Origin: Micavibrio sp.
GTDB lineage: Bacteria > Pseudomonadota > Alphaproteobacteria > Micavibrionales > Micavibrionaceae
NCBI GenBank assembly: GCA_012960155.1
Contig: DUBU01000039.1
Coordinates: forward strand, 1 to 64,000
Direction of reading: 5' to 3'
DNA length: 64,000 nt
Shown: piece after piece, positions 1 through 64,000 of the stretch
How the letters are laid out: every line of letters begins with the position of its first letter
Position numbering within the stretch: the first letter of the stretch is position 1
Position numbers and translations under genes: made by a program
The notes under the pieces: generated by a model
What the model was told of the DNA's origin: nothing
The model's database searches: none
Seen by the model: the letters and a program-made list of their open reading frames with translations, nothing else

Positions 1-1603
1 CAGCGATCTCTGCACGAATTTTCTCGATAGCCTTTTCGCGTTTTGCTTCATCAAGATCTTCGGCGATCTCTTCTTTTACGCGCATTTCCAAGTTACCACC
101 CAGCTGGATATCCGTACCTCGACCGGCCATGTTTGTGGCGATCGTAACGGCATTTGGGCGGCCGGCTTGTGAAACAATATAAGCTTCGCGCTCATGGTGG
201 CGGGCGTTCAGCACGTTATGCTTAACTTTCGCCTTGGTAAGCATGGCAGAGAGCTTCTCTGATTTCTCGATTGATGTCGTGCCAACCAGAACAGGCTGCT
301 TGCGTTCCTGACATTGCTTAATAACATCAAGGATAGCTTGTTCTTTCTCAGCCAGGTTTTTATAAATCTGGTCATCATTATCAATACGGGCAATCGGAAC
401 ATGCGTTGGAATTTCAACGACATCCAGATTGTAGATATCTGCAAATTCCGTAGCTTCCGTCATTGCCGTACCGGTCATACCGCCCAGCTTTGGATACATA
501 CGGAAGTAATTCTGGAACGTGATAGAGGCAAGCGTCTGGTTCTCGTTCTGGATCGTCGCACCTTCTTTGGCTTCCAAAGCCTGATGCAAACCGTCGGAGA
601 AGCGGCGGCCTTCCATCATACGACCAGTGAACTCATCAATGATGATCACTTTGCTGTCTTTAACGATGTAATCCTTGTCAAGGAAGAACAGCTTGTGCGC
701 ACGCAGCGCTTGGTTGACGTGATGAACCAATGCGATGTTTTGTGCATCGTACAGATTACCTTCAGTCAGAAGACCTGCTTCTTTCAGAAGCTGCTCAACA
801 TGCTCTGTACCGTCATCTGTAAAAGTGACAGTCTTCATTTTCTCGTCGAGTTCGTAATCAGATTGTTCCAGATATGGAATGATCTTGTTTACGCCGACAT
901 AAAGGTCGGATGAGTTCTCGGAAGGCCCTGAAATGATCAGAGGTGTTCTGGCTTCGTCAATCAAAATAGAGTCAACTTCGTCGACAATCGCAAAATTGAA
1001 GTCACGCTGAACCATCATGTTCAACTGATACTTCATGTTATCGCGCAGGTAATCAAAACCGAATTCGTTGTTTGTACCATATGTGATGTCTGCGGCGTAA
1101 GCGGCTTTGCGCTCTTCATCGCTTAGGTCATTCGTAATGCAGCCGACAGACAGACCAAGGAAGTTATAGACTTGCGCCATCCATTCGGAGTCACGCTTGG
1201 CCAGATAGTCGTTAACAGTAACAACGTGAACGCCTTTGCCTGATAGCGCGTTAAGGTAAACGGGCAGGGTTGCCACGAGTGTTTTACCTTCACCTGTTTT
1301 CATTTCGGCGATCTTGCCTTGGTGCAGTGTCATGCCACCGACGAGCTGCACATCATAATGGCGCTGTCCCAGAGTGCGCTTGGCGCCTTCGCGAACAACC
1401 GCGAACGCTTCGTGCATGATGTCATCCAGTGATGCGCCTTCTTCAAGACGTCTACGGAAATCATCAGTACAGGCACGCAGCTCTGTGTCACTCATTTTTT
1501 CGTAAGTAGGCTCTAGCGCGTTGATCGGGTCGATGTGTTTGTACAGGCCTTTTAAAACGCGCTCGTTACTGGAGCCGAAAATCTTTGTCGCTAGGTTAAG
1601 CAT
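1..1603 (-). CDS. secA: Preprotein translocase ATPase SecA (N-terminal part, cut by the window edge)
   Basis: SecA is the cytoplasmic ATPase motor that pushes unfolded preproteins through the SecYEG channel. The reverse strand is open from the ATG at 1601-1603 to base 1, giving about 534 residues; full SecA proteins are near 850-900, so the C-terminal third lies outside the window. Visible hallmarks are the N-terminal start [15 protein letters not shown], a Walker A motif MKTGEGKT near residues 101-108, the DEAD-like motif VDEVDSIL near 205, and NMAGRGTDI towards the left edge. It is divergent from the PpiC-type foldase at 1825, with 221 bases between them. SecA next to a parvulin gene is a familiar alphaproteobacterial arrangement. 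Nothing in the visible part is abnormal. Confidence 0.98.
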
Positions 1604-1824
1604 AATGTCCTTCAAACTTTTATTATCCTGTCTGATATAAGCGGTAGCACGCTATACGTCAATGCAAAGCATATAACTAATCCATAGACCCTTTTGCGGG
1701 GATATTGAAATGAAAAAAGCCTTTATTAAATAAATTGCAGACGATAGAGTCTGAGTCGCAGTTTTTATTGTGATTCTTTTAATTCCAGACAGACTATCTC
1801 AGTCTACCATTAAGTGAGGAAAAT

Positions 1825-2775
1825 ATGGCTAAAGAAGAAATCAAACAGGAAGAAAACAAAGGCGGTGCAGGCCTTTGGATCGCGCTTGCTGTTGTTGCCG
1901 TTGCACTGGCCGTTGGCGCCTTTGTGATGACAAAGAACGGTGTTGCCGAAACAGAAACCGATAAGTCCGAGATTACAGCCTCTGCTGAAGGTCAGGAAGG
2001 CGAAGAGCCTATGATCAAGCTGGGTAACCCGGTTGTTGCGGTTGTGAACCAGGAAGAAATCAAGCGTAGTGACGTGTTCACATTCATCAGCAGCTTGCCA
2101 GAGCAAGTACGTGCGATGCCAATCGAGAGCCTGTTCCCAATGGCGCTTGAGCAAGTGATCAACAACAAACTTGTAACAACAAAAGCAAGCAGCGCAAATC
2201 TGGAAAATGATCCTGAAGTTGAGCAGCTAGTTGCGCAAAACAAAGAACAGATCATCCGAAACGTATATCTTGAGCGTCAGGTTAATGAAAGAGTGACACA
2301 GAAGAAGCTTCTGGACTCTTACAACGAACTGCTGGCTCAGATCGGTGATGTTCAGGAAACAAAAGCAAGCCACATTCTGGTTGAAACAGAAGAAGAAGCG
2401 CGCGAAGTTGTGAAGCAACTGGACGAAGGTGCTGACTTCGCTGAACTCGCAAAAGAAAAATCAACAGGTCCTTCTGCTGAAGCAGGCGGCGATCTGGGTT
2501 ACTTTGCGAAGAACGAAATGGTTCCTGAATTTGCAGAAGCTGCATTCGCTTTGGATCCAGGCGCATACTCTAAAGATCCAGTGCAAACACAATTCGGTTG
2601 GCACGTGATCAAGGTTGAAGAGCGCCGTAAGCGTCCTGAGCCTGAATTCGAACTGGTTAAGCCACAACTGGAAGCACAGCTGCGTCAGCAAATCCTGACA
2701 GAGCTGGTTCAGGAATGGCAAGAAGACGCCAAGATCAGCAAATTTGATATTAACGGCGAGCCCGTTCAGAACTAA
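1825..2775 (+). CDS. Membrane-anchored PpiC-type peptidyl-prolyl cis-trans isomerase (foldase)
   Basis: Predicted parvulin-family prolyl isomerase that would help secreted proteins fold on the outer face of the inner membrane. The 316-residue product has a short charged N-terminus, one hydrophobic segment at about residues 16-36 (signal anchor), a helical chaperone-like region, and a parvulin domain at about 178-272. That domain shows the family signatures KASHILV, GGDLGYF and the closing FGWHVIKVEE. The start ATG follows a good ribosome site (GTGAGGAAA). The gene diverges from secA, fitting a role in handling exported proteins, and ends just before a strong rho-independent terminator at 2796. 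It resembles the SurA/PrsA-type foldases; which substrates it serves cannot be read from the sequence. Confidence 0.9.
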   Translation: MAKEEIKQEENKGGAGLWIALAVVAVALAVGAFVMTKNGVAETETDKSEITASAEGQEGEEPMIKLGNPVVAVVNQEEIKRSDVFTFISSLPEQVRAMPIESLFPMALEQVINNKLVTTKASSANLENDPEVEQLVAQNKEQIIRNVYLERQVNERVTQKKLLDSYNELLAQIGDVQETKASHILVETEEEAREVVKQLDEGADFAELAKEKSTGPSAEAGGDLGYFAKNEMVPEFAEAAFALDPGAYSKDPVQTQFGWHVIKVEERRKRPEPEFELVKPQLEAQLRQQILTELVQEWQEDAKISKFDINGEPVQN

Positions 2776-2795
2776 TTCTGATACTAAGCTTTTTT

Positions 2796-2827
2796 AAAAA
2801 CCGCAGTTTTAGGGCTGCGGTTTTTTT
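2796..2827 (+). terminator. Rho-independent terminator after the PpiC foldase gene
   Basis: A GC-rich hairpin with stem CCGCAG (2801-2806) and CTGCGG (2815-2820) around an 8-base loop is flanked by A residues and followed by seven T residues (2821-2827). It lies 21 bases past the foldase stop codon and separates that gene from the Nudix gene. Confidence 0.85.
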
Positions 2828-2865
2828 ATGCCTAAGTTATAAAGGTGGAGTACAAAGGAACGGTA

Positions 2866-3336
2866 ATGGTTAAATTTATTCAAAAGAAGATTGGTTGTGC
2901 CGAAGCGTTGGAGCTTCCGCCCCCTGAATGCCCGCAAAAGCGCGTTGTCTTTGTGGTGGCCGCAGCCATAATCGATACAGATGGCCGTATTCTGATTGCG
3001 CAGCGCCCCGAAGGCAAAGCTATGGCAGGACTATGGGAGTTTCCAGGTGGTAAAGTCGGTGGCGATGAAACACCTGAATTTGCCTTGATGCGCGAATTAA
3101 AAGAAGAGCTGGATATTGATACACGCCCGTGTTGCTTCTCGCCGATTGCTTTTGCCTCCCATGATTATGATGATTTCCATCTCATGATGCCTTTATTTGT
3201 GTGCCGTGTCTGGAAAGGCCAGCCAAAAGGCAAGGAAGGCCAGAAATTCAAATGGGTGCATAAACATGAGCTATTTGATTACGAAATGCCTGAAGCGGAT
3301 ATCCCGTTGGTCACACAAATACAGGACCTTCTATGA
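2866..3336 (+). CDS. mutT: Nudix hydrolase, MutT (8-oxo-dGTP diphosphatase) type
   Basis: Predicted pyrophosphohydrolase that cleans oxidised dGTP from the nucleotide pool. The 156-residue protein contains a nearly complete Nudix box, beginning GKVGGDE and continuing to RELKEELD, with the final glycine of the consensus replaced by aspartate. The segments RILIAQRPEGKAMAGLWEFPGG and the late FKWVH are typical of MutT proteins. I chose the ATG at 2866 because it follows AAAGGAA at a good distance; a GTG at 2845 in the same frame would add seven residues. The stop overlaps the next gene's start (ATGA), so the two are translationally coupled. In many alphaproteobacteria argJ sits just upstream of mutT near secA; here it is missing. 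Confidence 0.9.
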   Translation: MVKFIQKKIGCAEALELPPPECPQKRVVFVVAAAIIDTDGRILIAQRPEGKAMAGLWEFPGGKVGGDETPEFALMRELKEELDIDTRPCCFSPIAFASHDYDDFHLMMPLFVCRVWKGQPKGKEGQKFKWVHKHELFDYEMPEADIPLVTQIQDLL

Positions 3337-4058
3337 GCGGCTACGTCTATGAGCTAAAGCAATATTATGCAAGCCGTGCAGGGCGCATGGTCAGGCGGTT
3401 GCTGCAGGCTTATATCCATGACTTCTGGCCTGATGTGAAGGGTAAACGTATTCTGGGTTACGGCTATGCTGTGCCGTTTCTAAAAGCATTACAGGATGAC
3501 GCCGTGCAGGTTTTTGGCCTCATGCCTGCGGGCGGCGGCGTTCATCACTGGCAACAAAAAGGCGTCAACAAGGTTGCTGTTACGTTAGAAGATTTTATTC
3601 CGCTGGAAACCGAGTCTGTAGACTTAATCCTGATCACACACGGTCTGGAATTTTCCACAGCGCCAGAAGAAATGCTCGCCGAAATGTGGCGTGTGTTGAA
3701 AAGTAACGGCCGCATGATTGTCGTCGTGCCAAACCGACTAGGCATGTGGGCTAGGGTAGAGCACACACCGTTCGGTCATGGTAAGCCTTATACCAGCACG
3801 CAGCTAACTGGCTTGTTGAACAAAGCGCTGTTTGTTTGTGAGCGTAAGAATAGGGCGCTGTTTATGCCGCCCTTTAAATCCTTTTTGGTGTTACGTACTG
3901 CCTATGCGATGGAAAGCTTTGGTAAGTATATATTTCCGGGGCTTTCAGGCGTGCACGTCTTTGAAGTTTCAAAGCAGGTTTATGCGGGCGCACTTAAACA
4001 AGAAACCAAGAAAGCACAAGGCCGTCGTATTCTGGTCGCAGATTCTGTTGGTACTTAA
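3333..4058 (+). CDS. Class I SAM-dependent methyltransferase (type 11 domain)
   Basis: Predicted S-adenosylmethionine-dependent methyltransferase of 241 residues; the substrate is unknown. The first half carries ILGYGYAVPFL, a degenerate motif I, then VDLILITHGLEF as the acidic motif and WRVLKSNGRMIVVVPN as the typical post-motif strand of UbiE/type 11 enzymes. The C-terminal third is basic and partly hydrophobic. Its start codon overlaps the Nudix stop by four bases, so they form one transcript. A methyltransferase of this kind directly after mutT is seen in other alphaproteobacteria near secA. The glycine-rich loop is less conserved than in UbiG-like enzymes, so a non-canonical substrate or weak activity is possible. 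Confidence 0.8.
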   Translation: MSGYVYELKQYYASRAGRMVRRLLQAYIHDFWPDVKGKRILGYGYAVPFLKALQDDAVQVFGLMPAGGGVHHWQQKGVNKVAVTLEDFIPLETESVDLILITHGLEFSTAPEEMLAEMWRVLKSNGRMIVVVPNRLGMWARVEHTPFGHGKPYTSTQLTGLLNKALFVCERKNRALFMPPFKSFLVLRTAYAMESFGKYIFPGLSGVHVFEVSKQVYAGALKQETKKAQGRRILVADSVGT

Positions 4059-4114
4059 GTATAGAGTTGCGCTTTTCTTTTGATTTTATTTCGCAGTCGC
4101 GTTATGACCTTTGC

Positions 4115-4999
4115 ATGGCTAAATCTGTCGACAATATACGCAAACAAATTGATGGCATGGATGACAAAATCCATGACCTGCTGATGCAACGTGCTGAGCT
4201 GGTTTTGAAAATCGGTGAGGAAAAGCGCAAGAGTCAGGTGCAAATCATTCAGCCTGATCGCGAGATCCTGATGATCCGTCGTTTGTTGGAACGTCACAAA
4301 GGCCCATTGCCGAAAGAGGCTGTGGTGCGTATCTGGCGTGAACTTGTTGGCGCCGTATCACTACTGCAAACAGGTTTGAAAGTGGCTGTCTCAGTTCCTG
4401 ATGATAGTAATGGTTTGAAGTACTGGGATATGGCGAAAGACTATTTCAGCTCTGTCCTGCCGATGCAGAAATGCACAAACCCGCTCGCGGCTCTTGCTAT
4501 GGTGCGTGAAGAAGAAGCGACATTCGCTGTACTGCCTTGGCCTGAAGATGACCTGCCACAGCAATGGTGGCCGTTCCTGATGGATGAGGAAAGCGATCGT
4601 CCGATGCGTATTTTCGCGCGTCTGCCTTTGGGCGATCTGAACGATAAAGGCTTGAACCCGGAATACCGTGCGCTGGTCGTAGCGAAGCTGAAACCTGAAA
4701 CATCAGGTGATGATCGTAGCTTCATGGCGCTTGAGTTAGACGCAACGGTAAGCCGTGCACGCATTGTTGAAAAGATGCAGGCTCTGGATATGAAAGTACT
4801 CGGCATTCATAGCTGCGCCGCTGCGCGCCCTGACCATAAGCTGCACATCGTGGAGATTGATACATTCATCGATAATCAGGATTCTCGCGTAACAACCTGT
4901 CTGGAAAGCTTCCAAGACCCTGAAGCGCGTTGTGTGTGTGTGGGCGGTTATCCCGTTCCCCCTATCTACGGCGATAAGGTCGGAAAGAATGCTATTTAA
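4115..4999 (+). CDS. Chorismate mutase with degenerate prephenate-dehydratase/ACT-like C-terminal region
   Basis: The N-terminal ~90 residues are a type II (AroQ) chorismate mutase domain: an IRKQIDGMDDKIHDLLMQRAEL helix with the usual Arg, Asp and Lys pattern, followed by REILMIRRL and a closing helix. It would convert chorismate to prephenate for tyrosine or phenylalanine synthesis. Residues from about 95 to 215 look like a shortened prephenate-dehydratase fold (a strand LKVAVSVPD and FAVLPWPEDD where dehydratases have VLPIENS), and the last ~70 resemble an ACT regulatory domain. The dehydratase catalytic TRF motif is not visible, so dehydratase activity is unlikely. I use the ATG at 4115 (MAKSVDNI); its ribosome site is weak. 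The gene overlaps tyrA by 11 bases. Confidence 0.82.
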   Translation: MAKSVDNIRKQIDGMDDKIHDLLMQRAELVLKIGEEKRKSQVQIIQPDREILMIRRLLERHKGPLPKEAVVRIWRELVGAVSLLQTGLKVAVSVPDDSNGLKYWDMAKDYFSSVLPMQKCTNPLAALAMVREEEATFAVLPWPEDDLPQQWWPFLMDEESDRPMRIFARLPLGDLNDKGLNPEYRALVVAKLKPETSGDDRSFMALELDATVSRARIVEKMQALDMKVLGIHSCAAARPDHKLHIVEIDTFIDNQDSRVTTCLESFQDPEARCVCVGGYPVPPIYGDKVGKNAI

Positions 5000-5867
5000 C
5001 AAAGTTACTATTATAGGGTTGGGGCTGATCGGCTCCTCGATAGCCCGCATTATTAAGCAGAAAAATCTGGCCAAAACACTGGTTGCCGTCGATGCGAGCA
5101 AAGCCGTGTGCGATAAGGTTATGGAGCTTGGTATTGCTGATGAAGCAACTCGCGAAATCCGTAATGGTGTCGCCGATGCCGATCTTGTTATTCTGGCTGT
5201 TCCTGTGGGGGCTTGTGGCGCTGTCGCAGAACAAATCCGTTATGCTCTTAAAGACGGCGCGATTGTTACAGATACAGGCTCAGTAAAGGGCACTGTTGTC
5301 GAGCAAGTCATGCCGCACCTGAAAGACAACGTGCATTTTGTACCGGCACACCCGATTGCGGGTACCGAGCATTCAGGCCCCGAGGCCGGTTTTACAGAGC
5401 TATTCATTGACCGTTGGTGCATCATTACACCGCTGCCAGACAGTGACATTCAAGCCGTTGAAAAAGTAACCGCTCTGTGGGAAGCCTGCGGCTCCCGTAT
5501 AGAGATTATGGACGTTAAGCGCCACGATCTGGTGCTGGCAATTACATCACACTTGCCGCACCTGATTGCTTACACGATTGTAGGTACGGCCACTGATCTG
5601 GAAGAAGATACCAAAGACGACGTCATCAAGTTTTCCGCCTCAGGTTTCAGAGACTTTACCCGTATTGCGGCCTCAGACCCTGTGATGTGGCGTGATGTAT
5701 TCCTGAACAATAAAGAAGCCGTGCTAGAGATCTTGCAGCGTTTCAATGAAGACCTGACAGGCTTGCAAAAAGCTATCCGTAAAGGAAACGGGCAACAGCT
5801 TGAAGATCACTTCACCAAGACGCGAAAAATACGCCGCGAAGTTATTGAAGCTGGTCAAGCGGCGTAG
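4989..5867 (+). CDS. tyrA: Prephenate (or arogenate) dehydrogenase
   Basis: NAD(P)-dependent oxidative decarboxylase acting after chorismate mutase in tyrosine synthesis. The 292-residue protein starts with the Rossmann strand KVTIIGLGLIGSS, followed by an acidic residue ending the second strand (VAVDAS). It carries the substrate-pocket signatures TDTGSVKG and HPIAGTEHSG, and in the C-terminal helical dimer domain SHLPHLIAYTIV and SASGFRDFTRIA. The ATG at 4989 overlaps the chorismate mutase stop and follows an AGG/GGA-rich stretch. Relatives commonly have a hisC-type aminotransferase between the two genes; none is here. The 3' end runs 26 bases into the convergent DUF2125 gene. Confidence 0.93.
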   Translation: MLFNKVTIIGLGLIGSSIARIIKQKNLAKTLVAVDASKAVCDKVMELGIADEATREIRNGVADADLVILAVPVGACGAVAEQIRYALKDGAIVTDTGSVKGTVVEQVMPHLKDNVHFVPAHPIAGTEHSGPEAGFTELFIDRWCIITPLPDSDIQAVEKVTALWEACGSRIEIMDVKRHDLVLAITSHLPHLIAYTIVGTATDLEEDTKDDVIKFSASGFRDFTRIAASDPVMWRDVFLNNKEAVLEILQRFNEDLTGLQKAIRKGNGQQLEDHFTKTRKIRREVIEAGQAA

Positions 5868-6642
5868 TGTTCAGGTCTTTCCAAGGCCACACAATTTCAG
5901 GAAATGTCATGACTTGCAGAGGGCCAGCGTAAAGCTTGCGGTTCTCTAAAATCAGATCGACAGGCATGAAACTCTCACCATTTTCATTCGTGCGCGTTAA
6001 ACCTGTCAGCACAGTTGCCGAAATAAGAGCTTCTTTGGTTTTGATAAAGCCGCCGAGCTGCAGCCATTGCAAGAAATCCATGTGCCCCTTCACAACAGCT
6101 TGAAAACGGCCTTTGGGCTGCAGGTTCTGATCAACGGCCATTAATCCATTGCCTTGAACGCGCAGTGTTTCTTTCTTAAGCTCCAGACTCTCCAGCACAA
6201 TAGAGCCATTATTCTGGTACCAAACGTGCATGTCTTCTTGCGTTAGTGACTCTGGCAGATATTCAGGCACAATGCCGCTTAAAGTTAAGTAATCCAGTGA
6301 CCATAGGACAGGGTCGTAAGGCTCGGTAACCTCAAGTCCTTGCGGGAATGTAATTATGATATCCTTACCGGGAATAAAGAAGCTATCGATAGTCAGTTCG
6401 GGGACTTCGGCAACATAGCCGTTAGACGCAATACGTCCTTCGAAATTCACTTTCATGGAAAACGGATACCCGCCCATGGATAGGTCTTTGACAAGGACGT
6501 GACTGCCGTCCTCACGTAAATCCTCAATGAAGCCGGTGACTTCTTTTTTGACCGCATTGGCATAGTAGAACCAGACGCCTGTATAGGCGCTTGCCAGCAA
6601 CAAAAAGATGAAGCCGCTTATGTAGCCAATTTTACGCAGCAT
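5842..6642 (-). CDS. DUF2125 family membrane-anchored protein
   Basis: A 266-residue protein with one N-terminal hydrophobic segment (about residues 5-27) and a long beta-rich exported domain. The region GGYPFSMKVNFEGRI is typical of the alphaproteobacterial DUF2125 family, whose function is not known. It is the last gene of the ftsE-ftsX-ydcF-plsC string and begins two bases after the plsC stop. It is convergent with tyrA and their 3' ends overlap by 26 bases; DUF2125 next to tyrA is a recurring neighbourhood in this class. A periplasmic or envelope role is inferred from topology and from its lipid and division neighbours only. Confidence 0.8.
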   Translation of the reverse strand: MLRKIGYISGFIFLLLASAYTGVWFYYANAVKKEVTGFIEDLREDGSHVLVKDLSMGGYPFSMKVNFEGRIASNGYVAEVPELTIDSFFIPGKDIIITFPQGLEVTEPYDPVLWSLDYLTLSGIVPEYLPESLTQEDMHVWYQNNGSIVLESLELKKETLRVQGNGLMAVDQNLQPKGRFQAVVKGHMDFLQWLQLGGFIKTKEALISATVLTGLTRTNENGESFMPVDLILENRKLYAGPLQVMTFPEIVWPWKDLNTTPLDQLQ

Positions 6643-6644
6643 GA

Positions 6645-7415
6645 TTATGCTTCCTGTGGTCTAGTCGGTGGTACCAGATACTTATTTGTGGCTAAGGCCT
6701 CTTGTTGTAAAGCCTCTGTCGTTGTTTCTATCTGGTCTTGTAGAGTTTTTGTGAATGTTTCTGCATCCATGCCTGCGCGAACCGGCGGCATAAACTGGAA
6801 GATAACTTTGCCCGGACGCTTGATCCAGCTCTTGCGCGGCCAGAACAGCCCCGTGTTCAGCGCGAGCGGTACAACCGGCATGGATGTTTCTGTATACATG
6901 CGTACGATGCCGCTTTTGTAAGGCTTGTCTTTAATCGTTTGCCAGGGATAAACGCGCGTGCCTTGCGGAAAAATCACAATGGCGCGGTTCTCTTCCTTAA
7001 CGCGTTTGGCACCGTCAACGACCTGATTCATGGCTTCTTTGCCCTGTTTGCGATCAATCGCAATCGGGTTCGTGCGTGCCAAGAAACGCCCCCATAGAGG
7101 AATAGACAGAAGCTCTTTTTTTAAAACGATTGCGGGGTCCTTAAACAGGATGTGTAGTTTCATTGTCTCGTAAGGAGATTGGTGCTTGGCGGCAACAATA
7201 TAGGAGCCGTCTTGCGGCAGGTTCTCGGCACCGCGCACTTCGTAGGTGAGACCCAGAATGTATTTCTCGAAAAAATGTACCGTATAAACAAACGCGTGAA
7301 TAACAAAGAACACACCTTTACGCGGCAGAAGTAAGCTCGGCAAGCATAGGAGACAGGCTAGTGCCGTGGCCCCGTAAAATACCAGATTGAATATAGTCGA
7401 ACGCAATAAAATCAT
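6645..7415 (-). CDS. plsC: 1-acyl-sn-glycerol-3-phosphate acyltransferase (PlsC family)
   Basis: Predicted membrane acyltransferase adding the second acyl chain to lysophosphatidic acid in phospholipid synthesis. The 256-residue protein has an N-terminal hydrophobic region (residues 5-30) and the ordered motifs of the family: block I KHQSPYET (HX4E rather than the usual HX4D), block II NPIAIDRKQG, block III FPQGTRV, and block IV MPVVPLALNTG. The glutamate in block I and the glutamine in block III are seen in an alphaproteobacterial PlsC subgroup, so I do not read them as inactivating. The gene starts four bases inside the ydcF stop and is part of the ftsE operon. Confidence 0.88.
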   Translation of the reverse strand: MILLRSTIFNLVFYGATALACLLCLPSLLLPRKGVFFVIHAFVYTVHFFEKYILGLTYEVRGAENLPQDGSYIVAAKHQSPYETMKLHILFKDPAIVLKKELLSIPLWGRFLARTNPIAIDRKQGKEAMNQVVDGAKRVKEENRAIVIFPQGTRVYPWQTIKDKPYKSGIVRMYTETSMPVVPLALNTGLFWPRKSWIKRPGKVIFQFMPPVRAGMDAETFTKTLQDQIETTTEALQQEALATNKYLVPPTRPQEA

Positions 7416-7978
7416 AGGACCTTCAGTTTAATCCATGTCAGAAGCGTTTTGTTATATTCATTTAGGGTCAAAAGGCAAGTTTTTAAGCGTGGGCTGTTAT
7501 CATCGATCGGTACGTAAGTGATATTGGCATCAGGCATAGATCGCTGCATTTCAAGCTTTGCCCGCGGCATATGCGTCTTCGCCGTTAGTAAATAAGCGCT
7601 AGCCAAATCATTGGCGCGCATCCAGTCTTTGACCTCATCAGCATTTTCGGAAGTGTTGCGTGCCGCGTGCCCCAGAATAATACAGCAGAACTCAGGGGGC
7701 GGCTGTTTGTCCCATAAGGCCAGAAGGTCGCGCTCTGAAACTTGTGTGTTAACGCCTGAAATAAACAAATTGCCTGACTTCCCATCGGCCAACATATCAA
7801 GGCCTGCATTTACACGGTGGGGGCCACCTGTCAGCACAATAATGGCTTCCTTCTGTGAGGTCATGGCAGGTGTGGCTTGATTGTGTACAGATAGCGCAAA
7901 ACCTATTAATCCAGCAAGCCAGCAGAGCAGCAGGATAGATGTTAGAAAAACAATAGATTTCAGAATTCTGAAAAACAT
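7412..7978 (-). CDS. YdcF-like (DUF218) membrane protein
   Basis: A 188-residue protein with one N-terminal transmembrane segment (residues 8-32) followed by a DUF218 domain. Visible family features are the strand AIIVLTGGPHRV, the core LFISGVN, an ILGHAARNTSENA stretch carrying the conserved Thr/Glu and Asn, and LLTAKTHMPRA. DUF218 proteins are linked to envelope functions such as vancomycin sensitivity (SanA) and possibly nucleotide-like ligand binding; no reaction is proven for this one. It is sandwiched between ftsX (two-base gap) and plsC (four-base overlap). The ftsE-ftsX-ydcF-plsC order is conserved in alphaproteobacteria, which supports an envelope role. Confidence 0.85.
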   Translation of the reverse strand: MFFRILKSIVFLTSILLLCWLAGLIGFALSVHNQATPAMTSQKEAIIVLTGGPHRVNAGLDMLADGKSGNLFISGVNTQVSERDLLALWDKQPPPEFCCIILGHAARNTSENADEVKDWMRANDLASAYLLTAKTHMPRAKLEMQRSMPDANITYVPIDDNSPRLKTCLLTLNEYNKTLLTWIKLKVL

Positions 7979-7980
7979 TC

Positions 7981-8925
7981 CTAAACCTGTTTTTTAAGGA
8001 TGGAGAGCACTGTTCTGCGAGCGGTTGCGAATGCCAATAAGGCAATCAGTAACGGTAAGGCCGCAAGCATAGTCATATGAATATGACCCAGTGAGAAATC
8101 GGGCAGTAAATTAATGTCCATATGCCCGTAAATCCATCCAGTTAGTTTCAAGGCAACAGCACCAATGAGAACGCCGAATAAGCCGCCTTTAAAACAGAGG
8201 CGCAGCGTATGGTTTTGGAACTGTATCGCTATGTAGTTATCAGGTGCCCCCATGAGGTGCAATAGCTCGACTTCTTTCTTATATTCTGCCATCCGGGCGC
8301 GAATAGCACCGGCAATCGCGACAACAACTGTAAAGCCGATCACAAGTGCTAGAATAACGGCGCCCATACGTAGCGCTCCTGTAAATCTGACTAGATCGCT
8401 CAGCCATTCTTCATGCGTATCAAGGCGTGCGGCAGGAACAGCAGCTTTAATGTCTCGGCGCAGCTTGTCGAGTAGCTCAGGATGCCCTTCGGCGAGTTTT
8501 ACCGAGATCAGCGCAGGCATAGGGATTTGTCCTAAGATCACATCTTCACCTAGCCAGGGCTCAACAAGCTCCTGCATTTCCTTATCACTGAGAATGCGCG
8601 CTTGCGTGACCCCGCTTTGCTTATCCAGAATAGCTTTGACCGCGAGAGCTTCGCGCTTCAATGCGTCAGCCTCGATGGTGTTGCCATTTTCATCTTGCGC
8701 GGGAATTTCAATCGTAAGCTGGTTTTCAAGGCCTGAAGTCCAGCGGTCTTTCATTGCTGATAACGCAAATGTGCCAGATAAGGCAATCATGCCTAGCACC
8801 GTCATCAGACAGACAAGCAGCATCAAGAACCGTCCGCCGGCACCTTTTTCAAGCGGAATGTCATAACGGCGCCGATCAGAAATACCCAGCTTACGGTCTT
8901 TTTTGTTTAGGAAGGGAAGCTTCAT
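7981..8925 (-). CDS. ftsX: Cell division protein FtsX (permease-like)
   Basis: Membrane partner of FtsE; the FtsEX complex controls septal peptidoglycan hydrolases during division. The 314-residue protein shows the FtsX layout: a cytoplasmic N-terminus, first hydrophobic segment at about residues 31-53, a large extracytoplasmic domain up to about 185, then three more membrane segments near 190-212, 245-265 and 280-302. The loop AEYKKEVELLHLMGAPDNYI is the typical FtsX/MacB coupling region. Its start abuts the ftsE stop without a gap. Alphaproteobacterial FtsX is often more divergent than the E. coli form; this one keeps the full layout. Confidence 0.9.
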   Translation of the reverse strand: MKLPFLNKKDRKLGISDRRRYDIPLEKGAGGRFLMLLVCLMTVLGMIALSGTFALSAMKDRWTSGLENQLTIEIPAQDENGNTIEADALKREALAVKAILDKQSGVTQARILSDKEMQELVEPWLGEDVILGQIPMPALISVKLAEGHPELLDKLRRDIKAAVPAARLDTHEEWLSDLVRFTGALRMGAVILALVIGFTVVVAIAGAIRARMAEYKKEVELLHLMGAPDNYIAIQFQNHTLRLCFKGGLFGVLIGAVALKLTGWIYGHMDINLLPDFSLGHIHMTMLAALPLLIALLAFATARRTVLSILKKQV

Positions 8926-9624
8926 TTAGAAAACACCTTCCATCTTTTTGGCAAGCCACGTCTTGCGATCTTCAATACGTAAACGGCCTTCTTCGAGCAT
9001 CAGAGTAGGGTGCCCGAAACTCTCGATAATATTCTGGTCGTGCGTGGCGATTACAATCGTAGTGCCCATGCGGTTAAGCTGTTCGAACAGATTCATAAGC
9101 TTGTGACCGATTTCATCATCAAGGTTACCTGTAGGTTCATCGGCAAGCAAAAGGCGCGGGCGCATAATGACAGCGCGGGCAATCGCAACACGCTGTTGCT
9201 GACCGCCTGACATAGTGTTTGGCAGCATATTCTTATGATCCTGCAAACCGACCCAATCCATAAGCTCGTTTACGTTGTTACGGATCTCTTTTTCGTTTTT
9301 GCCCTGAATACGCAGCGGTAGAGCCACGTTATCAAAGGCGGACAGATTATCAAGCAAACGGAATTCCTGAAACACAACGCCGATACGCTGTCTGATGGGC
9401 GAGAGTTCAGTACGATCAAGGCCGTTGATATTCTGGCCAAACATACTGACCAAGCCGCGTGTAGGGCGGATGCCCAGATACATAAGGCGAAGCAGCGAGG
9501 TTTTACCCGCACCACTCGGACCGTTCAAAAAATGGAAAGACCCTTGCTCCAGCGTAAAGCTTACATCGCTTAGAACTTCCGGACCGATACCGTATCTCAG
9601 CCCAACATGCTCAAACTTAATCAT
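8926..9624 (-). CDS. ftsE: Cell division ATP-binding protein FtsE
   Basis: ABC ATPase of the FtsEX division complex. The 232-residue protein starts with the FtsE hallmark MIKFEHVGLRYG, has Walker A GPSGAGKTS at about residues 36-44, Q-loop VFQEFRLLDNLSAFDNV, ABC signature MSGGQQQRVAIARA, Walker B LLLADEPTGNLD and the switch histidine in ATHDQ. All catalytic elements are intact. It overlaps the upstream TPR-like gene by eight bases and is followed immediately by ftsX, so translation is probably coupled. Confidence 0.96.
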   Translation of the reverse strand: MIKFEHVGLRYGIGPEVLSDVSFTLEQGSFHFLNGPSGAGKTSLLRLMYLGIRPTRGLVSMFGQNINGLDRTELSPIRQRIGVVFQEFRLLDNLSAFDNVALPLRIQGKNEKEIRNNVNELMDWVGLQDHKNMLPNTMSGGQQQRVAIARAVIMRPRLLLADEPTGNLDDEIGHKLMNLFEQLNRMGTTIVIATHDQNIIESFGHPTLMLEEGRLRIEDRKTWLAKKMEGVF

Positions 9625-10387
9625 TGCCGACCACCGTTACTTCTTCAGGCGAAATCTGGCGCGCCAGTAAATAGAGTAGAGATTGAGAACGCTGATAGCT
9701 GTTTTCAATCGCCATAGCACTCGCCAGCGCATTATCAAACTGGTCGCGATCGGCGAAGATCTTAGATACTATGCGATAGGCCTTGTTGCGGAACGCATCA
9801 CTGTCAATCGCGGCGATGCTCGCCATGGCGGCATCTATATCACCGCGTTCGGCCTGAATTTCGGCAGACTCTCCATAGGCTTTATTCCGCAAAGCATCAT
9901 TCTCCATATCGCTGGCTGTATCCATGGCACCTTCATCATCGCCGGCAAAGGCCTGCGCCATAGCGATATAGGTTAGGGCGATGGCATAGGAAGGCTCGTG
10001 CTCGATATCTTCCGCTTCATCACGCAGCATGATGAAGATTGTCTCGCGTGTATCAGGATCATAATCCGACTCAGCCGCCGCCATGCCAATGCCGCGAATG
10101 GTCATGGCCTTGGTATCAGGGTTCTCAATCAAACTAATCAGCTTGATGGCTTCTTCGCTCTCATGCTTTTTTGTCAGCAGTTTGGCAAGCTCGCGATATG
10201 TCTGGTCTTTCCAGCGCACTTCTTCGATGTCGGCTGTCGTGTCTTTTAACAAAAGCAAGAGACAGGCGATATCATCTGAAACGCAGTCGACCTTTTGAGA
10301 GGCGGCAGACTGCGTGGCGTCCTGCGCGCGCACCGTCAGAGGAGCAGCGAAAAATATCAAACAGGCGATTATAATTATCAGGCGCAT
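9617..10387 (-). CDS. Exported TPR-like repeat protein of unknown function
   Basis: A 256-residue protein with a clear signal peptide (MRLIIIIACLIFFAAPLTVRA, cleavage before QDATQ) and then helical repeats of about 30-36 residues. The repeats recur as variants of ...DAFRNKAYRIVSKIFADR..., with alternating Ala-rich and acidic positions, resembling tetratricopeptide or HEAT-like units. The start ATG follows TAAGGATAAT. It is the first gene of the ftsE operon and overlaps ftsE by eight bases, which suggests a periplasmic partner for the envelope or division machinery, but this is inferred from position only. I do not recognise it as a standard member of the ftsEX neighbourhood. Confidence 0.72.
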   Translation of the reverse strand: MRLIIIIACLIFFAAPLTVRAQDATQSAASQKVDCVSDDIACLLLLLKDTTADIEEVRWKDQTYRELAKLLTKKHESEEAIKLISLIENPDTKAMTIRGIGMAAAESDYDPDTRETIFIMLRDEAEDIEHEPSYAIALTYIAMAQAFAGDDEGAMDTASDMENDALRNKAYGESAEIQAERGDIDAAMASIAAIDSDAFRNKAYRIVSKIFADRDQFDNALASAMAIENSYQRSQSLLYLLARQISPEEVTVVGND

Positions 10388-10417
10388 TTATTATCCTTAT
10401 CGTGTATAATCAATGTC

Positions 10418-10437
10418 ATATCTCTTTTTTGAGATAT
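10418..10437. promoter_or_regulatory. Perfect short inverted repeat in the divergent promoter region
   Basis: ATATCTC (10418-10424) and GAGATAT (10431-10437) form a perfect 7-base inverted repeat around six T residues, between the minus-strand TPR-like/ftsE operon and the plus-strand zinc-ribbon gene. It could be an operator for either promoter. With only 127 bases between the genes it lies where both promoters must be, but no factor can be named. Confidence 0.3.
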
Positions 10438-10514
10438 AAGCATTCTTGCTGATTATCCCGTCTCAACATATAAAGGTAAAGCAACGCCTGTAAAAACACA
10501 CAGATTTTCTGCCT

Positions 10515-11402
10515 ATGATTATCACTTGTGACGAATGCCATACTCGATACGTAGTTCCCAGTCAGCAGATTTGGGAAGACGGGCGTCGTGTGCGCTGTAC
10601 CAGCTGCGGCAATGAGTGGTATCAAGAGCCAGATTTCGGTGATGACGAAGATGATCTGGAAGAGGACAGCTTTGCCGAAGAAATGGCCAGACTTAATCTG
10701 GATGACGAAGATTTAGAGCCCATTCCCGAATCAGTAAAGCCCTTACCTGAAGGCTCTGCCGTTCCCGCCGTAAGTGACGGTGAAGATGCCGAGGAGGGTA
10801 AGAAGAAATCCCCGATAGGCAAAGTATTAGGTCTAAGCGCTGCAGCCTGCGTTTTCCTGGTCATAATCGGTCTTATCTTTATTATGAGCAACCCGATGGT
10901 CAAGATTTGGCCGAATACAGCCGTAGTCTATGATATGGCAGGCGTTGATATTCCTGTAAAAGGCGAAAACTTGTTATTCAAAGGTCTGGAAGCCAAAACA
11001 GAATCAGAAAATGGCATACTGAACCTGATGATAAAAGGTAGCGTGATCAATCTGGAAACAGAAGCTGCTGGGGTCCCGTTTGTGCAGATCTCTCTGATCG
11101 AAGAGAACGGTAATATTGCGGATCGCTGGATTGTAGAAGACCTTGCGGACACGATAGAAGCCGAAGGCGAAATCAAATTTGAAGCTGTCTATCCGGATGT
11201 CAGCCGCTCAGTGAAAGAAGTAAAGATCGAGCTTGTACCGTTCCATACTGATTTCTCGAAAGCGCAAGAGGCTGAGTCGACACATGAAGACGCATCTCAC
11301 GATGCTGCAGGCTCCCACGATGAAGTACCCCGTCCGCCGCAAGAACAAGCTCCGCATGAAGCGGAAGTGCACGGCGATGATCATCAAGCCGACCATCACT
11401 AA
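10515..11402 (+). CDS. Zinc-ribbon (MJ0042-type) single-pass membrane protein
   Basis: A 295-residue protein opening with a zinc ribbon of the MJ0042 finger-like family: MIITCDECHTRYVVPS and VRCTSCGNEW supply two CxxC pairs within the first 35 residues. A long acidic linker follows (about 40-90), then one transmembrane helix (about 105-127, AAACVFLVIIGLIFIMS), then a DUF3426-like beta domain, and a tail very rich in His, Asp and Glu (last ~45 residues). The likely topology puts the zinc ribbon in the cytoplasm and the tail outside. Such a protein beside ftsE is a recurrent alphaproteobacterial arrangement; its role is unknown. The His-rich tail may bind metals, which is a guess. Confidence 0.82.
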   Translation: MIITCDECHTRYVVPSQQIWEDGRRVRCTSCGNEWYQEPDFGDDEDDLEEDSFAEEMARLNLDDEDLEPIPESVKPLPEGSAVPAVSDGEDAEEGKKKSPIGKVLGLSAAACVFLVIIGLIFIMSNPMVKIWPNTAVVYDMAGVDIPVKGENLLFKGLEAKTESENGILNLMIKGSVINLETEAAGVPFVQISLIEENGNIADRWIVEDLADTIEAEGEIKFEAVYPDVSRSVKEVKIELVPFHTDFSKAQEAESTHEDASHDAAGSHDEVPRPPQEQAPHEAEVHGDDHQADHH

Positions 11403-11411
11403 TCATACATT

Positions 11412-13961
11412 TTAGAATTGTTTCAAAAGACGGCGGTAATATTCCAGCTCGTAATCAGGGCGGCTATATTCGCCTGAGCGTTTACGCAGTTCTTGCAAGA
11501 TTTCCTCTGCACGTTTGCGTTCGCCTTCATCTGGGATTTTAACGGTAGAGCCGGGGAAGCCTGAGTTGTTATTGCCTTCCTGCATAGGACGGCCTAGCGG
11601 ATCAAGACGCATGCTGCCAAAGGCCATCATCGCCATTTGTTTCATCATCTGCTGCATTTGCTGTGACATGTCCTGCATCGCTTCTTGCAGATATTGAAGA
11701 GCAAGTTCCTGATGCGGAATAGATCGCTGCGGGTCGTTTTGTCCAAGCGCAGTACCGGAGCCGCGCATTTCCTGCTCAGCCAGCTGCATCTTTTCAGGAA
11801 TTTCATTGAGCTGCTCATCGGCATCCAGCATGAGTTGCCCCAAAACATAACGCAACGCGTTTTGTTCGATCTGCTTGTCAGCGGTGTCGAATTCTGGTGC
11901 GGAATCGTTTTCGTTATTGCGGCTAGGAGGCGGGGGTATCTCTCCAAAGCCCCAGTTTTTCAGGATTTGCTCTTCAAATTGTAAAAACTCGCCATAGCCT
12001 TTTGGCATGAACTGTTCGTGTTCCTGAACAATTTCATTGGTTTCTTCGAGTAGGGCTTTTTGTTTTTCGATCAGCTCCTGAAGCTCGTTAATGCCTTCCA
12101 TCATAAACTCCATCTGCGGCGGCATCGCCATATTCACAGATGGATCAAGCTTATCCATGAATTGCTGTAGCTGTGATAGAAGGTCTAGTGCTTTGGACTT
12201 GTCACCTGATAAGGCTTCGGCCTTTAGCTGATCTAGGAACGACGCTATATCTTCGGGAGATACGAGGCTCTGCATCGCATCTGGCGGCATTTGCATCAGG
12301 GTGCCGTTTTCAGCCATACGGCGCTGCATTTCCTGCATGAGTTCTTGGAAATATTGTGCCAGTGCTTCCTGTAGTTCCTGTGTTGCCTTTGCAATCTGTT
12401 CGTCAGTAGCGTTCGGATCATTAAGCAGCGCTTCCAGATTTTCGCGGGCTTCGCGCAAATTGCGGGCCGCCAGCGGCAAATTGCCATCCTCAAGGCGAAT
12501 GGCCGTATCCCAGAGCAGTTCAATAACACTAATAATATCTTTGAGCTCAGGATCGTAATGCAGGCGCGAGGCGGCGCTACGAATAGCCAGAAAGATAGTC
12601 GGATCATAGCGCAGCTGTGACGGATCCATTAGAAATTCGCTTAGCTCATAGGAGACATTGCGCGCAGCTTCGCGCGGCGTCCAGATCAAGCGCTTGCGCA
12701 TATCAACAAGTTCACGTGCAATCGGGTTTGAGAACTGACGCTCCGGCAATGTTACAGTAAGCGGCGCTAATGTCGTGCTTTGTCCTTTGAAATCACTAAC
12801 TGTAAACTCAAGAACTACGGGAAGGCCCGCCCAAGGATGCCATGCCAGATCATAAACAGGGGAAACTTCCAGCTCTTCGTTCGCTGGACTAATCAACGCA
12901 CGCGACTCTTCGTAAGGTGCGCCAAGCGGCGATGCGTCCACATTAGGAGCCAGCGTCATGCGCATTGTCATGTTGGTGACGCCGTAATCATCGAGAACGC
13001 TAAGCTTTGTGCGCAGAGAGCCTTTCTCAAGAGTTTCTGGGGCATCTAACAATGTCACATTTGGCGGCGTGTCCTCGATGTAGTTGTAATCAAAACTTAG
13101 ATTTGTGAAAGGTAACTGACGCAGCTTGAAGTTATTGCCCTCCGTAACGGGTAGTTCCAGAGACCAATGATTGCCATCGAGCGGTGTTAATGATGTCTCA
13201 TTTTCGCCGATACTATATTGCGGTGTTGTCCATCCACCTGTCAGCCTTATTTTAATACTGCTGCCTTCAGGGATGTCAATCAGGACGTTGTCACCCATAT
13301 TTTCCTGTAAGACGATCTGCGCAAGGTTAGTGTAGTCGGGTGGTGTAATCCATATTGTATATTTGCTGCTTTTCTCTGCCTTGTCGTTCTGCGGAAACGG
13401 CTGGAAACCTGCATAGATACGACCTTTCCAGTCAGGGCCTGCCGCAACAAAGCCTGTGACCAATATAATTATGGCAAGGTAGCGAAGCGCGTAAGGATCA
13501 CGGTTTGAGAGTTGGATATTCGGGAATGCAGGGCGCAAGGATGATACGGCCTCAATTGCGCGGGCTTTGTTGTGTTCCCAAAGGCTACGTGTTGCACGCT
13601 TTTCCGGATTGATCAGCGTATCTTCTATGGCTGCGATTGGGCGGTGCTGCAGATTGTTGGCGCGCTCTAATCTGCGGTTAACATCGTGATGCGCGGGCAT
13701 CCTTAAAGTTTTGAAGACAGGACGCATGAAATAGATCAGGCCAATTATGTAGGTCGCCAGCATGATGATGCCGGCAACGTGGCCAAGCGCAGCAGGCACA
13801 TTCCACATCCACATCCCGATAAATAATGCTGACCAGCAAACAGGGCGCCACAAAGTCGTGAAGGCCGTTTCGACAAACAAAGAGCCTGCCGTCACAAATC
13901 GCAATGATTTCAAACGGTTTACAGCAGATAGCTTCTTTGTATCAAACGGGTCTGTCATCAA
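11412..13961 (-). CDS. TIGR02302/DUF4175 family large membrane protein
   Basis: An 849-residue protein of the alphaproteobacterial TIGR02302 (DUF4175) family, function unknown. It has hydrophobic segments near residues 30-50, 58-80 and 155-172, then a long extracytoplasmic part with beta-rich blocks (YTIWITPPDYT, GSSIKIRLTGG, VTLLDAPETLEKG). The last ~350 residues are strongly helical and rich in Gln, Met and Glu (for example QYLQEAMQDMSQQMQQ), probably coiled coil. The start overlaps the lysA stop by four bases, and lysA-TIGR02302 is a standard pairing in this class. The membrane-plus-coiled-coil layout suggests a structural envelope protein. Confidence 0.85.
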   Translation of the reverse strand: MMTDPFDTKKLSAVNRLKSLRFVTAGSLFVETAFTTLWRPVCWSALFIGMWMWNVPAALGHVAGIIMLATYIIGLIYFMRPVFKTLRMPAHHDVNRRLERANNLQHRPIAAIEDTLINPEKRATRSLWEHNKARAIEAVSSLRPAFPNIQLSNRDPYALRYLAIIILVTGFVAAGPDWKGRIYAGFQPFPQNDKAEKSSKYTIWITPPDYTNLAQIVLQENMGDNVLIDIPEGSSIKIRLTGGWTTPQYSIGENETSLTPLDGNHWSLELPVTEGNNFKLRQLPFTNLSFDYNYIEDTPPNVTLLDAPETLEKGSLRTKLSVLDDYGVTNMTMRMTLAPNVDASPLGAPYEESRALISPANEELEVSPVYDLAWHPWAGLPVVLEFTVSDFKGQSTTLAPLTVTLPERQFSNPIARELVDMRKRLIWTPREAARNVSYELSEFLMDPSQLRYDPTIFLAIRSAASRLHYDPELKDIISVIELLWDTAIRLEDGNLPLAARNLREARENLEALLNDPNATDEQIAKATQELQEALAQYFQELMQEMQRRMAENGTLMQMPPDAMQSLVSPEDIASFLDQLKAEALSGDKSKALDLLSQLQQFMDKLDPSVNMAMPPQMEFMMEGINELQELIEKQKALLEETNEIVQEHEQFMPKGYGEFLQFEEQILKNWGFGEIPPPPSRNNENDSAPEFDTADKQIEQNALRYVLGQLMLDADEQLNEIPEKMQLAEQEMRGSGTALGQNDPQRSIPHQELALQYLQEAMQDMSQQMQQMMKQMAMMAFGSMRLDPLGRPMQEGNNNSGFPGSTVKIPDEGERKRAEEILQELRKRSGEYSRPDYELEYYRRLLKQF

Positions 13962-15238
13962 TCAGTATCAAGCCAGTCGGGTATGATGTCCTTTTTAATT
14001 ATATCCTGAATATCCTGTCTCTGGCGAATGACGGCAGAATTCCTGCCTTCGACCAGAATTTCAGCGGGTAAGGCGCGTGTATTGTAATTTGATCCCATAG
14101 CGGCACCGTAAGCCCCAGCGCTCATCATGGCGATTAGCTCGCCATCTTTGGCTTCTTCAATTTCACGGTCCTTGGCAAACGTGTCACCTGTTTCGCAAAC
14201 AGGGCCGACAACATCATAGGCGCGAGACTTGCGGCCGCCTTGCTCCATGACCGGTCTAATCGAGTGGTAAGCCTCATATAGAGCAGGGCGCATAAGATCA
14301 TTCATACCCGCATCAAGGATCAGGTAATTGCGGTTCTCGCTCTCTTTCGCGTAAATCACGCGACTGATCAACACACCCGCATTAGCTGTCAGATAACGAC
14401 CTGGTTCCAGAATGATCTGTGTGTCCAGCGGTTCGATGATTTCTTTGATCAGGTCTGTATAGGCCGCAGGATCAATCGGTTTTTCATCATCATATATGAC
14501 GCCCAGACCGCCGCCGATATCAAGGCGGGTGATTTCATGTCCGTCGGAACGCAATTCATTGACAAAATCGGCCATCACTCCAAATGCTTCCCGATAGGGG
14601 CCGAGAGCTGTTAGCTGTGAACCTATATGCATACTAAGACCGACAGGCTCTACAAATTCGCTGCCCTCACAAAGTTTGTATGCAACTTTAATATCACCGC
14701 GTAACATGCCAAATTTGTTGTCACTTTTTCCTGTGGTGATCTTGGCGTGCGTGCCGGCTTCAACATCAGGATTCATGCGGAAAGCCACAGCGACGGAGAT
14801 TGTAGAATGCTCGGCAATCGCGATAATGCGTCTTAATTCGGGCAGTGATTCAACGTTAATCTGGTGAATACCTGCCTGTAATGCCTGCAAGATTTCCTCA
14901 TCGGTTTTACCAACGCCCGAGAAAACAATGCGCTCGGCAGGAATGCCTGCCTGCAAGGCACGGCTTAGTTCTCCCCCTGAAACCACGTCACAGCCGCATT
15001 CCTGCTGCGCCATATAATTCAAAATAGCCTGATTACTATTGGCTTTGCAGGCATACGCAATTAAAGGGCGGTTATCTGGGTGCAGCGAACCGCGTAAAGC
15101 TTGTTTCAATGCCAGAATTTGCTTTTTAATTTCAGTCAGACAGTACACATAGCTAGGTGTGCCGTATTCAGAGGCAATGTCGACCATAGAAATATCATCA
15201 GCGTGCAGAATGCCGTCTTTATAATGAAAACCGCTCAT
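13958..15238 (-). CDS. lysA: Diaminopimelate decarboxylase
   Basis: PLP-dependent enzyme making L-lysine from meso-diaminopimelate, the last step of the DAP pathway. The 426-residue protein has the fold III PLP lysine in AYACKANSN (about residue 56), the phosphate-binding GGGLGV, a MHIGSQ motif, EPGRYLTANAG and the C-terminal active-site motif CETGDTFA. All expected catalytic parts are present. It lies three bases after the small lipoprotein gene and overlaps the TIGR02302 gene. In many alphaproteobacteria argH precedes this cluster; here a pentapeptide-repeat gene does. Together with lysC in this window it indicates lysine synthesis. Confidence 0.95.
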   Translation of the reverse strand: MSGFHYKDGILHADDISMVDIASEYGTPSYVYCLTEIKKQILALKQALRGSLHPDNRPLIAYACKANSNQAILNYMAQQECGCDVVSGGELSRALQAGIPAERIVFSGVGKTDEEILQALQAGIHQINVESLPELRRIIAIAEHSTISVAVAFRMNPDVEAGTHAKITTGKSDNKFGMLRGDIKVAYKLCEGSEFVEPVGLSMHIGSQLTALGPYREAFGVMADFVNELRSDGHEITRLDIGGGLGVIYDDEKPIDPAAYTDLIKEIIEPLDTQIILEPGRYLTANAGVLISRVIYAKESENRNYLILDAGMNDLMRPALYEAYHSIRPVMEQGGRKSRAYDVVGPVCETGDTFAKDREIEEAKDGELIAMMSAGAYGAAMGSNYNTRALPAEILVEGRNSAVIRQRQDIQDIIKKDIIPDWLDTD

Positions 15239-15241
15239 GGC

Positions 15242-15403
15242 TTAGCCTTCCACTGAAGAGGGGTATGTATTTGGGAACTCTGTATCCTCGGCACCTGGTG
15301 GCGGGTCTAGCCTGCTAGGCTTTACGCCGCAGCCGCTAAGAAAGACGAGAGCAGATAAAGACAGGCACAAAACGGCAAGGAATGAATATTTTTTAAGCAG
15401 CAT
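15242..15403 (-). CDS. Small lipoprotein, LptM-like
   Basis: A 53-residue predicted lipoprotein. The start MLLKKYSFLAV follows a strong ribosome site (AGAGGTC, seen on the reverse strand), and the signal peptide ends in the lipobox LSGC. The mature part GCGVKPSRLDPPPGAED resembles the short LptM (YifL) family, whose E. coli member helps the LptD/LptE lipopolysaccharide translocon mature. The gene lies directly before lysA; a short lipoprotein there is usual in alphaproteobacteria. A longer in-frame reading to 15493 lacks a ribosome site and would hide the signal peptide. The LptM assignment rests on size, motif and position. Confidence 0.75.
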   Translation of the reverse strand: MLLKKYSFLAVLCLSLSALVFLSGCGVKPSRLDPPPGAEDTEFPNTYPSSVEG

Positions 15404-15695
15404 AAAGACCTCTAATGCGATTATCTTCGAAACATAGCACAGGAAACGGTCAAGGCAACGTACGTGCAGGCAAAACCTAAGTAAAACCCACATATTTGAA
15501 CGCTTTGTGGATAGTCCTGTGAAAAGAATCGGGGATATTCCGCTGTAACTCTTGCGATCTTTTATCTGATTGGAGATTTATTAAGCTAAAATAATGCGTT
15601 ATAATCAATTCGCATTAATACTTTTAAAGGATTTAACGGCTAATATTAGTAAGGCCGAGAGTTATTAAGGCGCGTATTCAGTAGAGAAGGACTTT
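15404..15695. other. Intergenic region with AT-rich stretch and TTAA repeats
   Basis: This 292-base gap separates the minus-strand lipoprotein/lysA operon from the plus-strand pentapeptide gene and must hold both promoters. It has one DnaA-box-like 9-mer, TGTGGATAG at 15506-15514 (one mismatch on the reverse strand). It is AT-rich from about 15550 to 15660, and three TTAA motifs sit exactly nine bases apart at 15615, 15624 and 15633. No gene or RNA structure is recognisable. Confidence 0.4.
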
Positions 15696-16982
15696 ATGCA
15701 GGGAATGGCACAGACACTTAATCAGGACGATTCTCTCAAGAAAATGAATCAGGAACAACTTGATGAAATTGTGCGCCTGCATAAGCGATTCATGGAAGGT
15801 CGCAATGGCGGCCGCCGCGCAATTCTACGCAAGGTGAACCTGTCGGGCCTGTCCCTTCGCGAACAAGATTTACGTCAGGCTGATTTCAGCGGCTGTGATA
15901 TGACGAATATGGATTTGGCTGGCGTGAATTTCCGCGAAGCATCCTTGTACGCATGCAATCTTAGCCATTCTAACTTGAACAAAACTATTTTCGTACGCGC
16001 TGATTTGCGTGGTTCTCGTATTGAGAGCGCAGATCTGGCAGGTGCTGACCTGGATCGTGCTGACCTTCGTGCGGGCGGTTTCTCGGATAACGGACAATTT
16101 AGCCGCGGCGAAGATGTGAACTTCCGCGGTGCTAACCTGGCGGGTGCAAAACTTTCGGGAACATTGGCGAGTAGTGCTGATTTCTCTGACGCGATCATGG
16201 CCAAAACAGATTTGACGGGTGCTGATTTGCGTAATGCCCGTTTCGAAGGTGCAGACCTGACCGAAGCCGAAGTGCGCGGTGCGCAGCTGATGGGTGCGAA
16301 TATGCGCTCAACAATTCTGACAGGCGTACACCTTGAAGATATTAAAGGCAGCGGCGTTGATCTGACAGATTCTATTACAGACGAAAACGTTGGTAAGTCT
16401 CTGGATCAATTGGAGCAGCCTTTGGCACGTTTGATCAAAGAACACCGCAACTGGGTGGCGTCTGTCGGGAAAGATGGATCACAGCTGGATTTAAGCGGTT
16501 ATGATCTGCGTATCCTTCTGTCATTGGCCGGTGAGAAACTGACAGCGCTAAGAGCCACTGGTGCGCGCTGGTGCGGTATGGATCTAACGGATATCCAGCT
16601 GCAGAGCGCAACACTTGAAGAATCAGATTTTCGTAGCTGTTTCCTGCGTGGTGCTGACTTCCGTGCAACGAATTTGAAGCGTGCGCGTTTTAGCCATGCT
16701 GATTTGCGTAATGCTGATTTCAATCCGCTTTTCTTTGAAAGTGCCGGACAGAAAATGGCGAGCCCATGCGATATGACCGAAGCAAATTTGCGTTACGCGA
16801 ACTGTGCGGGTGCTAAGATGAAGAAAGCCAAGTTTATCGATGCTGATGTGGCCTATGCCGATTTTAGTAATTGCGATCTAAGCGGCGCGGACTTCACAGG
16901 GGCGCGCTATGATAATGCGATCTTCACAAATGCGAATATCGAAGATGCTAAATTTGACGGCGATGCACCGTCAACAAGCTAA
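15696..16982 (+). CDS. Pentapeptide-repeat protein
   Basis: A 428-residue protein made of two blocks of pentapeptide repeats with the A(D/N)LXX pattern (for example ADLAG, ADLDR, ADLRA). The first block covers about residues 45-235, the second about 285-425, and they are joined by a repeat-poor helical linker near 235-280. Such repeats form a right-handed square beta helix. Known members include DNA-mimic gyrase protectors and membrane-associated proteins, but no specific role can be assigned here. There is no signal peptide, so it is probably cytoplasmic. The start ATG follows GAGAAGGAC. It is monocistronic, and convergent with the small HIG1-type gene. Confidence 0.88.
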   Translation: MQGMAQTLNQDDSLKKMNQEQLDEIVRLHKRFMEGRNGGRRAILRKVNLSGLSLREQDLRQADFSGCDMTNMDLAGVNFREASLYACNLSHSNLNKTIFVRADLRGSRIESADLAGADLDRADLRAGGFSDNGQFSRGEDVNFRGANLAGAKLSGTLASSADFSDAIMAKTDLTGADLRNARFEGADLTEAEVRGAQLMGANMRSTILTGVHLEDIKGSGVDLTDSITDENVGKSLDQLEQPLARLIKEHRNWVASVGKDGSQLDLSGYDLRILLSLAGEKLTALRATGARWCGMDLTDIQLQSATLEESDFRSCFLRGADFRATNLKRARFSHADLRNADFNPLFFESAGQKMASPCDMTEANLRYANCAGAKMKKAKFIDADVAYADFSNCDLSGADFTGARYDNAIFTNANIEDAKFDGDAPSTS

Positions 16983-16984
16983 CT

Positions 16985-17182
16985 TTACTGTCCGCTATTA
17001 AACATTACAGCCAGTATTAGAAAGAACAGCGCCAAGCCTTGGAGTGTAACGCGTGCACGCATTAAGCGGTTGCCGTATTTCTCGTTAAACTCGCCGCCTT
17101 TAATCATGGAGATCAGGCCGATCACCAGCGTTCCCAGTACGGCTAACATTGCCAGAATAAGTAAGATAATGAATATGTTCAT
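16985..17182 (-). CDS. Small two-helix membrane protein, HIG1 type (twin transmembrane)
   Basis: A 65-residue protein with two hydrophobic helices (about residues 3-26 and 44-62) joined by a basic loop containing NRLMRARVTLQG. That loop is the signature of the HIG1/RCF1-like family; mitochondrial members associate with cytochrome oxidase supercomplexes. Alphaproteobacterial twin-transmembrane homologues are presumed to act in the respiratory membrane, but this is family knowledge, not visible here. It lies seven bases downstream of the ubiG stop on the same strand, so they are probably co-transcribed; a link to ubiquinone-dependent respiration would fit. Confidence 0.78.
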   Translation of the reverse strand: MNIFIILLILAMLAVLGTLVIGLISMIKGGEFNEKYGNRLMRARVTLQGLALFFLILAVMFNSGQ

Positions 17183-17189
17183 GGTGTAC

Positions 17190-17912
17190 CTATGCTTTCG
17201 CCGTTAGAAAGTAGTTCACGGCCGTATTGCTATTTGAAAGAGAGAACTCGTTTTTCACAGGGTTGAAAACAAGCCCCTTAATGTTGTGCTCACGGGCACC
17301 AGCTTTGCGCACCATACGGGCAAGTTCTGATGGTTTTAGAAACTTTTTCCACTGGTGAGTACCGCGTGGTACCCATCGCAGAATATGCTCGGCAGCAACA
17401 ATGCCTAAAGCGTAGGATTGCGGGGTTCTGTTGAGTGTTGAAAAAATGATGAGCCCGTCTTTTGCACAGAGTTTCACACAGTTTTCCACAAACTCTTCCA
17501 CATTATCAACGTGCTCTATGACTTCCAGCGCCAAGACTACGTCGTATGTTTCTTTTAGGTCTTCAGCAGCACCATTTTTATAGGTGATTTTAAGGCCGCT
17601 TTGTTCTGCGTGTTCGGTTGCAACCGCAATGGCGTTGGTATCGGCATCAACGCCTGTAACTTTACCGCCAAGGCGCGACAATGGTTCGCATACAAGGCCG
17701 CCCCCGCAGCCAATATCCAGAATTGATAGATCTTTTAAGGCACCCAGAGCGTCGGTATCGCGCGCGTAATGCTCGCAAATCATTGATTTAATGTAACGAA
17801 TGCGCTCTGGATTAAGGCGGTGCAAAGGCTTGAATGGACCTTCTTCATCCCACCAATGGCTGGAATCTTTGGCAAAGTTTTCAACTTCTTTGATGTTTAC
17901 TGAACTGCTCAT
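17190..17912 (-). CDS. ubiG: Ubiquinone biosynthesis O-methyltransferase UbiG
   Basis: SAM-dependent enzyme performing both O-methylations in ubiquinone synthesis. The 240-residue protein has the N-terminal signature FAKDSSHWWDEEGPFKPLH, methyltransferase motif I ILDIGCGGGLVCEPL, motif II VVLALEVIEHV, and the membrane-association loop with FSTLNRTP and LRWVPRGTHQW, all typical of UbiG/Coq3. It diverges from lysC with 114 bases between starts, the usual alphaproteobacterial arrangement. Its presence indicates an aerobic quinone-based respiratory chain. Confidence 0.96.
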   Translation of the reverse strand: MSSSVNIKEVENFAKDSSHWWDEEGPFKPLHRLNPERIRYIKSMICEHYARDTDALGALKDLSILDIGCGGGLVCEPLSRLGGKVTGVDADTNAIAVATEHAEQSGLKITYKNGAAEDLKETYDVVLALEVIEHVDNVEEFVENCVKLCAKDGLIIFSTLNRTPQSYALGIVAAEHILRWVPRGTHQWKKFLKPSELARMVRKAGAREHNIKGLVFNPVKNEFSLSNSNTAVNYFLTAKA

Positions 17913-18026
17913 AACTTACTCGCGTCATAATTTCGTCGCTATATAACCATATTTTTAGGCCATACCCTAAAAGAAATATAGCGTTCTTTGCCGCATCGCG
18001 TTAAAAACACAAAGAAAGGGTATGGT

Positions 18027-19259
18027 ATGGCATTAATCGTCGCAAAATTTGGCGGAACATCAGTTGCAGATGTGAAGCGTATCGAACGTGCTGCGGATAA
18101 AATCGCAGCCGAAGTTGCGCGTGGACATCAGGTTGCCGTTGTGGTGTCTGCCATGGCAGGGGTCACAAACCAATTGATTGAATACTGCCGCGAAGTCAGC
18201 CCTATGCACGACGCCCGCGAATATGACTCTGTGGTTTCCAATGGAGAGAATATCACATCAGGTCTGATGGCGATGGCCCTTCAGAAGCGCGGTATCATGG
18301 CGCGATCATGGCAAGGCTGGCAGGTGCCTATTAAATGTAACGATGTGCATGGCAAGGCACGCATTGTCGGCATTAACATTGAAGAAATGAAAAAGCGTCT
18401 GGACGAAGGCGAAGTTGGCGTGCTTGCAGGCTTTCAGGGCGTTACATCCCGTAACCGTATTACAACATTAGGCCGCGGCGGTTCTGATACGACAGCGGTG
18501 GCATTGGCTGCAGCCTTGGGCGCAGAGCGTTGCGATATTTATACAGATGTTGATGGCGTCTATACAACAGACCCGCGCATCGTGAAAAAAGCCCGTAAGC
18601 TGGATAAAATTTCATATGAAGAGATGCTCGAAATGGCATCACTGGGCGCTAAAGTTTTGCAAACGCGCTCGGTTGAAATGGCAATGAAACAAGATGTTCC
18701 TGTGCAGGTTCTTTCAAGTATGGAAGAAGCCATTGGCAGTGATTTGCCGGGAACACTGGTGACAAGAGAGGAAGATATTGTGGAACAGGAAATTGTAAAC
18801 GGCATTGCCTACAGCAAGGACGAAGCCAAAATCACATTGATCGGTGTGCCTGATTTACCGGGTGTGGCCGCAAAAATCTTTGGCCCGCTGGCAGATGCTG
18901 CAATCAATGTTGATATGATCGTTCAGAATATCTCTAAAAACGAGAAGTCTACGGATTTGACTTTCACAGTGTCACAGAGTGATCTGCCACGTGCGATAGA
19001 TACATTGAATAAATGTGAAGAGCTAAAAGATACTGAAATCCGCGGTGATGACACGGTTGTGAAGGTGTCTGTGGTCGGAATTGGCATGAGAAGCCACGTC
19101 GGCGTGGCGCAAACCATGTTTAAAACGCTCGCTGAAAAGAATATCAACATCCAAGTTATCGCCACTTCTGAGATTAAAATCAGTGTGTTAATCGCATCCG
19201 AGTACACAGAATTGGCTGTTCGTGCATTACATGATGCATACGGACTGGAAAAGAAATAA
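18027..19259 (+). CDS. lysC: Aspartate kinase (aspartokinase)
   Basis: First enzyme of the aspartate family pathway, phosphorylating aspartate towards lysine, methionine and threonine. The 410-residue protein starts MALIVAKFGGTSV, with the kinase motif KFGGTS, then GRGGSDTTAVALAAALGA and DVDGVYTTDPR. Two C-terminal ACT domains (about 265-410) carry the allosteric site, including the VPDLPGVAAKIF strand, as expected for a lysine/threonine-sensitive enzyme. I use the ATG at 18027, after AAAGAAAGGG; the longer reading from 17988 has no ribosome site. In many relatives ptsP follows lysC; here a RodZ-like gene does. Confidence 0.95.
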   Translation: MALIVAKFGGTSVADVKRIERAADKIAAEVARGHQVAVVVSAMAGVTNQLIEYCREVSPMHDAREYDSVVSNGENITSGLMAMALQKRGIMARSWQGWQVPIKCNDVHGKARIVGINIEEMKKRLDEGEVGVLAGFQGVTSRNRITTLGRGGSDTTAVALAAALGAERCDIYTDVDGVYTTDPRIVKKARKLDKISYEEMLEMASLGAKVLQTRSVEMAMKQDVPVQVLSSMEEAIGSDLPGTLVTREEDIVEQEIVNGIAYSKDEAKITLIGVPDLPGVAAKIFGPLADAAINVDMIVQNISKNEKSTDLTFTVSQSDLPRAIDTLNKCEELKDTEIRGDDTVVKVSVVGIGMRSHVGVAQTMFKTLAEKNINIQVIATSEIKISVLIASEYTELAVRALHDAYGLEKK

Positions 19260-19281
19260 TTTTTGCTCTATAGGTTTTCAT

Positions 19282-20160
19282 ATGCAAGAGAACAAAGCGC
19301 ATGAGCAGCACACCCAGCAGGACTGGGGCAGCTACGCTAATATGCCCGTAGGTGAAATCCTGCGGCGCACGCGTATGCATTATGATCTGTCCTTGCAGGA
19401 CGTTGAGCGCGCTTTGCACATCCGTTCTATGCAGCTGAACGCGATAGAAGAGGGCAACCTCGCCAATCTTCCGGGGCGCGTCTATGCCATTGGCTTCGTC
19501 CGCACTTATGCAGAATTTTTAGGTTTGGATGGCGACAAGATCGTCCAGCTTTTCAAATCCCAGATAGCAGGCCACACGCCTAAACCGGAATTATATATGC
19601 CTGCGCCGACAGCAGAAAACAAACTGCCGAATAAATACATTCTGGCAGCAGCATTCTGCGGCTTGGTTGTATTCAGTGTGATTATTGCTGTGATGACACC
19701 CAATAAAGAAACACAAGAAGTACCATTGCCTGAGCCTACGCAAATGGCTTCAGTTTCACCGGAGCTACTATACGGCCCTCCGCGACCTGATGACATTCAA
19801 GCTATTCTGATGCTTACAGAGCCTGCAGCAGGTGATGCGACGATTGCAACGGACGAGCCGCGCATTGAAATCGGTGCCATTGAAAATGCATGGGTCGAGA
19901 TCCGTGATGAAGAGGGCAAAGCTCTGGTTTCGCAAATCCTGAAGCCGGGTGATACTTACTTTGTACCGAACCAGGAAGGCCTGGTCATGGATACAGGGAA
20001 TATCGGTGCATTGGAATTCACGCTTGATGGCGTTAAACTCAATCCTCTGGGTGAAATGGGCGATGTACGCCGCAAAATGGAACTCAGTCCCCAAGCTCTT
20101 CTCGGCACGCCTGAAGAAGACGCTATAGAACAACTAGAAAACAACACAGCAGCGGAGTAG
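19282..20160 (+). CDS. RodZ-like helix-turn-helix membrane protein
   Basis: A 292-residue protein with an N-terminal Xre/HTH_25 domain (about residues 20-85, starting VGEILRRTRMHYDLSLQDVERAL), a single transmembrane helix near 113-135 (ILAAAFCGLVVFSVIIAVM), and a C-terminal DUF4115 beta domain (about 195-270, containing AWVEIRDEEGKAL and GDTYFVPNQEG). That layout matches RodZ, a morphogenetic protein that links MreB to the membrane. No mreB is in the window. It lies between lysC (22 bases) and prfA (three bases), so it is in the same operon. The ribosome site is weak. Confidence 0.83.
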   Translation: MQENKAHEQHTQQDWGSYANMPVGEILRRTRMHYDLSLQDVERALHIRSMQLNAIEEGNLANLPGRVYAIGFVRTYAEFLGLDGDKIVQLFKSQIAGHTPKPELYMPAPTAENKLPNKYILAAAFCGLVVFSVIIAVMTPNKETQEVPLPEPTQMASVSPELLYGPPRPDDIQAILMLTEPAAGDATIATDEPRIEIGAIENAWVEIRDEEGKALVSQILKPGDTYFVPNQEGLVMDTGNIGALEFTLDGVKLNPLGEMGDVRRKMELSPQALLGTPEEDAIEQLENNTAAE

Positions 20161-20163
20161 CAA

Positions 20164-21228
20164 ATGGCCTTGCAAGATAAACTGGCGCCTTTGAAAGTGC
20201 GTCACGAAGAATTGGCTGCGCTAATGTCTGAAGGCAATCTTTCAGGTGACGCCTTTGTAAAACTCTCAACGGAATATGCAGAGCTATCGCCTGTGGTCGA
20301 AGCCATTGATCAGTACGAATCTGCATTGAAGGAAAAAGAAGACCTTAAAGAGCTTCTTAAAGATCCTGAAATGAAGGCCATGGCCACGGATGAAATGTAT
20401 GAGCTGGAGCACAAGATTCCGAAGCTCGAAGATGAAATCAAAAAAGCGCTTATTCCTAAAGACTCAGCCGATGCGAAGAACGCGATTCTTGAGATACGTG
20501 CCGGTACTGGTGGTGATGAAGCAGCGCTGTTCGCAAGTGACCTATATGTCATGTACAAGGGTTACGCGTCGCAAATGGGCTGGAAAATGGAATTAGTAGA
20601 AGCGTCTGAAAATGATTTGGGCGGTTACAAGGAAGTTATCGCCGAAATCACAGGAACCAATGTGTTTGAAAAACTGAAATATGAATCAGGCACACACCGC
20701 GTGCAGCGCGTCCCCAAAACAGAATCTGGCGGCCGTATCCATACATCTGCCGCAACTGTAGCAGTTTTGCCTGAAGCAGAAGATGTAGACATTCATATTG
20801 ACGAGAAAGACCTGCGTATTGATACATACCGCTCTCAAGGTGCGGGTGGTCAGCACGTTAACACAACTGACAGTGCGGTACGTATTACCCACGTGCCAAC
20901 CGGTGTGGTCGTGGAAATGCAGGAGGAGCGTTCCCAGCATAAGAACCGTGACAAAGCGATGAAAATCCTGCGCACGCGTCTTTATGACGCAGAGCGCATG
21001 CGTCTTGCTAATGAGCGTGCTGCAGATCGCAAGTCACAAGTGGGCACAGGTGATCGTTCAGAGCGCATTAGAACCTATAATTACCCGCAAGGGCGCGTAT
21101 CAGATCACCGTATCAATCTAACGTTGTATAAGATCGATGAGGTAACATCAGGGGAAAGCTTGCATGAAATCATTGATGAATTGATTGCTCACGATCATGC
21201 GGCTAAACTGGCCGAGATGGAATTTTAA
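20164..21228 (+). CDS. prfA: Peptide chain release factor 1
   Basis: Decodes UAA and UAG and triggers peptide release on the ribosome. The 354-residue protein has the universal GGQ motif in [13 protein letters not shown], the RF1-type anticodon tripeptide in RVPKTES (the P-x-T form, separating it from RF2), and the codon-recognition segment [12 protein letters not shown]. The helical N-terminal domain with LEEL-type repeats and the C-terminal LYKIDEV tail are normal. It starts three bases after the RodZ-like stop and is followed by prmC, which methylates the GGQ glutamine. Confidence 0.97.
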
Positions 21229-21251
21229 CAACCAGAATCTGTGCGGCCAGC

Positions 21252-22109
21252 GTGTCCCAAATCAACTTAAAAGATATATACGATGAAATGCGTGCGGCAT
21301 TGGATGGCGCAGGCATTGAAGATAGTGATTTTATTGCCCGTCAGCTTATTAAATCTAAGCTGGATGTAAGTGATATTACAATCGCATTGAATACAAACAC
21401 CCATATCTCCGAAAAATGTCAGGATGAGTTGCGTGAGTTTATTCAGCGTACGGTTAGGGGGGAGCCTTTAAACCGTATTCTTGAGGAAAGCCGTTTCTGG
21501 GGGCTGCGATTTAAAGTGACCAGTGACGTTCTGGATCCTCGCAATGATACCGAGACGATTGTCGATCTCGCCCTGAAGAGGCTTCTTGGTAAATCACCGG
21601 GACATATCCTTGATATGGGAACAGGCACTGGCTGCATTATCATCAGTTTGTTGACAGAGTGGAGTGTATGTCAGGGGGTAGCCTCTGATATTTCTCCAGA
21701 AGCACTGAAAATCGCCAGGCATAACGCTGAATTAAATGGTGTAGCCGATCGTATGAGCTTCGTCAGAAGCGATTGGGGGAATGATGTTAAAGGGAAATTC
21801 GATCTGATCGTGTCGAATCCCCCTTATATTTCCGAATCTGAAATGACGAATCTGCCTGAATCAGTAAAAAATTATGATCCGATTCTGGCATTACAGGCCG
21901 GAATCGACGGTTTGGATGCGTATAAAAAAATTATTTTCGACATAAAAAGACTTCTGCAACCCGAAGGAATCGCGCTTCTTGAGATTGGTTCTACGCAGGG
22001 TGAAGACGTTATGCGACTCGTGGAAGACTCTGGACTTTTCTGTCATGGGGTGCATCCCGATATGGCAGGGAATCCGCGGGTTGTGGAAATCTCTTTTGGG
22101 GAAAAGTAA
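21252..22109 (+). CDS. prmC: Release factor glutamine methyltransferase PrmC
   Basis: SAM-dependent N5-glutamine methyltransferase that modifies the GGQ motif of release factors. The 285-residue protein has an N-terminal helical substrate domain, methyltransferase motif I ILDMGTGTGCIIISLL and the catalytic NPPY in IVSNPPYISESEM, plus the GXDGLDAYK signature (here GIDGLDAYKK). The start is a GTG at 21252 with no strong ribosome site. The prfA-prmC pair is a near-universal operon and coupling is expected. Codon choice looks a little more relaxed (more A/T third bases and G runs) than in prfA, as is common for low-expression genes. Confidence 0.94.
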   Translation: MSQINLKDIYDEMRAALDGAGIEDSDFIARQLIKSKLDVSDITIALNTNTHISEKCQDELREFIQRTVRGEPLNRILEESRFWGLRFKVTSDVLDPRNDTETIVDLALKRLLGKSPGHILDMGTGTGCIIISLLTEWSVCQGVASDISPEALKIARHNAELNGVADRMSFVRSDWGNDVKGKFDLIVSNPPYISESEMTNLPESVKNYDPILALQAGIDGLDAYKKIIFDIKRLLQPEGIALLEIGSTQGEDVMRLVEDSGLFCHGVHPDMAGNPRVVEISFGEK

Positions 22110-22194
22110 TTTTTTTCTTGCCCCTTAACTTGATCGTTTAGGGCGTTACGGGATAAACATTAATCATTCACGACACGGTCGCAAGACAGTCATA

Positions 22195-22284
22195 CCGAAA
22201 CTTTTAACAGGGACAAAACTGTGTTTCGGAGCAGGAAGCCTATGGCCAAGTGTACGTGAATCACGTAGACTGTACGTGTGTCCC
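22195..22284 (+). promoter_or_regulatory. Structured leader with 15-bp palindrome upstream of DUF4167
   Basis: Within the 209-base gap between prmC and the DUF4167 gene there is a possible hairpin CCGAAAC (22195-22201) with GTTTCGG (22223-22229), and an alternative pairing of GGGACA (22210-22215) with TGTCCC (22279-22284). Between them lies a perfect odd palindrome TACGTGA-A-TCACGTA (22253-22267), followed by another half copy TGTACGTG at 22271-22278. This could be an operator or an RNA regulatory leader. The structure is visible; the function is inference. Confidence 0.4.
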
Positions 22285-22318
22285 GAAATTTAATGTTTTA
22301 ATACAGGTGGAAGAAAAT

Positions 22319-22789
22319 ATGAGACACGGAGCCTCAAGCAGGAGATCCAGAAACCGCGGAAATACTGGCGGTCGTAGGAATAATCAAAACCGTATGCAGG
22401 TTTATGATAGTAACGGCCCAGACGTACGCATTCGCGGCACAGCCCATCAGGTACATGAAAAATATGCAGCTCTTGCAAAAGATGCTGCAGGCGCTGGTGA
22501 TCATATTCTGGCCGAAAGTTACTTACAGCATGCTGAACACTACCAGCGTTTGATCAATAGCTGGGAAGATCATGTTGAAACAGACGGTTCAAGACTGGAC
22601 GCAGAAATTCAGGAAGAAAAGATGCGCCGTGAACAAGCTGCTAAACGTCGTATGGAAGCAGAAGAAGCCGATGGCAACACTGACGATGATCAAGACGATC
22701 TAGGTCTGCCAGAAAGCATTACAGGCGAAGAAGCCCCTAAGAAACGTACTCGCAAGGTAACTAAAAAAGAGACAATGGAAGACGCATAA
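22319..22789 (+). CDS. DUF4167 domain protein, Arg/Asn-rich N-terminus
   Basis: A 156-residue protein. The N-terminus (MRHGASSRRSRNRG, then GGRRNNQNR) is strongly basic and unstructured, like an RNA-binding tail. Residues about 25-85 form the conserved DUF4167 helical domain (VRGTAHQ-type core, KYAALAKDA, DHILAESYLQHAEHYQRLI). The rest is acidic and helical, ending in a basic KKRTRKVTKK patch. The family is alphaproteobacterial, of unknown function, and sits between prmC and clpB in many genomes, as here. A good ribosome site (AGGTGGAAG) precedes the ATG at 22319; a longer in-frame reading from 22250 lacks one. A role in RNA or ribosome biology is a guess from composition and neighbours. Confidence 0.85.
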   Translation: MRHGASSRRSRNRGNTGGRRNNQNRMQVYDSNGPDVRIRGTAHQVHEKYAALAKDAAGAGDHILAESYLQHAEHYQRLINSWEDHVETDGSRLDAEIQEEKMRREQAAKRRMEAEEADGNTDDDQDDLGLPESITGEEAPKKRTRKVTKKETMEDA

Positions 22790-22817
22790 GTAGTGCTTCC
22801 TTATTGAGAATTTGAAG

Positions 22818-22844
22818 AAAAGCGGCCTTTGAGCCGCTTTTTTT
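22818..22844 (+). terminator. Rho-independent terminator after DUF4167
   Basis: A hairpin with stem AGCGGC (22821-22826) and GCCGCT (22833-22838) around a six-base loop is preceded by A residues and followed by seven T residues (22838-22844). It ends the lysC-prfA-prmC-DUF4167 transcript, so clpB needs its own promoter. Confidence 0.85.
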
Positions 22845-22850
22845 GATATA

Positions 22851-22879
22851 CTTGAAGGAGTTACATAGCCGCTCTATAT
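22851..22879 (+). promoter_or_regulatory. Heat-shock (RpoH, sigma-32 type) promoter of clpB
   Basis: CTTGAA (22851-22856) and CTATAT (22874-22879) are separated by 17 bases and followed by TC. This matches the alphaproteobacterial RpoH pattern of CTTGAA/C, 17-18 bases, CYTATaT. It lies directly after the upstream terminator and 35 bases before the clpB start, which fits a heat-inducible chaperone. Confidence 0.65.
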
Positions 22880-22914
22880 TCAATAAAAAGCAATTTCACT
22901 ACGGGGCTAATCAC

Positions 22915-25539
22915 ATGGATTTTGATAGATTTACCGAAAAGACTAAAGGGTTCCTGCAAAAGTCACAAACACTGGCAATGCGCCATAAGCATCAGTCTTT
23001 AGAGCCTGAGCATATGTTGCGCGTTATGCTCGATGACGAAGATGGCCTGATTAATAAGTTGGTACTGTCCGCAGAAGCCGACCCAGGGCGTTTAAGCAAG
23101 GATGTAGATGCAGCTATCGCGAAGTTTCCAAAGGTCGAAGGACCTGGGGCAGGTGGCTTACGTATTTCAACCGATCTCGCAAAGATACTCGATAATGCAT
23201 TGATATTAAGCGAAAAGGCGGGGGGTAAATTTATCACTGCCGAGCGTATTTTGCAGGCAATGTCCGTTGCTAAAGCCACTGATATCGAAGGTGAATTACA
23301 AAGTTGCGGTTTGACGCCGCAACGCCTGAACCAGGCGATCAATGATATGCGTAAAGGTCGCACCGCTGATACAGCAACCGCTGAGGGGCAATTTGATGCA
23401 CTGAAGCGTTTTGCGCGCGATCTGACCGAAGATGCACAGGAAGGCCGCCTTGACCCTGTAATTGGTCGTGATGAAGAGATTCGTCGTACGATTCAGGTGC
23501 TGTCACGTCGTACCAAGAATAATCCCGTCCTTATAGGTGAACCGGGCGTTGGTAAAACGGCGATTGTTGAAGGGCTTGCCTTAAGAATCGTCAATGGCGA
23601 TGTGCCTGAAAGCCTTAAGAATAAAAAGCTTATGTCGCTTGATCTGGGCGCTCTGATTGCGGGCGCCAAGTTCCGCGGAGAGTTCGAGGAACGCCTGAAA
23701 GCCGTTCTGGACGAGATCGCATCCTATACAGGCGAAATCATCCTGTTTCTGGATGAAATGCACACCATCGTTGGTGCAGGCAAGGCAGATGGCGCGATGG
23801 ATGCCTCTAATATGCTGAAGCCGCCTCTGGCACGCGGTGAGCTGCATATGGTGGGTGCCACGACTCTAGATGAATATCGTAAGCACATTGAAAAAGACGC
23901 GGCTTTAGCACGTCGTTTCCAGCCAGTTTACGTCGAAGAGCCGAATGTTGAAGATACCATTTCGATTTTGCGCGGCTTGAAAGAAAAATACGAAGCACAT
24001 CACGGTGTACGTGTCACAGATTCGGCCATCGTAGCTGCGGCTACTTTATCGAACCGTTACATCACAGATCGTTTCTTGCCTGATAAGGCGATTGATTTGA
24101 TGGACGAGGCTGCCTCGAGGTTGCGCATGCAGGTCGATTCTAAGCCCGAAGAGGTAGATGAGCTGGATCGTCGTATCATGCAGCTTAAAATCGAACGTGA
24201 GGCTCTTAAGAAGGAAAAAGACGATAAGGCAACCAAAGACCGACTGGAAAAGCTGGATGAAGAGCTTGAAGAACTGGAGCGTAAATCTGCTGATCTGACA
24301 GGACAATGGGAAGCAGAAAAAGAAAAGCTCCAATCCGGTCAGCGCCTGACAGAGCAGCTTGACCAAGCACGTATCGAGCTTGAGCGCGCGCAGCGTAATG
24401 GTGACTGGACACGCGCGGGCGAATTAATGCACTCCCGTATTCCGGAGCTCGAAGAAAAGCTGGAAGAATCAGCCAAAGTGCACGGCCATAACCTGATTAA
24501 CGAAGAAGTGACGACCGATGATATCGCAGGGATCGTTAGCCGTTGGACAGGTATTCCCGTCGATAAGATGATGGAAGGCGAGCGTGAGAAGCTGCTGCAA
24601 ATGGAGGAAAACATTAGCAGGCGCGTTGTCGGTCAGGATGAGGCTGTGCGCTCTGTTTCTAACGCCATACGCCGTTCTCGTGCGGGGCTGCAATCTCCAA
24701 ACCGCCCGATTGGCTCTTTCCTATTCTTGGGGCCGACGGGTGTTGGTAAGACAGAACTGACCAAAGCCCTTGCTGAGTTTCTGTTTGATGACGATTCCGC
24801 TATGATTCGTTTAGATATGTCGGAATACATGGAGAAACACGCGGTTGCCCGTATGATCGGTGCGCCTCCTGGCTATGTCGGATATGAAGAAGGTGGTGCT
24901 CTGACCGAAGCTGTGCGCCGCAGACCTTATCAAGTTGTGCTGTTTGATGAGATCGAAAAAGCGCACCCTGATGTTTTCAATATCTTGCTGCAAGTTCTGG
25001 ATGATGGCCGTTTGACCGACGGGCAAGGTCGTACAGTCGATTTCTCGAATACGGTTTTGATCATGACATCCAACCTTGGTGCCGAGCATCTTGTAAAGCA
25101 GGAAGAGGGCGCCGATGTTGAGGATGTACGCAACGAAGTAATGGAAGTTGTTCAAAAAGCGTTCAGGCCGGAATTTCTCAATCGCTTGGACGATGTGTTG
25201 CTATTCCGTCGTCTGGGACGTGAGCAAATGACAGGCATTGTCGATATCCAGCTTGGATATCTCTACAAGCTGCTGGCAGACCGTCATATTGAGCTTGAGC
25301 TTGATAACAAAGCCAAAATGTGGATTGCCGAGAAAGGCTATAACCCGGCCTATGGTGCGCGCCCGTTGAAGCGTGTAATCCAGAATGAGTTGCAAAACCG
25401 TCTGGCGGAATTGATTTTGGAAGGCGGCATATCTGATGGTGATAAGGTCAAAGTATCCGAGAAAAAGGATGCGCTGGACTTTGATATCACCTCCGCAGGT
25501 AAATCAGCAAAGAAAGATAAAGGCGCTTCAGCGGCTTAA
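22915..25539 (+). CDS. clpB: ATP-dependent disaggregase ClpB
   Basis: Hexameric Hsp104/ClpB chaperone that, with DnaK, pulls proteins out of aggregates. The 874-residue protein has the Clp N-domain (about 1-145), a first AAA+ module with Walker A GEPGVGKT and Walker [10 protein letters not shown], the middle coiled-coil domain (about 405-525, rich in Lys/Glu), and a second AAA+ module with Walker [11 protein letters not shown] and Walker [14 protein letters not shown], then the C-terminal dimer domain. The middle domain identifies ClpB rather than ClpA or ClpC. I use the ATG at 22915; the longer reading from 22843 begins inside the terminator and upstream of the predicted promoter. The last ~20 residues are a Lys/Ala-rich tail. 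Confidence 0.97.
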
Positions 25540-25561
25540 ATCCTGTTTTTAGGGGAGAAAT

Positions 25562-25607
25562 AAGGGATTTCACCATGACCCGAGTTGTCAACTATGGTGA
25601 ATCCCTT
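25562..25607 (+). terminator. Long imperfect hairpin between clpB and the lipoprotein gene
   Basis: AAGGGATTTCACCAT (25562-25576) can pair with ATGGTGAATCCCTT (25594-25607), a 14-pair stem with one bulged base and a 17-base loop. The hairpin starts 22 bases after the clpB stop. It lacks a proper T-run, so it may be a weak terminator, an mRNA-stabilising structure, or an operator. Confidence 0.45.
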
Positions 25608-25651
25608 TAGCCTATATGAGTCTAAAATATTTCAAAAGCACAGGGTTTTCC

Positions 25652-26449
25652 ATGTCCCGTCTATTTCTTTTAAGTTTTACGTGTTTGGCGCTTTCCGCTT
25701 GTGGCACAGCTATTGATGGTGCTTCACAACGCATAGAGGTTGTTACGCCTGGTGCCAATGACGCTGTATGTACATTGGAAAACAATAATTTGAAATATAA
25801 GATTTATACGCCGGGTGCAGCTGTAATTCCCAAGCGCCCGGGCACTCTGACTGTAACCTGTGTAGCAGATGGCAATCGGCGAAAGACAGTTGTCTATGAT
25901 GAGAAGATCAATGATACAGCCTATGCCAATGTGCTGAATGCCGGTTTGGGCGCTGCATGGGATTATGAAACAGGTGGGGCGTTCGAATATCCTGAAACGA
26001 TCGTAGTGGACTTTACAGGTATTCCTGCATCTCAAATGCCAAGACCAAACTATGATAAGCACCTTAGAGAGCACCCAGAGCTATTCGGTATGGAAGAGTT
26101 CCGTCCAGGGCGCTCTGCGCTAATTCGCGATAAGTATGAAACTCCCTATGAGTTGCAAAAGCGTGAAACTTTACCGGGAGAAGATGGCGCGCCATCGATC
26201 TCCGGTTTTACGAACGCAGATGCAAGTGGCGGTGAAGCTACGACTTTGGCGGGTGATGATATTGGCACGGCGCCAAGCGCCATAAGTTCTGCACCAAGTT
26301 CATCTTCGTCCTCCAGCTCATCTGGCGGATCATCGGATGCTGAATCTCTGACCCGTTCCATGAACCCGTCTATCTTCGGATCATCGCAATCTTCTTCCTC
26401 AGGCGGTGGTTTTGCAGGCGGAACAACGACGAACACAGACGGTCGATGA
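25652..26449 (+). CDS. Ser-rich lipoprotein of unknown function
   Basis: A 265-residue predicted lipoprotein: signal peptide MSRLFLLSFTCLALSAC with lipobox LSAC and modified Cys at position 17. The mature part begins with a ~100-residue beta-rich domain (IEVVTPGANDAVCTLENN, LTVTCVADGNRRKTVV, a likely disulfide pair, a Gly/Ala-rich membrane-like stretch VLNAGLGAAWDYETGGAFEYP) and a proline-rich segment, and ends in about 80 residues of Ser/Gly low complexity. The N-terminal domain resembles the PEGA-like or 17-kDa antigen-like surface lipoproteins, but I cannot assign a family. The start ATG follows AGGG. The stop overlaps the MurC-like start (ATGA), so translation is coupled to a peptidoglycan-type ligase. 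Confidence 0.78.
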   Translation: MSRLFLLSFTCLALSACGTAIDGASQRIEVVTPGANDAVCTLENNNLKYKIYTPGAAVIPKRPGTLTVTCVADGNRRKTVVYDEKINDTAYANVLNAGLGAAWDYETGGAFEYPETIVVDFTGIPASQMPRPNYDKHLREHPELFGMEEFRPGRSALIRDKYETPYELQKRETLPGEDGAPSISGFTNADASGGEATTLAGDDIGTAPSAISSAPSSSSSSSSSGGSSDAESLTRSMNPSIFGSSQSSSSGGGFAGGTTTNTDGR

Positions 26450-27852
26450 CCACTGATTCCAAACACTACTTTGTCTGCGGTATTGGCGGCAGCGGCATGG
26501 CGCCAATTGCGAGCCTGTTAAAAGGTAAAGGGCACAAAGTCTCTGGTTCGGACCGCGCTTATGACCAAGGACAAACCCCTGAAAAATTTCAAGCGATAAA
26601 GGATAGCGGTTTTGCATTATTCCCGCAGGACGGCTCTGGTATTACATCCGACGTGGACTTTGTCGTTGCCTCCGCAGCCGTAGAAAACAGAATTCCTGAT
26701 GTAGCCGTGGCTCGTGAACAAAATATTCCTGTTTTGGGTAAGGCCGATATTCTGGCGACATTTCTAAATACAGGCGATAGTGTCGCGATTGCAGGTACTA
26801 GCGGTAAAACGACTGTTACGGGTATGACAGGCTTTGTCTTACGCGAATGCGGTAGTGATCCTGCGATGATGAGCGGAGGACATATGGTTAATTTGCTCGA
26901 TGAAGGTTTAAAGGCGGGCAATGCTATGACGGGGCAAGGTGTCTTTGTCGCCGAAACCGACGAAAGCGACGGTTCCGTTGAGCTTTACAGCCCTTTTATC
27001 ACAGTCCTGAATAACATTTCATTCGATCATAAACCTATGGCAGAGCTGCGCCGTATGTTCACGGAATTGATGGAGCGTACGCGTGATACTGTTATTATCA
27101 ATCTAGATGATAAAGAGGCTGCTGCGTTATCAAGTATTCCTGCGAAGTTATTAACCTTCTCTGTGAAGAACGATCAGGCCGATTTTTATGCGAAAGATAT
27201 TCAAAAAGCTGTAGATCACGTGGCATTTACGCTTGTGTATAAGGAGCAGGGTAAGTCTGAGGATATCAAGTTGCATATGCCAGGGCTTCATAATGTTTCC
27301 AATGCGTTAGCAGCCGTGTCTGCAGCAGTTGCATATGGCGTTGATTTTGACAGAGCCGCGCAGGCTATCTCTAAATTTAAAGGGATGAAGCGTCGTTTTG
27401 AAGTCGTGGGCACGGAAAACAATATTACTGTCATTGATGACTTCGGACACAACCCCGACAAGATCGCCGCAACGCTTAGCACTCTCAAAGACTTCAGCGG
27501 CCGTGTTATAGTAATGTTTCAGCCGCACGGCTTTGGACCCACAAAGATGCTCAAAGATGATTTAATTAAAACATTCAAGCAGTTCTTGGGCGATGTTGAT
27601 ATTTTACTTATGCCGGAAATCTATTATGCAGGTGGGACGGCAGATAAGAGCATTTCATCGCGCGATATCATCAATCCATTGGCAGAGTCAGGGCTGAATG
27701 CTCTCTTTTTTGAAACACGCAATCAGATAAAAGATTACATTAAAAACGAATCGCAACCATTTGATAGGGTTGTGATAATGGGCGCTCGAGATGATACGCT
27801 GCCTGCCTTCGCCCGATCAATTCTGGATGACTGCAAACAGCGCGCCGCCTGA
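26446..27852 (+). CDS. MurC/Mpl-like Mur ligase family protein
   Basis: A 468-residue member of the Mur ligase family closest in layout to MurC (UDP-N-acetylmuramate:L-alanine ligase) and Mpl (recycling ligase). The N-terminal Rossmann part shows YFVCGIGGSGMAPIA and VSGSD. The central ATP-binding domain has GTSGKTTVTGM, where MurC and Mpl normally have GTHGKTT, so the histidine is replaced by serine. Further on are NNISFDHKPMAEL and the C-terminal DDFGHNP (DDYGHHP in MurC). The differences make it uncertain whether it adds L-Ala, a tripeptide or something else. It is coupled to the upstream lipoprotein gene and convergent with the M17 aminopeptidase. Confidence 0.8.
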   Translation: MTTDSKHYFVCGIGGSGMAPIASLLKGKGHKVSGSDRAYDQGQTPEKFQAIKDSGFALFPQDGSGITSDVDFVVASAAVENRIPDVAVAREQNIPVLGKADILATFLNTGDSVAIAGTSGKTTVTGMTGFVLRECGSDPAMMSGGHMVNLLDEGLKAGNAMTGQGVFVAETDESDGSVELYSPFITVLNNISFDHKPMAELRRMFTELMERTRDTVIINLDDKEAAALSSIPAKLLTFSVKNDQADFYAKDIQKAVDHVAFTLVYKEQGKSEDIKLHMPGLHNVSNALAAVSAAVAYGVDFDRAAQAISKFKGMKRRFEVVGTENNITVIDDFGHNPDKIAATLSTLKDFSGRVIVMFQPHGFGPTKMLKDDLIKTFKQFLGDVDILLMPEIYYAGGTADKSISSRDIINPLAESGLNALFFETRNQIKDYIKNESQPFDRVVIMGARDDTLPAFARSILDDCKQRAA

Positions 27853-29295
27853 TTACTTTTTCTTACCGTAACGATCTTCCAGATACGCGTACACTGCGCG
27901 CATACCTGTGTCGGTGCCACCGGCAGGCTTGCCTGGTTTAGATGAGCTCTGCCATGCAAAGCAGTCCAAATGAATCCAGTCTGTTTTGCCGTCCAGGAAG
28001 CTTTCAAGGAATAGGGCGCTGTAAATCAAATCACCCGGTGTTTTGGCGCTGTTAACCAGATCGGCAATATCGCTTTCGATTAGCTTTTTATAAGGCTGGT
28101 ACAATGGCATAGGCCACACAGGATCATCGGCAGCAAAAGAAGCTTTCTTAAGTCCTTCTGCTATCTTGTCATTATTAGAGAACATCGCTGGAATTTCCTG
28201 ACCGAGGGCAGCACGTGCCGAACCTGTAAGAGTTGCGAAATCTATCACCAGCTCAGGTTTATCTTCACACGCATATGTTAGTGTATCTGCCAAAATCAGG
28301 CGGCCTTCGGCATCTGTGTTTGTGTTTTCAACAGTAATCCCCTTGCGGCTGGTAAACACATCGCCCGGACGAAACGCAACACCAGATACTGAATTCTCTA
28401 CGGCAGGTATAAGAACACGCAGGCGCACAGGCAGTTTCATGCCCATGATAAGGCGCGCAAGCCCTAAGACGTGTGCCGCACCGCCCATATCTTTCTTCAT
28501 CAGCGCCATATACTGCGATGGCTTTAGATCAAGGCCGCCCGTATCAAAACAGACACCTTTCCCAACCAATGTTACTTTTGGATGCTTTGCGTTGCCCCAG
28601 TTTATATCAATCAGACGCGGACGGCGCGGGCTGGAATCACCAACAGCAAAAACCAGCGGAAAGTCTTTTTGCAGGACTTTATCGCCCGTTACCTTGACTG
28701 TTGCTTCGTGAGCCTTAGCAAGTGCGCGAGCAGCTTTCTCTAAATCGTCAGGCCCCATATGATTGGCAGGCGTGTTAATCAGGTCGCGTATAAGAATAAT
28801 GCTCTCTGCCACTGATAAGACATGCTTTTTATCAACGCCCGTCGGTAAAAGTAGTTTCGGCCATGATTTTTCTTTACCCTTATAGGCATCAAATCTGTAA
28901 CAAGTGAGCGCCCAGCCCGCGCATAGATTTACAAGCTCGTTATCTTTCAATGTGCCCTTAATCAGGTTAAAGCTGATTTTACCTAAAACCTTCTTATCAA
29001 AGGCTGCTGTGATTTTCTGAATTGCCGGAGAAATGTCGTATAGACCAGCCGTATCATCGATACCTAAAAGAATCGTGCTGACCTTGCCTGTTTTGTTGTT
29101 CAGGAACAAAACTTCACCTGGCTTGGCGCTAAATGACAGATCATCTATCAGGTTTTTTGTTTCTTTATCCTGTTTTTCAAGAAACTTCTTCAGTTCGCTG
29201 TTTTTAATTGGTGTAAGCGTAATTTGTCTGTTGCGCTTGGCGCTCAAAAAACAGTCGGTTTTACGGATTGAAAATGAAGAACTAGATGCAGCCAT
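27853..29295 (-). CDS. M17 leucyl aminopeptidase family protein
   Basis: Predicted two-metal cytosolic aminopeptidase that trims N-terminal residues from peptides. The 480-residue protein has the M17 signature NTDAEGRL with metal-binding Asp and Glu and the catalytic Arg, plus the lysine and aspartate ligands in VGKGVCFDTGGLDLKP and the third in KKDMGGAAH. The N-terminal ~170 residues are the variable regulatory domain. The ATG at 29295 (MAASSSSFSIRK) begins inside a longer in-frame reading to 29334 and has the better ribosome context. It lies head to tail with the MurC-like gene, one base apart. It is closer to the PepB/PepA-like group; the substrate range cannot be read. Confidence 0.92.
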   Translation of the reverse strand: MAASSSSFSIRKTDCFLSAKRNRQITLTPIKNSELKKFLEKQDKETKNLIDDLSFSAKPGEVLFLNNKTGKVSTILLGIDDTAGLYDISPAIQKITAAFDKKVLGKISFNLIKGTLKDNELVNLCAGWALTCYRFDAYKGKEKSWPKLLLPTGVDKKHVLSVAESIILIRDLINTPANHMGPDDLEKAARALAKAHEATVKVTGDKVLQKDFPLVFAVGDSSPRRPRLIDINWGNAKHPKVTLVGKGVCFDTGGLDLKPSQYMALMKKDMGGAAHVLGLARLIMGMKLPVRLRVLIPAVENSVSGVAFRPGDVFTSRKGITVENTNTDAEGRLILADTLTYACEDKPELVIDFATLTGSARAALGQEIPAMFSNNDKIAEGLKKASFAADDPVWPMPLYQPYKKLIESDIADLVNSAKTPGDLIYSALFLESFLDGKTDWIHLDCFAWQSSSKPGKPAGGTDTGMRAVYAYLEDRYGKKK

Positions 29296-29444
29296 ATTGA
29301 TAATCCCTGAATAGGAAGGTGAGAAATAATACAACTATGGTAGCGATTCTTGCGCCGTCATAACAGGACATCTATGGAATTATATACAGGCAGTCACACT
29401 CTGCGGGCAGAGTGATAACATATCTGTATGTAATGAAAGAAAAA

Positions 29445-29537
29445 TGGCGGACACGGAGGGATTCGAACCCTCGATGAGGCTATGAACCCCATACTCCCTT
29501 AGCAGGGGAGCGCCTTCAGCCGCTCGGCCACGTGCCC
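29445..29537 (-). tRNA. tRNA-Ser(GCU)
   Basis: On the reverse strand a 93-base class II tRNA folds cleanly: acceptor GGGCACG pairs with CGTGTCC (one G-U), the D arm contains GGCCGAGCGG, and the anticodon stem CTCCC/GGGAG encloses the loop CTGCTAA with anticodon GCT, reading AGC and AGU serine codons. A long variable arm and the TTCGAAT T-loop (GGTTCGAATCC) follow. The 3' CCA is encoded at 29445-29447. It lies in the gap between the M17 aminopeptidase and the TerD gene, both on the same strand. Confidence 0.96.
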
Positions 29538-29590
29538 TAAGGAATTTTCAAGAGTTATGAGTTACCAGCAATCGCGCAGTAGATCAAGCG

Positions 29591-30838
29591 TTAAACAAGA
29601 TATTGTTTAACAAATCCTACAAGATCCTGAACATCGGCACTTACAAAGAACTCGTCGATATAATGAACAGCCCATCTGTCGCCCTCACGATAGATGCGAG
29701 CAAAAACATAACCGTTCATTTCGCCAAAATCTTTGCGCTGAATGCCGACACTAATCTGGTTGTTGTCTGTTTTGCCATCGGCAATGCGAATGGCCGGGTT
29801 CAGGACATCCGAAAATGTGTGCATGCTCTGGATTTCTGCCACAAAAACGATGTGGTGCACATAATCCGGCAAATTCTTTAGTTCAACTGAAATTGCTTCA
29901 TCATCACGATCACCATCACCGTCTGTGCTGTCGCCACTGTGATAAATATGGCCAGATTGATCCATGTTCTCGGCAGGGTTGGCAGAAACCCCATCGACAA
30001 CTTCGCCTTCGGCATTGAAAATCATACATGCGAGATCAAGGTCGTAGGACTCAACGTTGCGTCCCAGATTCTGCAGTTTCTCCATAAACTCAGGATCATC
30101 CTGCAGCGGATCCCAGCTAAGGCCACATAGAACGCGCTGGCGCGCTTCTTTTGAGTATTGCAGTGGTAGTTTTTCGCCTTTTTCAGTTTTGTTGACCTTC
30201 TTGGCACGTTCGATGGTTTCGTTATCAAGGCCAAGATAAGGCATTAATTCAGATTGCCAGTCACGTACATCATCAAGGTCTTTATATTCGCCAATATATT
30301 CCATGCTCCATCCGCCTTTATCGCGGTTGACGCGTCCGAGAACAAAGGCGCTCGCATTCTCGCCGCCCATAGTGCCTAGATTATGATGCACGATATTGTC
30401 TTCGGACATAGCGCCGACCAGACGAATCTCGGGGTTTTCAACTTGCCCGAAGTTATGAGCACTCTGGACTTCAGCGACTAAAAATATGTGGTGCACTTTG
30501 CTGGAAAGATTGAACAGCTCCATAATGATCTGCTCATCATCATGATCATCTTCGCCTTCGACAACATCGCCTGTGTGATAGATATTACCGTTATCAGCTA
30601 CGTGTTCGCCTTCGGTGCCTGAAACACCGCCAAGGAAAACACCTTCTTTTGAAAACATTAGACAAATCAAATCAAGGTCAAAGGCGTTGGTAACGCCTGA
30701 TGCGCCACGCGCAGCGATCCCGCCGACACTGTTATCGGTCATAGGATCCCAACGTAAACCACAAATAAGACGTTTGCGGGCACTTTCGCCAAGGTTAAGC
30801 GCGACTGTATCGCCTCGTTGATATGTATTGAATGTCAT
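29591..30838 (-). CDS. Tandem TerD-domain protein
   Basis: A 415-residue protein made of two TerD-like domains (about residues 1-200 and 210-415). Both carry the acidic calcium-binding pattern: HTGDVVEGEDDHDDE in the first and HSGDSTDGDGDRDDE in the second. Both also have KRLICGLRWDP-like openings and IFLVAEVQSAHNF-like or IVFVAEIQSMHTF-like strands. TerD proteins (TerD/TerE/CABP type) bind Ca2+ and are tied to tellurite and phage resistance and stress, usually in ter operons with TerB/TerC. None of those partners is in the window. The gene follows a four-helix membrane gene and is the distal end of the gat string. Confidence 0.9.
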   Translation of the reverse strand: MTFNTYQRGDTVALNLGESARKRLICGLRWDPMTDNSVGGIAARGASGVTNAFDLDLICLMFSKEGVFLGGVSGTEGEHVADNGNIYHTGDVVEGEDDHDDEQIIMELFNLSSKVHHIFLVAEVQSAHNFGQVENPEIRLVGAMSEDNIVHHNLGTMGGENASAFVLGRVNRDKGGWSMEYIGEYKDLDDVRDWQSELMPYLGLDNETIERAKKVNKTEKGEKLPLQYSKEARQRVLCGLSWDPLQDDPEFMEKLQNLGRNVESYDLDLACMIFNAEGEVVDGVSANPAENMDQSGHIYHSGDSTDGDGDRDDEAISVELKNLPDYVHHIVFVAEIQSMHTFSDVLNPAIRIADGKTDNNQISVGIQRKDFGEMNGYVFARIYREGDRWAVHYIDEFFVSADVQDLVGFVKQYLV

Positions 30839-30880
30839 ACTGAAATAGTCCTCCTGAGAATTCGGAGCTCTATCCTAGCA

Positions 30881-31294
30881 CTAGTCGATGAATTTTTCAT
30901 CCCGTAGTTTCTTTTCTGTGCCAAAGTCTTCTTTAATGGCGAGAATGAAACAGTCGAGTAAAAACAGAATTGCAACTGTGCCAAAAATTTTGGTGAAGCT
31001 GACCCATTCCATATTAAAGAGCCACAATTGCCCCAAGATCATTAATCCCATGACGATCGCGAGTACGATCATAACGTAAAGCAAAATTTTATTGCGGCTT
31101 AGGGCAGGTAAGTCGTAATCAACCGCACTCAGAAAACCTACGAGTACGCCTATAATTACAATAGTGACCATTGCTTTGATGAATAAATCCCAAGCAAGCA
31201 GACCAAACCAGATTTGGCCAATACTAATCGTGGCGGCGGCGGCTCCTGTAATAGCCAAGGCTATAAACAATGTTTTACTGTTAAGGAGTCGCAT
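30881..31294 (-). CDS. Four-helix membrane protein of unknown function
   Basis: A 137-residue protein with four hydrophobic segments, at about residues 8-28, 38-60, 69-90 and 98-118, and a charged C-terminal tail (KEDFGTEKKLRDEK). No enzymatic motif or recognisable family is visible. It lies nine bases downstream of the DUF4177-like gene and 42 bases upstream of the tandem TerD gene, all on the minus strand, so they probably share a transcript. A link to the TerD protein (TerC proteins are also membrane partners) is a positional guess; the sequence does not look like TerC. Confidence 0.65.
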   Translation of the reverse strand: MRLLNSKTLFIALAITGAAAATISIGQIWFGLLAWDLFIKAMVTIVIIGVLVGFLSAVDYDLPALSRNKILLYVMIVLAIVMGLMILGQLWLFNMEWVSFTKIFGTVAILFLLDCFILAIKEDFGTEKKLRDEKFID

Positions 31295-31303
31295 GGGGAG
31301 TAC

Positions 31304-31528
31304 CTAAGTTTCTCGTTTCATAACGGTTAAGAAGGCTTCGCGGCTGAAAAATATCAGGGCGCGACGACGTTCGCGCTCCATTGTCACAACTTCCCAGCCG
31401 TCTTCAGCATTGCTGTTCAAAAAATTTGAGTAGCGTACGGGGTCAACTTTAGAGTCACCTAGGAAAATAGATCCTAAAAGTGGCTCTTGATAAATAGCTA
31501 CTTTATATTCGTATTTTTGCTTGCCCAT
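31304..31528 (-). CDS. Small DUF4177-like protein
   Basis: A 74-residue protein with the DUF4177-type pattern: a YEYKVAIY strand near the N-terminus and an NAEDGWEVVTMERER motif, followed by a strand and helix. Family members are small cytosolic proteins of unknown function. It begins three bases downstream of the gatB stop, so it is co-transcribed with gatB and with the membrane and TerD genes beyond it. Confidence 0.7.
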   Translation of the reverse strand: MGKQKYEYKVAIYQEPLLGSIFLGDSKVDPVRYSNFLNSNAEDGWEVVTMERERRRALIFFSREAFLTVMKRET

Positions 31529-31531
31529 AAA

Positions 31532-32983
31532 TTAACCTAATTTCGCTTTTAATAGCTCATTCACCATCGCAGGGTTTGCTTTGCCTTGAGACTTTTTCAT
31601 GACCTGGCCGACGAAGAACCCGAACAGCTTATCTTTGCCGCCGCGGTATGCTTCGACGTTATCTGGATTTTCAGCGATCACTTCATCGATGATAGCTTCG
31701 ATAGCGCCAGTGTCAGTAACCTGCTTCAGGCCCTTTTCTTCAACGATAGCTGAAGCGTCCTTGCCAGTTTCAAACATTTCCGCAAACACGTCTTTAGCAA
31801 TCTTCCCGCTGATCGTATTATCGGAGATCAAATCAATCAGGCCACCAAGTTGCTCAGCTGTGATAGGGGACTCGGATAGCTCTTTATCTTCCTTGTTCAA
31901 GGCACCGAGCAGTTCGTTGATAACCCAGTTGGCAGCGAGCTTTGAGTCACGATCATTGGCAACAGTTTCGAAATAATCAGCACGTGATTTCTCTGCGATC
32001 AGAACGCTGGCATCATAAATACCAAGGCCCATATTCTGCATGAAGCGGTGCTTTTTCTCATCGGGAAGTTCAGGCAATGTTTTGCGAATGCTCTCGATCA
32101 GATCATTAGAGACCTCTAACGGCAGTAGGTCAGGATCAGGGAAATAACGGTAATCATGCGCTTCTTCCTTGGAGCGCATGGAACGTGTTTCCATTTTTGC
32201 AGGGTCCCACAAACGTGTTTCCTGATCAACGCTGCCACCATCTTCTATAATCTCAATCTGGCGACGGGCTTCGTATTCGATAGCTTGCTGCACAGCTTTC
32301 AATGAGTTCACGTTTTTAATCTCGGCACGTGTACCAAGGCCTTCGCCCGGCTTACGAACAGATACGTTTACGTCCGCACGCATAGAACCTTCGTCCATAT
32401 TGCCATTACAAGTGCCAAGGTAACGCAGAATCATGCGTAGCTTAGAAAGATACGCCACGGCTTCTTCAGGGCCGCGAATATCTGGCTCGGAAACAATCTC
32501 CATCAATGCACAGCCGGAACGGTTCAAATCCACGTAGGATTTAGTCGGGTGCTGGTCGTGCATAGATTTACCGGCGTCCTGTTCAAGGTGCAGACGAGTA
32601 ATACCGATTTCCTTTGTTGTGCCATCAGGAAGGTCAATCTCGATAACACCTTCACCAACGATAGGATGTTCAAACTGTGAAATCTGGTAACCCTGCGGCA
32701 AGTCAGGATAGAAGTAATTTTTACGGGCAAAAACGGAACGATGGTTGATCTTGGCATTCAAACCAAGCCCTGTACGCACGGCTTGCTCGACACATTTTTC
32801 ATTCAAAACAGGCAGCATACCGGGCATAGCCGCATCAACAAGGGAAACCTGAGAGTTCGGCGCAGCACCAAATGCTGTGGCAGCACCTGAAAAAAGCTTG
32901 GAATTCGCGATGACCTGAGCATGGACTTCCATACCGATCACGATTTCCCAATCACCTGTTTCACCTTTAATAAGCTGTGACAT
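31532..32983 (-). CDS. gatB: Aspartyl/glutamyl-tRNA amidotransferase subunit B
   Basis: GatB is the kinase-like subunit of GatCAB, which converts Glu-tRNAGln and Asp-tRNAAsn to the amides. The 483-residue protein starts with the family core [13 protein letters not shown] and shows [26 protein letters not shown] and [13 protein letters not shown], then [10 protein letters not shown] and the C-terminal YqeY-like tail domain (about 330-483). All expected blocks are present. In this genome it is separated from gatA by two exported cysteine-rich genes. GatCAB suggests that the organism lacks a canonical GlnRS or AsnRS, the usual alphaproteobacterial situation. Confidence 0.96.
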
Positions 32984-33019
32984 TAAATAACTCCTAGTCT
33001 ATGTCAGTATTCAAAAATT

Positions 33020-33664
33020 TTATTTAGCCTTCTGTAACGCATCGTAGTAGCTGGCAAAGCAGCGATTTTTAACGGTGCGTTGGTGCTGAATGTATTCAGA
33101 TGAAATTTTTACATCCTCATACGGATCATAAATCTCGTTTCCTTCTGAGTGTCGCAATTGCAGATGCGCTTGCGCTGCAAGCTCATAATAATCGGCAATC
33201 CCGTTCGCAACACAGGTACAAATAAAGTTCAATTTTTTCGGGTCGCCTTGAGAAGCATACTTGTTGTAGCGATCCGTAGCGCACTCATCATAAAGCAGCT
33301 CGCGTGCCGGAATGTGAAGGCACGGCGCATAAATTTCGAATTTCAGAATGTCTTCTGTTAGCTCGGCCGCTTCTGGCGCAGGGGTCAGGAAGTCGCCGAC
33401 TTTATTTCTCTCAACAGCTTGGTTCTTTTCCCAGATATCCACCTGAGCAGATGCGCAAGCGCAGTTCTCATAGGTTGTTTCTTCGGAAACATTGAATAAA
33501 GGTCTTTCAACGCATTCATTGAAGAAGCGATTGGCACGAGAGATGTTCTCGTCGTCAGCAGTCTCCATATCATCTCCGAACAGTGATTGCGCAGTGGCAG
33601 GCTGTGCGTGCAAAGCGCACACAGACATTACTGTAATCAGAGTGATAAGAAGAATGTTTTTCAT
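33020..33664 (-). CDS. Exported eight-cysteine protein, paralogue A
   Basis: A 214-residue protein with a signal peptide (MKNILLITLITVMSVCALHA, cleavage near AQPATAQ). The mature part has eight cysteines in the order C, CxC, C, C, CxC, C: NEC, NCAC, APC, DEC, CTC and a final RC. It shares this pattern, the block YAPC...LLYDEC...DR and the sequence IYDP with the neighbouring gene at 33665-34222, so the two are paralogues from a tandem duplication. I do not recognise a family. Four disulfides in the periplasm are likely. The ORF ends 36 bases before gatB and starts one base after the second paralogue stops. Confidence 0.75.
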   Translation of the reverse strand: MKNILLITLITVMSVCALHAQPATAQSLFGDDMETADDENISRANRFFNECVERPLFNVSEETTYENCACASAQVDIWEKNQAVERNKVGDFLTPAPEAAELTEDILKFEIYAPCLHIPARELLYDECATDRYNKYASQGDPKKLNFICTCVANGIADYYELAAQAHLQLRHSEGNEIYDPYEDVKISSEYIQHQRTVKNRCFASYYDALQKAK

Positions 33665-34222
33665 TTAGCCTCCTGCGCAAACAGTCCTGTTTCTCATTGC
33701 TTCCGCCAAGAAATCTTTATGGTTCATAATCGGTTCGATTGGATCATAAATATTCGGGTTTTGTTCAATGACGTCTACCATAATGTTACGGCCTTCCTTG
33801 GCCATCCATTCGGAAGTATTTTCAGCAACACAGCCACAGAATTTCTCGACGGGCAGGGTGCTACGCATACGCTGCACCTTACGGTCGCTCATGCAGTTAT
33901 CAAAAAGCAGGTCATGCAATGGGAAGTTAATGCAAGGTGCATAAACATTCAGAAGCATAGCGTTTAGCGCTTGGCGGCTTTCATAGGAATCTTCCAGCAT
34001 CAGCTGCATATCTTCCATCGTAAAGTTTCTCTGCATCATCGCCGCGTTACACGCACACATGGCATCTTGAGATGCAGCGCTCATGCGCGGGTCCTGATTG
34101 GCTTTACAGTTGTAGTAATACTGGTTGGCCGTCTGTGCACTTACCGGTGTTTGCGCTTCAGCGTGGTTTGCAACGCTGAACGTTAGAAGTGTAAGGACTG
34201 TAACAGCCAATAGTCTCAACAT
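33665..34222 (-). CDS. Exported eight-cysteine protein, paralogue B
   Basis: A 185-residue protein with signal peptide MLRLLAVTVLTLLTFSVANH (cleavage near AEA-QTP). Its mature part has the same eight-cysteine order as paralogue A: YNC, MCAC, APC, DNC, FCGC, VC. Shared blocks are YAPCINFPLHDLLFDNC versus YAPCLHIPARELLYDEC, and NIYDPIEP versus EIYDPYED. The start ATG at 34222 lies four bases past the gatA stop; a longer in-frame reading from 34366 is inside gatA and has no signal peptide at its start. An AAAGG sits 14 bases upstream. Function unknown; the neighbours (gatA, gatB) are cytosolic, so the location is unexpected. Confidence 0.75.
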   Translation of the reverse strand: MLRLLAVTVLTLLTFSVANHAEAQTPVSAQTANQYYYNCKANQDPRMSAASQDAMCACNAAMMQRNFTMEDMQLMLEDSYESRQALNAMLLNVYAPCINFPLHDLLFDNCMSDRKVQRMRSTLPVEKFCGCVAENTSEWMAKEGRNIMVDVIEQNPNIYDPIEPIMNHKDFLAEAMRNRTVCAGG

Positions 34223-34226
34223 GATA

Positions 34227-35714
34227 TCAAGCAGCCTTTCTGGAAATTGTCGCAGGCATCGCTGTAAAATTAGCAGCCTGTTCCACCGCATGAGCCACGC
34301 GGAAGACGGTTTCTTCATCCCAGGCTTTACCCAGAATTTGCAAGCCGAGCGGCAGACCATCTGCACTCAGTCCTGCGGGAACAGACATACCCGGTAGACC
34401 TGCAAGTGACGCAGGAACAGTAAACACATCATTCAGATACATTTTGATTGGATCATCTTCGTTCTCACCAATAGCAAAGGCCGCTGATGGCGCAGTTGGC
34501 GTCAGAAGCGCATCACACTTCTCATATGCTTTTTCGAAGTCCTGCAAGATCAGGCGACGGACTTTCTGTGCCTTGATGTAGTAGGCATCATAGTAACCCG
34601 CTGACAGAACGTAAGTGCCGATCATGATGCGGCGCTTAACTTCTTCACCAAAACCTTTGGAACGTGTGTTCTCGTAAGTATCGATCAAATTGTCACCGGT
34701 TTCACGAAGGCCGTAACGTACACCGTCATAACGTGCAAGGTTAGACGAGGCCTCGGCTGGTGCGATGATGTAGTAAGTCGGCAGCGCATATTTTGTGTGC
34801 GGCAGGCTGACATCAACGATCTCTGCACCGGCTTCTTTCATCCATGCGATACCTTGATCCCATAGATTGGCGATTTCTTCAGGCATGCCGTCCATGCGAT
34901 ATTCTTTAGGAATACCGATTTTCATGCCTTTGATATCTTTACCGTACAAAGAAGACCAATTAGGAACTTCTCGGTTGGCAGATGTGCTATCTTTCGGGTC
35001 ATGACCACTCATGGCTTGTAGCATAATGGCGCAGTCTTCAACGTTACGGGCAAAAGCACCGGCTTGGTCTAGAGAAGACGCAAACGCCACAATACCCCAG
35101 CGAGAGCAGCGGCCATATGTCGGCTTAATTCCGGTAATGCCGCAGAATGCAGCAGGCTGACGAATTGAACCACCTGTATCAGTACCAGTCGCACCCATAG
35201 CCATGCGTGCCGCCAATGCGGAAGACGAACCACCTGAAGAACCGCCCGGAACCAGATCAGCATTATCGCCGTTATTGCGCTTCCATGGGTTGATTACATT
35301 ACCAAAGTAACTTGTCGTGTTTGAGGAGCCCATCGCAAATTCATCCAGAGATGTTTTGCCAAGCATAACTGCACCATTATCGAAAAGCTTCTGCGTCACA
35401 GTGGATTCATACTGAGGAATAAAGCCTTCCAACATGTGGCTGGATGCTGTCGTTTGAACACCTTTTGTACAGAACAGGTCTTTAATGGCTAGTGGGATAC
35501 CTTCAAGCAAACCAACATCACCACTTGCGCGCTTCTTATCGGATGCTTCGGCTTGCTGCAGAGCAATTTCAGGAGTTTCAACGATAAACGCATTCAGGTG
35601 GCGCTGTGATTCAACGGAATCGATATGCGCTTTCGTCAGCTCAACAGAACTGAACTCTTTATTCTCAAGCCCTGTAAGGGCACCTTTGATTGTTAGGTTT
35701 GTTAGGTCACTCAT
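34227..35714 (-). CDS. gatA: Glutamyl/aspartyl-tRNA amidotransferase subunit A
   Basis: GatA is the amidase subunit of GatCAB, releasing ammonia from glutamine or asparagine. The 495-residue protein shows the amidase-signature triad: Lys78 in AIKDLF, the cis-Ser in [10 protein letters not shown] (about 159-160) and the nucleophile Ser183 in [11 protein letters not shown]. The remaining core ([18 protein letters not shown]) is normal. Two bases separate it from the small membrane gene upstream, and four from the eight-cysteine paralogue downstream. Confidence 0.96.
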
Positions 35715-35716
35715 CT

Positions 35717-35956
35717 CTATACTCTGTCTGATCCTTTAAACAAAATTAGCTTGGCTACGACTAAGTCCGAAATGCCGACCCACAGGAGAGATCCTCCCAA
35801 GACACGGCACATAAAAACATCGTCTTCAAAAATAAAACTGAAAAGTGACGGATACACTAAGCCCGCAGCGCCGACGAACATAAAAAGCACACCCGTAAAT
35901 AGAATGATGCCTTTAACCATGTTTTGCTGCTGTTTAGAGGGGCCTTGTTCCGTCAT
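35717..35956 (-). CDS. Small two-helix membrane protein
   Basis: A 79-residue protein with two hydrophobic segments (about residues 15-37 and 50-68) separated by FEDDVFMCR. No family is recognised. It is wedged between gatC (six bases) and gatA (two bases) with no room for its own promoter, so it is part of the gat transcript. Short N-terminal tail ([11 protein letters not shown]) and basic C-terminus suggest a cytoplasmic N-terminus. Function unknown. Confidence 0.6.
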
Positions 35957-35962
35957 AATTTT

Positions 35963-36250
35963 CTACTCCACCACCTTTGGTACTACGTAGAAATCTTCCA
36001 TTTCCTCTGGTGCATTGGCTAGAACAGCTTCTGGACAGTTACCGTCGGTAATTTCGTCTTTGCGCAGGGGGAGGGCGATATCAACAGGGCTTGGTAGGGG
36101 CTCTACATTGTCCGTATCAACTTCTGAAAGTTGCTCGACAAAGCCGATAATGTTGTTCAGTTTTTCGCGTGTGCTGTCCAGTTCGTCATCAGTCATTTTG
36201 ATGCGTGCCAGACGGGCAACTTTTGCGACATCTTGGTTCGTTAAAGACAT
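35963..36250 (-). CDS. gatC: Aspartyl/glutamyl-tRNA amidotransferase subunit C
   Basis: GatC stabilises the GatA-GatB complex. The 95-residue protein has the family start MSLTNQDVAKVARLARI, the helix LNNIIGFVEQLSEVDT and the closing PLPSPVDIALPLRKDE. I use the ATG at 36250 (with GAGGA upstream); a longer reading from 36289 lacks a ribosome site. It is the first gene of a minus-strand string reaching the TerD gene. It diverges from ruvX, whose start is at 36315. Confidence 0.95.
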   Translation of the reverse strand: MSLTNQDVAKVARLARIKMTDDELDSTREKLNNIIGFVEQLSEVDTDNVEPLPSPVDIALPLRKDEITDGNCPEAVLANAPEEMEDFYVVPKVVE

Positions 36251-36314
36251 ACTTGTAATTCCTCGTTTAAAACCGTAGTTTTCTAGCACTAGAGATTAAT
36301 ATAAGCAAGGCCAT

Positions 36315-36803
36315 ATGCCAACAGGACTTTTAAGCGAAATTATAGACAGGCTGCCCGATCAGAAGAGATTGCTGGCACTGGATTTGGGTACTAAGACGAT
36401 CGGTTTGGCGCTATCTAACCCTGACTATACGATTGCGACCCCTTTAAAGACGGTTAACCGTACAAAATTCACCCGTGATATTGAAGAGCTAAACACCGTG
36501 ATCAAGGATTACGAAGTCGGTGGCTTTGTCATGGGGCTACCTTTGAATATGGACGGTACCGAAGGGCCACGCTGCGATGCGGTAAGATCATTTGCCCATG
36601 AGATGACGAATTATCCCCAGTTTGTGGGGACAGATCCGTGGATAGCTCTGTGGGACGAGAGGTTATCCACCGTTTCTGTGGAAGACTTTCTGGTTGAAAC
36701 TGTGGATATGTCGAGAACAAGACGGAAACAAGTCGTCGATAAGCTGGCAGCACAGCACATTTTGCAAGGTGCGCTAGACTTTATACAAGCATCGCGCTTT
36801 TAA
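36315..36803 (+). CDS. ruvX: RuvX/YqgF family Holliday-junction resolvase-like protein
   Basis: YqgF-type RNase H-fold protein; E. coli YqgF is linked to 16S rRNA 5' processing and rho-related termination. The 162-residue protein has the first catalytic aspartate in ALDLGTKTIGLALS, a second acidic residue in LWDERLSTV, and the third in VDKLAAQHILQGALD, with FVMGLPLNMDGTEG in between. All three catalytic positions are present. It starts a new transcript divergent from gatC, with a gap of only 64 bases. Its stop overlaps the convergent YgjP-like gene by four bases. Confidence 0.92.
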   Translation: MPTGLLSEIIDRLPDQKRLLALDLGTKTIGLALSNPDYTIATPLKTVNRTKFTRDIEELNTVIKDYEVGGFVMGLPLNMDGTEGPRCDAVRSFAHEMTNYPQFVGTDPWIALWDERLSTVSVEDFLVETVDMSRTRRKQVVDKLAAQHILQGALDFIQASRF

Positions 36804-37531
36804 CCGTAGCGCAGTAACTCATGACCGTTACTGCGCATCCAGGTCTTGCCTGACTTGTAATTGTCACAAAGTGTCTCGCACAGCCGCCAGAATTCACGAC
36901 CGTGGTTCATGTGCTCTAAGTGGGCAACTTCATGAGCCACTACGTAATCCATCGCATCCCAAGGCGCAAATATCAGGCGCCAAGACAGCATGATCCTGCC
37001 ATCAGGGCTACAGCTGCCCCAGCGGCTCTTGGTGTCACGGATATGCACGTCACTGATTGTTTTGTTGATAGTGGCAGCTTTCTCGCGTGCCAGATTAGCC
37101 ATGGTGTCTTCGGCCTCTTTCTTCAAGAAGCGTTTCAAACGCGGGGTAGGGTCTTCAAGGTTAGTTGAAATGAGAATTTCATTATCATTCAATATAATAG
37201 AGGTTCTTTTTAATGCTCTATCATAATTAATATTAAGCATGCGATCGCGCCCTAATAGTGGAATGATACTACCATTATCAAGAGTAATGATTTGTGGTAA
37301 TTCCGCTAATTTCTCGTCAATCCAGTGTTTGTGCTGGATTGCGAAATCCAATGCGCGCGCCATAGAAAAACGTTTCGGCACAACCAGATTCATTTTGCGA
37401 GCGGAAGTGTCTAAACGTAAGGCAATACGCTTGGCACGGGGGCTGATTTTTAATTGCAGATCAGGATGAATATCACGCAAGGATATTTCATCGGCGATAG
37501 AGATCTGTGATTTAGGGCGCAGCAGGGCCAT
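36800..37531 (-). CDS. YgjP-like (DUF45) zinc metalloprotease
   Basis: A 243-residue protein of the YgjP/DUF45 metallopeptidase family. The zinc site is HEVAHLEHMNHGREFW (HExxH with a distal His and Glu); upstream lies the family block RWGSCSPDGRIMLSWRL, which includes the conserved serine and glycine. No signal peptide is seen, so it is likely cytoplasmic. Substrates are not known for most of the family. It overlaps the patatin-like gene by 20 bases at its start and is convergent with ruvX. Confidence 0.88.
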   Translation of the reverse strand: MALLRPKSQISIADEISLRDIHPDLQLKISPRAKRIALRLDTSARKMNLVVPKRFSMARALDFAIQHKHWIDEKLAELPQIITLDNGSIIPLLGRDRMLNINYDRALKRTSIILNDNEILISTNLEDPTPRLKRFLKKEAEDTMANLAREKAATINKTISDVHIRDTKSRWGSCSPDGRIMLSWRLIFAPWDAMDYVVAHEVAHLEHMNHGREFWRLCETLCDNYKSGKTWMRSNGHELLRYG

Positions 37532-38528
37532 AGCTTGATTGTTTACCTAATTTGTCCGCGTGATCGGCGAGCCATTTCTCAGCATCGCGTTTACCCATAT
37601 CTTCTAGATCATGTAACCAGCGCGGGTCAATATTCATGCGGCTTGTATCATCCCATGCAGGGTCAACCTCAAGACTGATAACGTGCAGATTTATATGCGG
37701 ATATTGCTTCTGCAGATAGGCAATATGGTTGTGAATTTCTTCTGTGAGCACTTTATGCCCGGGTTTTTCATGACGTTTGCGCGCCTCATCCTGATGCTCA
37801 GGCTTAATGCCTGAGTCTGGCTTCTTTTGTAGCGTAACGATCAATAAATCGGTAATGCCTTCGCCACGGATATCCGTTGTACATGGATTGCGCCAATATG
37901 CGCCGTCATAAAACTTTTTGCCGTCAATCATGTGCCCGCCGAGCTCTTCTAGAGCGCCTGATGCGGCAATGGAAGCGGGGGTTAGTTCTTTACCTTTAAA
38001 AACAATGTGGCTGCGTTCTTTACTCTTTTCATCCTCGAGTACAGCATTTACGAACAGTTTGACTGGCCCGCTATGCATATGTTTATCCCAGTCAGGCATA
38101 TGGCGCTCGACCTGATCCTGCAAGTTTTTGGGGATTGAGCCCGCAGGCATCATACCCATCGCTTTTTCCAAATAGAATGGCAGGTTGGGGTATGCCACGT
38201 TGCGCGTGAAAAAGTTAAACTGATCTGTGAGGCTGAGCATCTTGATGGCACGGCCGTTGCCCTCAATCTCGCTCCAGAATGAATCGAGAATGCGTATGGC
38301 CTCATCGTAGCCACCGCTATTAAGGCCGTATGTTGTGATAGCGCCATTTACTGCGCCCGCACTGGTTCCTGTAACGGCATTAATTTTAAGCTTCTTATTT
38401 TGACGGAAAGCTTCTGAATTGAATAGAGCTTTCAGTACACCTTTTGCGTAAGCACCATAAGCACCGCCACCTTGCAGTGCTAATCCTAAGCGCACATCCT
38501 GTTTGGATGATAGTTTTGGAAGTTTCAC
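37512..38528 (-). CDS. Patatin-like phospholipase
   Basis: Predicted lipid acyl hydrolase with a Ser-Asp dyad. The 338-residue protein begins with the glycine-rich oxyanion motif GLALQGGGAYGAYAKGVL, has the nucleophile elbow VTGTSAGAVNGA (GxSxG) at about residues 53-64 and the catalytic Asp in FYDGAYWRNPCT. This is the bacterial patatin (RssA-like) layout, without a signal peptide. It lies upstream of the YgjP gene, overlapping its start, and close to a polyhydroxyalkanoate depolymerase. Whether it acts on phospholipids or storage polymers is unknown. Confidence 0.9.
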   Translation of the reverse strand: MKLPKLSSKQDVRLGLALQGGGAYGAYAKGVLKALFNSEAFRQNKKLKINAVTGTSAGAVNGAITTYGLNSGGYDEAIRILDSFWSEIEGNGRAIKMLSLTDQFNFFTRNVAYPNLPFYLEKAMGMMPAGSIPKNLQDQVERHMPDWDKHMHSGPVKLFVNAVLEDEKSKERSHIVFKGKELTPASIAASGALEELGGHMIDGKKFYDGAYWRNPCTTDIRGEGITDLLIVTLQKKPDSGIKPEHQDEARKRHEKPGHKVLTEEIHNHIAYLQKQYPHINLHVISLEVDPAWDDTSRMNIDPRWLHDLEDMGKRDAEKWLADHADKLGKQSSYGPAAP

Positions 38529-38600
38529 GGTCTAACCTGTCCCTGTTTTGATTATGAGGGACAAGTATACAACTATGATTAGGGAAATACAGAAAAATCC

Positions 38601-39971
38601 TTAGGCATCAGCCTTTTTATTGCGGCTTTTTGTTGTGCGGCGCACAGATTCCGGAAGGTGTTTATCAGCATCCCATCTTGCAGGCACTTTATCGGCGAGC
38701 GCTTTGAGGTCATGCGCGGGAATATCAGACAGGTTTTTATCAAACTCTCGAATGAAGTGACGCAGACGCGGCATAATATGTTGACGCCAGCGGCGACCGT
38801 TGAAGATACCGTAATGACCGACATCTTTCTGGAAGTGATGGAATTGGCGGCTGGCAGGTAGATTAGTTGCCAGAGTATGTGCCGCTGTTGTCTGACCATG
38901 CGCTGAAATGTCATCCATTTCACCTTCGATGGTCAGCAAAGCTGTTTTCTTCAGCTTGCTCGGATCAACCTTGATCTTGCGATTAGTTGCCGGGTCGTGC
39001 CAGACCATCTCGCCTTTAGGAAGTGAGTGTTTCTGGAAGACTGTCTCGACAGTCTGCAAATAGAACTCAGCCGTAATATCCATGACAGATAGATACTCAT
39101 TATAAAACTTGCGGTGTGCTTCGGCTGAATCACCATCACCATTTACAAGATGTTGATAGAATTTCATATGAGAACCGACGTGACGGTCAAGGTTCATCGA
39201 CATAAAGCCGCCAAGCTGGATAAAGCCCGGGTAAACACGGCGACCGGCGCCAGGGTAGTAGGGGGGCACATTCAAAACAACCTGTGATTCAAACCATTCA
39301 ATGGGCCTGTTCTCAGCAAGTTCGTTCACTTGAGTCATAGAAATTCGGGTGTCAATCGGGCCACCCATTAATGTCATAGTGGCTGGCGCGTTAGGATCGT
39401 TCTCGGCTTCCATGATACACGCAGCTGCATAAACAGGTACGGCGGGCTGACAAACAGCAATTACATGAACATCAGGGCCTAAAAGGCTAAGATATTCGAT
39501 AACATAGGCAATGTAATCATCCAGATTAAAGCGTCCTTCGCTAAGGCGAACTAAACGGGCGTCCAGCCAGTCAGTAATATAAACGTCATGATGCGGCAAT
39601 AATGCTTCGACTGTACCGCGCAGCAATGTGGCATAGTGCCCTGACATCGGCGCAACGACCAGAACTTTAGGATCCTTGCGCTTCGTGTCTCGACGGAAGT
39701 GCAGTAAATTACAGAATGGCTTTTCGTGCACTACTTCTTCCGTAACACTGACTTTTTTGCCGTCAATCTCGGTAAAGGGCAGGGCGAATTCAGGTTTACC
39801 AAATCGCTTGGTCAGGCGCTCGAACATCTCCGCATTTGCGGCAATGGTGCGACCTAATTGAGTGTGGGAAAGTGGGTTGAACGGGTTGCGGTAAAGATTT
39901 CTGGTTACGGCGGCTGTAAAACGGGCAGGCCCTAACATAGCTTTTTGCAAGTCGTAAAAATGATAGAACAT
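38601..39971 (-). CDS. phaZ: Intracellular polyhydroxyalkanoate (PHB) depolymerase, PhaZ family
   Basis: Enzyme degrading intracellular polyhydroxybutyrate granules. The 456-residue protein matches the PhaZ family in length and in the blocks VVAPMSGHYATLLRGTVEALLP, VYITDWLDARLVRLSEG, and VHVIAVCQPAVPVYA. The Cys in VCQPAVP is the active-site nucleophile typical of this class (Cys replacing Ser). The catalytic Asp (EGEMDDISA) and His (VGHYGIFNGRRW) are also visible. No phaC or phasin is in the window, so the polymer cycle cannot be confirmed here. It is monocistronic by spacing, with the patatin gene 72 bases downstream. Confidence 0.93.
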   Translation of the reverse strand: MFYHFYDLQKAMLGPARFTAAVTRNLYRNPFNPLSHTQLGRTIAANAEMFERLTKRFGKPEFALPFTEIDGKKVSVTEEVVHEKPFCNLLHFRRDTKRKDPKVLVVAPMSGHYATLLRGTVEALLPHHDVYITDWLDARLVRLSEGRFNLDDYIAYVIEYLSLLGPDVHVIAVCQPAVPVYAAACIMEAENDPNAPATMTLMGGPIDTRISMTQVNELAENRPIEWFESQVVLNVPPYYPGAGRRVYPGFIQLGGFMSMNLDRHVGSHMKFYQHLVNGDGDSAEAHRKFYNEYLSVMDITAEFYLQTVETVFQKHSLPKGEMVWHDPATNRKIKVDPSKLKKTALLTIEGEMDDISAHGQTTAAHTLATNLPASRQFHHFQKDVGHYGIFNGRRWRQHIMPRLRHFIREFDKNLSDIPAHDLKALADKVPARWDADKHLPESVRRTTKSRNKKADA

Positions 39972-40129
39972 AATCAGTACTCTCTTACTCGTTTAGCCCA
40001 TAACCATTATACTGCGTAATAGTAAAGATTTTTGCAACGCAACACTCTTATATATACCTTATATCGTGTGCATAACTGGCAAAATCAACTACATAACCTA
40101 TATAAACTAAGGCAATATAAGTTGTTGTT

Positions 40130-41158
40130 ATGAAAGATTTTTTTATAGACTGGCATATGGAGCTTGTTTCCCCCGACCGACTGCCCACCATTATCATGGC
40201 GTGGCTGCTGGTGACTATTGTGGGTGCTGTAACGGGGCCGATCCATGGCAATGCCAACCCATTTCTATGGCTGCTATACGATAAAACTTTGGGCGCTATG
40301 GCCGCGCGACTCGATAAAAAAGAGCGCAAAGTCAGAGACCTGATGTTCCGTGGCCTAATCATGATGATTTTAAGTGTCGTGGTGGCTTATACCTTCGGAA
40401 AATGGGCGGCTGCAGTGGTCTATGTCTATGATTTTAAAGGGTTTACGCAAATTGTGTTTCTGGCATTGGCTATGACGGGGGGCTCTGTCTGGTTTGCGCT
40501 GCTAAGACTCTTTTTCGCAATGAGACAAAAGAAAGTTAGCAAGGGTGCTTACTACAATATTGCACAGTCCTCACGTCGTAATCTATCCGCTTCAGATGAT
40601 TTTACCATTACACGCACGGCAATGGGCTTTGCGGCTAAAAGCTTCGATAAAGGCCTTGTTGGACCAGCATTCTGGTACTTCCTTGTCGGCCTGCCAGGTG
40701 CGTTCATGTATGCCATTCTGGCCGCCTTTGTCTGGCGCTTCGGCAAAGAAGGGTTTACCAAAGGTTTTGGCAAAGTGGCGCTTGCGGTTGAGAGCCTTCT
40801 AGGGTTTATTCCGCATATTCTGGCAGGCGTTCTTGTTGCGTTGGCAGGGCTATTTACCCCAACCAGCGGTATGACGCGTGCTTATGTGGGGCTCTTAAAT
40901 CCTGAAAAGCGCAGTAAATACGAAGAAGGCGGATTGCCGTTAACAGCAATGGCCTATGCACTGGATGTTAATCTTGGCGGGCCTGGTACCGACTTGGACG
41001 GTAGTGCCGTAAAGCCACGCTGGACAGGCCCTGAAAAGGCAACGGCGCAGCTGGAAGCAGGACATTTAAAACGAGCCATGTACTTAATGCTGATCGCGCA
41101 TCTGCTTTTTATTGCATCGATTATCGGCATGATGTTCTGGTCTGGTATGCTTTTTTAG
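40130..41158 (+). CDS. CobD/CbiB-like integral membrane protein
   Basis: A 342-residue membrane protein with the layout of CbiB/CobD, the adenosylcobinamide-phosphate synthase membrane protein of cobalamin synthesis. It has hydrophobic segments near residues 16-36, 70-90, 100-125, 180-200, 220-240 and 310-335. Recognisable CbiB-like pieces are GNANPFLWLLYDKTLGAMAARLDK, the ITRTAMGFAAKSFDKGLVGPAFWYFLVGLPGAFMYA region (CbiB has VESLAENTSDGVIAPLFW...GGLPGA) and the MARHIPA-like GFIPHILAG. The conserved DG and Glu/Asn residues of the active loop are changed, and no other cob gene is nearby. It may act outside B12 synthesis. Confidence 0.6.
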   Translation: MKDFFIDWHMELVSPDRLPTIIMAWLLVTIVGAVTGPIHGNANPFLWLLYDKTLGAMAARLDKKERKVRDLMFRGLIMMILSVVVAYTFGKWAAAVVYVYDFKGFTQIVFLALAMTGGSVWFALLRLFFAMRQKKVSKGAYYNIAQSSRRNLSASDDFTITRTAMGFAAKSFDKGLVGPAFWYFLVGLPGAFMYAILAAFVWRFGKEGFTKGFGKVALAVESLLGFIPHILAGVLVALAGLFTPTSGMTRAYVGLLNPEKRSKYEEGGLPLTAMAYALDVNLGGPGTDLDGSAVKPRWTGPEKATAQLEAGHLKRAMYLMLIAHLLFIASIIGMMFWSGMLF

Positions 41159-41179
41159 AAATTAAACCGTTTTAAATGC

Positions 41180-41208
41180 TTGACTTGTGAACCTGTTTTC
41201 GCTTATTT
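41180..41208 (+). promoter_or_regulatory. Sigma-70-type promoter of rpmB
   Basis: TTGACT (41180-41185) and TTATTT (41203-41208) are separated by 17 bases and lie 46 bases before the rpmB start, in a gap otherwise without signals. The -35 hexamer matches well, the -10 moderately. Confidence 0.5.
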
Positions 41209-41254
41209 TCCGCATCTGTTTAAGAATTATTGATAAATAACAAGGATGAGAGCC

Positions 41255-41545
41255 ATGAGCCGCCGTTGTATGATTACAGGTAAAGCCGTGATGACTGGAA
41301 ACAACGTTTCCCACGCACACAACAAAACACGCCGTGTTTTCCTGCCTAACGTTCAGGACACAAGTGTTTTCAGTGAAGCGCTTGGCCGTAAAATTAAAAT
41401 CCGCGTAAGCACAGCAGGTCTGCGCACTCTGGAGCACAAAGGTGGTCTGGATCAGTTCCTGATGGGCACAGCGCCAACTAAGCTTGATCCAGCTCTGCGT
41501 CCGGTACGCAAGCAGGTTGAGAAAGTTCTGGCTGACAAGAAATAA
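41255..41545 (+). CDS. rpmB: 50S ribosomal protein L28
   Basis: L28 is a structural protein of the large ribosomal subunit. The 96-residue protein starts MSRRCMITGKAVMTGNNVSHAHNKTRR, which carries the family hallmark GNxxSHA-KTRR, and ends with the basic KKVLADKK-type tail. It is longer than the ~78-residue E. coli form, as usual in alphaproteobacteria. The CxxC zinc motifs of other L28 forms are absent. It has its own promoter and a strong terminator, so it is a single-gene unit. Confidence 0.95.
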   Translation: MSRRCMITGKAVMTGNNVSHAHNKTRRVFLPNVQDTSVFSEALGRKIKIRVSTAGLRTLEHKGGLDQFLMGTAPTKLDPALRPVRKQVEKVLADKK

Positions 41546-41570
41546 GCCAGTCCTGTGAAGGAATTTAAAT

Positions 41571-41605
41571 CCCGGTCCATCATGTGATGAGACCGGGTTT
41601 TTATT
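41571..41605 (+). terminator. Rho-independent terminator after rpmB
   Basis: CCCGGTC (41571-41577) pairs with GACCGGG (41591-41597), with an inner helix CATCA/TGATG extending the stem, followed by TTTTTATT (41598-41605). It lies 25 bases past the rpmB stop and ends immediately before the tgt-like gene. Confidence 0.9.
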
Positions 41606-41617
41606 GGGAAAAAGATC

Positions 41618-42874
41618 ATGGCAGAAGCACAGAAAAAACGCAGCAGACGTAGAAAAAAAGAGCAGCCCATTATCGTGGAGCCGCCAAAGTCTCTGGATTA
41701 CCCGAATTTCTCATTTGATATCGAGGCGACTGATCCGAATAGCCGCGCCCGTGTCGGCAAACTTAAAACGCCGCATGGCACGATCGAAACGCCGAACTAT
41801 ATTTTCTGTGGTACGAAAGCCTCGATCAAGAATTTGTCTATTCCTGCTGTCAGAGAAGCGCGCACGGATATTATCCTAGGCAACACGTACCACTTGCTAA
41901 TTCAGCCCGGTACGGAGCTGATCGAAAAAATGGGCGGCCTGCATAACTTTATGCAATGGGATGGCCCTATGATGACCGATAGCGGCGGTTACCAGATCTT
42001 CTCAATGGGGCATGGCTCAGTCGCTGACGAACTCAAAGGTCGTAACAAAGACAAGGGCCGCGAGAAAAGCCTGCTGAAAATCACGGAAGAGGGCGCAACT
42101 TTCAAATCCTACTGGGATGGCAGCACAATCCATCTGACTCCTGAGTTGGCTATTGAACACCAGCGTCGTCTGGGCGCCGATCTGATTTACCAGTTCGACG
42201 AATGCACGCCTTACCACGTGGACCGTAGCTATACTGAAAATGCTCTGCGTCGTAATTACCGTTGGGCAGACCGCTGCCTGAAAGAATTTGAACGCACCGA
42301 TAGCGGCAAGCAAGCACTATACGGCATTGTATCTGGCGGTGTTTATGAAGATTTACGTAAAGAGTCTTGCGAATATGTAAGCTCACGACCGTTTTTCGGT
42401 ACGGCGATTGGTGACTGCCTTGGCGGCACATATGCAGAATTTAAGGAAATCGTGTCATGGTGTACGCCTGCTTTGCCAGAAGATCGCCCGATTCACTTGC
42501 TGGGTATTGGCCGTATTCGCGACATTTTTGAGTGTGTACCACTTGGTATTGATACGTTTGACTGCGTATCACCAACCCGTATTGCCCGCCATGGCTGGGC
42601 GCTTGAGCGTGGTAACCCTGAAGAGCGCATTAACCTGCGCAACGCAAAATTCCGTGATGATCCTGAGCCTCTGGATCCGTCATTGGATGTACCAGCCTCT
42701 CGTGACTACTCAAAAGCATATATCCACCACCTAATCAAAGCAGGTGAAATGTTGGGTATGCAGCTTATCGCACAGCACAACATCGCGGTCATCAACCGTT
42801 TGATGAGAGAAGTACGCGAAGCGATCCGCACAGGTACACTGAAAGAACTCGAAAAAGAGTGGCTACCTGAATAA
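41618..42874 (+). CDS. Divergent tRNA-guanine transglycosylase-like protein lacking the zinc site
   Basis: A 418-residue member of the TGT family, which exchanges guanine-34 in tRNA for a 7-deazaguanine precursor. Retained are ILGNTYHLLIQPG, the general acid/base Asp121 in TDSGGYQ, Asp194 in FDECTPY, and the nucleophile Asp315 in FDCVSPTR. Missing or changed are the three Cys ligands of the zinc site (Leu356, Val358, Ser361 where CxCxxC is expected), the substrate Gln (Ser239 in GIVSGG), and the GG...E pocket (Asp266 and Thr271). His387 of the zinc site remains. A basic N-terminal extension of about 30 residues (KKRSRRRKK) and a longer loop near 131-152 are added. A different base or loss of exchange is possible. 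Confidence 0.75.
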   Translation: MAEAQKKRSRRRKKEQPIIVEPPKSLDYPNFSFDIEATDPNSRARVGKLKTPHGTIETPNYIFCGTKASIKNLSIPAVREARTDIILGNTYHLLIQPGTELIEKMGGLHNFMQWDGPMMTDSGGYQIFSMGHGSVADELKGRNKDKGREKSLLKITEEGATFKSYWDGSTIHLTPELAIEHQRRLGADLIYQFDECTPYHVDRSYTENALRRNYRWADRCLKEFERTDSGKQALYGIVSGGVYEDLRKESCEYVSSRPFFGTAIGDCLGGTYAEFKEIVSWCTPALPEDRPIHLLGIGRIRDIFECVPLGIDTFDCVSPTRIARHGWALERGNPEERINLRNAKFRDDPEPLDPSLDVPASRDYSKAYIHHLIKAGEMLGMQLIAQHNIAVINRLMREVREAIRTGTLKELEKEWLPE

Positions 42875-42952
42875 AAATCCTCTTTTTGTTAAGGTTTCAG
42901 AGATATTTACGTTATATTGTATTATAGGAACGTAACTAATCTAGTGGACTAA

Positions 42953-43879
42953 ATGCCTGTAGATTATGAATTAGAACAGAACCTTAAAGCGCTTGCTCCC
43001 GTACTGGATGAGCACGCCGATTGGTATGCGCGCTTAATGAAAAAAATCCTGTATCCTGAAACAACCGAGAGTGCGCAGGCGCCTGGTATTTCAAATGGAT
43101 TCGGTGAATGGTGTGCGAAAGCCAAAGGGCAATCTTTCATTGATGAAGCAACGCTACGTGACTTGCTGCGTGTTTATGATGAGATGCATAAGCTGGCACA
43201 GGCGCTTGTATCTAAAACATTCACATCCAAAAGCAAAAAGCCGCCTTACGACGACTTTGAGCAGTTCAATTCACTGTATGAGGGCTTTATTCAGCGTCTG
43301 CGTCGTTTAGAGCAGGACTGTGCGCTTGCTGATAGCGGTATGGACATCGAGACAGGCTTGCGTAGCGCGAAGTCTATGGAGCGCGATGTGAGGCGCGAGC
43401 TTGAGCGTCGCGAGCGCCGTGGTAACCCGTTTACACTGGCGCTGGCCAAGATCGATAACTTCAATCAAATCAAGGATAATCTGTCCGAAGATCAGATGAA
43501 GGCGATGTACGAAGTCGTTGGCCGTTTGATCCGCAAATGTATCCGTTCATTTGATGATGGCTACAGATCAGACACAAATGAATTTGTTATGTGTTTGAAG
43601 CACTCGGTCGCCTCTGGCGGTACGGCTGCTGTTAATCGTTTGAGCTCTTATCTGGAAGATGAAAACTTCCTCTTTGAACTGGATATTGATGGCGAGAAAA
43701 AGCGTTACACACTGACAATGTCTTACTGTGTGGCTGAACCTGTTCCTGGCGACACTCTGGAAGAGCTATTAGCAAATATGCGTAGTGACTTGCAGCGCTG
43801 GAAAGAAGAAGAGGGCGGTGCTGCTCTGGAATATGTTGAGATTAGCCCGCTACAGCGTTATATCACTGATAACGACTAA
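42953..43879 (+). CDS. Degenerate GGDEF-domain protein with CZB-like N-terminus
   Basis: A 308-residue protein. The C-terminal half (about 130-300) aligns in pattern with a GGDEF diguanylate cyclase domain: the DIETGLRSAKSMERDVRRELERRERRGNPF opening, LALAKIDNFNQI for the metal-binding strand, and a final MRSDLQRWKEE helix. The active-site loop reads DTNEF instead of GGDEF/GGEEF, so cyclase activity is unlikely. The N-terminal ~115 residues look like a chemoreceptor zinc-binding (CZB) helical bundle, with DEHADWYARL, FGEWC and DEMHKLAQAL, but the expected Cys before FGxW is missing. It could be a c-di-GMP receptor or a regulator. It is unlinked to other c-di-GMP genes here. Confidence 0.68.
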   Translation: MPVDYELEQNLKALAPVLDEHADWYARLMKKILYPETTESAQAPGISNGFGEWCAKAKGQSFIDEATLRDLLRVYDEMHKLAQALVSKTFTSKSKKPPYDDFEQFNSLYEGFIQRLRRLEQDCALADSGMDIETGLRSAKSMERDVRRELERRERRGNPFTLALAKIDNFNQIKDNLSEDQMKAMYEVVGRLIRKCIRSFDDGYRSDTNEFVMCLKHSVASGGTAAVNRLSSYLEDENFLFELDIDGEKKRYTLTMSYCVAEPVPGDTLEELLANMRSDLQRWKEEEGGAALEYVEISPLQRYITDND

Positions 43880-43957
43880 GAATTTCCCCAAAAACACTTT
43901 GTTTTACGGATAAAATCCGCTACTGTCCTGCAAACTTGAACTTGCGGGAGACTATTT

Positions 43958-44614
43958 ATGTTGAAACACCCAGATTTTCCCAATCTGTACGTCGCTGATC
44001 ACCCACTGATCCAGCACAAATTGACATTGATGCGCGAAACACGCTGCAACAAAGTCGGTTTCAAAACATTACTTAAAGAAATCTCATTGCTGATGGGATA
44101 CGAGCTGACTCGTAACCTGCCGATGACGACCCGTGAGATTGAAACACCGATCTGTCCGATGGAAGCGCCGGTGATCAAAGGCCGTAAAGCCATGATCGTG
44201 CCGATCCTGCGTGCAGGTTTGGGCATGTCCGAAGGTCTGGAAGAGTTGATGCCGGCTGCCCGTATCGGTCATATCGGCCTATATCGTGATGAAGAAACAA
44301 AGAAACCTGTCGAATATCTGGTGAAGCTGCCTGACCCTAAAGGCCGCATTATCATTGCTGTTGACCCGATGTTGGCAACAGGAAATTCGGCAAAATACGC
44401 AATTGATGTTATGGTTAAAAATGGTGCCGAAGCAGATAATATCCGCTTCATGGCACTGGTGGCATCACCGGAAGGCGTTAAAGTACTTAATGAAGCCTAT
44501 CCGCAGATGCCGATTTACGTTGCTGCGCTGGATGACAAACTGAATGATAATGCTTATATCGTGCCGGGTCTGGGCGATGCAGGTGATCGTCTGTTTGGTA
44601 CAAAAGGCGTTTAA
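43958..44614 (+). CDS. upp: Uracil phosphoribosyltransferase
   Basis: Pyrimidine salvage enzyme converting uracil and PRPP to UMP. The 218-residue protein starts with the [13 protein letters not shown] block, has the PRPP motif [21 protein letters not shown] and the uracil-binding [17 protein letters not shown] tail. It is a few residues longer than the usual 208-210. It has a good ribosome site (GCGGGAG) and seems monocistronic between the GGDEF-like gene and the histidine kinase. Confidence 0.96.
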
Positions 44615-44649
44615 TATATATTTGCTTTTATGCTCCAGAATGGAAGAGC

Positions 44650-46230
44650 ATGGAAAATATTGATTTTGAAAATCTTTTTGAAGAAATGCCCGTTCCGGCT
44701 GTAATACTGGATTTGACGGCGGAGGGTGATTTTGTCTTCGCTAAGGCAAATACAGCGGCTCGTACATTTCTAAAAGCTGAGACTGATAAAATCATTGGTG
44801 CTAAAACATCCGAGCATTTCGATAGCGAGTTGGTTGATGACCTACATAAATGTCTGAATGCCGCGGCGGCCGACAAAAAAGCAACACGTTTTAAAACATC
44901 TTTCCTAACACCATCCGGTCTGAAAATAGGTGGTTTCCTTGTTCAGCCCGTTTCTAGCAATGGAAACGATGTGAATCGTTTTCAAGTAACAGGTATGGTG
45001 GCTACATCCGAAGATGCCAGCTTGCAGCAAGAGCGTGACGACGCAATCTCGTTGCTGACGTCTGTCTTTGACGTTAGTGAGGTCGGCATTGTTGTTACCG
45101 ATGATGAGCAAAACATCATTCGTGTGAATGACAGCTTTATTCGTATTTATGGCTGGTCCCGTGACGAACTGATAGGCCAGCCTTTTGTAAACCTGATCGC
45201 AGAAGAAGATCGTATACGCGCACAACGTAGCCATGAAGAGTTCATGAAAAGTGGCATTCGTAGCTCAGGCGAAATGAAGATCGTGCGTCGGGATGCCAAT
45301 GTTGCCAATGCATTGTTCACTACGGCAGCGCTAGAGCTAAGCTTGGGGCGTCGTTTTCAGGTCACGACGATCATGGACATTACACTGCGTAAGCAGATGG
45401 AATTGTCATTGCGTCTAGCCAAGGAACAAGCAGACGCGGCTAATCAGGCCAAATCAACATTCCTTGCCAATATGAGCCATGAGCTGCGTACACCTCTGAA
45501 CGCTATTATCGGTTTCTCTGAAATGATGATGAAGGAGACATATGGCGCGCTCGGCAATGATAAATACAAAGAATATATGGGTGATATTCATGTGAGTGCG
45601 AAGCATTTGCTGGAAATCATCAACGAAGTGTTGGATATGTCCAAGATTGAAGCAGGGCGTGTAGAGCTGGATGAGGAATACATGGACGTGGAAGGCTTAG
45701 TAGCCTCCGTAGGTCGAATGATGGCCTCACGTGCGTTCAGCAGTGGCTTGCAAATTGAAGAAGATGTGCAGCCTAATATGCCGCCATTGTATGCGGACCC
45801 GCGACTGGTAAGGCAGATTCTTATTAATCTGGTGGGCAATGCTGTTAAATACTCCAATACAGATGGTGTTATCAAAGTCGGCGCAATGCAGGATGAATAC
45901 GCCAATCTGATTATTTATGTATCTGACGAAGGTGTAGGTATTCCGAAAGAGAAGATTGCTTTGGCGCTCGAGCCATTCGGTCAGGTCTCTACAGCGCAAA
46001 GCAATGAACCTGTGCAAGGTACAGGTCTAGGTTTGCCACTAGCGAAAGCTATGACGGAGTTACACGGCGGTACGCTACGACTCGAATCAGATACAGGCAA
46101 AGGCACTAAAGTCTTCGTCGAGTTCCCCGCAGAGCGTATGAAACGAACAAATCCGAAAGGCGGTCAGTCGCCTCTATCAGGGTTTAAGCCACAACAACCT
46201 GCATCAGGGGTTGCCCAGAACGGTGAATAG
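44650..46230 (+). CDS. Soluble PAS-domain hybrid sensor histidine kinase
   Basis: A 526-residue two-component sensor without transmembrane segments. Two PAS domains come first (about 10-115 and 130-250, the second followed by TTIMDITLRKQMELSL, a PAC motif). Then a HisKA dimer helix with H-box NMSHELRTPLNAIIGF (phosphorylated His277) and a HATPase_c domain with N-box LINLVGNAVKYS, the G1 box VSDEGVGIPKEK and G2 GTGLGLPLAKAM. No receiver domain or cognate response-regulator gene is adjacent. The ligand of the PAS domains cannot be seen. A ribosome site GGAAG precedes the ATG; the gene is monocistronic or co-transcribed with the Fur gene. Confidence 0.9.
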   Translation: MENIDFENLFEEMPVPAVILDLTAEGDFVFAKANTAARTFLKAETDKIIGAKTSEHFDSELVDDLHKCLNAAAADKKATRFKTSFLTPSGLKIGGFLVQPVSSNGNDVNRFQVTGMVATSEDASLQQERDDAISLLTSVFDVSEVGIVVTDDEQNIIRVNDSFIRIYGWSRDELIGQPFVNLIAEEDRIRAQRSHEEFMKSGIRSSGEMKIVRRDANVANALFTTAALELSLGRRFQVTTIMDITLRKQMELSLRLAKEQADAANQAKSTFLANMSHELRTPLNAIIGFSEMMMKETYGALGNDKYKEYMGDIHVSAKHLLEIINEVLDMSKIEAGRVELDEEYMDVEGLVASVGRMMASRAFSSGLQIEEDVQPNMPPLYADPRLVRQILINLVGNAVKYSNTDGVIKVGAMQDEYANLIIYVSDEGVGIPKEKIALALEPFGQVSTAQSNEPVQGTGLGLPLAKAMTELHGGTLRLESDTGKGTKVFVEFPAERMKRTNPKGGQSPLSGFKPQQPASGVAQNGE

Positions 46231-46272
46231 ACCTATCATCGCCAAAATTAACATATAGCTTAGGTAAATCTT

Positions 46273-46674
46273 ATGGATCTTGAACAAAAATGCATCGATG
46301 CCGGATTGAAAATGACGGGTCAGCGCAAAACTATCTTGAAGGTTCTGGATGAGTCCGAAGACCATCCATCTGTAGAGGATGTTTATGAGCGTGCTAAAGA
46401 GCAGGATTCATCTATTAGCATGGCAACAGTCTACCGTACGTTGAATCTTCTGGACGAGCTTGAGCTTGTTGTACGTCATGACTTTAACGAGAATTTTTCA
46501 CGTTACGAGCTGAATATGGCGCACCACCACCACCTGATTGACGTGGAAAGCGGTGATGTGATTGAGTTCCAGAACGAAGAAATCGAAAAGATGAAAGCCG
46601 AAATCGCCCGCAAACTGGGTTACGAGCTTGTCGAATGCCGTCTGGAACTCTACGGCAAGAAAATCAAAGCATAA
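46273..46674 (+). CDS. Fur-family metalloregulator (Fur/Mur type)
   Basis: A 133-residue winged-helix repressor of the Fur family: helix-turn-helix with MTGQRKTILKVLDES and the recognition helix SISMATVYRTLNLLDEL, then a dimer domain with the metal site MAHHHHLIDVES and IEKMKAEIARKLGYEL. The two CxxC structural-zinc cysteines of E. coli Fur are replaced (ESG, no C-terminal pair), as in the alphaproteobacterial Fur/Mur clade. Whether it senses Fe2+ or Mn2+ cannot be told. It lies nine bases before the DUF1491 gene, so they are in one transcript with prfC. Confidence 0.9.
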   Translation: MDLEQKCIDAGLKMTGQRKTILKVLDESEDHPSVEDVYERAKEQDSSISMATVYRTLNLLDELELVVRHDFNENFSRYELNMAHHHHLIDVESGDVIEFQNEEIEKMKAEIARKLGYELVECRLELYGKKIKA

Positions 46675-46683
46675 CCTATTCCC

Positions 46684-47022
46684 ATGTCAGATGATCGTCT
46701 TCCAACCGAACTATGGGTGACAGGGCATCTGCACCAATTAACCCTGCAAGGCAAGACGTTTTACATCGCCCATAAAGGCGCGTACAGCACAGGCACGGTC
46801 ATGCTGAAAATCAGTGATATGCGCGGGCAGTGTAAATTACTGCAACAGCAGCATGATCTGGACGGTGAAATGGGCTGGATGCAGCTGTTCAAAGGGGAAA
46901 TGGTTGCAGAACGCGAGGCAGACGAGTATATTCGGCGCGCTGTTGACCGTGATCCTGACCTTTGGGCTGTTGAAATCGAAGATCAGGACATGAACAACCC
47001 GTTCGAAGGAAAAGTATTTTGA
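46684..47022 (+). CDS. DUF1491 family protein
   Basis: A 112-residue protein with the DUF1491 signature DRLPTELWVTGHLHQLT near the N-terminus and a later FEGKVF end. The family is found in alphaproteobacteria and has no known function. It shares the transcript with the Fur-like gene and overlaps prfC by four bases (TGA/TTG). The central acidic and aromatic strand pattern suggests a small beta domain. Translation of prfC is probably coupled to it. Confidence 0.82.
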   Translation: MSDDRLPTELWVTGHLHQLTLQGKTFYIAHKGAYSTGTVMLKISDMRGQCKLLQQQHDLDGEMGWMQLFKGEMVAEREADEYIRRAVDRDPDLWAVEIEDQDMNNPFEGKVF

Positions 47023-48599
47023 GTATTCTCGAAGAAAAGATCAAAAACCGCCGTACATTCGGCATTATTGCGCACCCTGATGCTGGTAAAACCACGCTGA
47101 CGGAAAAACTTCTGCTATTCGGGGGCGCTATTCAGCAGGCCGGTATGGTGAAAGCCCGCGGTGAACGCCGTCTCGCCCGTTCTGACTGGATGAAAGTGGA
47201 ACAAGAACGCGGTATTTCCGTGACATCTGCCGTGATGACCTTCGAAAAAGACGGTATTACCTTTAACCTTCTGGATACACCGGGGCACGAAGACTTCTCC
47301 GAAGATACATATAGAACACTGACTGCTGTTGATAGCGCCGTTATGGTGCTCGACGTTGCCAAAGGTATCGAGCCGCAAACGCTGAAACTTTTTGAAGTTT
47401 GTCGTATGCGCGATGTGCCGATTATTACTTTCATCAACAAGCTTGACCGTGAAGGTCAGGATCCTTTCAAGCTGCTGGACGAAATTGAAAGCCAGCTTGC
47501 CCTTGATGTATCACCAGCCAGCTGGCCGATCGGCATGGGACGTGAATTTAAAGGTTGTTATGACTTGCTGCAAGACAAGCTGGTTCTATTCGATCGTAGT
47601 AAAGGTGACCAGATTAAGGAAAGTATCGAGTGTACTGGTCTTGAGGATCCCAAGATTGATGAATTGCTACCAGAGCGTCTGGCAAAGCAGCTTCGTGAAG
47701 AAGTCGAGATGGTGCGCGGTCTGTGCCCGGAGTTTGATTTACAGGCATACCTCGAAGGACACATGACGCCAGTATTTTTTGGTTCGGCGGTTAATAACTT
47801 CGGTGTGCAGGAATTGTTGCACGGTATCGCAGAGTTTGCACCGTCACCCAAGCCGCAAACAACCGAAGAGCGTGAAGTCAAACCTAACGAATCTAAGGTC
47901 ACAGCCTTCATCTTTAAAATTCAGGCCAATATGGACCCGAAACACCGTGACCGTATCGCCTTTACGCGTATCTGTAGCGGTAAGTTCAAAAAAGGCATGA
48001 AGCTCAAACACGTACGCTCTGGCAAAGTGCTGACCATTCATAACCCGCAAATGTTCTTCTCGCAGGATCGTGAGACAGCCGAAGAAGCATGGCCAGGTGA
48101 TATTCTTGGTCTGCCGAACCATGGTAATCTGCGTATCGGTGATGCTCTGGTCGAAAGCAACGAAGATTTACACTTCACGGGCATTCCGAATTTCGCGCCT
48201 GAATTGATGCAGCGTGTCCGTTCCGAAGACCCGATGAAAGCCAAGCACCTTGAAAATGCACTGGTACAATTGGCGGAAGAGGGCGCGGCGCGCGTCTTTA
48301 AGCCGACAATGGATTCAGGCTGGGTAGTTGGTGTTGTGGGGGCGCTGCAGTTTGATGTTCTAGCAGACCGTATCCGTACGGAATATGATATCCCTGTGAA
48401 GTTTGAGGAAGCGGCGCTTTATACCGCACGCTGGCTGTCATCCGAAGATACAGCGGCGCTCAAGAAATTCATGGATGCGAATGGAAGTGCGATTGCCAAT
48501 GATCACGACGGTGATCCCGTCTTTATGGCGCGTAATGCTTGGCATCTAGGGGATGCGCAGGATAAAAACCCTGCGATCAAATTCACGGCAACTAAGTAA
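47019..48599 (+). CDS. prfC: Peptide chain release factor 3
   Basis: Translational GTPase that removes RF1/RF2 from the ribosome after termination. The 526-residue protein has P-loop AHPDAGKTTLTE, the switch motif RGISVTSAV, G3 DTPGHEDF, G4 NKLDRE and the RF3-specific long domain with GRLSP-like regions, ending in DKNPAIKF. The length and GDS-type signatures separate it from EF-G. The start is a TTG at 47019 after GAAGGA; no ATG is available without loss of the P-loop. It is coupled to DUF1491. The presence of prfC with prfA in one window gives a complete recycling partner set, lacking only prfB. Confidence 0.96.
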   Translation: MSILEEKIKNRRTFGIIAHPDAGKTTLTEKLLLFGGAIQQAGMVKARGERRLARSDWMKVEQERGISVTSAVMTFEKDGITFNLLDTPGHEDFSEDTYRTLTAVDSAVMVLDVAKGIEPQTLKLFEVCRMRDVPIITFINKLDREGQDPFKLLDEIESQLALDVSPASWPIGMGREFKGCYDLLQDKLVLFDRSKGDQIKESIECTGLEDPKIDELLPERLAKQLREEVEMVRGLCPEFDLQAYLEGHMTPVFFGSAVNNFGVQELLHGIAEFAPSPKPQTTEEREVKPNESKVTAFIFKIQANMDPKHRDRIAFTRICSGKFKKGMKLKHVRSGKVLTIHNPQMFFSQDRETAEEAWPGDILGLPNHGNLRIGDALVESNEDLHFTGIPNFAPELMQRVRSEDPMKAKHLENALVQLAEEGAARVFKPTMDSGWVVGVVGALQFDVLADRIRTEYDIPVKFEEAALYTARWLSSEDTAALKKFMDANGSAIANDHDGDPVFMARNAWHLGDAQDKNPAIKFTATK

Positions 48600-48794
48600 T
48601 TACAGGTTCAGGTCGCTTTTTGTTGCGCGCTCTGGCGTAAGTAGATCAGCCGCCATTGATAGAACTTTTACGCCCGGAATTTCTGCTGCAGCTTTCAAAA
48701 AGGATGTAAAACCTTCGGCTTCGGCTTGCTGTGCAGCTGTTCCTGCCTTGATCTCCGGAATGATACTCTCTGTATTAAAGTTATTGCTAGGCAT
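48600..48794 (-). CDS. Small protein of unknown function
   Basis: A 64-residue reverse-strand protein ending at the base next to the prfC stop. It begins after GAAGGGAAA, a good ribosome site. Composition is helix-prone and mostly uncharged (EIKAGTAAQQAEAEGFTSFLKAAAEIPG), without a membrane helix or signal peptide. I recognise no family. It is separated from sufR by 170 bases that hold the divergent promoters. Coding status is supported by the start signal and clean compact ORF only. Confidence 0.45.
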   Translation of the reverse strand: MPSNNFNTESIIPEIKAGTAAQQAEAEGFTSFLKAAAEIPGVKVLSMAADLLTPERATKSDLNL

Positions 48795-48927
48795 TGGTTT
48801 CCCTTCGTTTTGTTGGTTACACTAACCTATTTATGCGCCCATTATGGCCGTCAAAAGGTTGAAATGAGGTTAATTTAGGATTTGTGCGGGTTTTTACTTG
48901 AAAAACGATGCTAGGCATGACATTTAA

Positions 48928-48944
48928 TTGGCACCGAAATTGTA
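48928..48944 (+). promoter_or_regulatory. Possible sigma-54-like promoter before sufR
   Basis: TTGGCACCGAAATTGTA resembles a -24/-12 promoter (TGGCAC-N5-TTGCA), but the key -12 GC is GT here. It sits 20 bases before the sufR start. The resemblance may be chance. Confidence 0.2.
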
Positions 48945-48964
48945 CTCTTTAACGATACAGCATT

Positions 48965-49417
48965 ATGATTAAACTGGCAAAACTGACAGATTACGCAGTC
49001 GTTACGCTTTCCGCGATGGTGGAACGTGATGGGACATTGTTATCTGCTGTGCAGCTTGCCGAAATCACAACTTTGCCTGAGCCCACAGTATCCAAGGTAC
49101 TGAAAATGCTTGCCAAGGGCGGCGTGATTAATTCTGTCCGCGGTGCGCATGGTGGCTACAGGCTGGCAGAGATGCCCGAGGACATTACAATCCTTGATAT
49201 TATTGAGGCAATTGAAGGCCCCGTGGCGCTGACGGCGTGCATCGAAGGCAGTCACGAAAACTGCGCCATTGTAAAGATGTGTGGTACAAAAGGGCGTTGG
49301 GATTTGGTCAATACGGCTGTGAAAACAGCCCTTGAGAACGTGACATTACGTGATATGACATCACGGTCAGTAACTGATATCCGAACACTACAGGCAAGTA
49401 GTGGAGGCAGAGCATGA
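48965..49417 (+). CDS. Rrf2-family SUF-system regulator (SufR/IscR-like)
   Basis: A 150-residue Rrf2 winged-helix repressor that would sense the Fe-S status and control the suf operon. The helix-turn-helix covers residues 10-60 ([22 protein letters not shown]) with the wing RGAHGGYRL. Three cysteines, C92, C100 and C106 (spacing C-x7-C-x5-C), form the probable cluster-binding site. Its stop overlaps sufB (ATGA), placing it at the head of the operon it likely controls. The small gene upstream is divergent. The shape matches the SUF-associated Rrf2 regulators of proteobacteria rather than E. coli IscR. Confidence 0.9.
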
Positions 49418-50868
49418 GTAATATTTCAGAAGATACAGTCAGACAGGTAGAAGAGCTTAGCGGTAAATACGAAGCAGGCTTTGTTACCGATATCGAGATG
49501 GAAAAAGCGCCGATGGGCCTAAACGAAGACATCATTCGTTTCATCTCTGCCAAGAAAGAAGAGCCTGAATGGATGCTGGAATGGCGCCTCAAGGCCTATG
49601 CGCGCTGGCTGGAAATGCCAGAGCCTGATTGGGCAAAGGTCGATTTTCCTGAAATTGATTACCAGCAATATTATTACTACGCCGCACCTAAAGATCAGGA
49701 CCGCCCGAAATCTTTGGACGAAGTTGACCCGAAGCTGCTGGAAACATACGAAAAACTGGGCATTCCTCTGCGTGAGCAAGAGATGCTAGCAGGTGTGGCC
49801 GTTGATGCGGTATTCGACTCCGTATCCGTTGCCACAACATTTAAAAAGACACTAAGCGAAGCAGGGGTGATCTTCTGCTCCATCAGTGAAGCCATTCGCG
49901 AACATCCCGAGCTTGTAAAAAAATATATGGGTTCGGTTGTCCCTTACCACGATAACAAACACGCGTGTTTGAACTCTGCTGTATTCACAGACGGGTCATT
50001 TGTTTACATCCCCGAAGGTGTGCGCTGCCCGATGGAGCTGAGCACTTACTTCCGTATCAATGAGCTGAATACAGGTCAGTTCGAACGTACGCTGATTATC
50101 GCAGACAAAGGCTCTTACGTATCCTATTTGGAAGGCTGTACAGCGCCGATGCGCGATACGAACCAGCTGCACGCTGCTGTGGTTGAACTGGTCGCGCACG
50201 AAGATGCGGAGATCAAGTACTCAACGGTTCAGAACTGGTACCCCGGTGATGAAAACGGCAAGGGCGGTATCTATAACTTCGTGACCAAGCGCGGTATTTG
50301 CGAAGGCGCAAATTCTAAGATCAGCTGGACGCAGGTCGAGACAGGCTCTTCTATCACATGGAAATATCCATCCTGTATATTAAAAGGGGATAACTCTGTG
50401 GGTGAGTTTTATTCCGTAGCAATTACAAATAATTGCCAGCAGGCCGATACAGGCACAAAAATGGTGCATATCGGCAGAAATACAAAGAGTCGTATTATCT
50501 CCAAAGGTATCGCAGCAGGCAAATCAGACCAGACATATCGCGGCGTGGTCAAGATCATGCCAAAAGCCGAAGGCGCGCGTAACTTTACGCAGTGTGATAG
50601 CTTACTAATCGGTAAAACTTGTGGCGCGCACACAGTGCCTTATATCGAAAGCCGCAATCCGAAAGCGATGCTGGAGCACGAAGCAACCACCAGCCGCATC
50701 AACGAAGATCAGCTGTTCTATTGCCAGCAGCGCGGTCTGAATGAAGAAGAAGCTGTCGCATTAATCGTCAACGGCTTCTGCCGCGAAGTGATGCAGCACC
50801 TGCCGATGGAGTTTGCAGTTGAAGCGCAGAAACTGGTGGGGATTAGCTTGGAAGGTAGCGTTGGTTAG
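49414..50868 (+). CDS. sufB: Fe-S cluster assembly scaffold SufB
   Basis: Core scaffold of the SufBCD complex on which Fe-S clusters are built. The 484-residue protein shows the SufB family core: the N-terminal [38 protein letters not shown], the C-terminal [32 protein letters not shown]. It is the first structural gene of the suf operon and overlaps sufR by four bases. Four small membrane ORFs separate it from sufC, instead of the usual sufC-adjacent arrangement. Confidence 0.97.
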
Positions 50869-51040
50869 CTTTTGGGGCAGCATTTTTGAAGCGATTTTCG
50901 ATCTTGTATGGTTGTTTGGTAATACGCAGCGAGGTCAAAGTTTTATAGCCAAGGTGTTGCATTTGATAGTAATGCTGGCACTTTTTGTGGGGCTAACAGC
51001 TTTGCTTTTATTTGGAGCTGTAAAGTTAGGAGTATTCTAA
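50861..51040 (+). CDS. Small membrane protein after sufB
   Basis: A 59-residue protein reading [19 protein letters not shown]..., with a hydrophobic helix near residues 31-54. The start I chose is a TTG at 50861 (overlapping the end of sufB) because GGAAGG lies 6 bases upstream; the longer frame from 50813 lies inside sufB. No family is recognised. The frame overlaps sufB by 8 bases, which favours translational coupling. Confidence 0.5.
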
Positions 51041-51086
51041 GAGTAACGACTGGTTCTTTGTTTAGTGTAAACAGAAAGAAGCAGCC

Positions 51087-51188
51087 ATGTGGCAGGAAGC
51101 AGAATGGATTAATTGGCTTTTAACAACGTTAATTGCGGCACCGTTTGTACTGTATTTAGCGTCTAAGCTTAAGAAAAAGCCAAATTAG
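51087..51188 (+). CDS. Very small single-helix membrane protein
   Basis: A 33-residue ORF, MWQEAEWINWLLTTLIAAPF..., with one hydrophobic segment and a basic tail (KLKKKPN). It follows AGAAAG at a suitable distance. It lies in the gap between two other small membrane genes of the suf operon. Real coding is uncertain; there is no family match. Confidence 0.35.
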   Translation: MWQEAEWINWLLTTLIAAPFVLYLASKLKKKPN

Positions 51189-51283
51189 AGAATTGTGTAT
51201 CGGTATAAATTTGAAGAATCATGCTATGGTTTTGTGTTGAATTCCAACGTTCTTACAGAAAATCAAAGTATAAGGATAATAAA

Positions 51284-51697
51284 ATGAAACTTGATAAAGG
51301 AATTGAAGCAAGCTTTGTACGTGTCATAGGCATGGTTGTTTTCTTTCTGGCGATCATATGTTTACTGGCTGTAATTTCCGGTGTTGCGGAGCTTAGCAAT
51401 CAGAAAACATCTGAATCTGTCTTGTTCATGACATTTATGATGTGTGTTGCTTTTGCCTTTATGGGGTTGATGATCTCAACACTGGCACAGGTCTTGCGAT
51501 CCGTGCGCCGTATGGAAGCGCTGACCGAGAAACAAAACAAGATTTTGGAAGAAAAGCTGGTTGCGCCCGCTAAGACTGTAGCCGCAACAGCCAAGAAAAC
51601 GGCAACAAAGAAAGCCCCTGCGAAAAAGACAGCGGCAAAGAAGACCACAACCGCTAAAAAGACGACGACTGCTAAAAAAGCAGCCTCCAAGAAATAG
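51284..51697 (+). CDS. Two-helix membrane protein with histone-H1-like tail
   Basis: A 137-residue protein: hydrophobic helices at about residues 13-35 and 46-68, a coiled-coil-like MEALTEKQNKILEEKL segment (about 76-91), then a 40-residue tail of Lys, Ala and Thr repeats (variants of AAKKT and TTTAKK). That tail resembles eukaryotic H1 C-terminal domains and bacterial H1-like proteins. The start ATG at 51284 has AAGGATAAT upstream; a longer reading from 51221 has no ribosome site. It sits in the middle of the suf operon. It may bind DNA or an acidic surface at the membrane; this is speculation from composition. Confidence 0.68.
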   Translation: MKLDKGIEASFVRVIGMVVFFLAIICLLAVISGVAELSNQKTSESVLFMTFMMCVAFAFMGLMISTLAQVLRSVRRMEALTEKQNKILEEKLVAPAKTVAATAKKTATKKAPAKKTAAKKTTTAKKTTTAKKAASKK

Positions 51698-51710
51698 GAG
51701 ATAGGTTCGC

Positions 51711-52028
51711 TTGCTTAAAAAGTTGTTTCTTTCACTGTTTTGCGGTTGGTTGGGGCTCGGAGTAGCGGGTCTCGTCGGGATGGCGGCTGTGTTTATGCCG
51801 GCATCATTTGCGCAAAAAGGTGGCTTTGCCGCGAATGTAGCAGATCCTTTTATGTGGTTTGGATTTGTTCTGGCACTACTGGCTGTACTTTTGAATGTTG
51901 TGGCACAGATTAACCTCTGGTCTGCGGACAAAGGTAGCGGCTACTGGCGTGTAATGCTGATGATGTTCAGCGGCGTGCCAATGATGTTTTTGTACTTTGT
52001 CATCGGACAATTGATACTAACTTTGTAA
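51711..52028 (+). CDS. Three-helix membrane protein
   Basis: A 105-residue protein with hydrophobic segments near residues 8-30, 48-70 and 80-104. It starts with TTG at 51711 after AGGAG. No motif or family is visible. It lies 13 bases after the H1-tail gene and 20 bases before sufC, so it is in the suf transcript. Together with the preceding three ORFs it forms an unusual membrane block inside the operon. Confidence 0.6.
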   Translation: MLKKLFLSLFCGWLGLGVAGLVGMAAVFMPASFAQKGGFAANVADPFMWFGFVLALLAVLLNVVAQINLWSADKGSGYWRVMLMMFSGVPMMFLYFVIGQLILTL

Positions 52029-52048
52029 GAAACACTTTAGAGAGAACT

Positions 52049-52801
52049 ATGATCGAGATTAAAAATCTTCATGCCGAAATTGACGGCAAGGAAATCCTTA
52101 AGGGTATTGACCTGAATTTGGAAAAAGGCAAAGTGCACGCCATTATGGGGCCTAACGGCTCGGGTAAGTCGACTTTGTCTTATGTTCTGGCAGGCCGCGA
52201 AGACTACGAAGTCACAGACGGCAGCGTTCAAATGGACGGTGTTGATCTTTTAGATCTGGAACCTGAAGAGCGTGCCGCTGCAGGCGTCTTTCTGGCATTC
52301 CAGTACCCTGTCGAAATCCCGGGCGTACAAATGTCCAACTTTCTGAAAACAGCCGTGAACGCACAGCGCAAGCAGCGCGGCGAAGACGAGCTTGATGCTC
52401 TGGCCTTCCTGAAGCTGGTTAAAGACAAGATGAAAGCTCTGGGTGTCAAAGATGACATGATCAAGCGTCCTGTGAATGTGGGTGCCTCAGGTGGCGAGAA
52501 GAAGCGTAACGAAGTGCTGCAAATGGCGCTGTTGGAGCCTAAATTCGCTGTTCTGGATGAAACAGATAGTGGTCTGGATATCGATGCGCTGAAGATTGTT
52601 GCTGAAGGCGTAAACCAGCTGCGCGGTGAAGACCGCACATTCCTGGTGATTACCCACTACCAGCGTTTGCTGGATTACATTAAGCCTGACGTGGTTCACG
52701 TATTGGCAAATGGCAAGATTGTTAAAACAGGTGGCCCTGAGTTGGCTCAGGAACTGGAAGCTAGAGGCTATGCCGAGTTTCTGGGTGAAGAAGCCGCCTA
52801 A
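52049..52801 (+). CDS. sufC: Fe-S assembly ATPase SufC
   Basis: ABC-type ATPase of SufBCD. The 250-residue protein has Walker A GPNGSGKSTLSYVLAG, the SufC-typical YPVEIPGVQMSNFLK, the signature ASGGEKKRNEVLQMALL and Walker B FAVLDETDSGLDID. The H-switch TH(Y) is present in VITHYQRL. All SufC features are intact. It is followed by sufD 21 bases on. Confidence 0.97.
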   Translation: MIEIKNLHAEIDGKEILKGIDLNLEKGKVHAIMGPNGSGKSTLSYVLAGREDYEVTDGSVQMDGVDLLDLEPEERAAAGVFLAFQYPVEIPGVQMSNFLKTAVNAQRKQRGEDELDALAFLKLVKDKMKALGVKDDMIKRPVNVGASGGEKKRNEVLQMALLEPKFAVLDETDSGLDIDALKIVAEGVNQLRGEDRTFLVITHYQRLLDYIKPDVVHVLANGKIVKTGGPELAQELEARGYAEFLGEEAA

Positions 52802-52822
52802 TAAAACCGTTATCAGGATTAC

Positions 52823-54073
52823 ATGATGAAACAGGCACAAAATCTGGCAAGAATGCCCGCGCCCGCACGCTATAAGGCTGATAATGCCGCAACGTTCGTA
52901 GAAGCATTTGAAGGTAACGCAGCTCTTAAAGAGGGGCCTGAATGGCTTGTGTCACTGCGCCAAGAGGCTGCTGATACTGTGGCTGAAATGGGGCTGCCTA
53001 CACCGAAACTGGAGCGGTGGAAATATACAAACGTACATCCCGCTATCAAAGATGTATCAGGCGTTGCTGCCAAGCCAGGGTTTGTGGTTAAGCCTGTGGA
53101 TAAACTGGTGACAGATTTATCTGAGAGCTTACAGAATGCCCCTGAATGGCTGCAATCAATCTTGACTGAAAGACCTCACGCAACATTCCGCTATGCAGAC
53201 ATGATGATGTGGGAACTTGCCAATATGTTCACGCAAGATGGCGTTGTAATTGATGTTCCTGCTGGTCAAAAGGTATCAGAGGCGATCACCATAGATTTTA
53301 CCGGCCATGAAGGTCAGCTTTCAGCACCGCGTGCTGTTATTAGGCTGGGTGAGGGCGCGGAGCTAACGATTATTGAAAACCACAAAGGTGAAGGTCAATT
53401 CTGGAATAATGCTCTGATCCAGATCAAGATCGCTGACGGCGCAAAATTTCGCCACTACCGTATGCAGGAATATGGCTCCAAAGCCGTTTACACGCAGAAC
53501 ACTCATGTTGAAATCGGCGAAGGCGCACATTACGAAGCCTTCACTATGGCATTGGGCGGAAATATCACGCGTAATCAGGTGCATGCTGCTGTAATTGGCG
53601 GTGGTGCTGAATGTGATATTTACGGCATTAATTTGCTGGATGGCAGCCAGATTTCAGATAGCACTTTTGAAGTCGAACACATGGCGGAGAACTGTAATTC
53701 TAACCAGTTCATCCGCAGCGTGATGCGCGATCAATCCAAAGGCATTTTCCAAGGCAAGGTCTACGTTCATGAGGGTGCTGATGGCACTGACGGGTATCAA
53801 TTGTCGAACGCGTTACTGCTTTCTGAAGGCGCAGAGATGGATACTAAGCCGGAGCTTGAAATCTATGCCGATGATGTGAAATGTTCGCACGGTGCCACGA
53901 CTGGTCAGCTGGATGAAGAGCCACTATTTTATTTACGTAGCCGCGGCTTGAGCGAGAATGAAGCTCGTGCCTTGATGATCGAGGCTTTCGTCAATGAGGT
54001 TGTGGAAAAGCTTGCGGATGAAACTGTGAAAGACGTTGTCTTACAAAAGGTTAGCCAGTGGCTGAAGCTGTGA
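52823..54073 (+). CDS. sufD: Fe-S assembly protein SufD
   Basis: Paralogue of SufB that completes the SufBC2D scaffold. The 416-residue protein shows the family core with KLERWKYTNVHP, the beta-helix HVEIGEGAHYEAF region and C-terminal SHGATTGQLDEEPLFYLRSRGLSENEAR. The start has two adjacent ATGs (52823 and 52826); the first is kept. Its 3' end overlaps the sufS start region by up to 16 bases. Confidence 0.95.
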   Translation: MMKQAQNLARMPAPARYKADNAATFVEAFEGNAALKEGPEWLVSLRQEAADTVAEMGLPTPKLERWKYTNVHPAIKDVSGVAAKPGFVVKPVDKLVTDLSESLQNAPEWLQSILTERPHATFRYADMMMWELANMFTQDGVVIDVPAGQKVSEAITIDFTGHEGQLSAPRAVIRLGEGAELTIIENHKGEGQFWNNALIQIKIADGAKFRHYRMQEYGSKAVYTQNTHVEIGEGAHYEAFTMALGGNITRNQVHAAVIGGGAECDIYGINLLDGSQISDSTFEVEHMAENCNSNQFIRSVMRDQSKGIFQGKVYVHEGADGTDGYQLSNALLLSEGAEMDTKPELEIYADDVKCSHGATTGQLDEEPLFYLRSRGLSENEARALMIEAFVNEVVEKLADETVKDVVLQKVSQWLKL

Positions 54074-55308
54074 AAAAGATGGAACAACAGGCGTTGCATA
54101 CATGGCGTGATGACTTCCCTGCATTAAAGCAGGAGGTTCATGGGCGCCCTGTGGCGTATCTGGATACAGCAGCGAGCGCGCTTAAGCCACAATTTGTGAT
54201 CGATACGATGGCGCGCGTAATGGAGACATATTACGCAAATATCCATCGCGGCCTGTATAGCTTTAGCCAGCAATCAACCGCTGCATTTGAAGACGTACGC
54301 AACAAAGTTGCAGGCTTTATTAACGCCCCGAGCGCACAAGAGATAGTATTCACCCGCAATACAACTGAAGCCGTTAATTTAGTGGCACAAAGCTGGGCAG
54401 CCAAATACCTTCAGGCAGGGGACGAGATCATCCTCTCGGGTCTGGAGCATCACGCCAATATCGTGCCATGGCATATGCTGGCAGAGAAAATCGGCGTTAC
54501 GATTAAAGTCATTCCGGTACAAGATGATGGTTCCTTAGACATTGAAGCCTTCGAGCGTATGTTAACAATAGATACCAAAATGGTGTCACTTGTGCACACA
54601 TCGAACTCAATCGGCGTTGTGAATAACATAAAGAAAATCATACAGATAGCAAAAGACTTTTATCCTGAAACTAAAGTTATGGTGGATGGGTCGCAGGCCG
54701 TTGTTCATGGCTCTGTAGACGTACAGGATCTGGGGTGTGATTTCTTCGCATTTACAGGCCATAAAATCTATGGACCGTCAGGTGTTGGTGTTCTCTGGGG
54801 TAAATGTGATGTGCTGGAGAGCATGGACCCGTATCAAGGCGGCGGCGATATGATCGAAACAGTAGATTTCCATCATGTTACGTATAAGGCGCCACCCGCG
54901 CGTTTTGAGGCAGGTACACCAGCAATTGTTGAAGTTATCGGCATGGGCGCAGCGATAGATTACATCACTTCGATAGGTATGGATGTAATTGCGTCATACG
55001 AAAAACAAATGTTCACTTACGCGCAGGATAAAATAGCCACCATAGACGGTCTGACCTTCTACGGTACAACGGCCGATAAGATTGGCATCCTGTCATTTAC
55101 TGCTGAGTGGGGGCATCCTAGCGATATCGGCATGATCCTTGATCAGTGTGGTGTTGCTGTACGTACAGGGCACCATTGCTGCCAGCCGCTAATGCGCCGC
55201 TTCGGCATTGACGCGACTGTACGCGCCTCATTGGGAATGTACACAAATGAAACTGATATAGATGCACTGGTCGCAGGACTGGATAAAGCGCGGAGTATGC
55301 TGGCATGA
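54058..55308 (+). CDS. sufS: Cysteine desulfurase SufS
   Basis: PLP-dependent enzyme delivering sulfur from cysteine to SufB. The 416-residue protein has the PLP Lys in FTGHKIYGPSGVG, VMVDGSQAVVHG, the catalytic Cys in RTGHHCCQPLMRR and the class II (SufS) spacing. The GTG at 54058 has AAAGG upstream and overlaps sufD; an ATG at 54079 would shorten it by seven residues. SufE is not in the operon, so sulfur transfer needs a partner elsewhere or another route. Confidence 0.96.
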   Translation: MAEAVKKMEQQALHTWRDDFPALKQEVHGRPVAYLDTAASALKPQFVIDTMARVMETYYANIHRGLYSFSQQSTAAFEDVRNKVAGFINAPSAQEIVFTRNTTEAVNLVAQSWAAKYLQAGDEIILSGLEHHANIVPWHMLAEKIGVTIKVIPVQDDGSLDIEAFERMLTIDTKMVSLVHTSNSIGVVNNIKKIIQIAKDFYPETKVMVDGSQAVVHGSVDVQDLGCDFFAFTGHKIYGPSGVGVLWGKCDVLESMDPYQGGGDMIETVDFHHVTYKAPPARFEAGTPAIVEVIGMGAAIDYITSIGMDVIASYEKQMFTYAQDKIATIDGLTFYGTTADKIGILSFTAEWGHPSDIGMILDQCGVAVRTGHHCCQPLMRRFGIDATVRASLGMYTNETDIDALVAGLDKARSMLA

Positions 55309-55730
55309 TGGGTAGAGAAGCAATCGCAAATGAAGAGATGCTGAGAAATTCAATGAGCGAAGAAGAATATGATGAGCTGGCGATGCCGCCAAATGCCGAA
55401 GTGCCAAATGAGCATGCTTTATGGCCTGCCTTGGATAAGGCTATTCGTGAGGTATATGACCCTGAAATCCCGGTAAACATTTTTGAGCTAGGCTTGATCT
55501 ACAAGGTTGAGATTACCGAAGGTAAGGATGGCAAGCACGATATCTATGTTGAGATGACGCTGACGTCACCGGGTTGCCCTGTGGCGCAAGAAATGCCGGG
55601 AATGGTACAAAGTGCCTTTTTCCCTGTTGAAGGGGTAGGTGATGTTGATGTCGATATTATCTGGGATCCGCCTTGGGATCCGTCCATGATGTCCGAGGCT
55701 GCTAAGCTGCAATTAAATATGTTTATGTAA
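55305..55730 (+). CDS. sufT: SufT-like (DUF59/MIP18 family) Fe-S assembly protein
   Basis: A 141-residue protein with a C-terminal DUF59 domain (about 40-135): DPEIPVNIFELGLIY, MTLTSPGCPVAQEMP with the conserved Cys, and DIIWDPPWDPSMMSE. Family members such as SufT and PaaD/MIP18 take part in Fe-S maturation. The first ~40 residues are an acidic extension. It overlaps the sufS stop by four bases. The position after sufS is typical for proteobacterial suf operons. Confidence 0.9.
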   Translation: MMGREAIANEEMLRNSMSEEEYDELAMPPNAEVPNEHALWPALDKAIREVYDPEIPVNIFELGLIYKVEITEGKDGKHDIYVEMTLTSPGCPVAQEMPGMVQSAFFPVEGVGDVDVDIIWDPPWDPSMMSEAAKLQLNMFM

Positions 55731-55739
55731 GGTGTTGTC

Positions 55740-56081
55740 ATGAGCCTGATATCCGTAACAGACAGAGCCGCCGAAGAACTGGCGAAGCGTACAGGGTTGA
55801 ATCCTGCTGCGATTGGCATTCGTTTGATGGTAACCAACACTGGCTGTTCTGGGCATTCTTATAAAATGGAACATGTGACGGAAGAATCAGACAAAGACGA
55901 TAAATTTGCGCACGAAAACGCGATTATCTTTGTTCCTAAGGAACAGCTTTTATACCTGATCGGGACGGAAATTGACTTCAAAGAAGATGGGCTGGCATCC
56001 AATTTCGTTTTCAATAACCCGAATGCCGAAGGTACCTGCGGCTGCGGCGAGAGCTTCAATCTGAAAATTGAAAGAGACTAG
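55740..56081 (+). CDS. A-type Fe-S carrier SufA/IscA-like
   Basis: A 113-residue A-type carrier delivering clusters to targets. The three cysteines are in NTGCSGHSYKM and the closing GTCGCGESF (CGC), the canonical pattern. It is the last gene of the suf operon, nine bases after sufT, and its stop overlaps the convergent dusA gene by four bases. The subgroup (SufA, IscA or ErpA) cannot be fixed by eye. Confidence 0.93.
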   Translation: MSLISVTDRAAEELAKRTGLNPAAIGIRLMVTNTGCSGHSYKMEHVTEESDKDDKFAHENAIIFVPKEQLLYLIGTEIDFKEDGLASNFVFNNPNAEGTCGCGESFNLKIERD

Positions 56082-57103
56082 GCTGCTAGACGTTTGGCTG
56101 CTGCCGCTTTCTCCGCGGCTTTCAATGCGCCTACGATCAGATCCTTAGCGCTATCGGCTTGATGTGCGTTTTCACTGATATATCTTCGCCATTGCTTGGC
56201 GCCGGGTTGGTGGTGAAACAGGCCGATCATATGGCGTGTGATGCTTTTTACGGGCACACCGTAATCTTTTTGTTGGCGCTCGATGTACGGAATCATTGCC
56301 AAGGCAATCTTCTTTCGCCCCTGAATATCATGATTCCCGAATATCTTGCGTTCGATCTCGGCAAGAATATAGGGGTTTGAATAAGCTTCTCGACCGATCA
56401 TAACGCCATCAAATACGGACAGGTTTTCTTGAGTCTCTTCAATGGTTTTGATGCCGCCATTCAAGACAAAATTAAGGTTAGGGTATAAGTTTTTGATATC
56501 ACTTACTATATCGTAGCGCAGGGGAGGGATGTCGCGATTCTCTTTAGGGCTTAAGCCGTTTAGCCAAGCTTTGCGGGCATGAACAATGAAATTTTCACAG
56601 CCAGCTTTAGAAATAGTGTCTATAAACTTGTTTAAAAAAGGAAATTCTTCTTCCCCATCGATTGCAATTCGACATTTAATGGTGACGGGAATATCGACTG
56701 TATTTGCCATCGCAGTATAACACTCTGCCACGAGTTCTGGTTCTGCCATAAGGCATGCACCAAAATTACCGCTCTGCACGCGATCACTGGGACAGCCGCA
56801 GTTAAGGTTGATCTCGTCATATCCAAAGTCTTCGCCAATCTTCGCGCATTCGGCTAAGGCTTTAGGGTCGCTACCGCCTAACTGTAACGCGACGGGGTGT
56901 TCTTCGGCATTGAAGCGTAGAAAACGTTCACAATCGCCATGAATCATTGCGCCTGTCGTCACCATTTCGGTATAAAGACGCACATGCGGCGATATAAGGC
57001 GATGGAAATACCGGCAATGACGATCCGTCCAGTCCATCATCGGCGCTACCGATACGTGCGGTACATCGCTTATGAAGCTATTTCCTTGTGAAGTTTTTGT
57101 CAT
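56078..57103 (-). CDS. dusA: tRNA-dihydrouridine synthase A
   Basis: FMN enzyme reducing uridines 20 and 20a in tRNA D-loops. The 341-residue protein shows the DusA type start VAPMMDWTDRHCRYFHRL, the catalytic Cys region LNCGCPSDRVQSGNFGACLM, and VLNGGIKTIEE with the FMN-phosphate site MIGREAYSNPYIL. The RHCR motif separates DusA from DusB/C. It is convergent with sufA (four-base overlap). Nothing is missing. Confidence 0.96.
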   Translation of the reverse strand: MTKTSQGNSFISDVPHVSVAPMMDWTDRHCRYFHRLISPHVRLYTEMVTTGAMIHGDCERFLRFNAEEHPVALQLGGSDPKALAECAKIGEDFGYDEINLNCGCPSDRVQSGNFGACLMAEPELVAECYTAMANTVDIPVTIKCRIAIDGEEEFPFLNKFIDTISKAGCENFIVHARKAWLNGLSPKENRDIPPLRYDIVSDIKNLYPNLNFVLNGGIKTIEETQENLSVFDGVMIGREAYSNPYILAEIERKIFGNHDIQGRKKIALAMIPYIERQQKDYGVPVKSITRHMIGLFHHQPGAKQWRRYISENAHQADSAKDLIVGALKAAEKAAAAKRLAA

Positions 57104-57180
57104 TACATCTTGCCTAACGGGCGGTTTATCTCATAAAAATGGGAATGTACTTTATTTGGGGGCGAAAAATCCAGTTTTTC

Positions 57181-57684
57181 ATGCGTATTCTTTTAGTGCT
57201 CATTATGGCTTTTGTAATGTTGCCGTCTTCTGTGATGGCGCAGGACGCTGTGCCGCGCTTTAATGATACACAATTACCTCTCCCTCGTTTTGTCTCTCTG
57301 CGTTCAGATAAGGCCTATATTCGATCAGGGCCTGCTATGCGTTATCCTGTTAAATGGGTTTTGATTAAGGATGATATGCCTGTCGAAATCATTCAGGAAT
57401 TTGATCACTGGCGTAAAATCAGAACAATAGAAGCAGATGAGGGCTGGATCCATAAATCACTGCTGTCAGGTAAACGCACAGTCATGGTAAACGGCACGGA
57501 GCTAGTGCCTATGCGCCAGAAAAATGAGGCAGGCGCAAAAATGCTGGCACGTTTGGAGCCATATGTAATCGCGGCTGTTGAAGAGTGCACCGGTCAATGG
57601 TGTCTTGTGAGTACGGGCGGCTTTGAGGGCTGGATCGAAAGAAATTCCCTTTGGGGTGTTTACGAGTCTGAGGAATTGAATTAG
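57181..57684 (+). CDS. Exported SH3-domain protein
   Basis: A 167-residue protein with a signal peptide (MRILLVLIMAFVMLPSSVMA, cut before QDAVP). The mature part has two SH3b-like units: the first includes DKAYIRSGPAMRYPVKWVLIKDDMPVEI and WRKIRTIEADEGWIHKSLLSG; the second ends with GGFEGWIERNSLWGVY. Such domains bind peptidoglycan or proteins in the periplasm. I start at the ATG at 57181 because it gives a clean signal peptide; an in-frame ATG at 57139 would add 14 residues, and neither has a strong ribosome site. The family is common in alphaproteobacteria; its target is unknown. Confidence 0.82.
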   Translation: MRILLVLIMAFVMLPSSVMAQDAVPRFNDTQLPLPRFVSLRSDKAYIRSGPAMRYPVKWVLIKDDMPVEIIQEFDHWRKIRTIEADEGWIHKSLLSGKRTVMVNGTELVPMRQKNEAGAKMLARLEPYVIAAVEECTGQWCLVSTGGFEGWIERNSLWGVYESEELN

Positions 57685-57710
57685 TCTTGTATATGTAGGT
57701 GATTCGCACC

Positions 57711-57743
57711 TTCTCCACAGAACTATCCACAAGCTTATACACA
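57711..57743 (+). promoter_or_regulatory. Three DnaA-box-like 9-mers in 12-base register
   Basis: TTCTCCACA (57711-57719), CTATCCACA (57723-57731) and TTATACACA (57735-57743) lie in the same orientation at exactly 12-base steps. The third is a perfect match to the TTATNCACA consensus; each of the others has one mismatch. They fill the 100-base gap before the orphan 328-residue gene. This could be a DnaA-controlled promoter. Confidence 0.5.
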
Positions 57744-57784
57744 TTCATTCAACGAACCCCCGCTGATTCCAGAAGTAAGCCTCT

Positions 57785-58771
57785 ATGTCTATATTGATCG
57801 ATAAACCAGAATTTACATCCCACATCATGCGCGCGCTGATGTCATTGTCTACAGTGACAGGCGAGTCCGATTCTGATTCTCAGGGTATTGATGGCGCGAA
57901 GCTATTGATGAATCTTGCCGGCGTGATGACAGAAACATTGATGTTGTTTGATGATCCTGATGAATGCTTGGGCGCTTATTACCACAGACTGTCGCATATG
58001 TTGCAGTCAGAACCGTTCCCCGGTGAGTTTGCTGATAAAGCGCTGCCGCCTGCATATATTATTGATTATGAAACAGAGCGCGGTCGTGAGCTTGCGAAAA
58101 ATCTTTTTGCCGACTGGCAGGAATGCGCTTTTGAATTTTACGAACTGATGTTGTTCGTCTCTCATAATTTGATTATGAGCATGGAGCAGGCGGGACAGCC
58201 TCGTTCTGAAATCTTTAAAATGCTAATTGCGATCACGAATAAAGCCATGGGCTACGAGCTGGCTGCGCAAGAGCTTTGCGACATCGTGATTGAAAACAAG
58301 ATCGGCGGCGAAGGCTGGCGTATGGCTGACAGCGTAAGCGGTTTGAGCGCTATTGCTGGGCGCGCCGTGGCGTTGTCACAAAACGCGTGTGAGCTGTTTG
58401 CTCAGCCCGCATTGCCCGATAAACTTGATCAAATTGCTTATGTAATGACGCAAGAAGCTATCCGACTCGGTGTTCCTGCCGGTACAGATTGGCGTTTTGG
58501 CTTGGCGGCTAATGATTGTCATTATAATGCGCCATATGAATTGATCTCCAGCCTTTGGCCTGACTGTCACGAGCTGTTCTATCATATGGATATTATGGAC
58601 CTGATGGACCAATCCGTAGCCTGTGCAAAGGCCGCAGGACGCATGCTGGCCTTGATGGCGGGCGGTGAGGTTCCCGAGATTGAGCCGGTGATTGCAAAGC
58701 CTTTGGCTATGGCGGCTATGACAGATACTTATAAGACTGTCTGCTACGATCAGGCTGCCATAATGCGGTGA
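57785..58771 (+). CDS. Protein of unknown function (328 residues)
   Basis: A 328-residue protein that I do not recognise. It has no signal peptide or membrane helix and is mostly helical, with ten or so cysteines and many acidic residues. Recurring ACEL/CHELF/ELCD-like helices and pairs such as NDCHYNAPYELISSLWPDCHEL suggest an internal repeat of ~70-90 residues, but this is weak. It stands between the SH3 gene and fabA, at a place where relatives often have other genes, and follows the DnaA-box-like array. The codon use looks like that of the neighbours. Confidence 0.65.
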   Translation: MSILIDKPEFTSHIMRALMSLSTVTGESDSDSQGIDGAKLLMNLAGVMTETLMLFDDPDECLGAYYHRLSHMLQSEPFPGEFADKALPPAYIIDYETERGRELAKNLFADWQECAFEFYELMLFVSHNLIMSMEQAGQPRSEIFKMLIAITNKAMGYELAAQELCDIVIENKIGGEGWRMADSVSGLSAIAGRAVALSQNACELFAQPALPDKLDQIAYVMTQEAIRLGVPAGTDWRFGLAANDCHYNAPYELISSLWPDCHELFYHMDIMDLMDQSVACAKAAGRMLALMAGGEVPEIEPVIAKPLAMAAMTDTYKTVCYDQAAIMR

Positions 58772-58878
58772 CGCAGCAAATTTCCTTGTAATTAATGGGT
58801 CGTTACGTCTTGCACCTGTATTTAATCGGGTGTAAAAACGGTTTTGTTATGACGATAAACAAAGCCTTGAAAGAAGAT

Positions 58879-59400
58879 ATGAGTTTTACACCTAAGTCCA
58901 GTTACTCCTACGAGGACATCATTGCTTGTGGCAATGGTGAGTTATTCGGTCCCGGCAATGCGCAGTTACCACTGCCGCCTATGCTGATGTTTGATCGCAT
59001 TACCAACGTATCTGCCGAAGGCGGTGAGAACGGTAAAGGCGTGATCGAAGCTGAATTTGATATTAAGCCTGATCTATGGTTCTTTGATTGCCACTTTAAA
59101 GGCGATCCTGTAATGCCGGGTTGTTTGGGTCTTGATGCCCTGTGGCAGCTTCTGGGCTTTTATCTGGGCTGGACAGGCGCGCCTGGTTCAGGCCGTGCGC
59201 TAGGTTTGGGCGAGCTTAAGCTTACAGGCCAAGTGCAGCCAGATGTGAAGCTTGTGAAGTACGTAGTAGATCTGAAGCGTGTTATTAACCGCAAGCTGGT
59301 ACTGGGTATCGGTGATGGTAAAATGTACGCGGATGGTGAATTGATTTATGAAGCCAAGGACTTGAAAGTCGGGTTGTTTGATAACCCGAGTGCACTATAG
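58879..59400 (+). CDS. fabA: 3-hydroxydecanoyl-ACP dehydratase/isomerase FabA
   Basis: Bifunctional enzyme that introduces the double bond of unsaturated fatty acids at the C10 stage. The 173-residue protein starts [24 protein letters not shown], the family start, and carries the catalytic His in [21 protein letters not shown] and the Asp/partner region [15 protein letters not shown]. The ATG at 58879 has GAAAGAAG upstream; an earlier ATG at 58849 and one at 58795 lack ribosome sites. The length fits the ~172-residue family norm. It is followed by fabB and fabI, the standard anaerobic unsaturated fatty acid cluster. Confidence 0.96.
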
Positions 59401-59493
59401 TCAGTACATAGTTTTAATAAGGGCATACCAATTTCACGTTTGTCGGGATTATTGCGTAGGCCCTTTTTATTGTTCTAACGCTAGGAAAAAACC

Positions 59494-60735
59494 ATGTCAC
59501 AAAATACACGCAGAGTTGTAGTTACAGGTATGGGCATCGTGTCCTGTATCGGTAACAATGTGAACGAAGTTCTTGAATCCCTGAAAGCGGGGAAGTCAGG
59601 TATTACATTTTCGCCTGAATACGCTGAAATGGGATTCCGTAGCCATGTCTACGGCAAGCCGAATATTGCCTTAGAAGACCATATTGATAAGCGTATGTTG
59701 CGTTTTATGGGTGACGGCGCGGCTTATAACCATATTGCAATGGAACAGGCTATCGCTGACTCAGGCATTGAAGAGAGCGAAATTTCGCACGAGCGCACAG
59801 GTATCGTGATGGGCTCCGGTGGTCCTTCTACGCACGCGCAAATCGCGGCGGCTGATATTGCACGCGAGAAAGGCCCTAAACGTGTGGGCCCATTCGCTGT
59901 GCCTAAATGTATGTCTTCGACAAACTCAGCGAATATAGCCACGAACTTTAAAATTAAAGGCGTGAACTATTCTATTTCTTCCGCCTGTTCTACATCGGCA
60001 CACTGTATTGGTAACGCAGCGGAGCTAATCCAGTGGGGCAAGCAGGACGTTATGTTTGCAGGCGGCGGTGAAGAGCTTGATTGGGCGCTATCCGTTCTAT
60101 TTGATGCGATGGGCGCTATGTCATCTAAATATAATGACACACCTGAAAAAGCAGCTCGTGCTTATGATGCGGATCGTGATGGCTTTGTCATTGCTGGTGG
60201 TGGCGGCGTTCTGGTTCTTGAGGAGCTGGAACATGCAAAAGCACGTGGCGCGAAAATCTATGGCGAAATCACAGGGTACGGCGCCACATCTGATGGTGCT
60301 GACATGGTCGCGCCAAGCGGTGAGGGTGCTGTTCGTTGTATGAACCAGGCGCTGAGCACAGTTAAGAAGCCTGTTACATATATCAATACACACGGTACAA
60401 GCACACCAGCTGGTGACATCACCGAGCTGAATGCAATCCGCGAAGTCTTCGTCGATCGTGAAGAAAAGGATATGCCATATATCAGTGCGACCAAGTCTAT
60501 GACAGGTCACTCTCTGGGCGGTACAGGCGTTCAGGAAGCTGTTTATAGCTTGCTGATGATGAAAGAGGGCTTCGTTGCACCGAGCATTAACATCGAGAAC
60601 CTCGATCAAGGTGCAGGCAACATGCCGATCGCCCGTGAGCGCATCGATAACGTAGAACATCAAACTGTAATTTCTAATTCTTTTGGCTTTGGTGGTACCA
60701 ATGCGACCCTGGCCTTTTCTAGGTATGAGGGGTAG
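59494..60735 (+). CDS. fabB: 3-oxoacyl-ACP synthase I FabB
   Basis: Condensing enzyme that elongates the FabA product, needed for unsaturated fatty acids. The 413-residue protein has the KAS-I active-site Cys in [10 protein letters not shown], the first His in [10 protein letters not shown] and the second in [12 protein letters not shown], plus [12 protein letters not shown] at the end. A 93-base gap from fabA contains a possible weak hairpin (AAGGGC/GCCCTT, 59419-59465) before a T-run. The start follows TAGGAAAA. It lies five bases before fabI. Confidence 0.96.
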
Positions 60736-60740
60736 GTCAT

Positions 60741-61556
60741 ATGGCAGCATCGAAACTAATGAAGGGTAAAAAAGGCCTGATTATGGGGGTGGCAAATGAC
60801 CACTCTATCGCGTGGGGTATCGCAAAAGCACTAAGCGATAACGGCGCAGAGCTGGCCTTTACCTACCAAGGTGATTCCCTTCTGAAACGTGTGAGGCCAT
60901 TGGCTGAATCCGTTGGTACAAGCGACTCACTGATTTTGCCGTGTGATGTGACACAAGAAAGCGAAATTGATTCCGTCTTTGATAGTCTTGAAAAAGAATG
61001 GGGCGAGATGGACTTTCTGGTTCACGCTGTGGCTTATTCTAATAAGGACGAGCTAACAGGGCGCTACGTTGATACGTCTCTTGATAACTTCCTGAAGACA
61101 ATGCATATTTCTTGCTACTCCTTCACATCTGTTATGCGCCGCGCAAACAACCTGATGAAGAATGGCGGCTCTGCAATTACGCTCAGCTATTACGGTGCCG
61201 AAAAAGTAATGCCTAACTACAATGTTATGGGCGTTGCAAAAGCAGCATTAGAAGCTTCAACACGCTATCTTGCAGCTGATCTCGGCCCTGATAATATTCG
61301 CGTAAATGCCATCTCAGCAGGTCCGATGCGTACTTTGGCCGGTTCTGCTATCGGCAGCGCCCGTCAGACATTTAAATACAATCAGGTCACAGCACCGTTG
61401 CGCCGTACGGTTGCGCTTGAAGAGCTGGGCGGCACAGGTTTGTACCTGCTGTCTGATCTATCAGGTGCCGTAACGGGCGAAATTCATTACGTTGACTGCG
61501 GCTTTAACGTCATCGGCATGCCGCCGCACGATCAACTGAAAACTTTTGCAGGATAA
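60741..61556 (+). CDS. fabI: Enoyl-ACP reductase FabI
   Basis: NADH-dependent reductase of the last step in fatty-acid elongation and the usual triclosan target. The 271-residue SDR protein has the FabI opening KKGLIMGVANDHSIAWGIAKAL, and the catalytic pair Y...K in SYYGAEKVMPNYNVMGVAKAALEA, which is the YX6K FabI type, then AGPMRTLAGSAIG. It follows fabB directly and lies four bases before tpiA, so the three fab genes and tpiA may share a transcript. Confidence 0.96.
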   Translation: MAASKLMKGKKGLIMGVANDHSIAWGIAKALSDNGAELAFTYQGDSLLKRVRPLAESVGTSDSLILPCDVTQESEIDSVFDSLEKEWGEMDFLVHAVAYSNKDELTGRYVDTSLDNFLKTMHISCYSFTSVMRRANNLMKNGGSAITLSYYGAEKVMPNYNVMGVAKAALEASTRYLAADLGPDNIRVNAISAGPMRTLAGSAIGSARQTFKYNQVTAPLRRTVALEELGGTGLYLLSDLSGAVTGEIHYVDCGFNVIGMPPHDQLKTFAG

Positions 61557-61560
61557 AGAC

Positions 61561-62316
61561 ATGAAAAAACTGATCGCCGGAAACTGGAAAATGAATGGCA
61601 CGCAAGCGTCTGCCATGGATTTAATCTCCGCGATTGGTATTGGTCTTGATGAAAACCCGTCTCTGACAGATACGTGCGATTTTCTGGTTTGTCCTCCGGC
61701 ACTGCATTTGACAATCGTAAAGGACGCCATCGAAGGCACTAATGCGCCTGTCTCAATCGGTGGACAGGATTGCTCTGCCAATGATAATGGTGCACATACA
61801 GGTGACGTCTCGTCTGATATGTTGGCGGATATAGGGTGTGAATACGTTATTCTAGGTCACTCTGAACGCCGTGCGGATCATGAAGAAACAAGCGCATATA
61901 TCTCCGAAAAAGCAGGACGTGCTCTAATCTCCGGTTTGAAGGTCATTATCTGCGTTGGTGAGCAAGAAGAAGAACGTGAAGAAGGGCGTGAGTTTGATGT
62001 CGTAGCAAAGCAGCTGCGTGAGTCACTGCCAAATAGCGCTTCTGCGGCCAACACAGTCATTGCCTACGAGCCTGTTTGGGCGATTGGAACGGGCAAAGCG
62101 GCAACGACAGATGATGTTGCAGCCATGCACAGCTTTATTAGAAAAACATTACAAGAAAAGCTTGCAGATGCGGGCGATATACGGATATTGTACGGCGGTT
62201 CGGTAAAGCCGGATAATGCTGGCGATCTGTTTAAGGTCGAAAACGTAGACGGAGCATTGATAGGCGGCGCAAGTCTTAAAGCCGATCAATATCTGGGAAT
62301 TGCGAAAGCGGTTTAG
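61561..62316 (+). CDS. tpiA: Triose-phosphate isomerase
   Basis: Glycolytic enzyme interconverting dihydroxyacetone phosphate and glyceraldehyde-3-phosphate. The 251-residue protein shows the catalytic Lys in GNWKMNG, electrophilic His in LGHSERR, the catalytic Glu in AYEPVWAIGTGKAAT and the phosphate loop YGGSVKPDN. I use the ATG at 61561 (CAGGATAAAG upstream). It is followed by a small membrane gene, secG and pyrG; tpiA-secG-pyrG is the standard alphaproteobacterial order. Confidence 0.96.
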   Translation: MKKLIAGNWKMNGTQASAMDLISAIGIGLDENPSLTDTCDFLVCPPALHLTIVKDAIEGTNAPVSIGGQDCSANDNGAHTGDVSSDMLADIGCEYVILGHSERRADHEETSAYISEKAGRALISGLKVIICVGEQEEEREEGREFDVVAKQLRESLPNSASAANTVIAYEPVWAIGTGKAATTDDVAAMHSFIRKTLQEKLADAGDIRILYGGSVKPDNAGDLFKVENVDGALIGGASLKADQYLGIAKAV

Positions 62317-62317
62317 C

Positions 62318-62548
62318 ATGAGCTACTATCAGTCAAAATTTCACATGTATATCTGTGAGTTTTTTAGATGGCTAAGTTTTGCTTCTGTTATTGTCAGTTT
62401 ACTAGTGTTCGTTCTAGCATTATGGACTGATACTTTGACGAATGATCAGGCCGCTAAAACAATAGCGACTACCTTAGCTATATTATTTGCAAGTGTGGTG
62501 ATTGGGGCTATTTTCCGCAGTGGCGTAGACTACGAAGAAGAAGAATGA
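62318..62548 (+). CDS. Small two-helix membrane protein between tpiA and secG
   Basis: A 76-residue protein with hydrophobic helices at about residues 15-37 and 48-68, ending in the acidic tail DYEEEE. The start ATG at 62318 lies one base past the tpiA stop (TAGC-ATG), so it is transcribed with tpiA. No family is recognised. It interrupts the usual tpiA-secG adjacency and may be lineage-specific. It does not look like SecE or YajC. Confidence 0.6.
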   Translation: MSYYQSKFHMYICEFFRWLSFASVIVSLLVFVLALWTDTLTNDQAAKTIATTLAILFASVVIGAIFRSGVDYEEEE

Positions 62549-62555
62549 GAATAAA

Positions 62556-62936
62556 ATGGAAGTTGTACTAGTTATACATCTGATTTTGGCATTGGGCATT
62601 ATTTGTCTGGTGCTTGTTCAGCGCTCTGAAGGCGGTGGCCTTGGTATTGGCGGAAGCGGCGGTGGTGGCCTCGGCAATCTGGCGTCAGCCCATAGCACAG
62701 CGAATGCTTTAACCAGAACAACAGCAATTTTTGCGGCGTGCTTTTTTGCAACTAGCCTGATTTTGGCTATTTTGGCAGGAACGCATTCCAAGCCTCAAGG
62801 TCTGCTGGCAGATCTTGATGCACCCGTGGCTTCAATCACTGTATCTTCTGATGAAGAGGGTGGTGAGGTCGCAGCAGACACTACGGAAGAAGCTCCGGCA
62901 GCCGAAAGCAGGCCGTCGGTTCCCGTATCGGAGTAA
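62556..62936 (+). CDS. secG: Preprotein translocase subunit SecG
   Basis: SecG is the small accessory subunit of the SecYEG channel. The 126-residue protein has the SecG layout: a first helix (VLVIHLILALGIICLVLVQR), the conserved glycine-rich loop SEGGGLGIGGSGGGGLG and ASAHSTANALTRTTAIFAACFFATSLILAIL as the second helix. The C-terminal ~45 residues are acidic and rich in Ala, Glu and Ser, as in other alphaproteobacteria. It is 20 bases before pyrG. It works with the SecA of this window. Confidence 0.95.
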   Translation: MEVVLVIHLILALGIICLVLVQRSEGGGLGIGGSGGGGLGNLASAHSTANALTRTTAIFAACFFATSLILAILAGTHSKPQGLLADLDAPVASITVSSDEEGGEVAADTTEEAPAAESRPSVPVSE

Positions 62937-62947
62937 CTCTCAACTAA

Positions 62948-64000
<1,053 letters not shown>

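Follow-up and report, generated by a model that had tools for sequence, protein, structure and literature searches.

In the 64,000-nucleotide stretch of Micavibrio sp. DNA analyzed here (the window), two adjacent genes encode the proteins P1 and P2, which probably are soluble, disulfide-stapled, non-enzymatic proteins of the cell envelope with a binding or structural role, specific to the Micavibrionaceae and co-expressed with the gat genes during growth. We put the probability of this reading at roughly 0.6. An earlier sequence-only reading had described the pair as recently duplicated exported proteins of a possibly undescribed family, with expression tied to a tRNA-amidation operon, and our analysis supported it in part. 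The genes lie on the minus strand in the order gatC, a small membrane-protein ORF, gatA, P1, P2 and gatB, and the two adjacent ORFs with signal peptides are present between gatA and gatB where they had been placed:

35963..36289, minus strand: gatC ORF, head of the gat string; its real start is possibly an ATG near 36250 (by inspection)
34227..35714, minus strand: gatA, upstream neighbour of P1 and conserved flank of the slot
33665..34222, minus strand: P1, exported eight-cysteine protein of 185 aa with its ATG at 34222; the better conserved copy
33020..33664, minus strand: P2, exported eight-cysteine paralogue of 214 aa; fast-evolving, with orthologues in about 5 genera
31532..32983, minus strand: gatB, downstream neighbour of P2 and conserved flank of the slot

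The gaps of 4 nt between gatA and P1 and of 36 nt between P2 and gatB are as previously described, whereas the supposed 1-base gap between P1 and P2 is 0 nt. The two genes adjoin directly, and the AGGAGG site of P2 overlaps the stop codon of P1. Promoter and terminator scans gave results at chance level. An ORF of 79 aa with two hydrophobic segments (35717-35956, minus strand) was observed between gatC and gatA, and weak relatives of it were found by tblastn in a few related gat loci (L083, L096, L248).

By inspection, P1 and P2 each start with a hydrophobic stretch that resembles a signal peptide and closes with A-x-A, and the order C, CxC, C, C, CxC, C was found in both proteins alike. Mature P1 and mature P2 contain eight cysteines each, the ninth cysteine of P2 being confined to its signal peptide. 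The features within the two proteins are as follows:

34154..34222, minus strand: P1 signal peptide, residues 1-23, predicted by inspection to end between NHAEA and QTP
33932..34138, minus strand: P1 unit 1, residues 29-97, with C39, C56-x-C58 and C97 and three main helices
33671..33928, minus strand: P1 unit 2, residues 99-184, with C110, C129-x-C131 and C182
33590..33664, minus strand: P2 signal peptide, residues 1-25, predicted by inspection to end between QPATA and QSL; contains the ninth cysteine

P1 and P2 both show the combination by which we define the gat-linked family, a signal peptide followed by C-CxC-C-C-CxC-C with a fixed 12-residue spacing between cysteines 4 and 5. When P1 was used as a query, relatives were found in 31 of 58 sampled relatives, all within the Micavibrionaceae, and a profile built from 41 members (alignment A1) matched 92 of the 142 genomes of the order. 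These matches comprise 92 of 104 Micavibrionaceae genomes and none from the other families of the order. The gat-linked eight-cysteine family is lineage-specific and near-universal in the Micavibrionaceae; the gene cannot be strictly essential, considering that 12 of the 104 genomes have no detectable copy. All 92 matching genomes have the gene next to gatA, gatB or both: 87 show both flanks, and in 5 the contig ends on one side. Among 85 genomes, 22 have a first start codon that overlaps the gatA stop codon, 37 have it within 5 nt (overlaps included) and 77 within 50 nt. This spacing and position are consistent with co-transcription and translational coupling, as the sequence-only reading had supposed for expression.

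The same slot could instead be a permissive gap that tolerates insertions, with a protein that works independently of gat expression. We consider this possible although clearly less probable than coupling. In the sister families, the gatA-gatB gap is empty or holds unrelated genes, and in several genomes of the family (G017, G027, G028, G032) the eight-cysteine gene is itself followed by unrelated genes, so the slot may simply be tolerant of insertions, with no requirement for coupling. A tolerated insertion would, however, fit poorly with a gene that has not moved in any of the 92 genomes and that shares bases with the gatA stop codon in 22 of 85; together, the fixed position and the start/stop overlaps suggest selected coupling.

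Each protein consists of two homologous four-cysteine units of the form C-x16-CxC-x38-C, an internal duplication that the sequence-only reading overlooked. Profiles of the N-terminal and C-terminal halves aligned with an E value of 6e-7. When non-overlapping halves were compared by hhalign, the score was 32.0, whereas the maximum in 30 permutations with the cysteines held in place was 22.3; the halves are therefore homologous beyond their cysteines. Other Alphaproteobacteria, and other Pseudomonadota as well, have standalone exported proteins that consist of a single such unit with its four cysteines. The A1 profile, although built without single-unit proteins, finds three of them (L139, E 1.2e-11; L140, E 8e-7; L141, E 2e-5), and class-wide searches beyond the family gave weak half-length matches only. 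These single-unit proteins (for example L139, L140, L142, L146, L165-L172) have the unit C-x(n)-CxC-x(n)-C in common with P1 and P2, carry a signal peptide or a lipobox and are about 100-130 aa long. They differ in having one unit instead of two and in not lying beside gat genes where their surroundings were seen. Scans of Pfam, NCBIfam and PHROGs matched no library family covering them. Based on the existence of such standalone proteins, we think it most likely that a single-unit protein was duplicated and fused to give the double unit, and the cysteine pairing should be able to close within one unit. In another alphaproteobacterium, the single-unit four-cysteine exported protein at L139:1438-1833 lies between adk and ribosomal-protein genes, another placement in a translation-related gene string.

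P1 and P2 share 23% identity over their length with a BLASTP E value of 3e-11, and their resemblance is therefore not due to chance. Two copies are present in 30 of 90 genomes. P2 orthologues of five genera form a weakly supported group (69/81), apart from the P1 orthologues, which group on their own; an AU test rejected P1 and P2 as sisters with p of about 1e-76. Taken together, the AU rejection and the separate orthologue groups indicate that the P1/P2 duplication is ancient. The recent duplication proposed before is rejected on the basis of the AU test, and it is also at odds with the low identity and with the occurrence of P2 orthologues in several genera. In other genera (g3, g4, g17, g31), a different divergent copy lies upstream of the P1-like copy.

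Further eight-cysteine relatives, missed by the sequence-only reading, are encoded elsewhere in the source genome, the count of paralogues there being taken from profile searches:

G000:C39:66662-67141 (L159:4663-5145): second-family eight-cysteine exported protein of 160 aa, 2.7 kb beyond the end of the window
G000:C17 near 9182-9340 (L187): eight-cysteine protein with an N-terminal hydrophobic segment, its sequence read
G000:C6:2536-2922: second-family match, by profile alone

The second family (alignment A5) consists of exported proteins having eight cysteines in the same order as the gat-linked family, and they are encoded away from the gat slot. It was found in 34 of 37 Micavibrionaceae genomes and in none of 21 genomes of other families of the order, and it also occurs in some genomes that lack the gat-linked family. 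The A5 and A1 alignments matched in hhalign with a probability of 97% and an E value of 5.5e-11 in an alignment that includes the signal peptide, and the A5 profile also finds P2 (E 1.4e-6). While no polar residue is invariant in the gat-linked family, one Glu and one Arg are invariant in the second family among 8 sequences. The protein at C39:66662-67141 is encoded upstream of a kdsA-like gene. In two genera (L154, L157), the second family was observed near a helix-turn-helix-like ORF (AKVGAQRAAELTG...).

Two homologous eight-cysteine protein families that, within the order, were found in the Micavibrionaceae and in no other family searched could point to predation, considering that the Micavibrionaceae include the obligate predator M. 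aeruginosavorus. P1 and P2 would then be secreted or surface-displayed binding factors acting at prey contact, with disulfide staples stabilising them outside the cell and with surface variation that follows the prey range. Fast sequence divergence and the presence of several paralogues are in line with such a role. Nevertheless, we regard it as rather unlikely: Pseudomonadota of other orders also have single-unit relatives, the genes with which it is linked serve housekeeping and not the attack phase, the only export signal shown is of the Sec type, and predation is unproven for most of these metagenome-derived species. A bolder version, in which a new disulfide-stapled helical fold had its double-unit forms expanded into prey-contact proteins and locked to growth through the gat genes, seems to us more doubtful still.

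To describe the cysteines across the family, we compared 120 proteins from 90 genomes. Eight cysteines were found in 119 of them, the exception having unread bases at that place, and all eight positions are kept in each of the 119 complete sequences, which shows that the shared cysteine order holds in homologues as well as in P1 and P2. A ninth cysteine was found in none of the 119 proteins over about 18,500 mature residues, counted from twelve residues before the first cysteine through the C-terminus. The first 43 sequences had been chosen partly by their cysteine pattern, and the other 77, chosen by profile alone, gave the same result; G023_2, a copy with seven cysteines whose start is uncertain, was left out. 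The spacing between the fourth and fifth cysteines is 12 residues in all 119 sequences. At the N-terminus, 116 of the 120 members have a hydrophobic segment and 115 have an A-x-A-like site, while none has a lipobox. In alignment A1, with 41 relatives, all eight cysteines are invariant and no other column is. After the cysteines, prolines are the most conserved residues of the family (91-93%). Eight invariant cysteines with no others fit an arrangement in which all thiols are paired in an oxidising compartment. Considering also the signal peptides and the DsbB encoded in the genome, disulfide bonding is the straightforward reading, and four disulfides per protein are strongly indicated by the sequence pattern.

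Cu(I) can be bound by CxC motifs that are accompanied by other cysteines, and exported proteins in which methionine is fairly common (5% of residues) might alternatively hold copper or zinc, buffering or chaperoning these metals in the periplasm. A constant, even set of cysteines with none besides is, however, the hallmark of disulfides, the family alignments contain no invariant His or Met column, the operon holds no metal-handling neighbour, and DsbB is present. Copper storage proteins (Csp) are exported cysteine-rich helical bundles as well, but they line one four-helix bundle with many cysteines, whereas here eight cysteines stand in a fixed C-CxC-C repeat. Searches of Pfam, NCBIfam and PDB sequences gave no match to Csp or to any other described metal-storage family, and we consider metal binding improbable. 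Regulators or partners of GatCAB in tRNA amidation, suggested by position only, are very improbable, since the signal peptides direct P1 and P2 out of the cytoplasm where GatCAB works, and in several genomes gatA and gatB are present but the gene is not.

The AlphaFold2 (AF2) model of P1 is all helical with a mean pLDDT of 95.0 and a pTM of 0.83, and unit 1 modeled alone gave a pLDDT of 95.2 and a pTM of 0.82. The best Foldseek E values against the PDB were 0.66 for whole P1 and 3.6 for one unit, and the best VIA Z scores were 7.1 over 81 residues for the whole protein and 4.3 for the unit, which is within the background for helical models. Neither Foldseek nor VIA produced a convincing fold counterpart in the PDB for the whole protein or the unit, although such an absence is no proof of a new fold, and a BFVD fold search gave no match. 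At the sequence level, neither P1 nor P2 matched a Pfam family even at E values up to 10, and scans of P1, P2 and the 41 relatives against Pfam, NCBIfam and PHROGs returned only scattered single-member chance hits. Among PDB sequences, the best E value was 0.4 with the family profile, and nothing was found with the unit profile. Phage records, plasmid records and IMG/VR held no relative of the family, and there is accordingly no sign of a mobile origin. The literature yielded nothing relevant on a cysteine-rich CxC family or on a protein between gatA and gatB. Since no library or PDB match was found, the family appears to be undescribed in the libraries searched (Pfam, NCBIfam, PHROGs, PDB), in line with the earlier suggestion of a possibly undescribed family. 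Small disulfide-rich exported proteins as such are already a known kind. The LprI/DUF1311 proteins (PF07007), for example, are small exported cysteine-containing helical proteins of Gram-negative bacteria; to our knowledge, their cysteine pattern lacks the repeated CxC, and P1 and P2 stay below the gathering cut-off of PF07007.

Returning to the reading as envelope proteins, we take P1 and P2 to be ancient paralogues in a Micavibrionaceae-specific family of exported soluble proteins. The mature protein is predicted to contain a compact unit of three helices twice over. The most likely disulfide pattern joins the two CxC cysteines of a unit's middle helix to single cysteines on the two helices flanking it, and we propose two such bridges per unit and four per protein. 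Because no polar residue is invariant, the proteins are most likely not enzymes. An unvarying cysteine scaffold beneath a surface that changes fast fits an envelope protein with a binding or structural role, and we infer a rigid element of this kind, located in the periplasm or on the surface of the cell. If the gene is read as part of a gatC-gatA-P1-P2-gatB string, its product is probably synthesised alongside the translation machinery during growth, which in predators would mean the phase of attachment to prey. A report on M. aeruginosavorus (PMC3189940) describes a rise of housekeeping, translation and Sec genes in the attachment phase. As both translation and Sec genes rise there, an exported protein coupled to gat would be produced during growth on prey.

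Taken all together, two anonymous ORFs become a defined and testable family, specific to one lineage, near-universal there and constant in its operon slot. Its cysteines are under near-absolute constraint, and its predicted fold is confident and had no PDB match in our searches, which makes it a candidate for a new fold, with single-unit relatives in other Pseudomonadota as well. The family offers a handle on the envelope biology of a bacterial group with an epibiotic predator.
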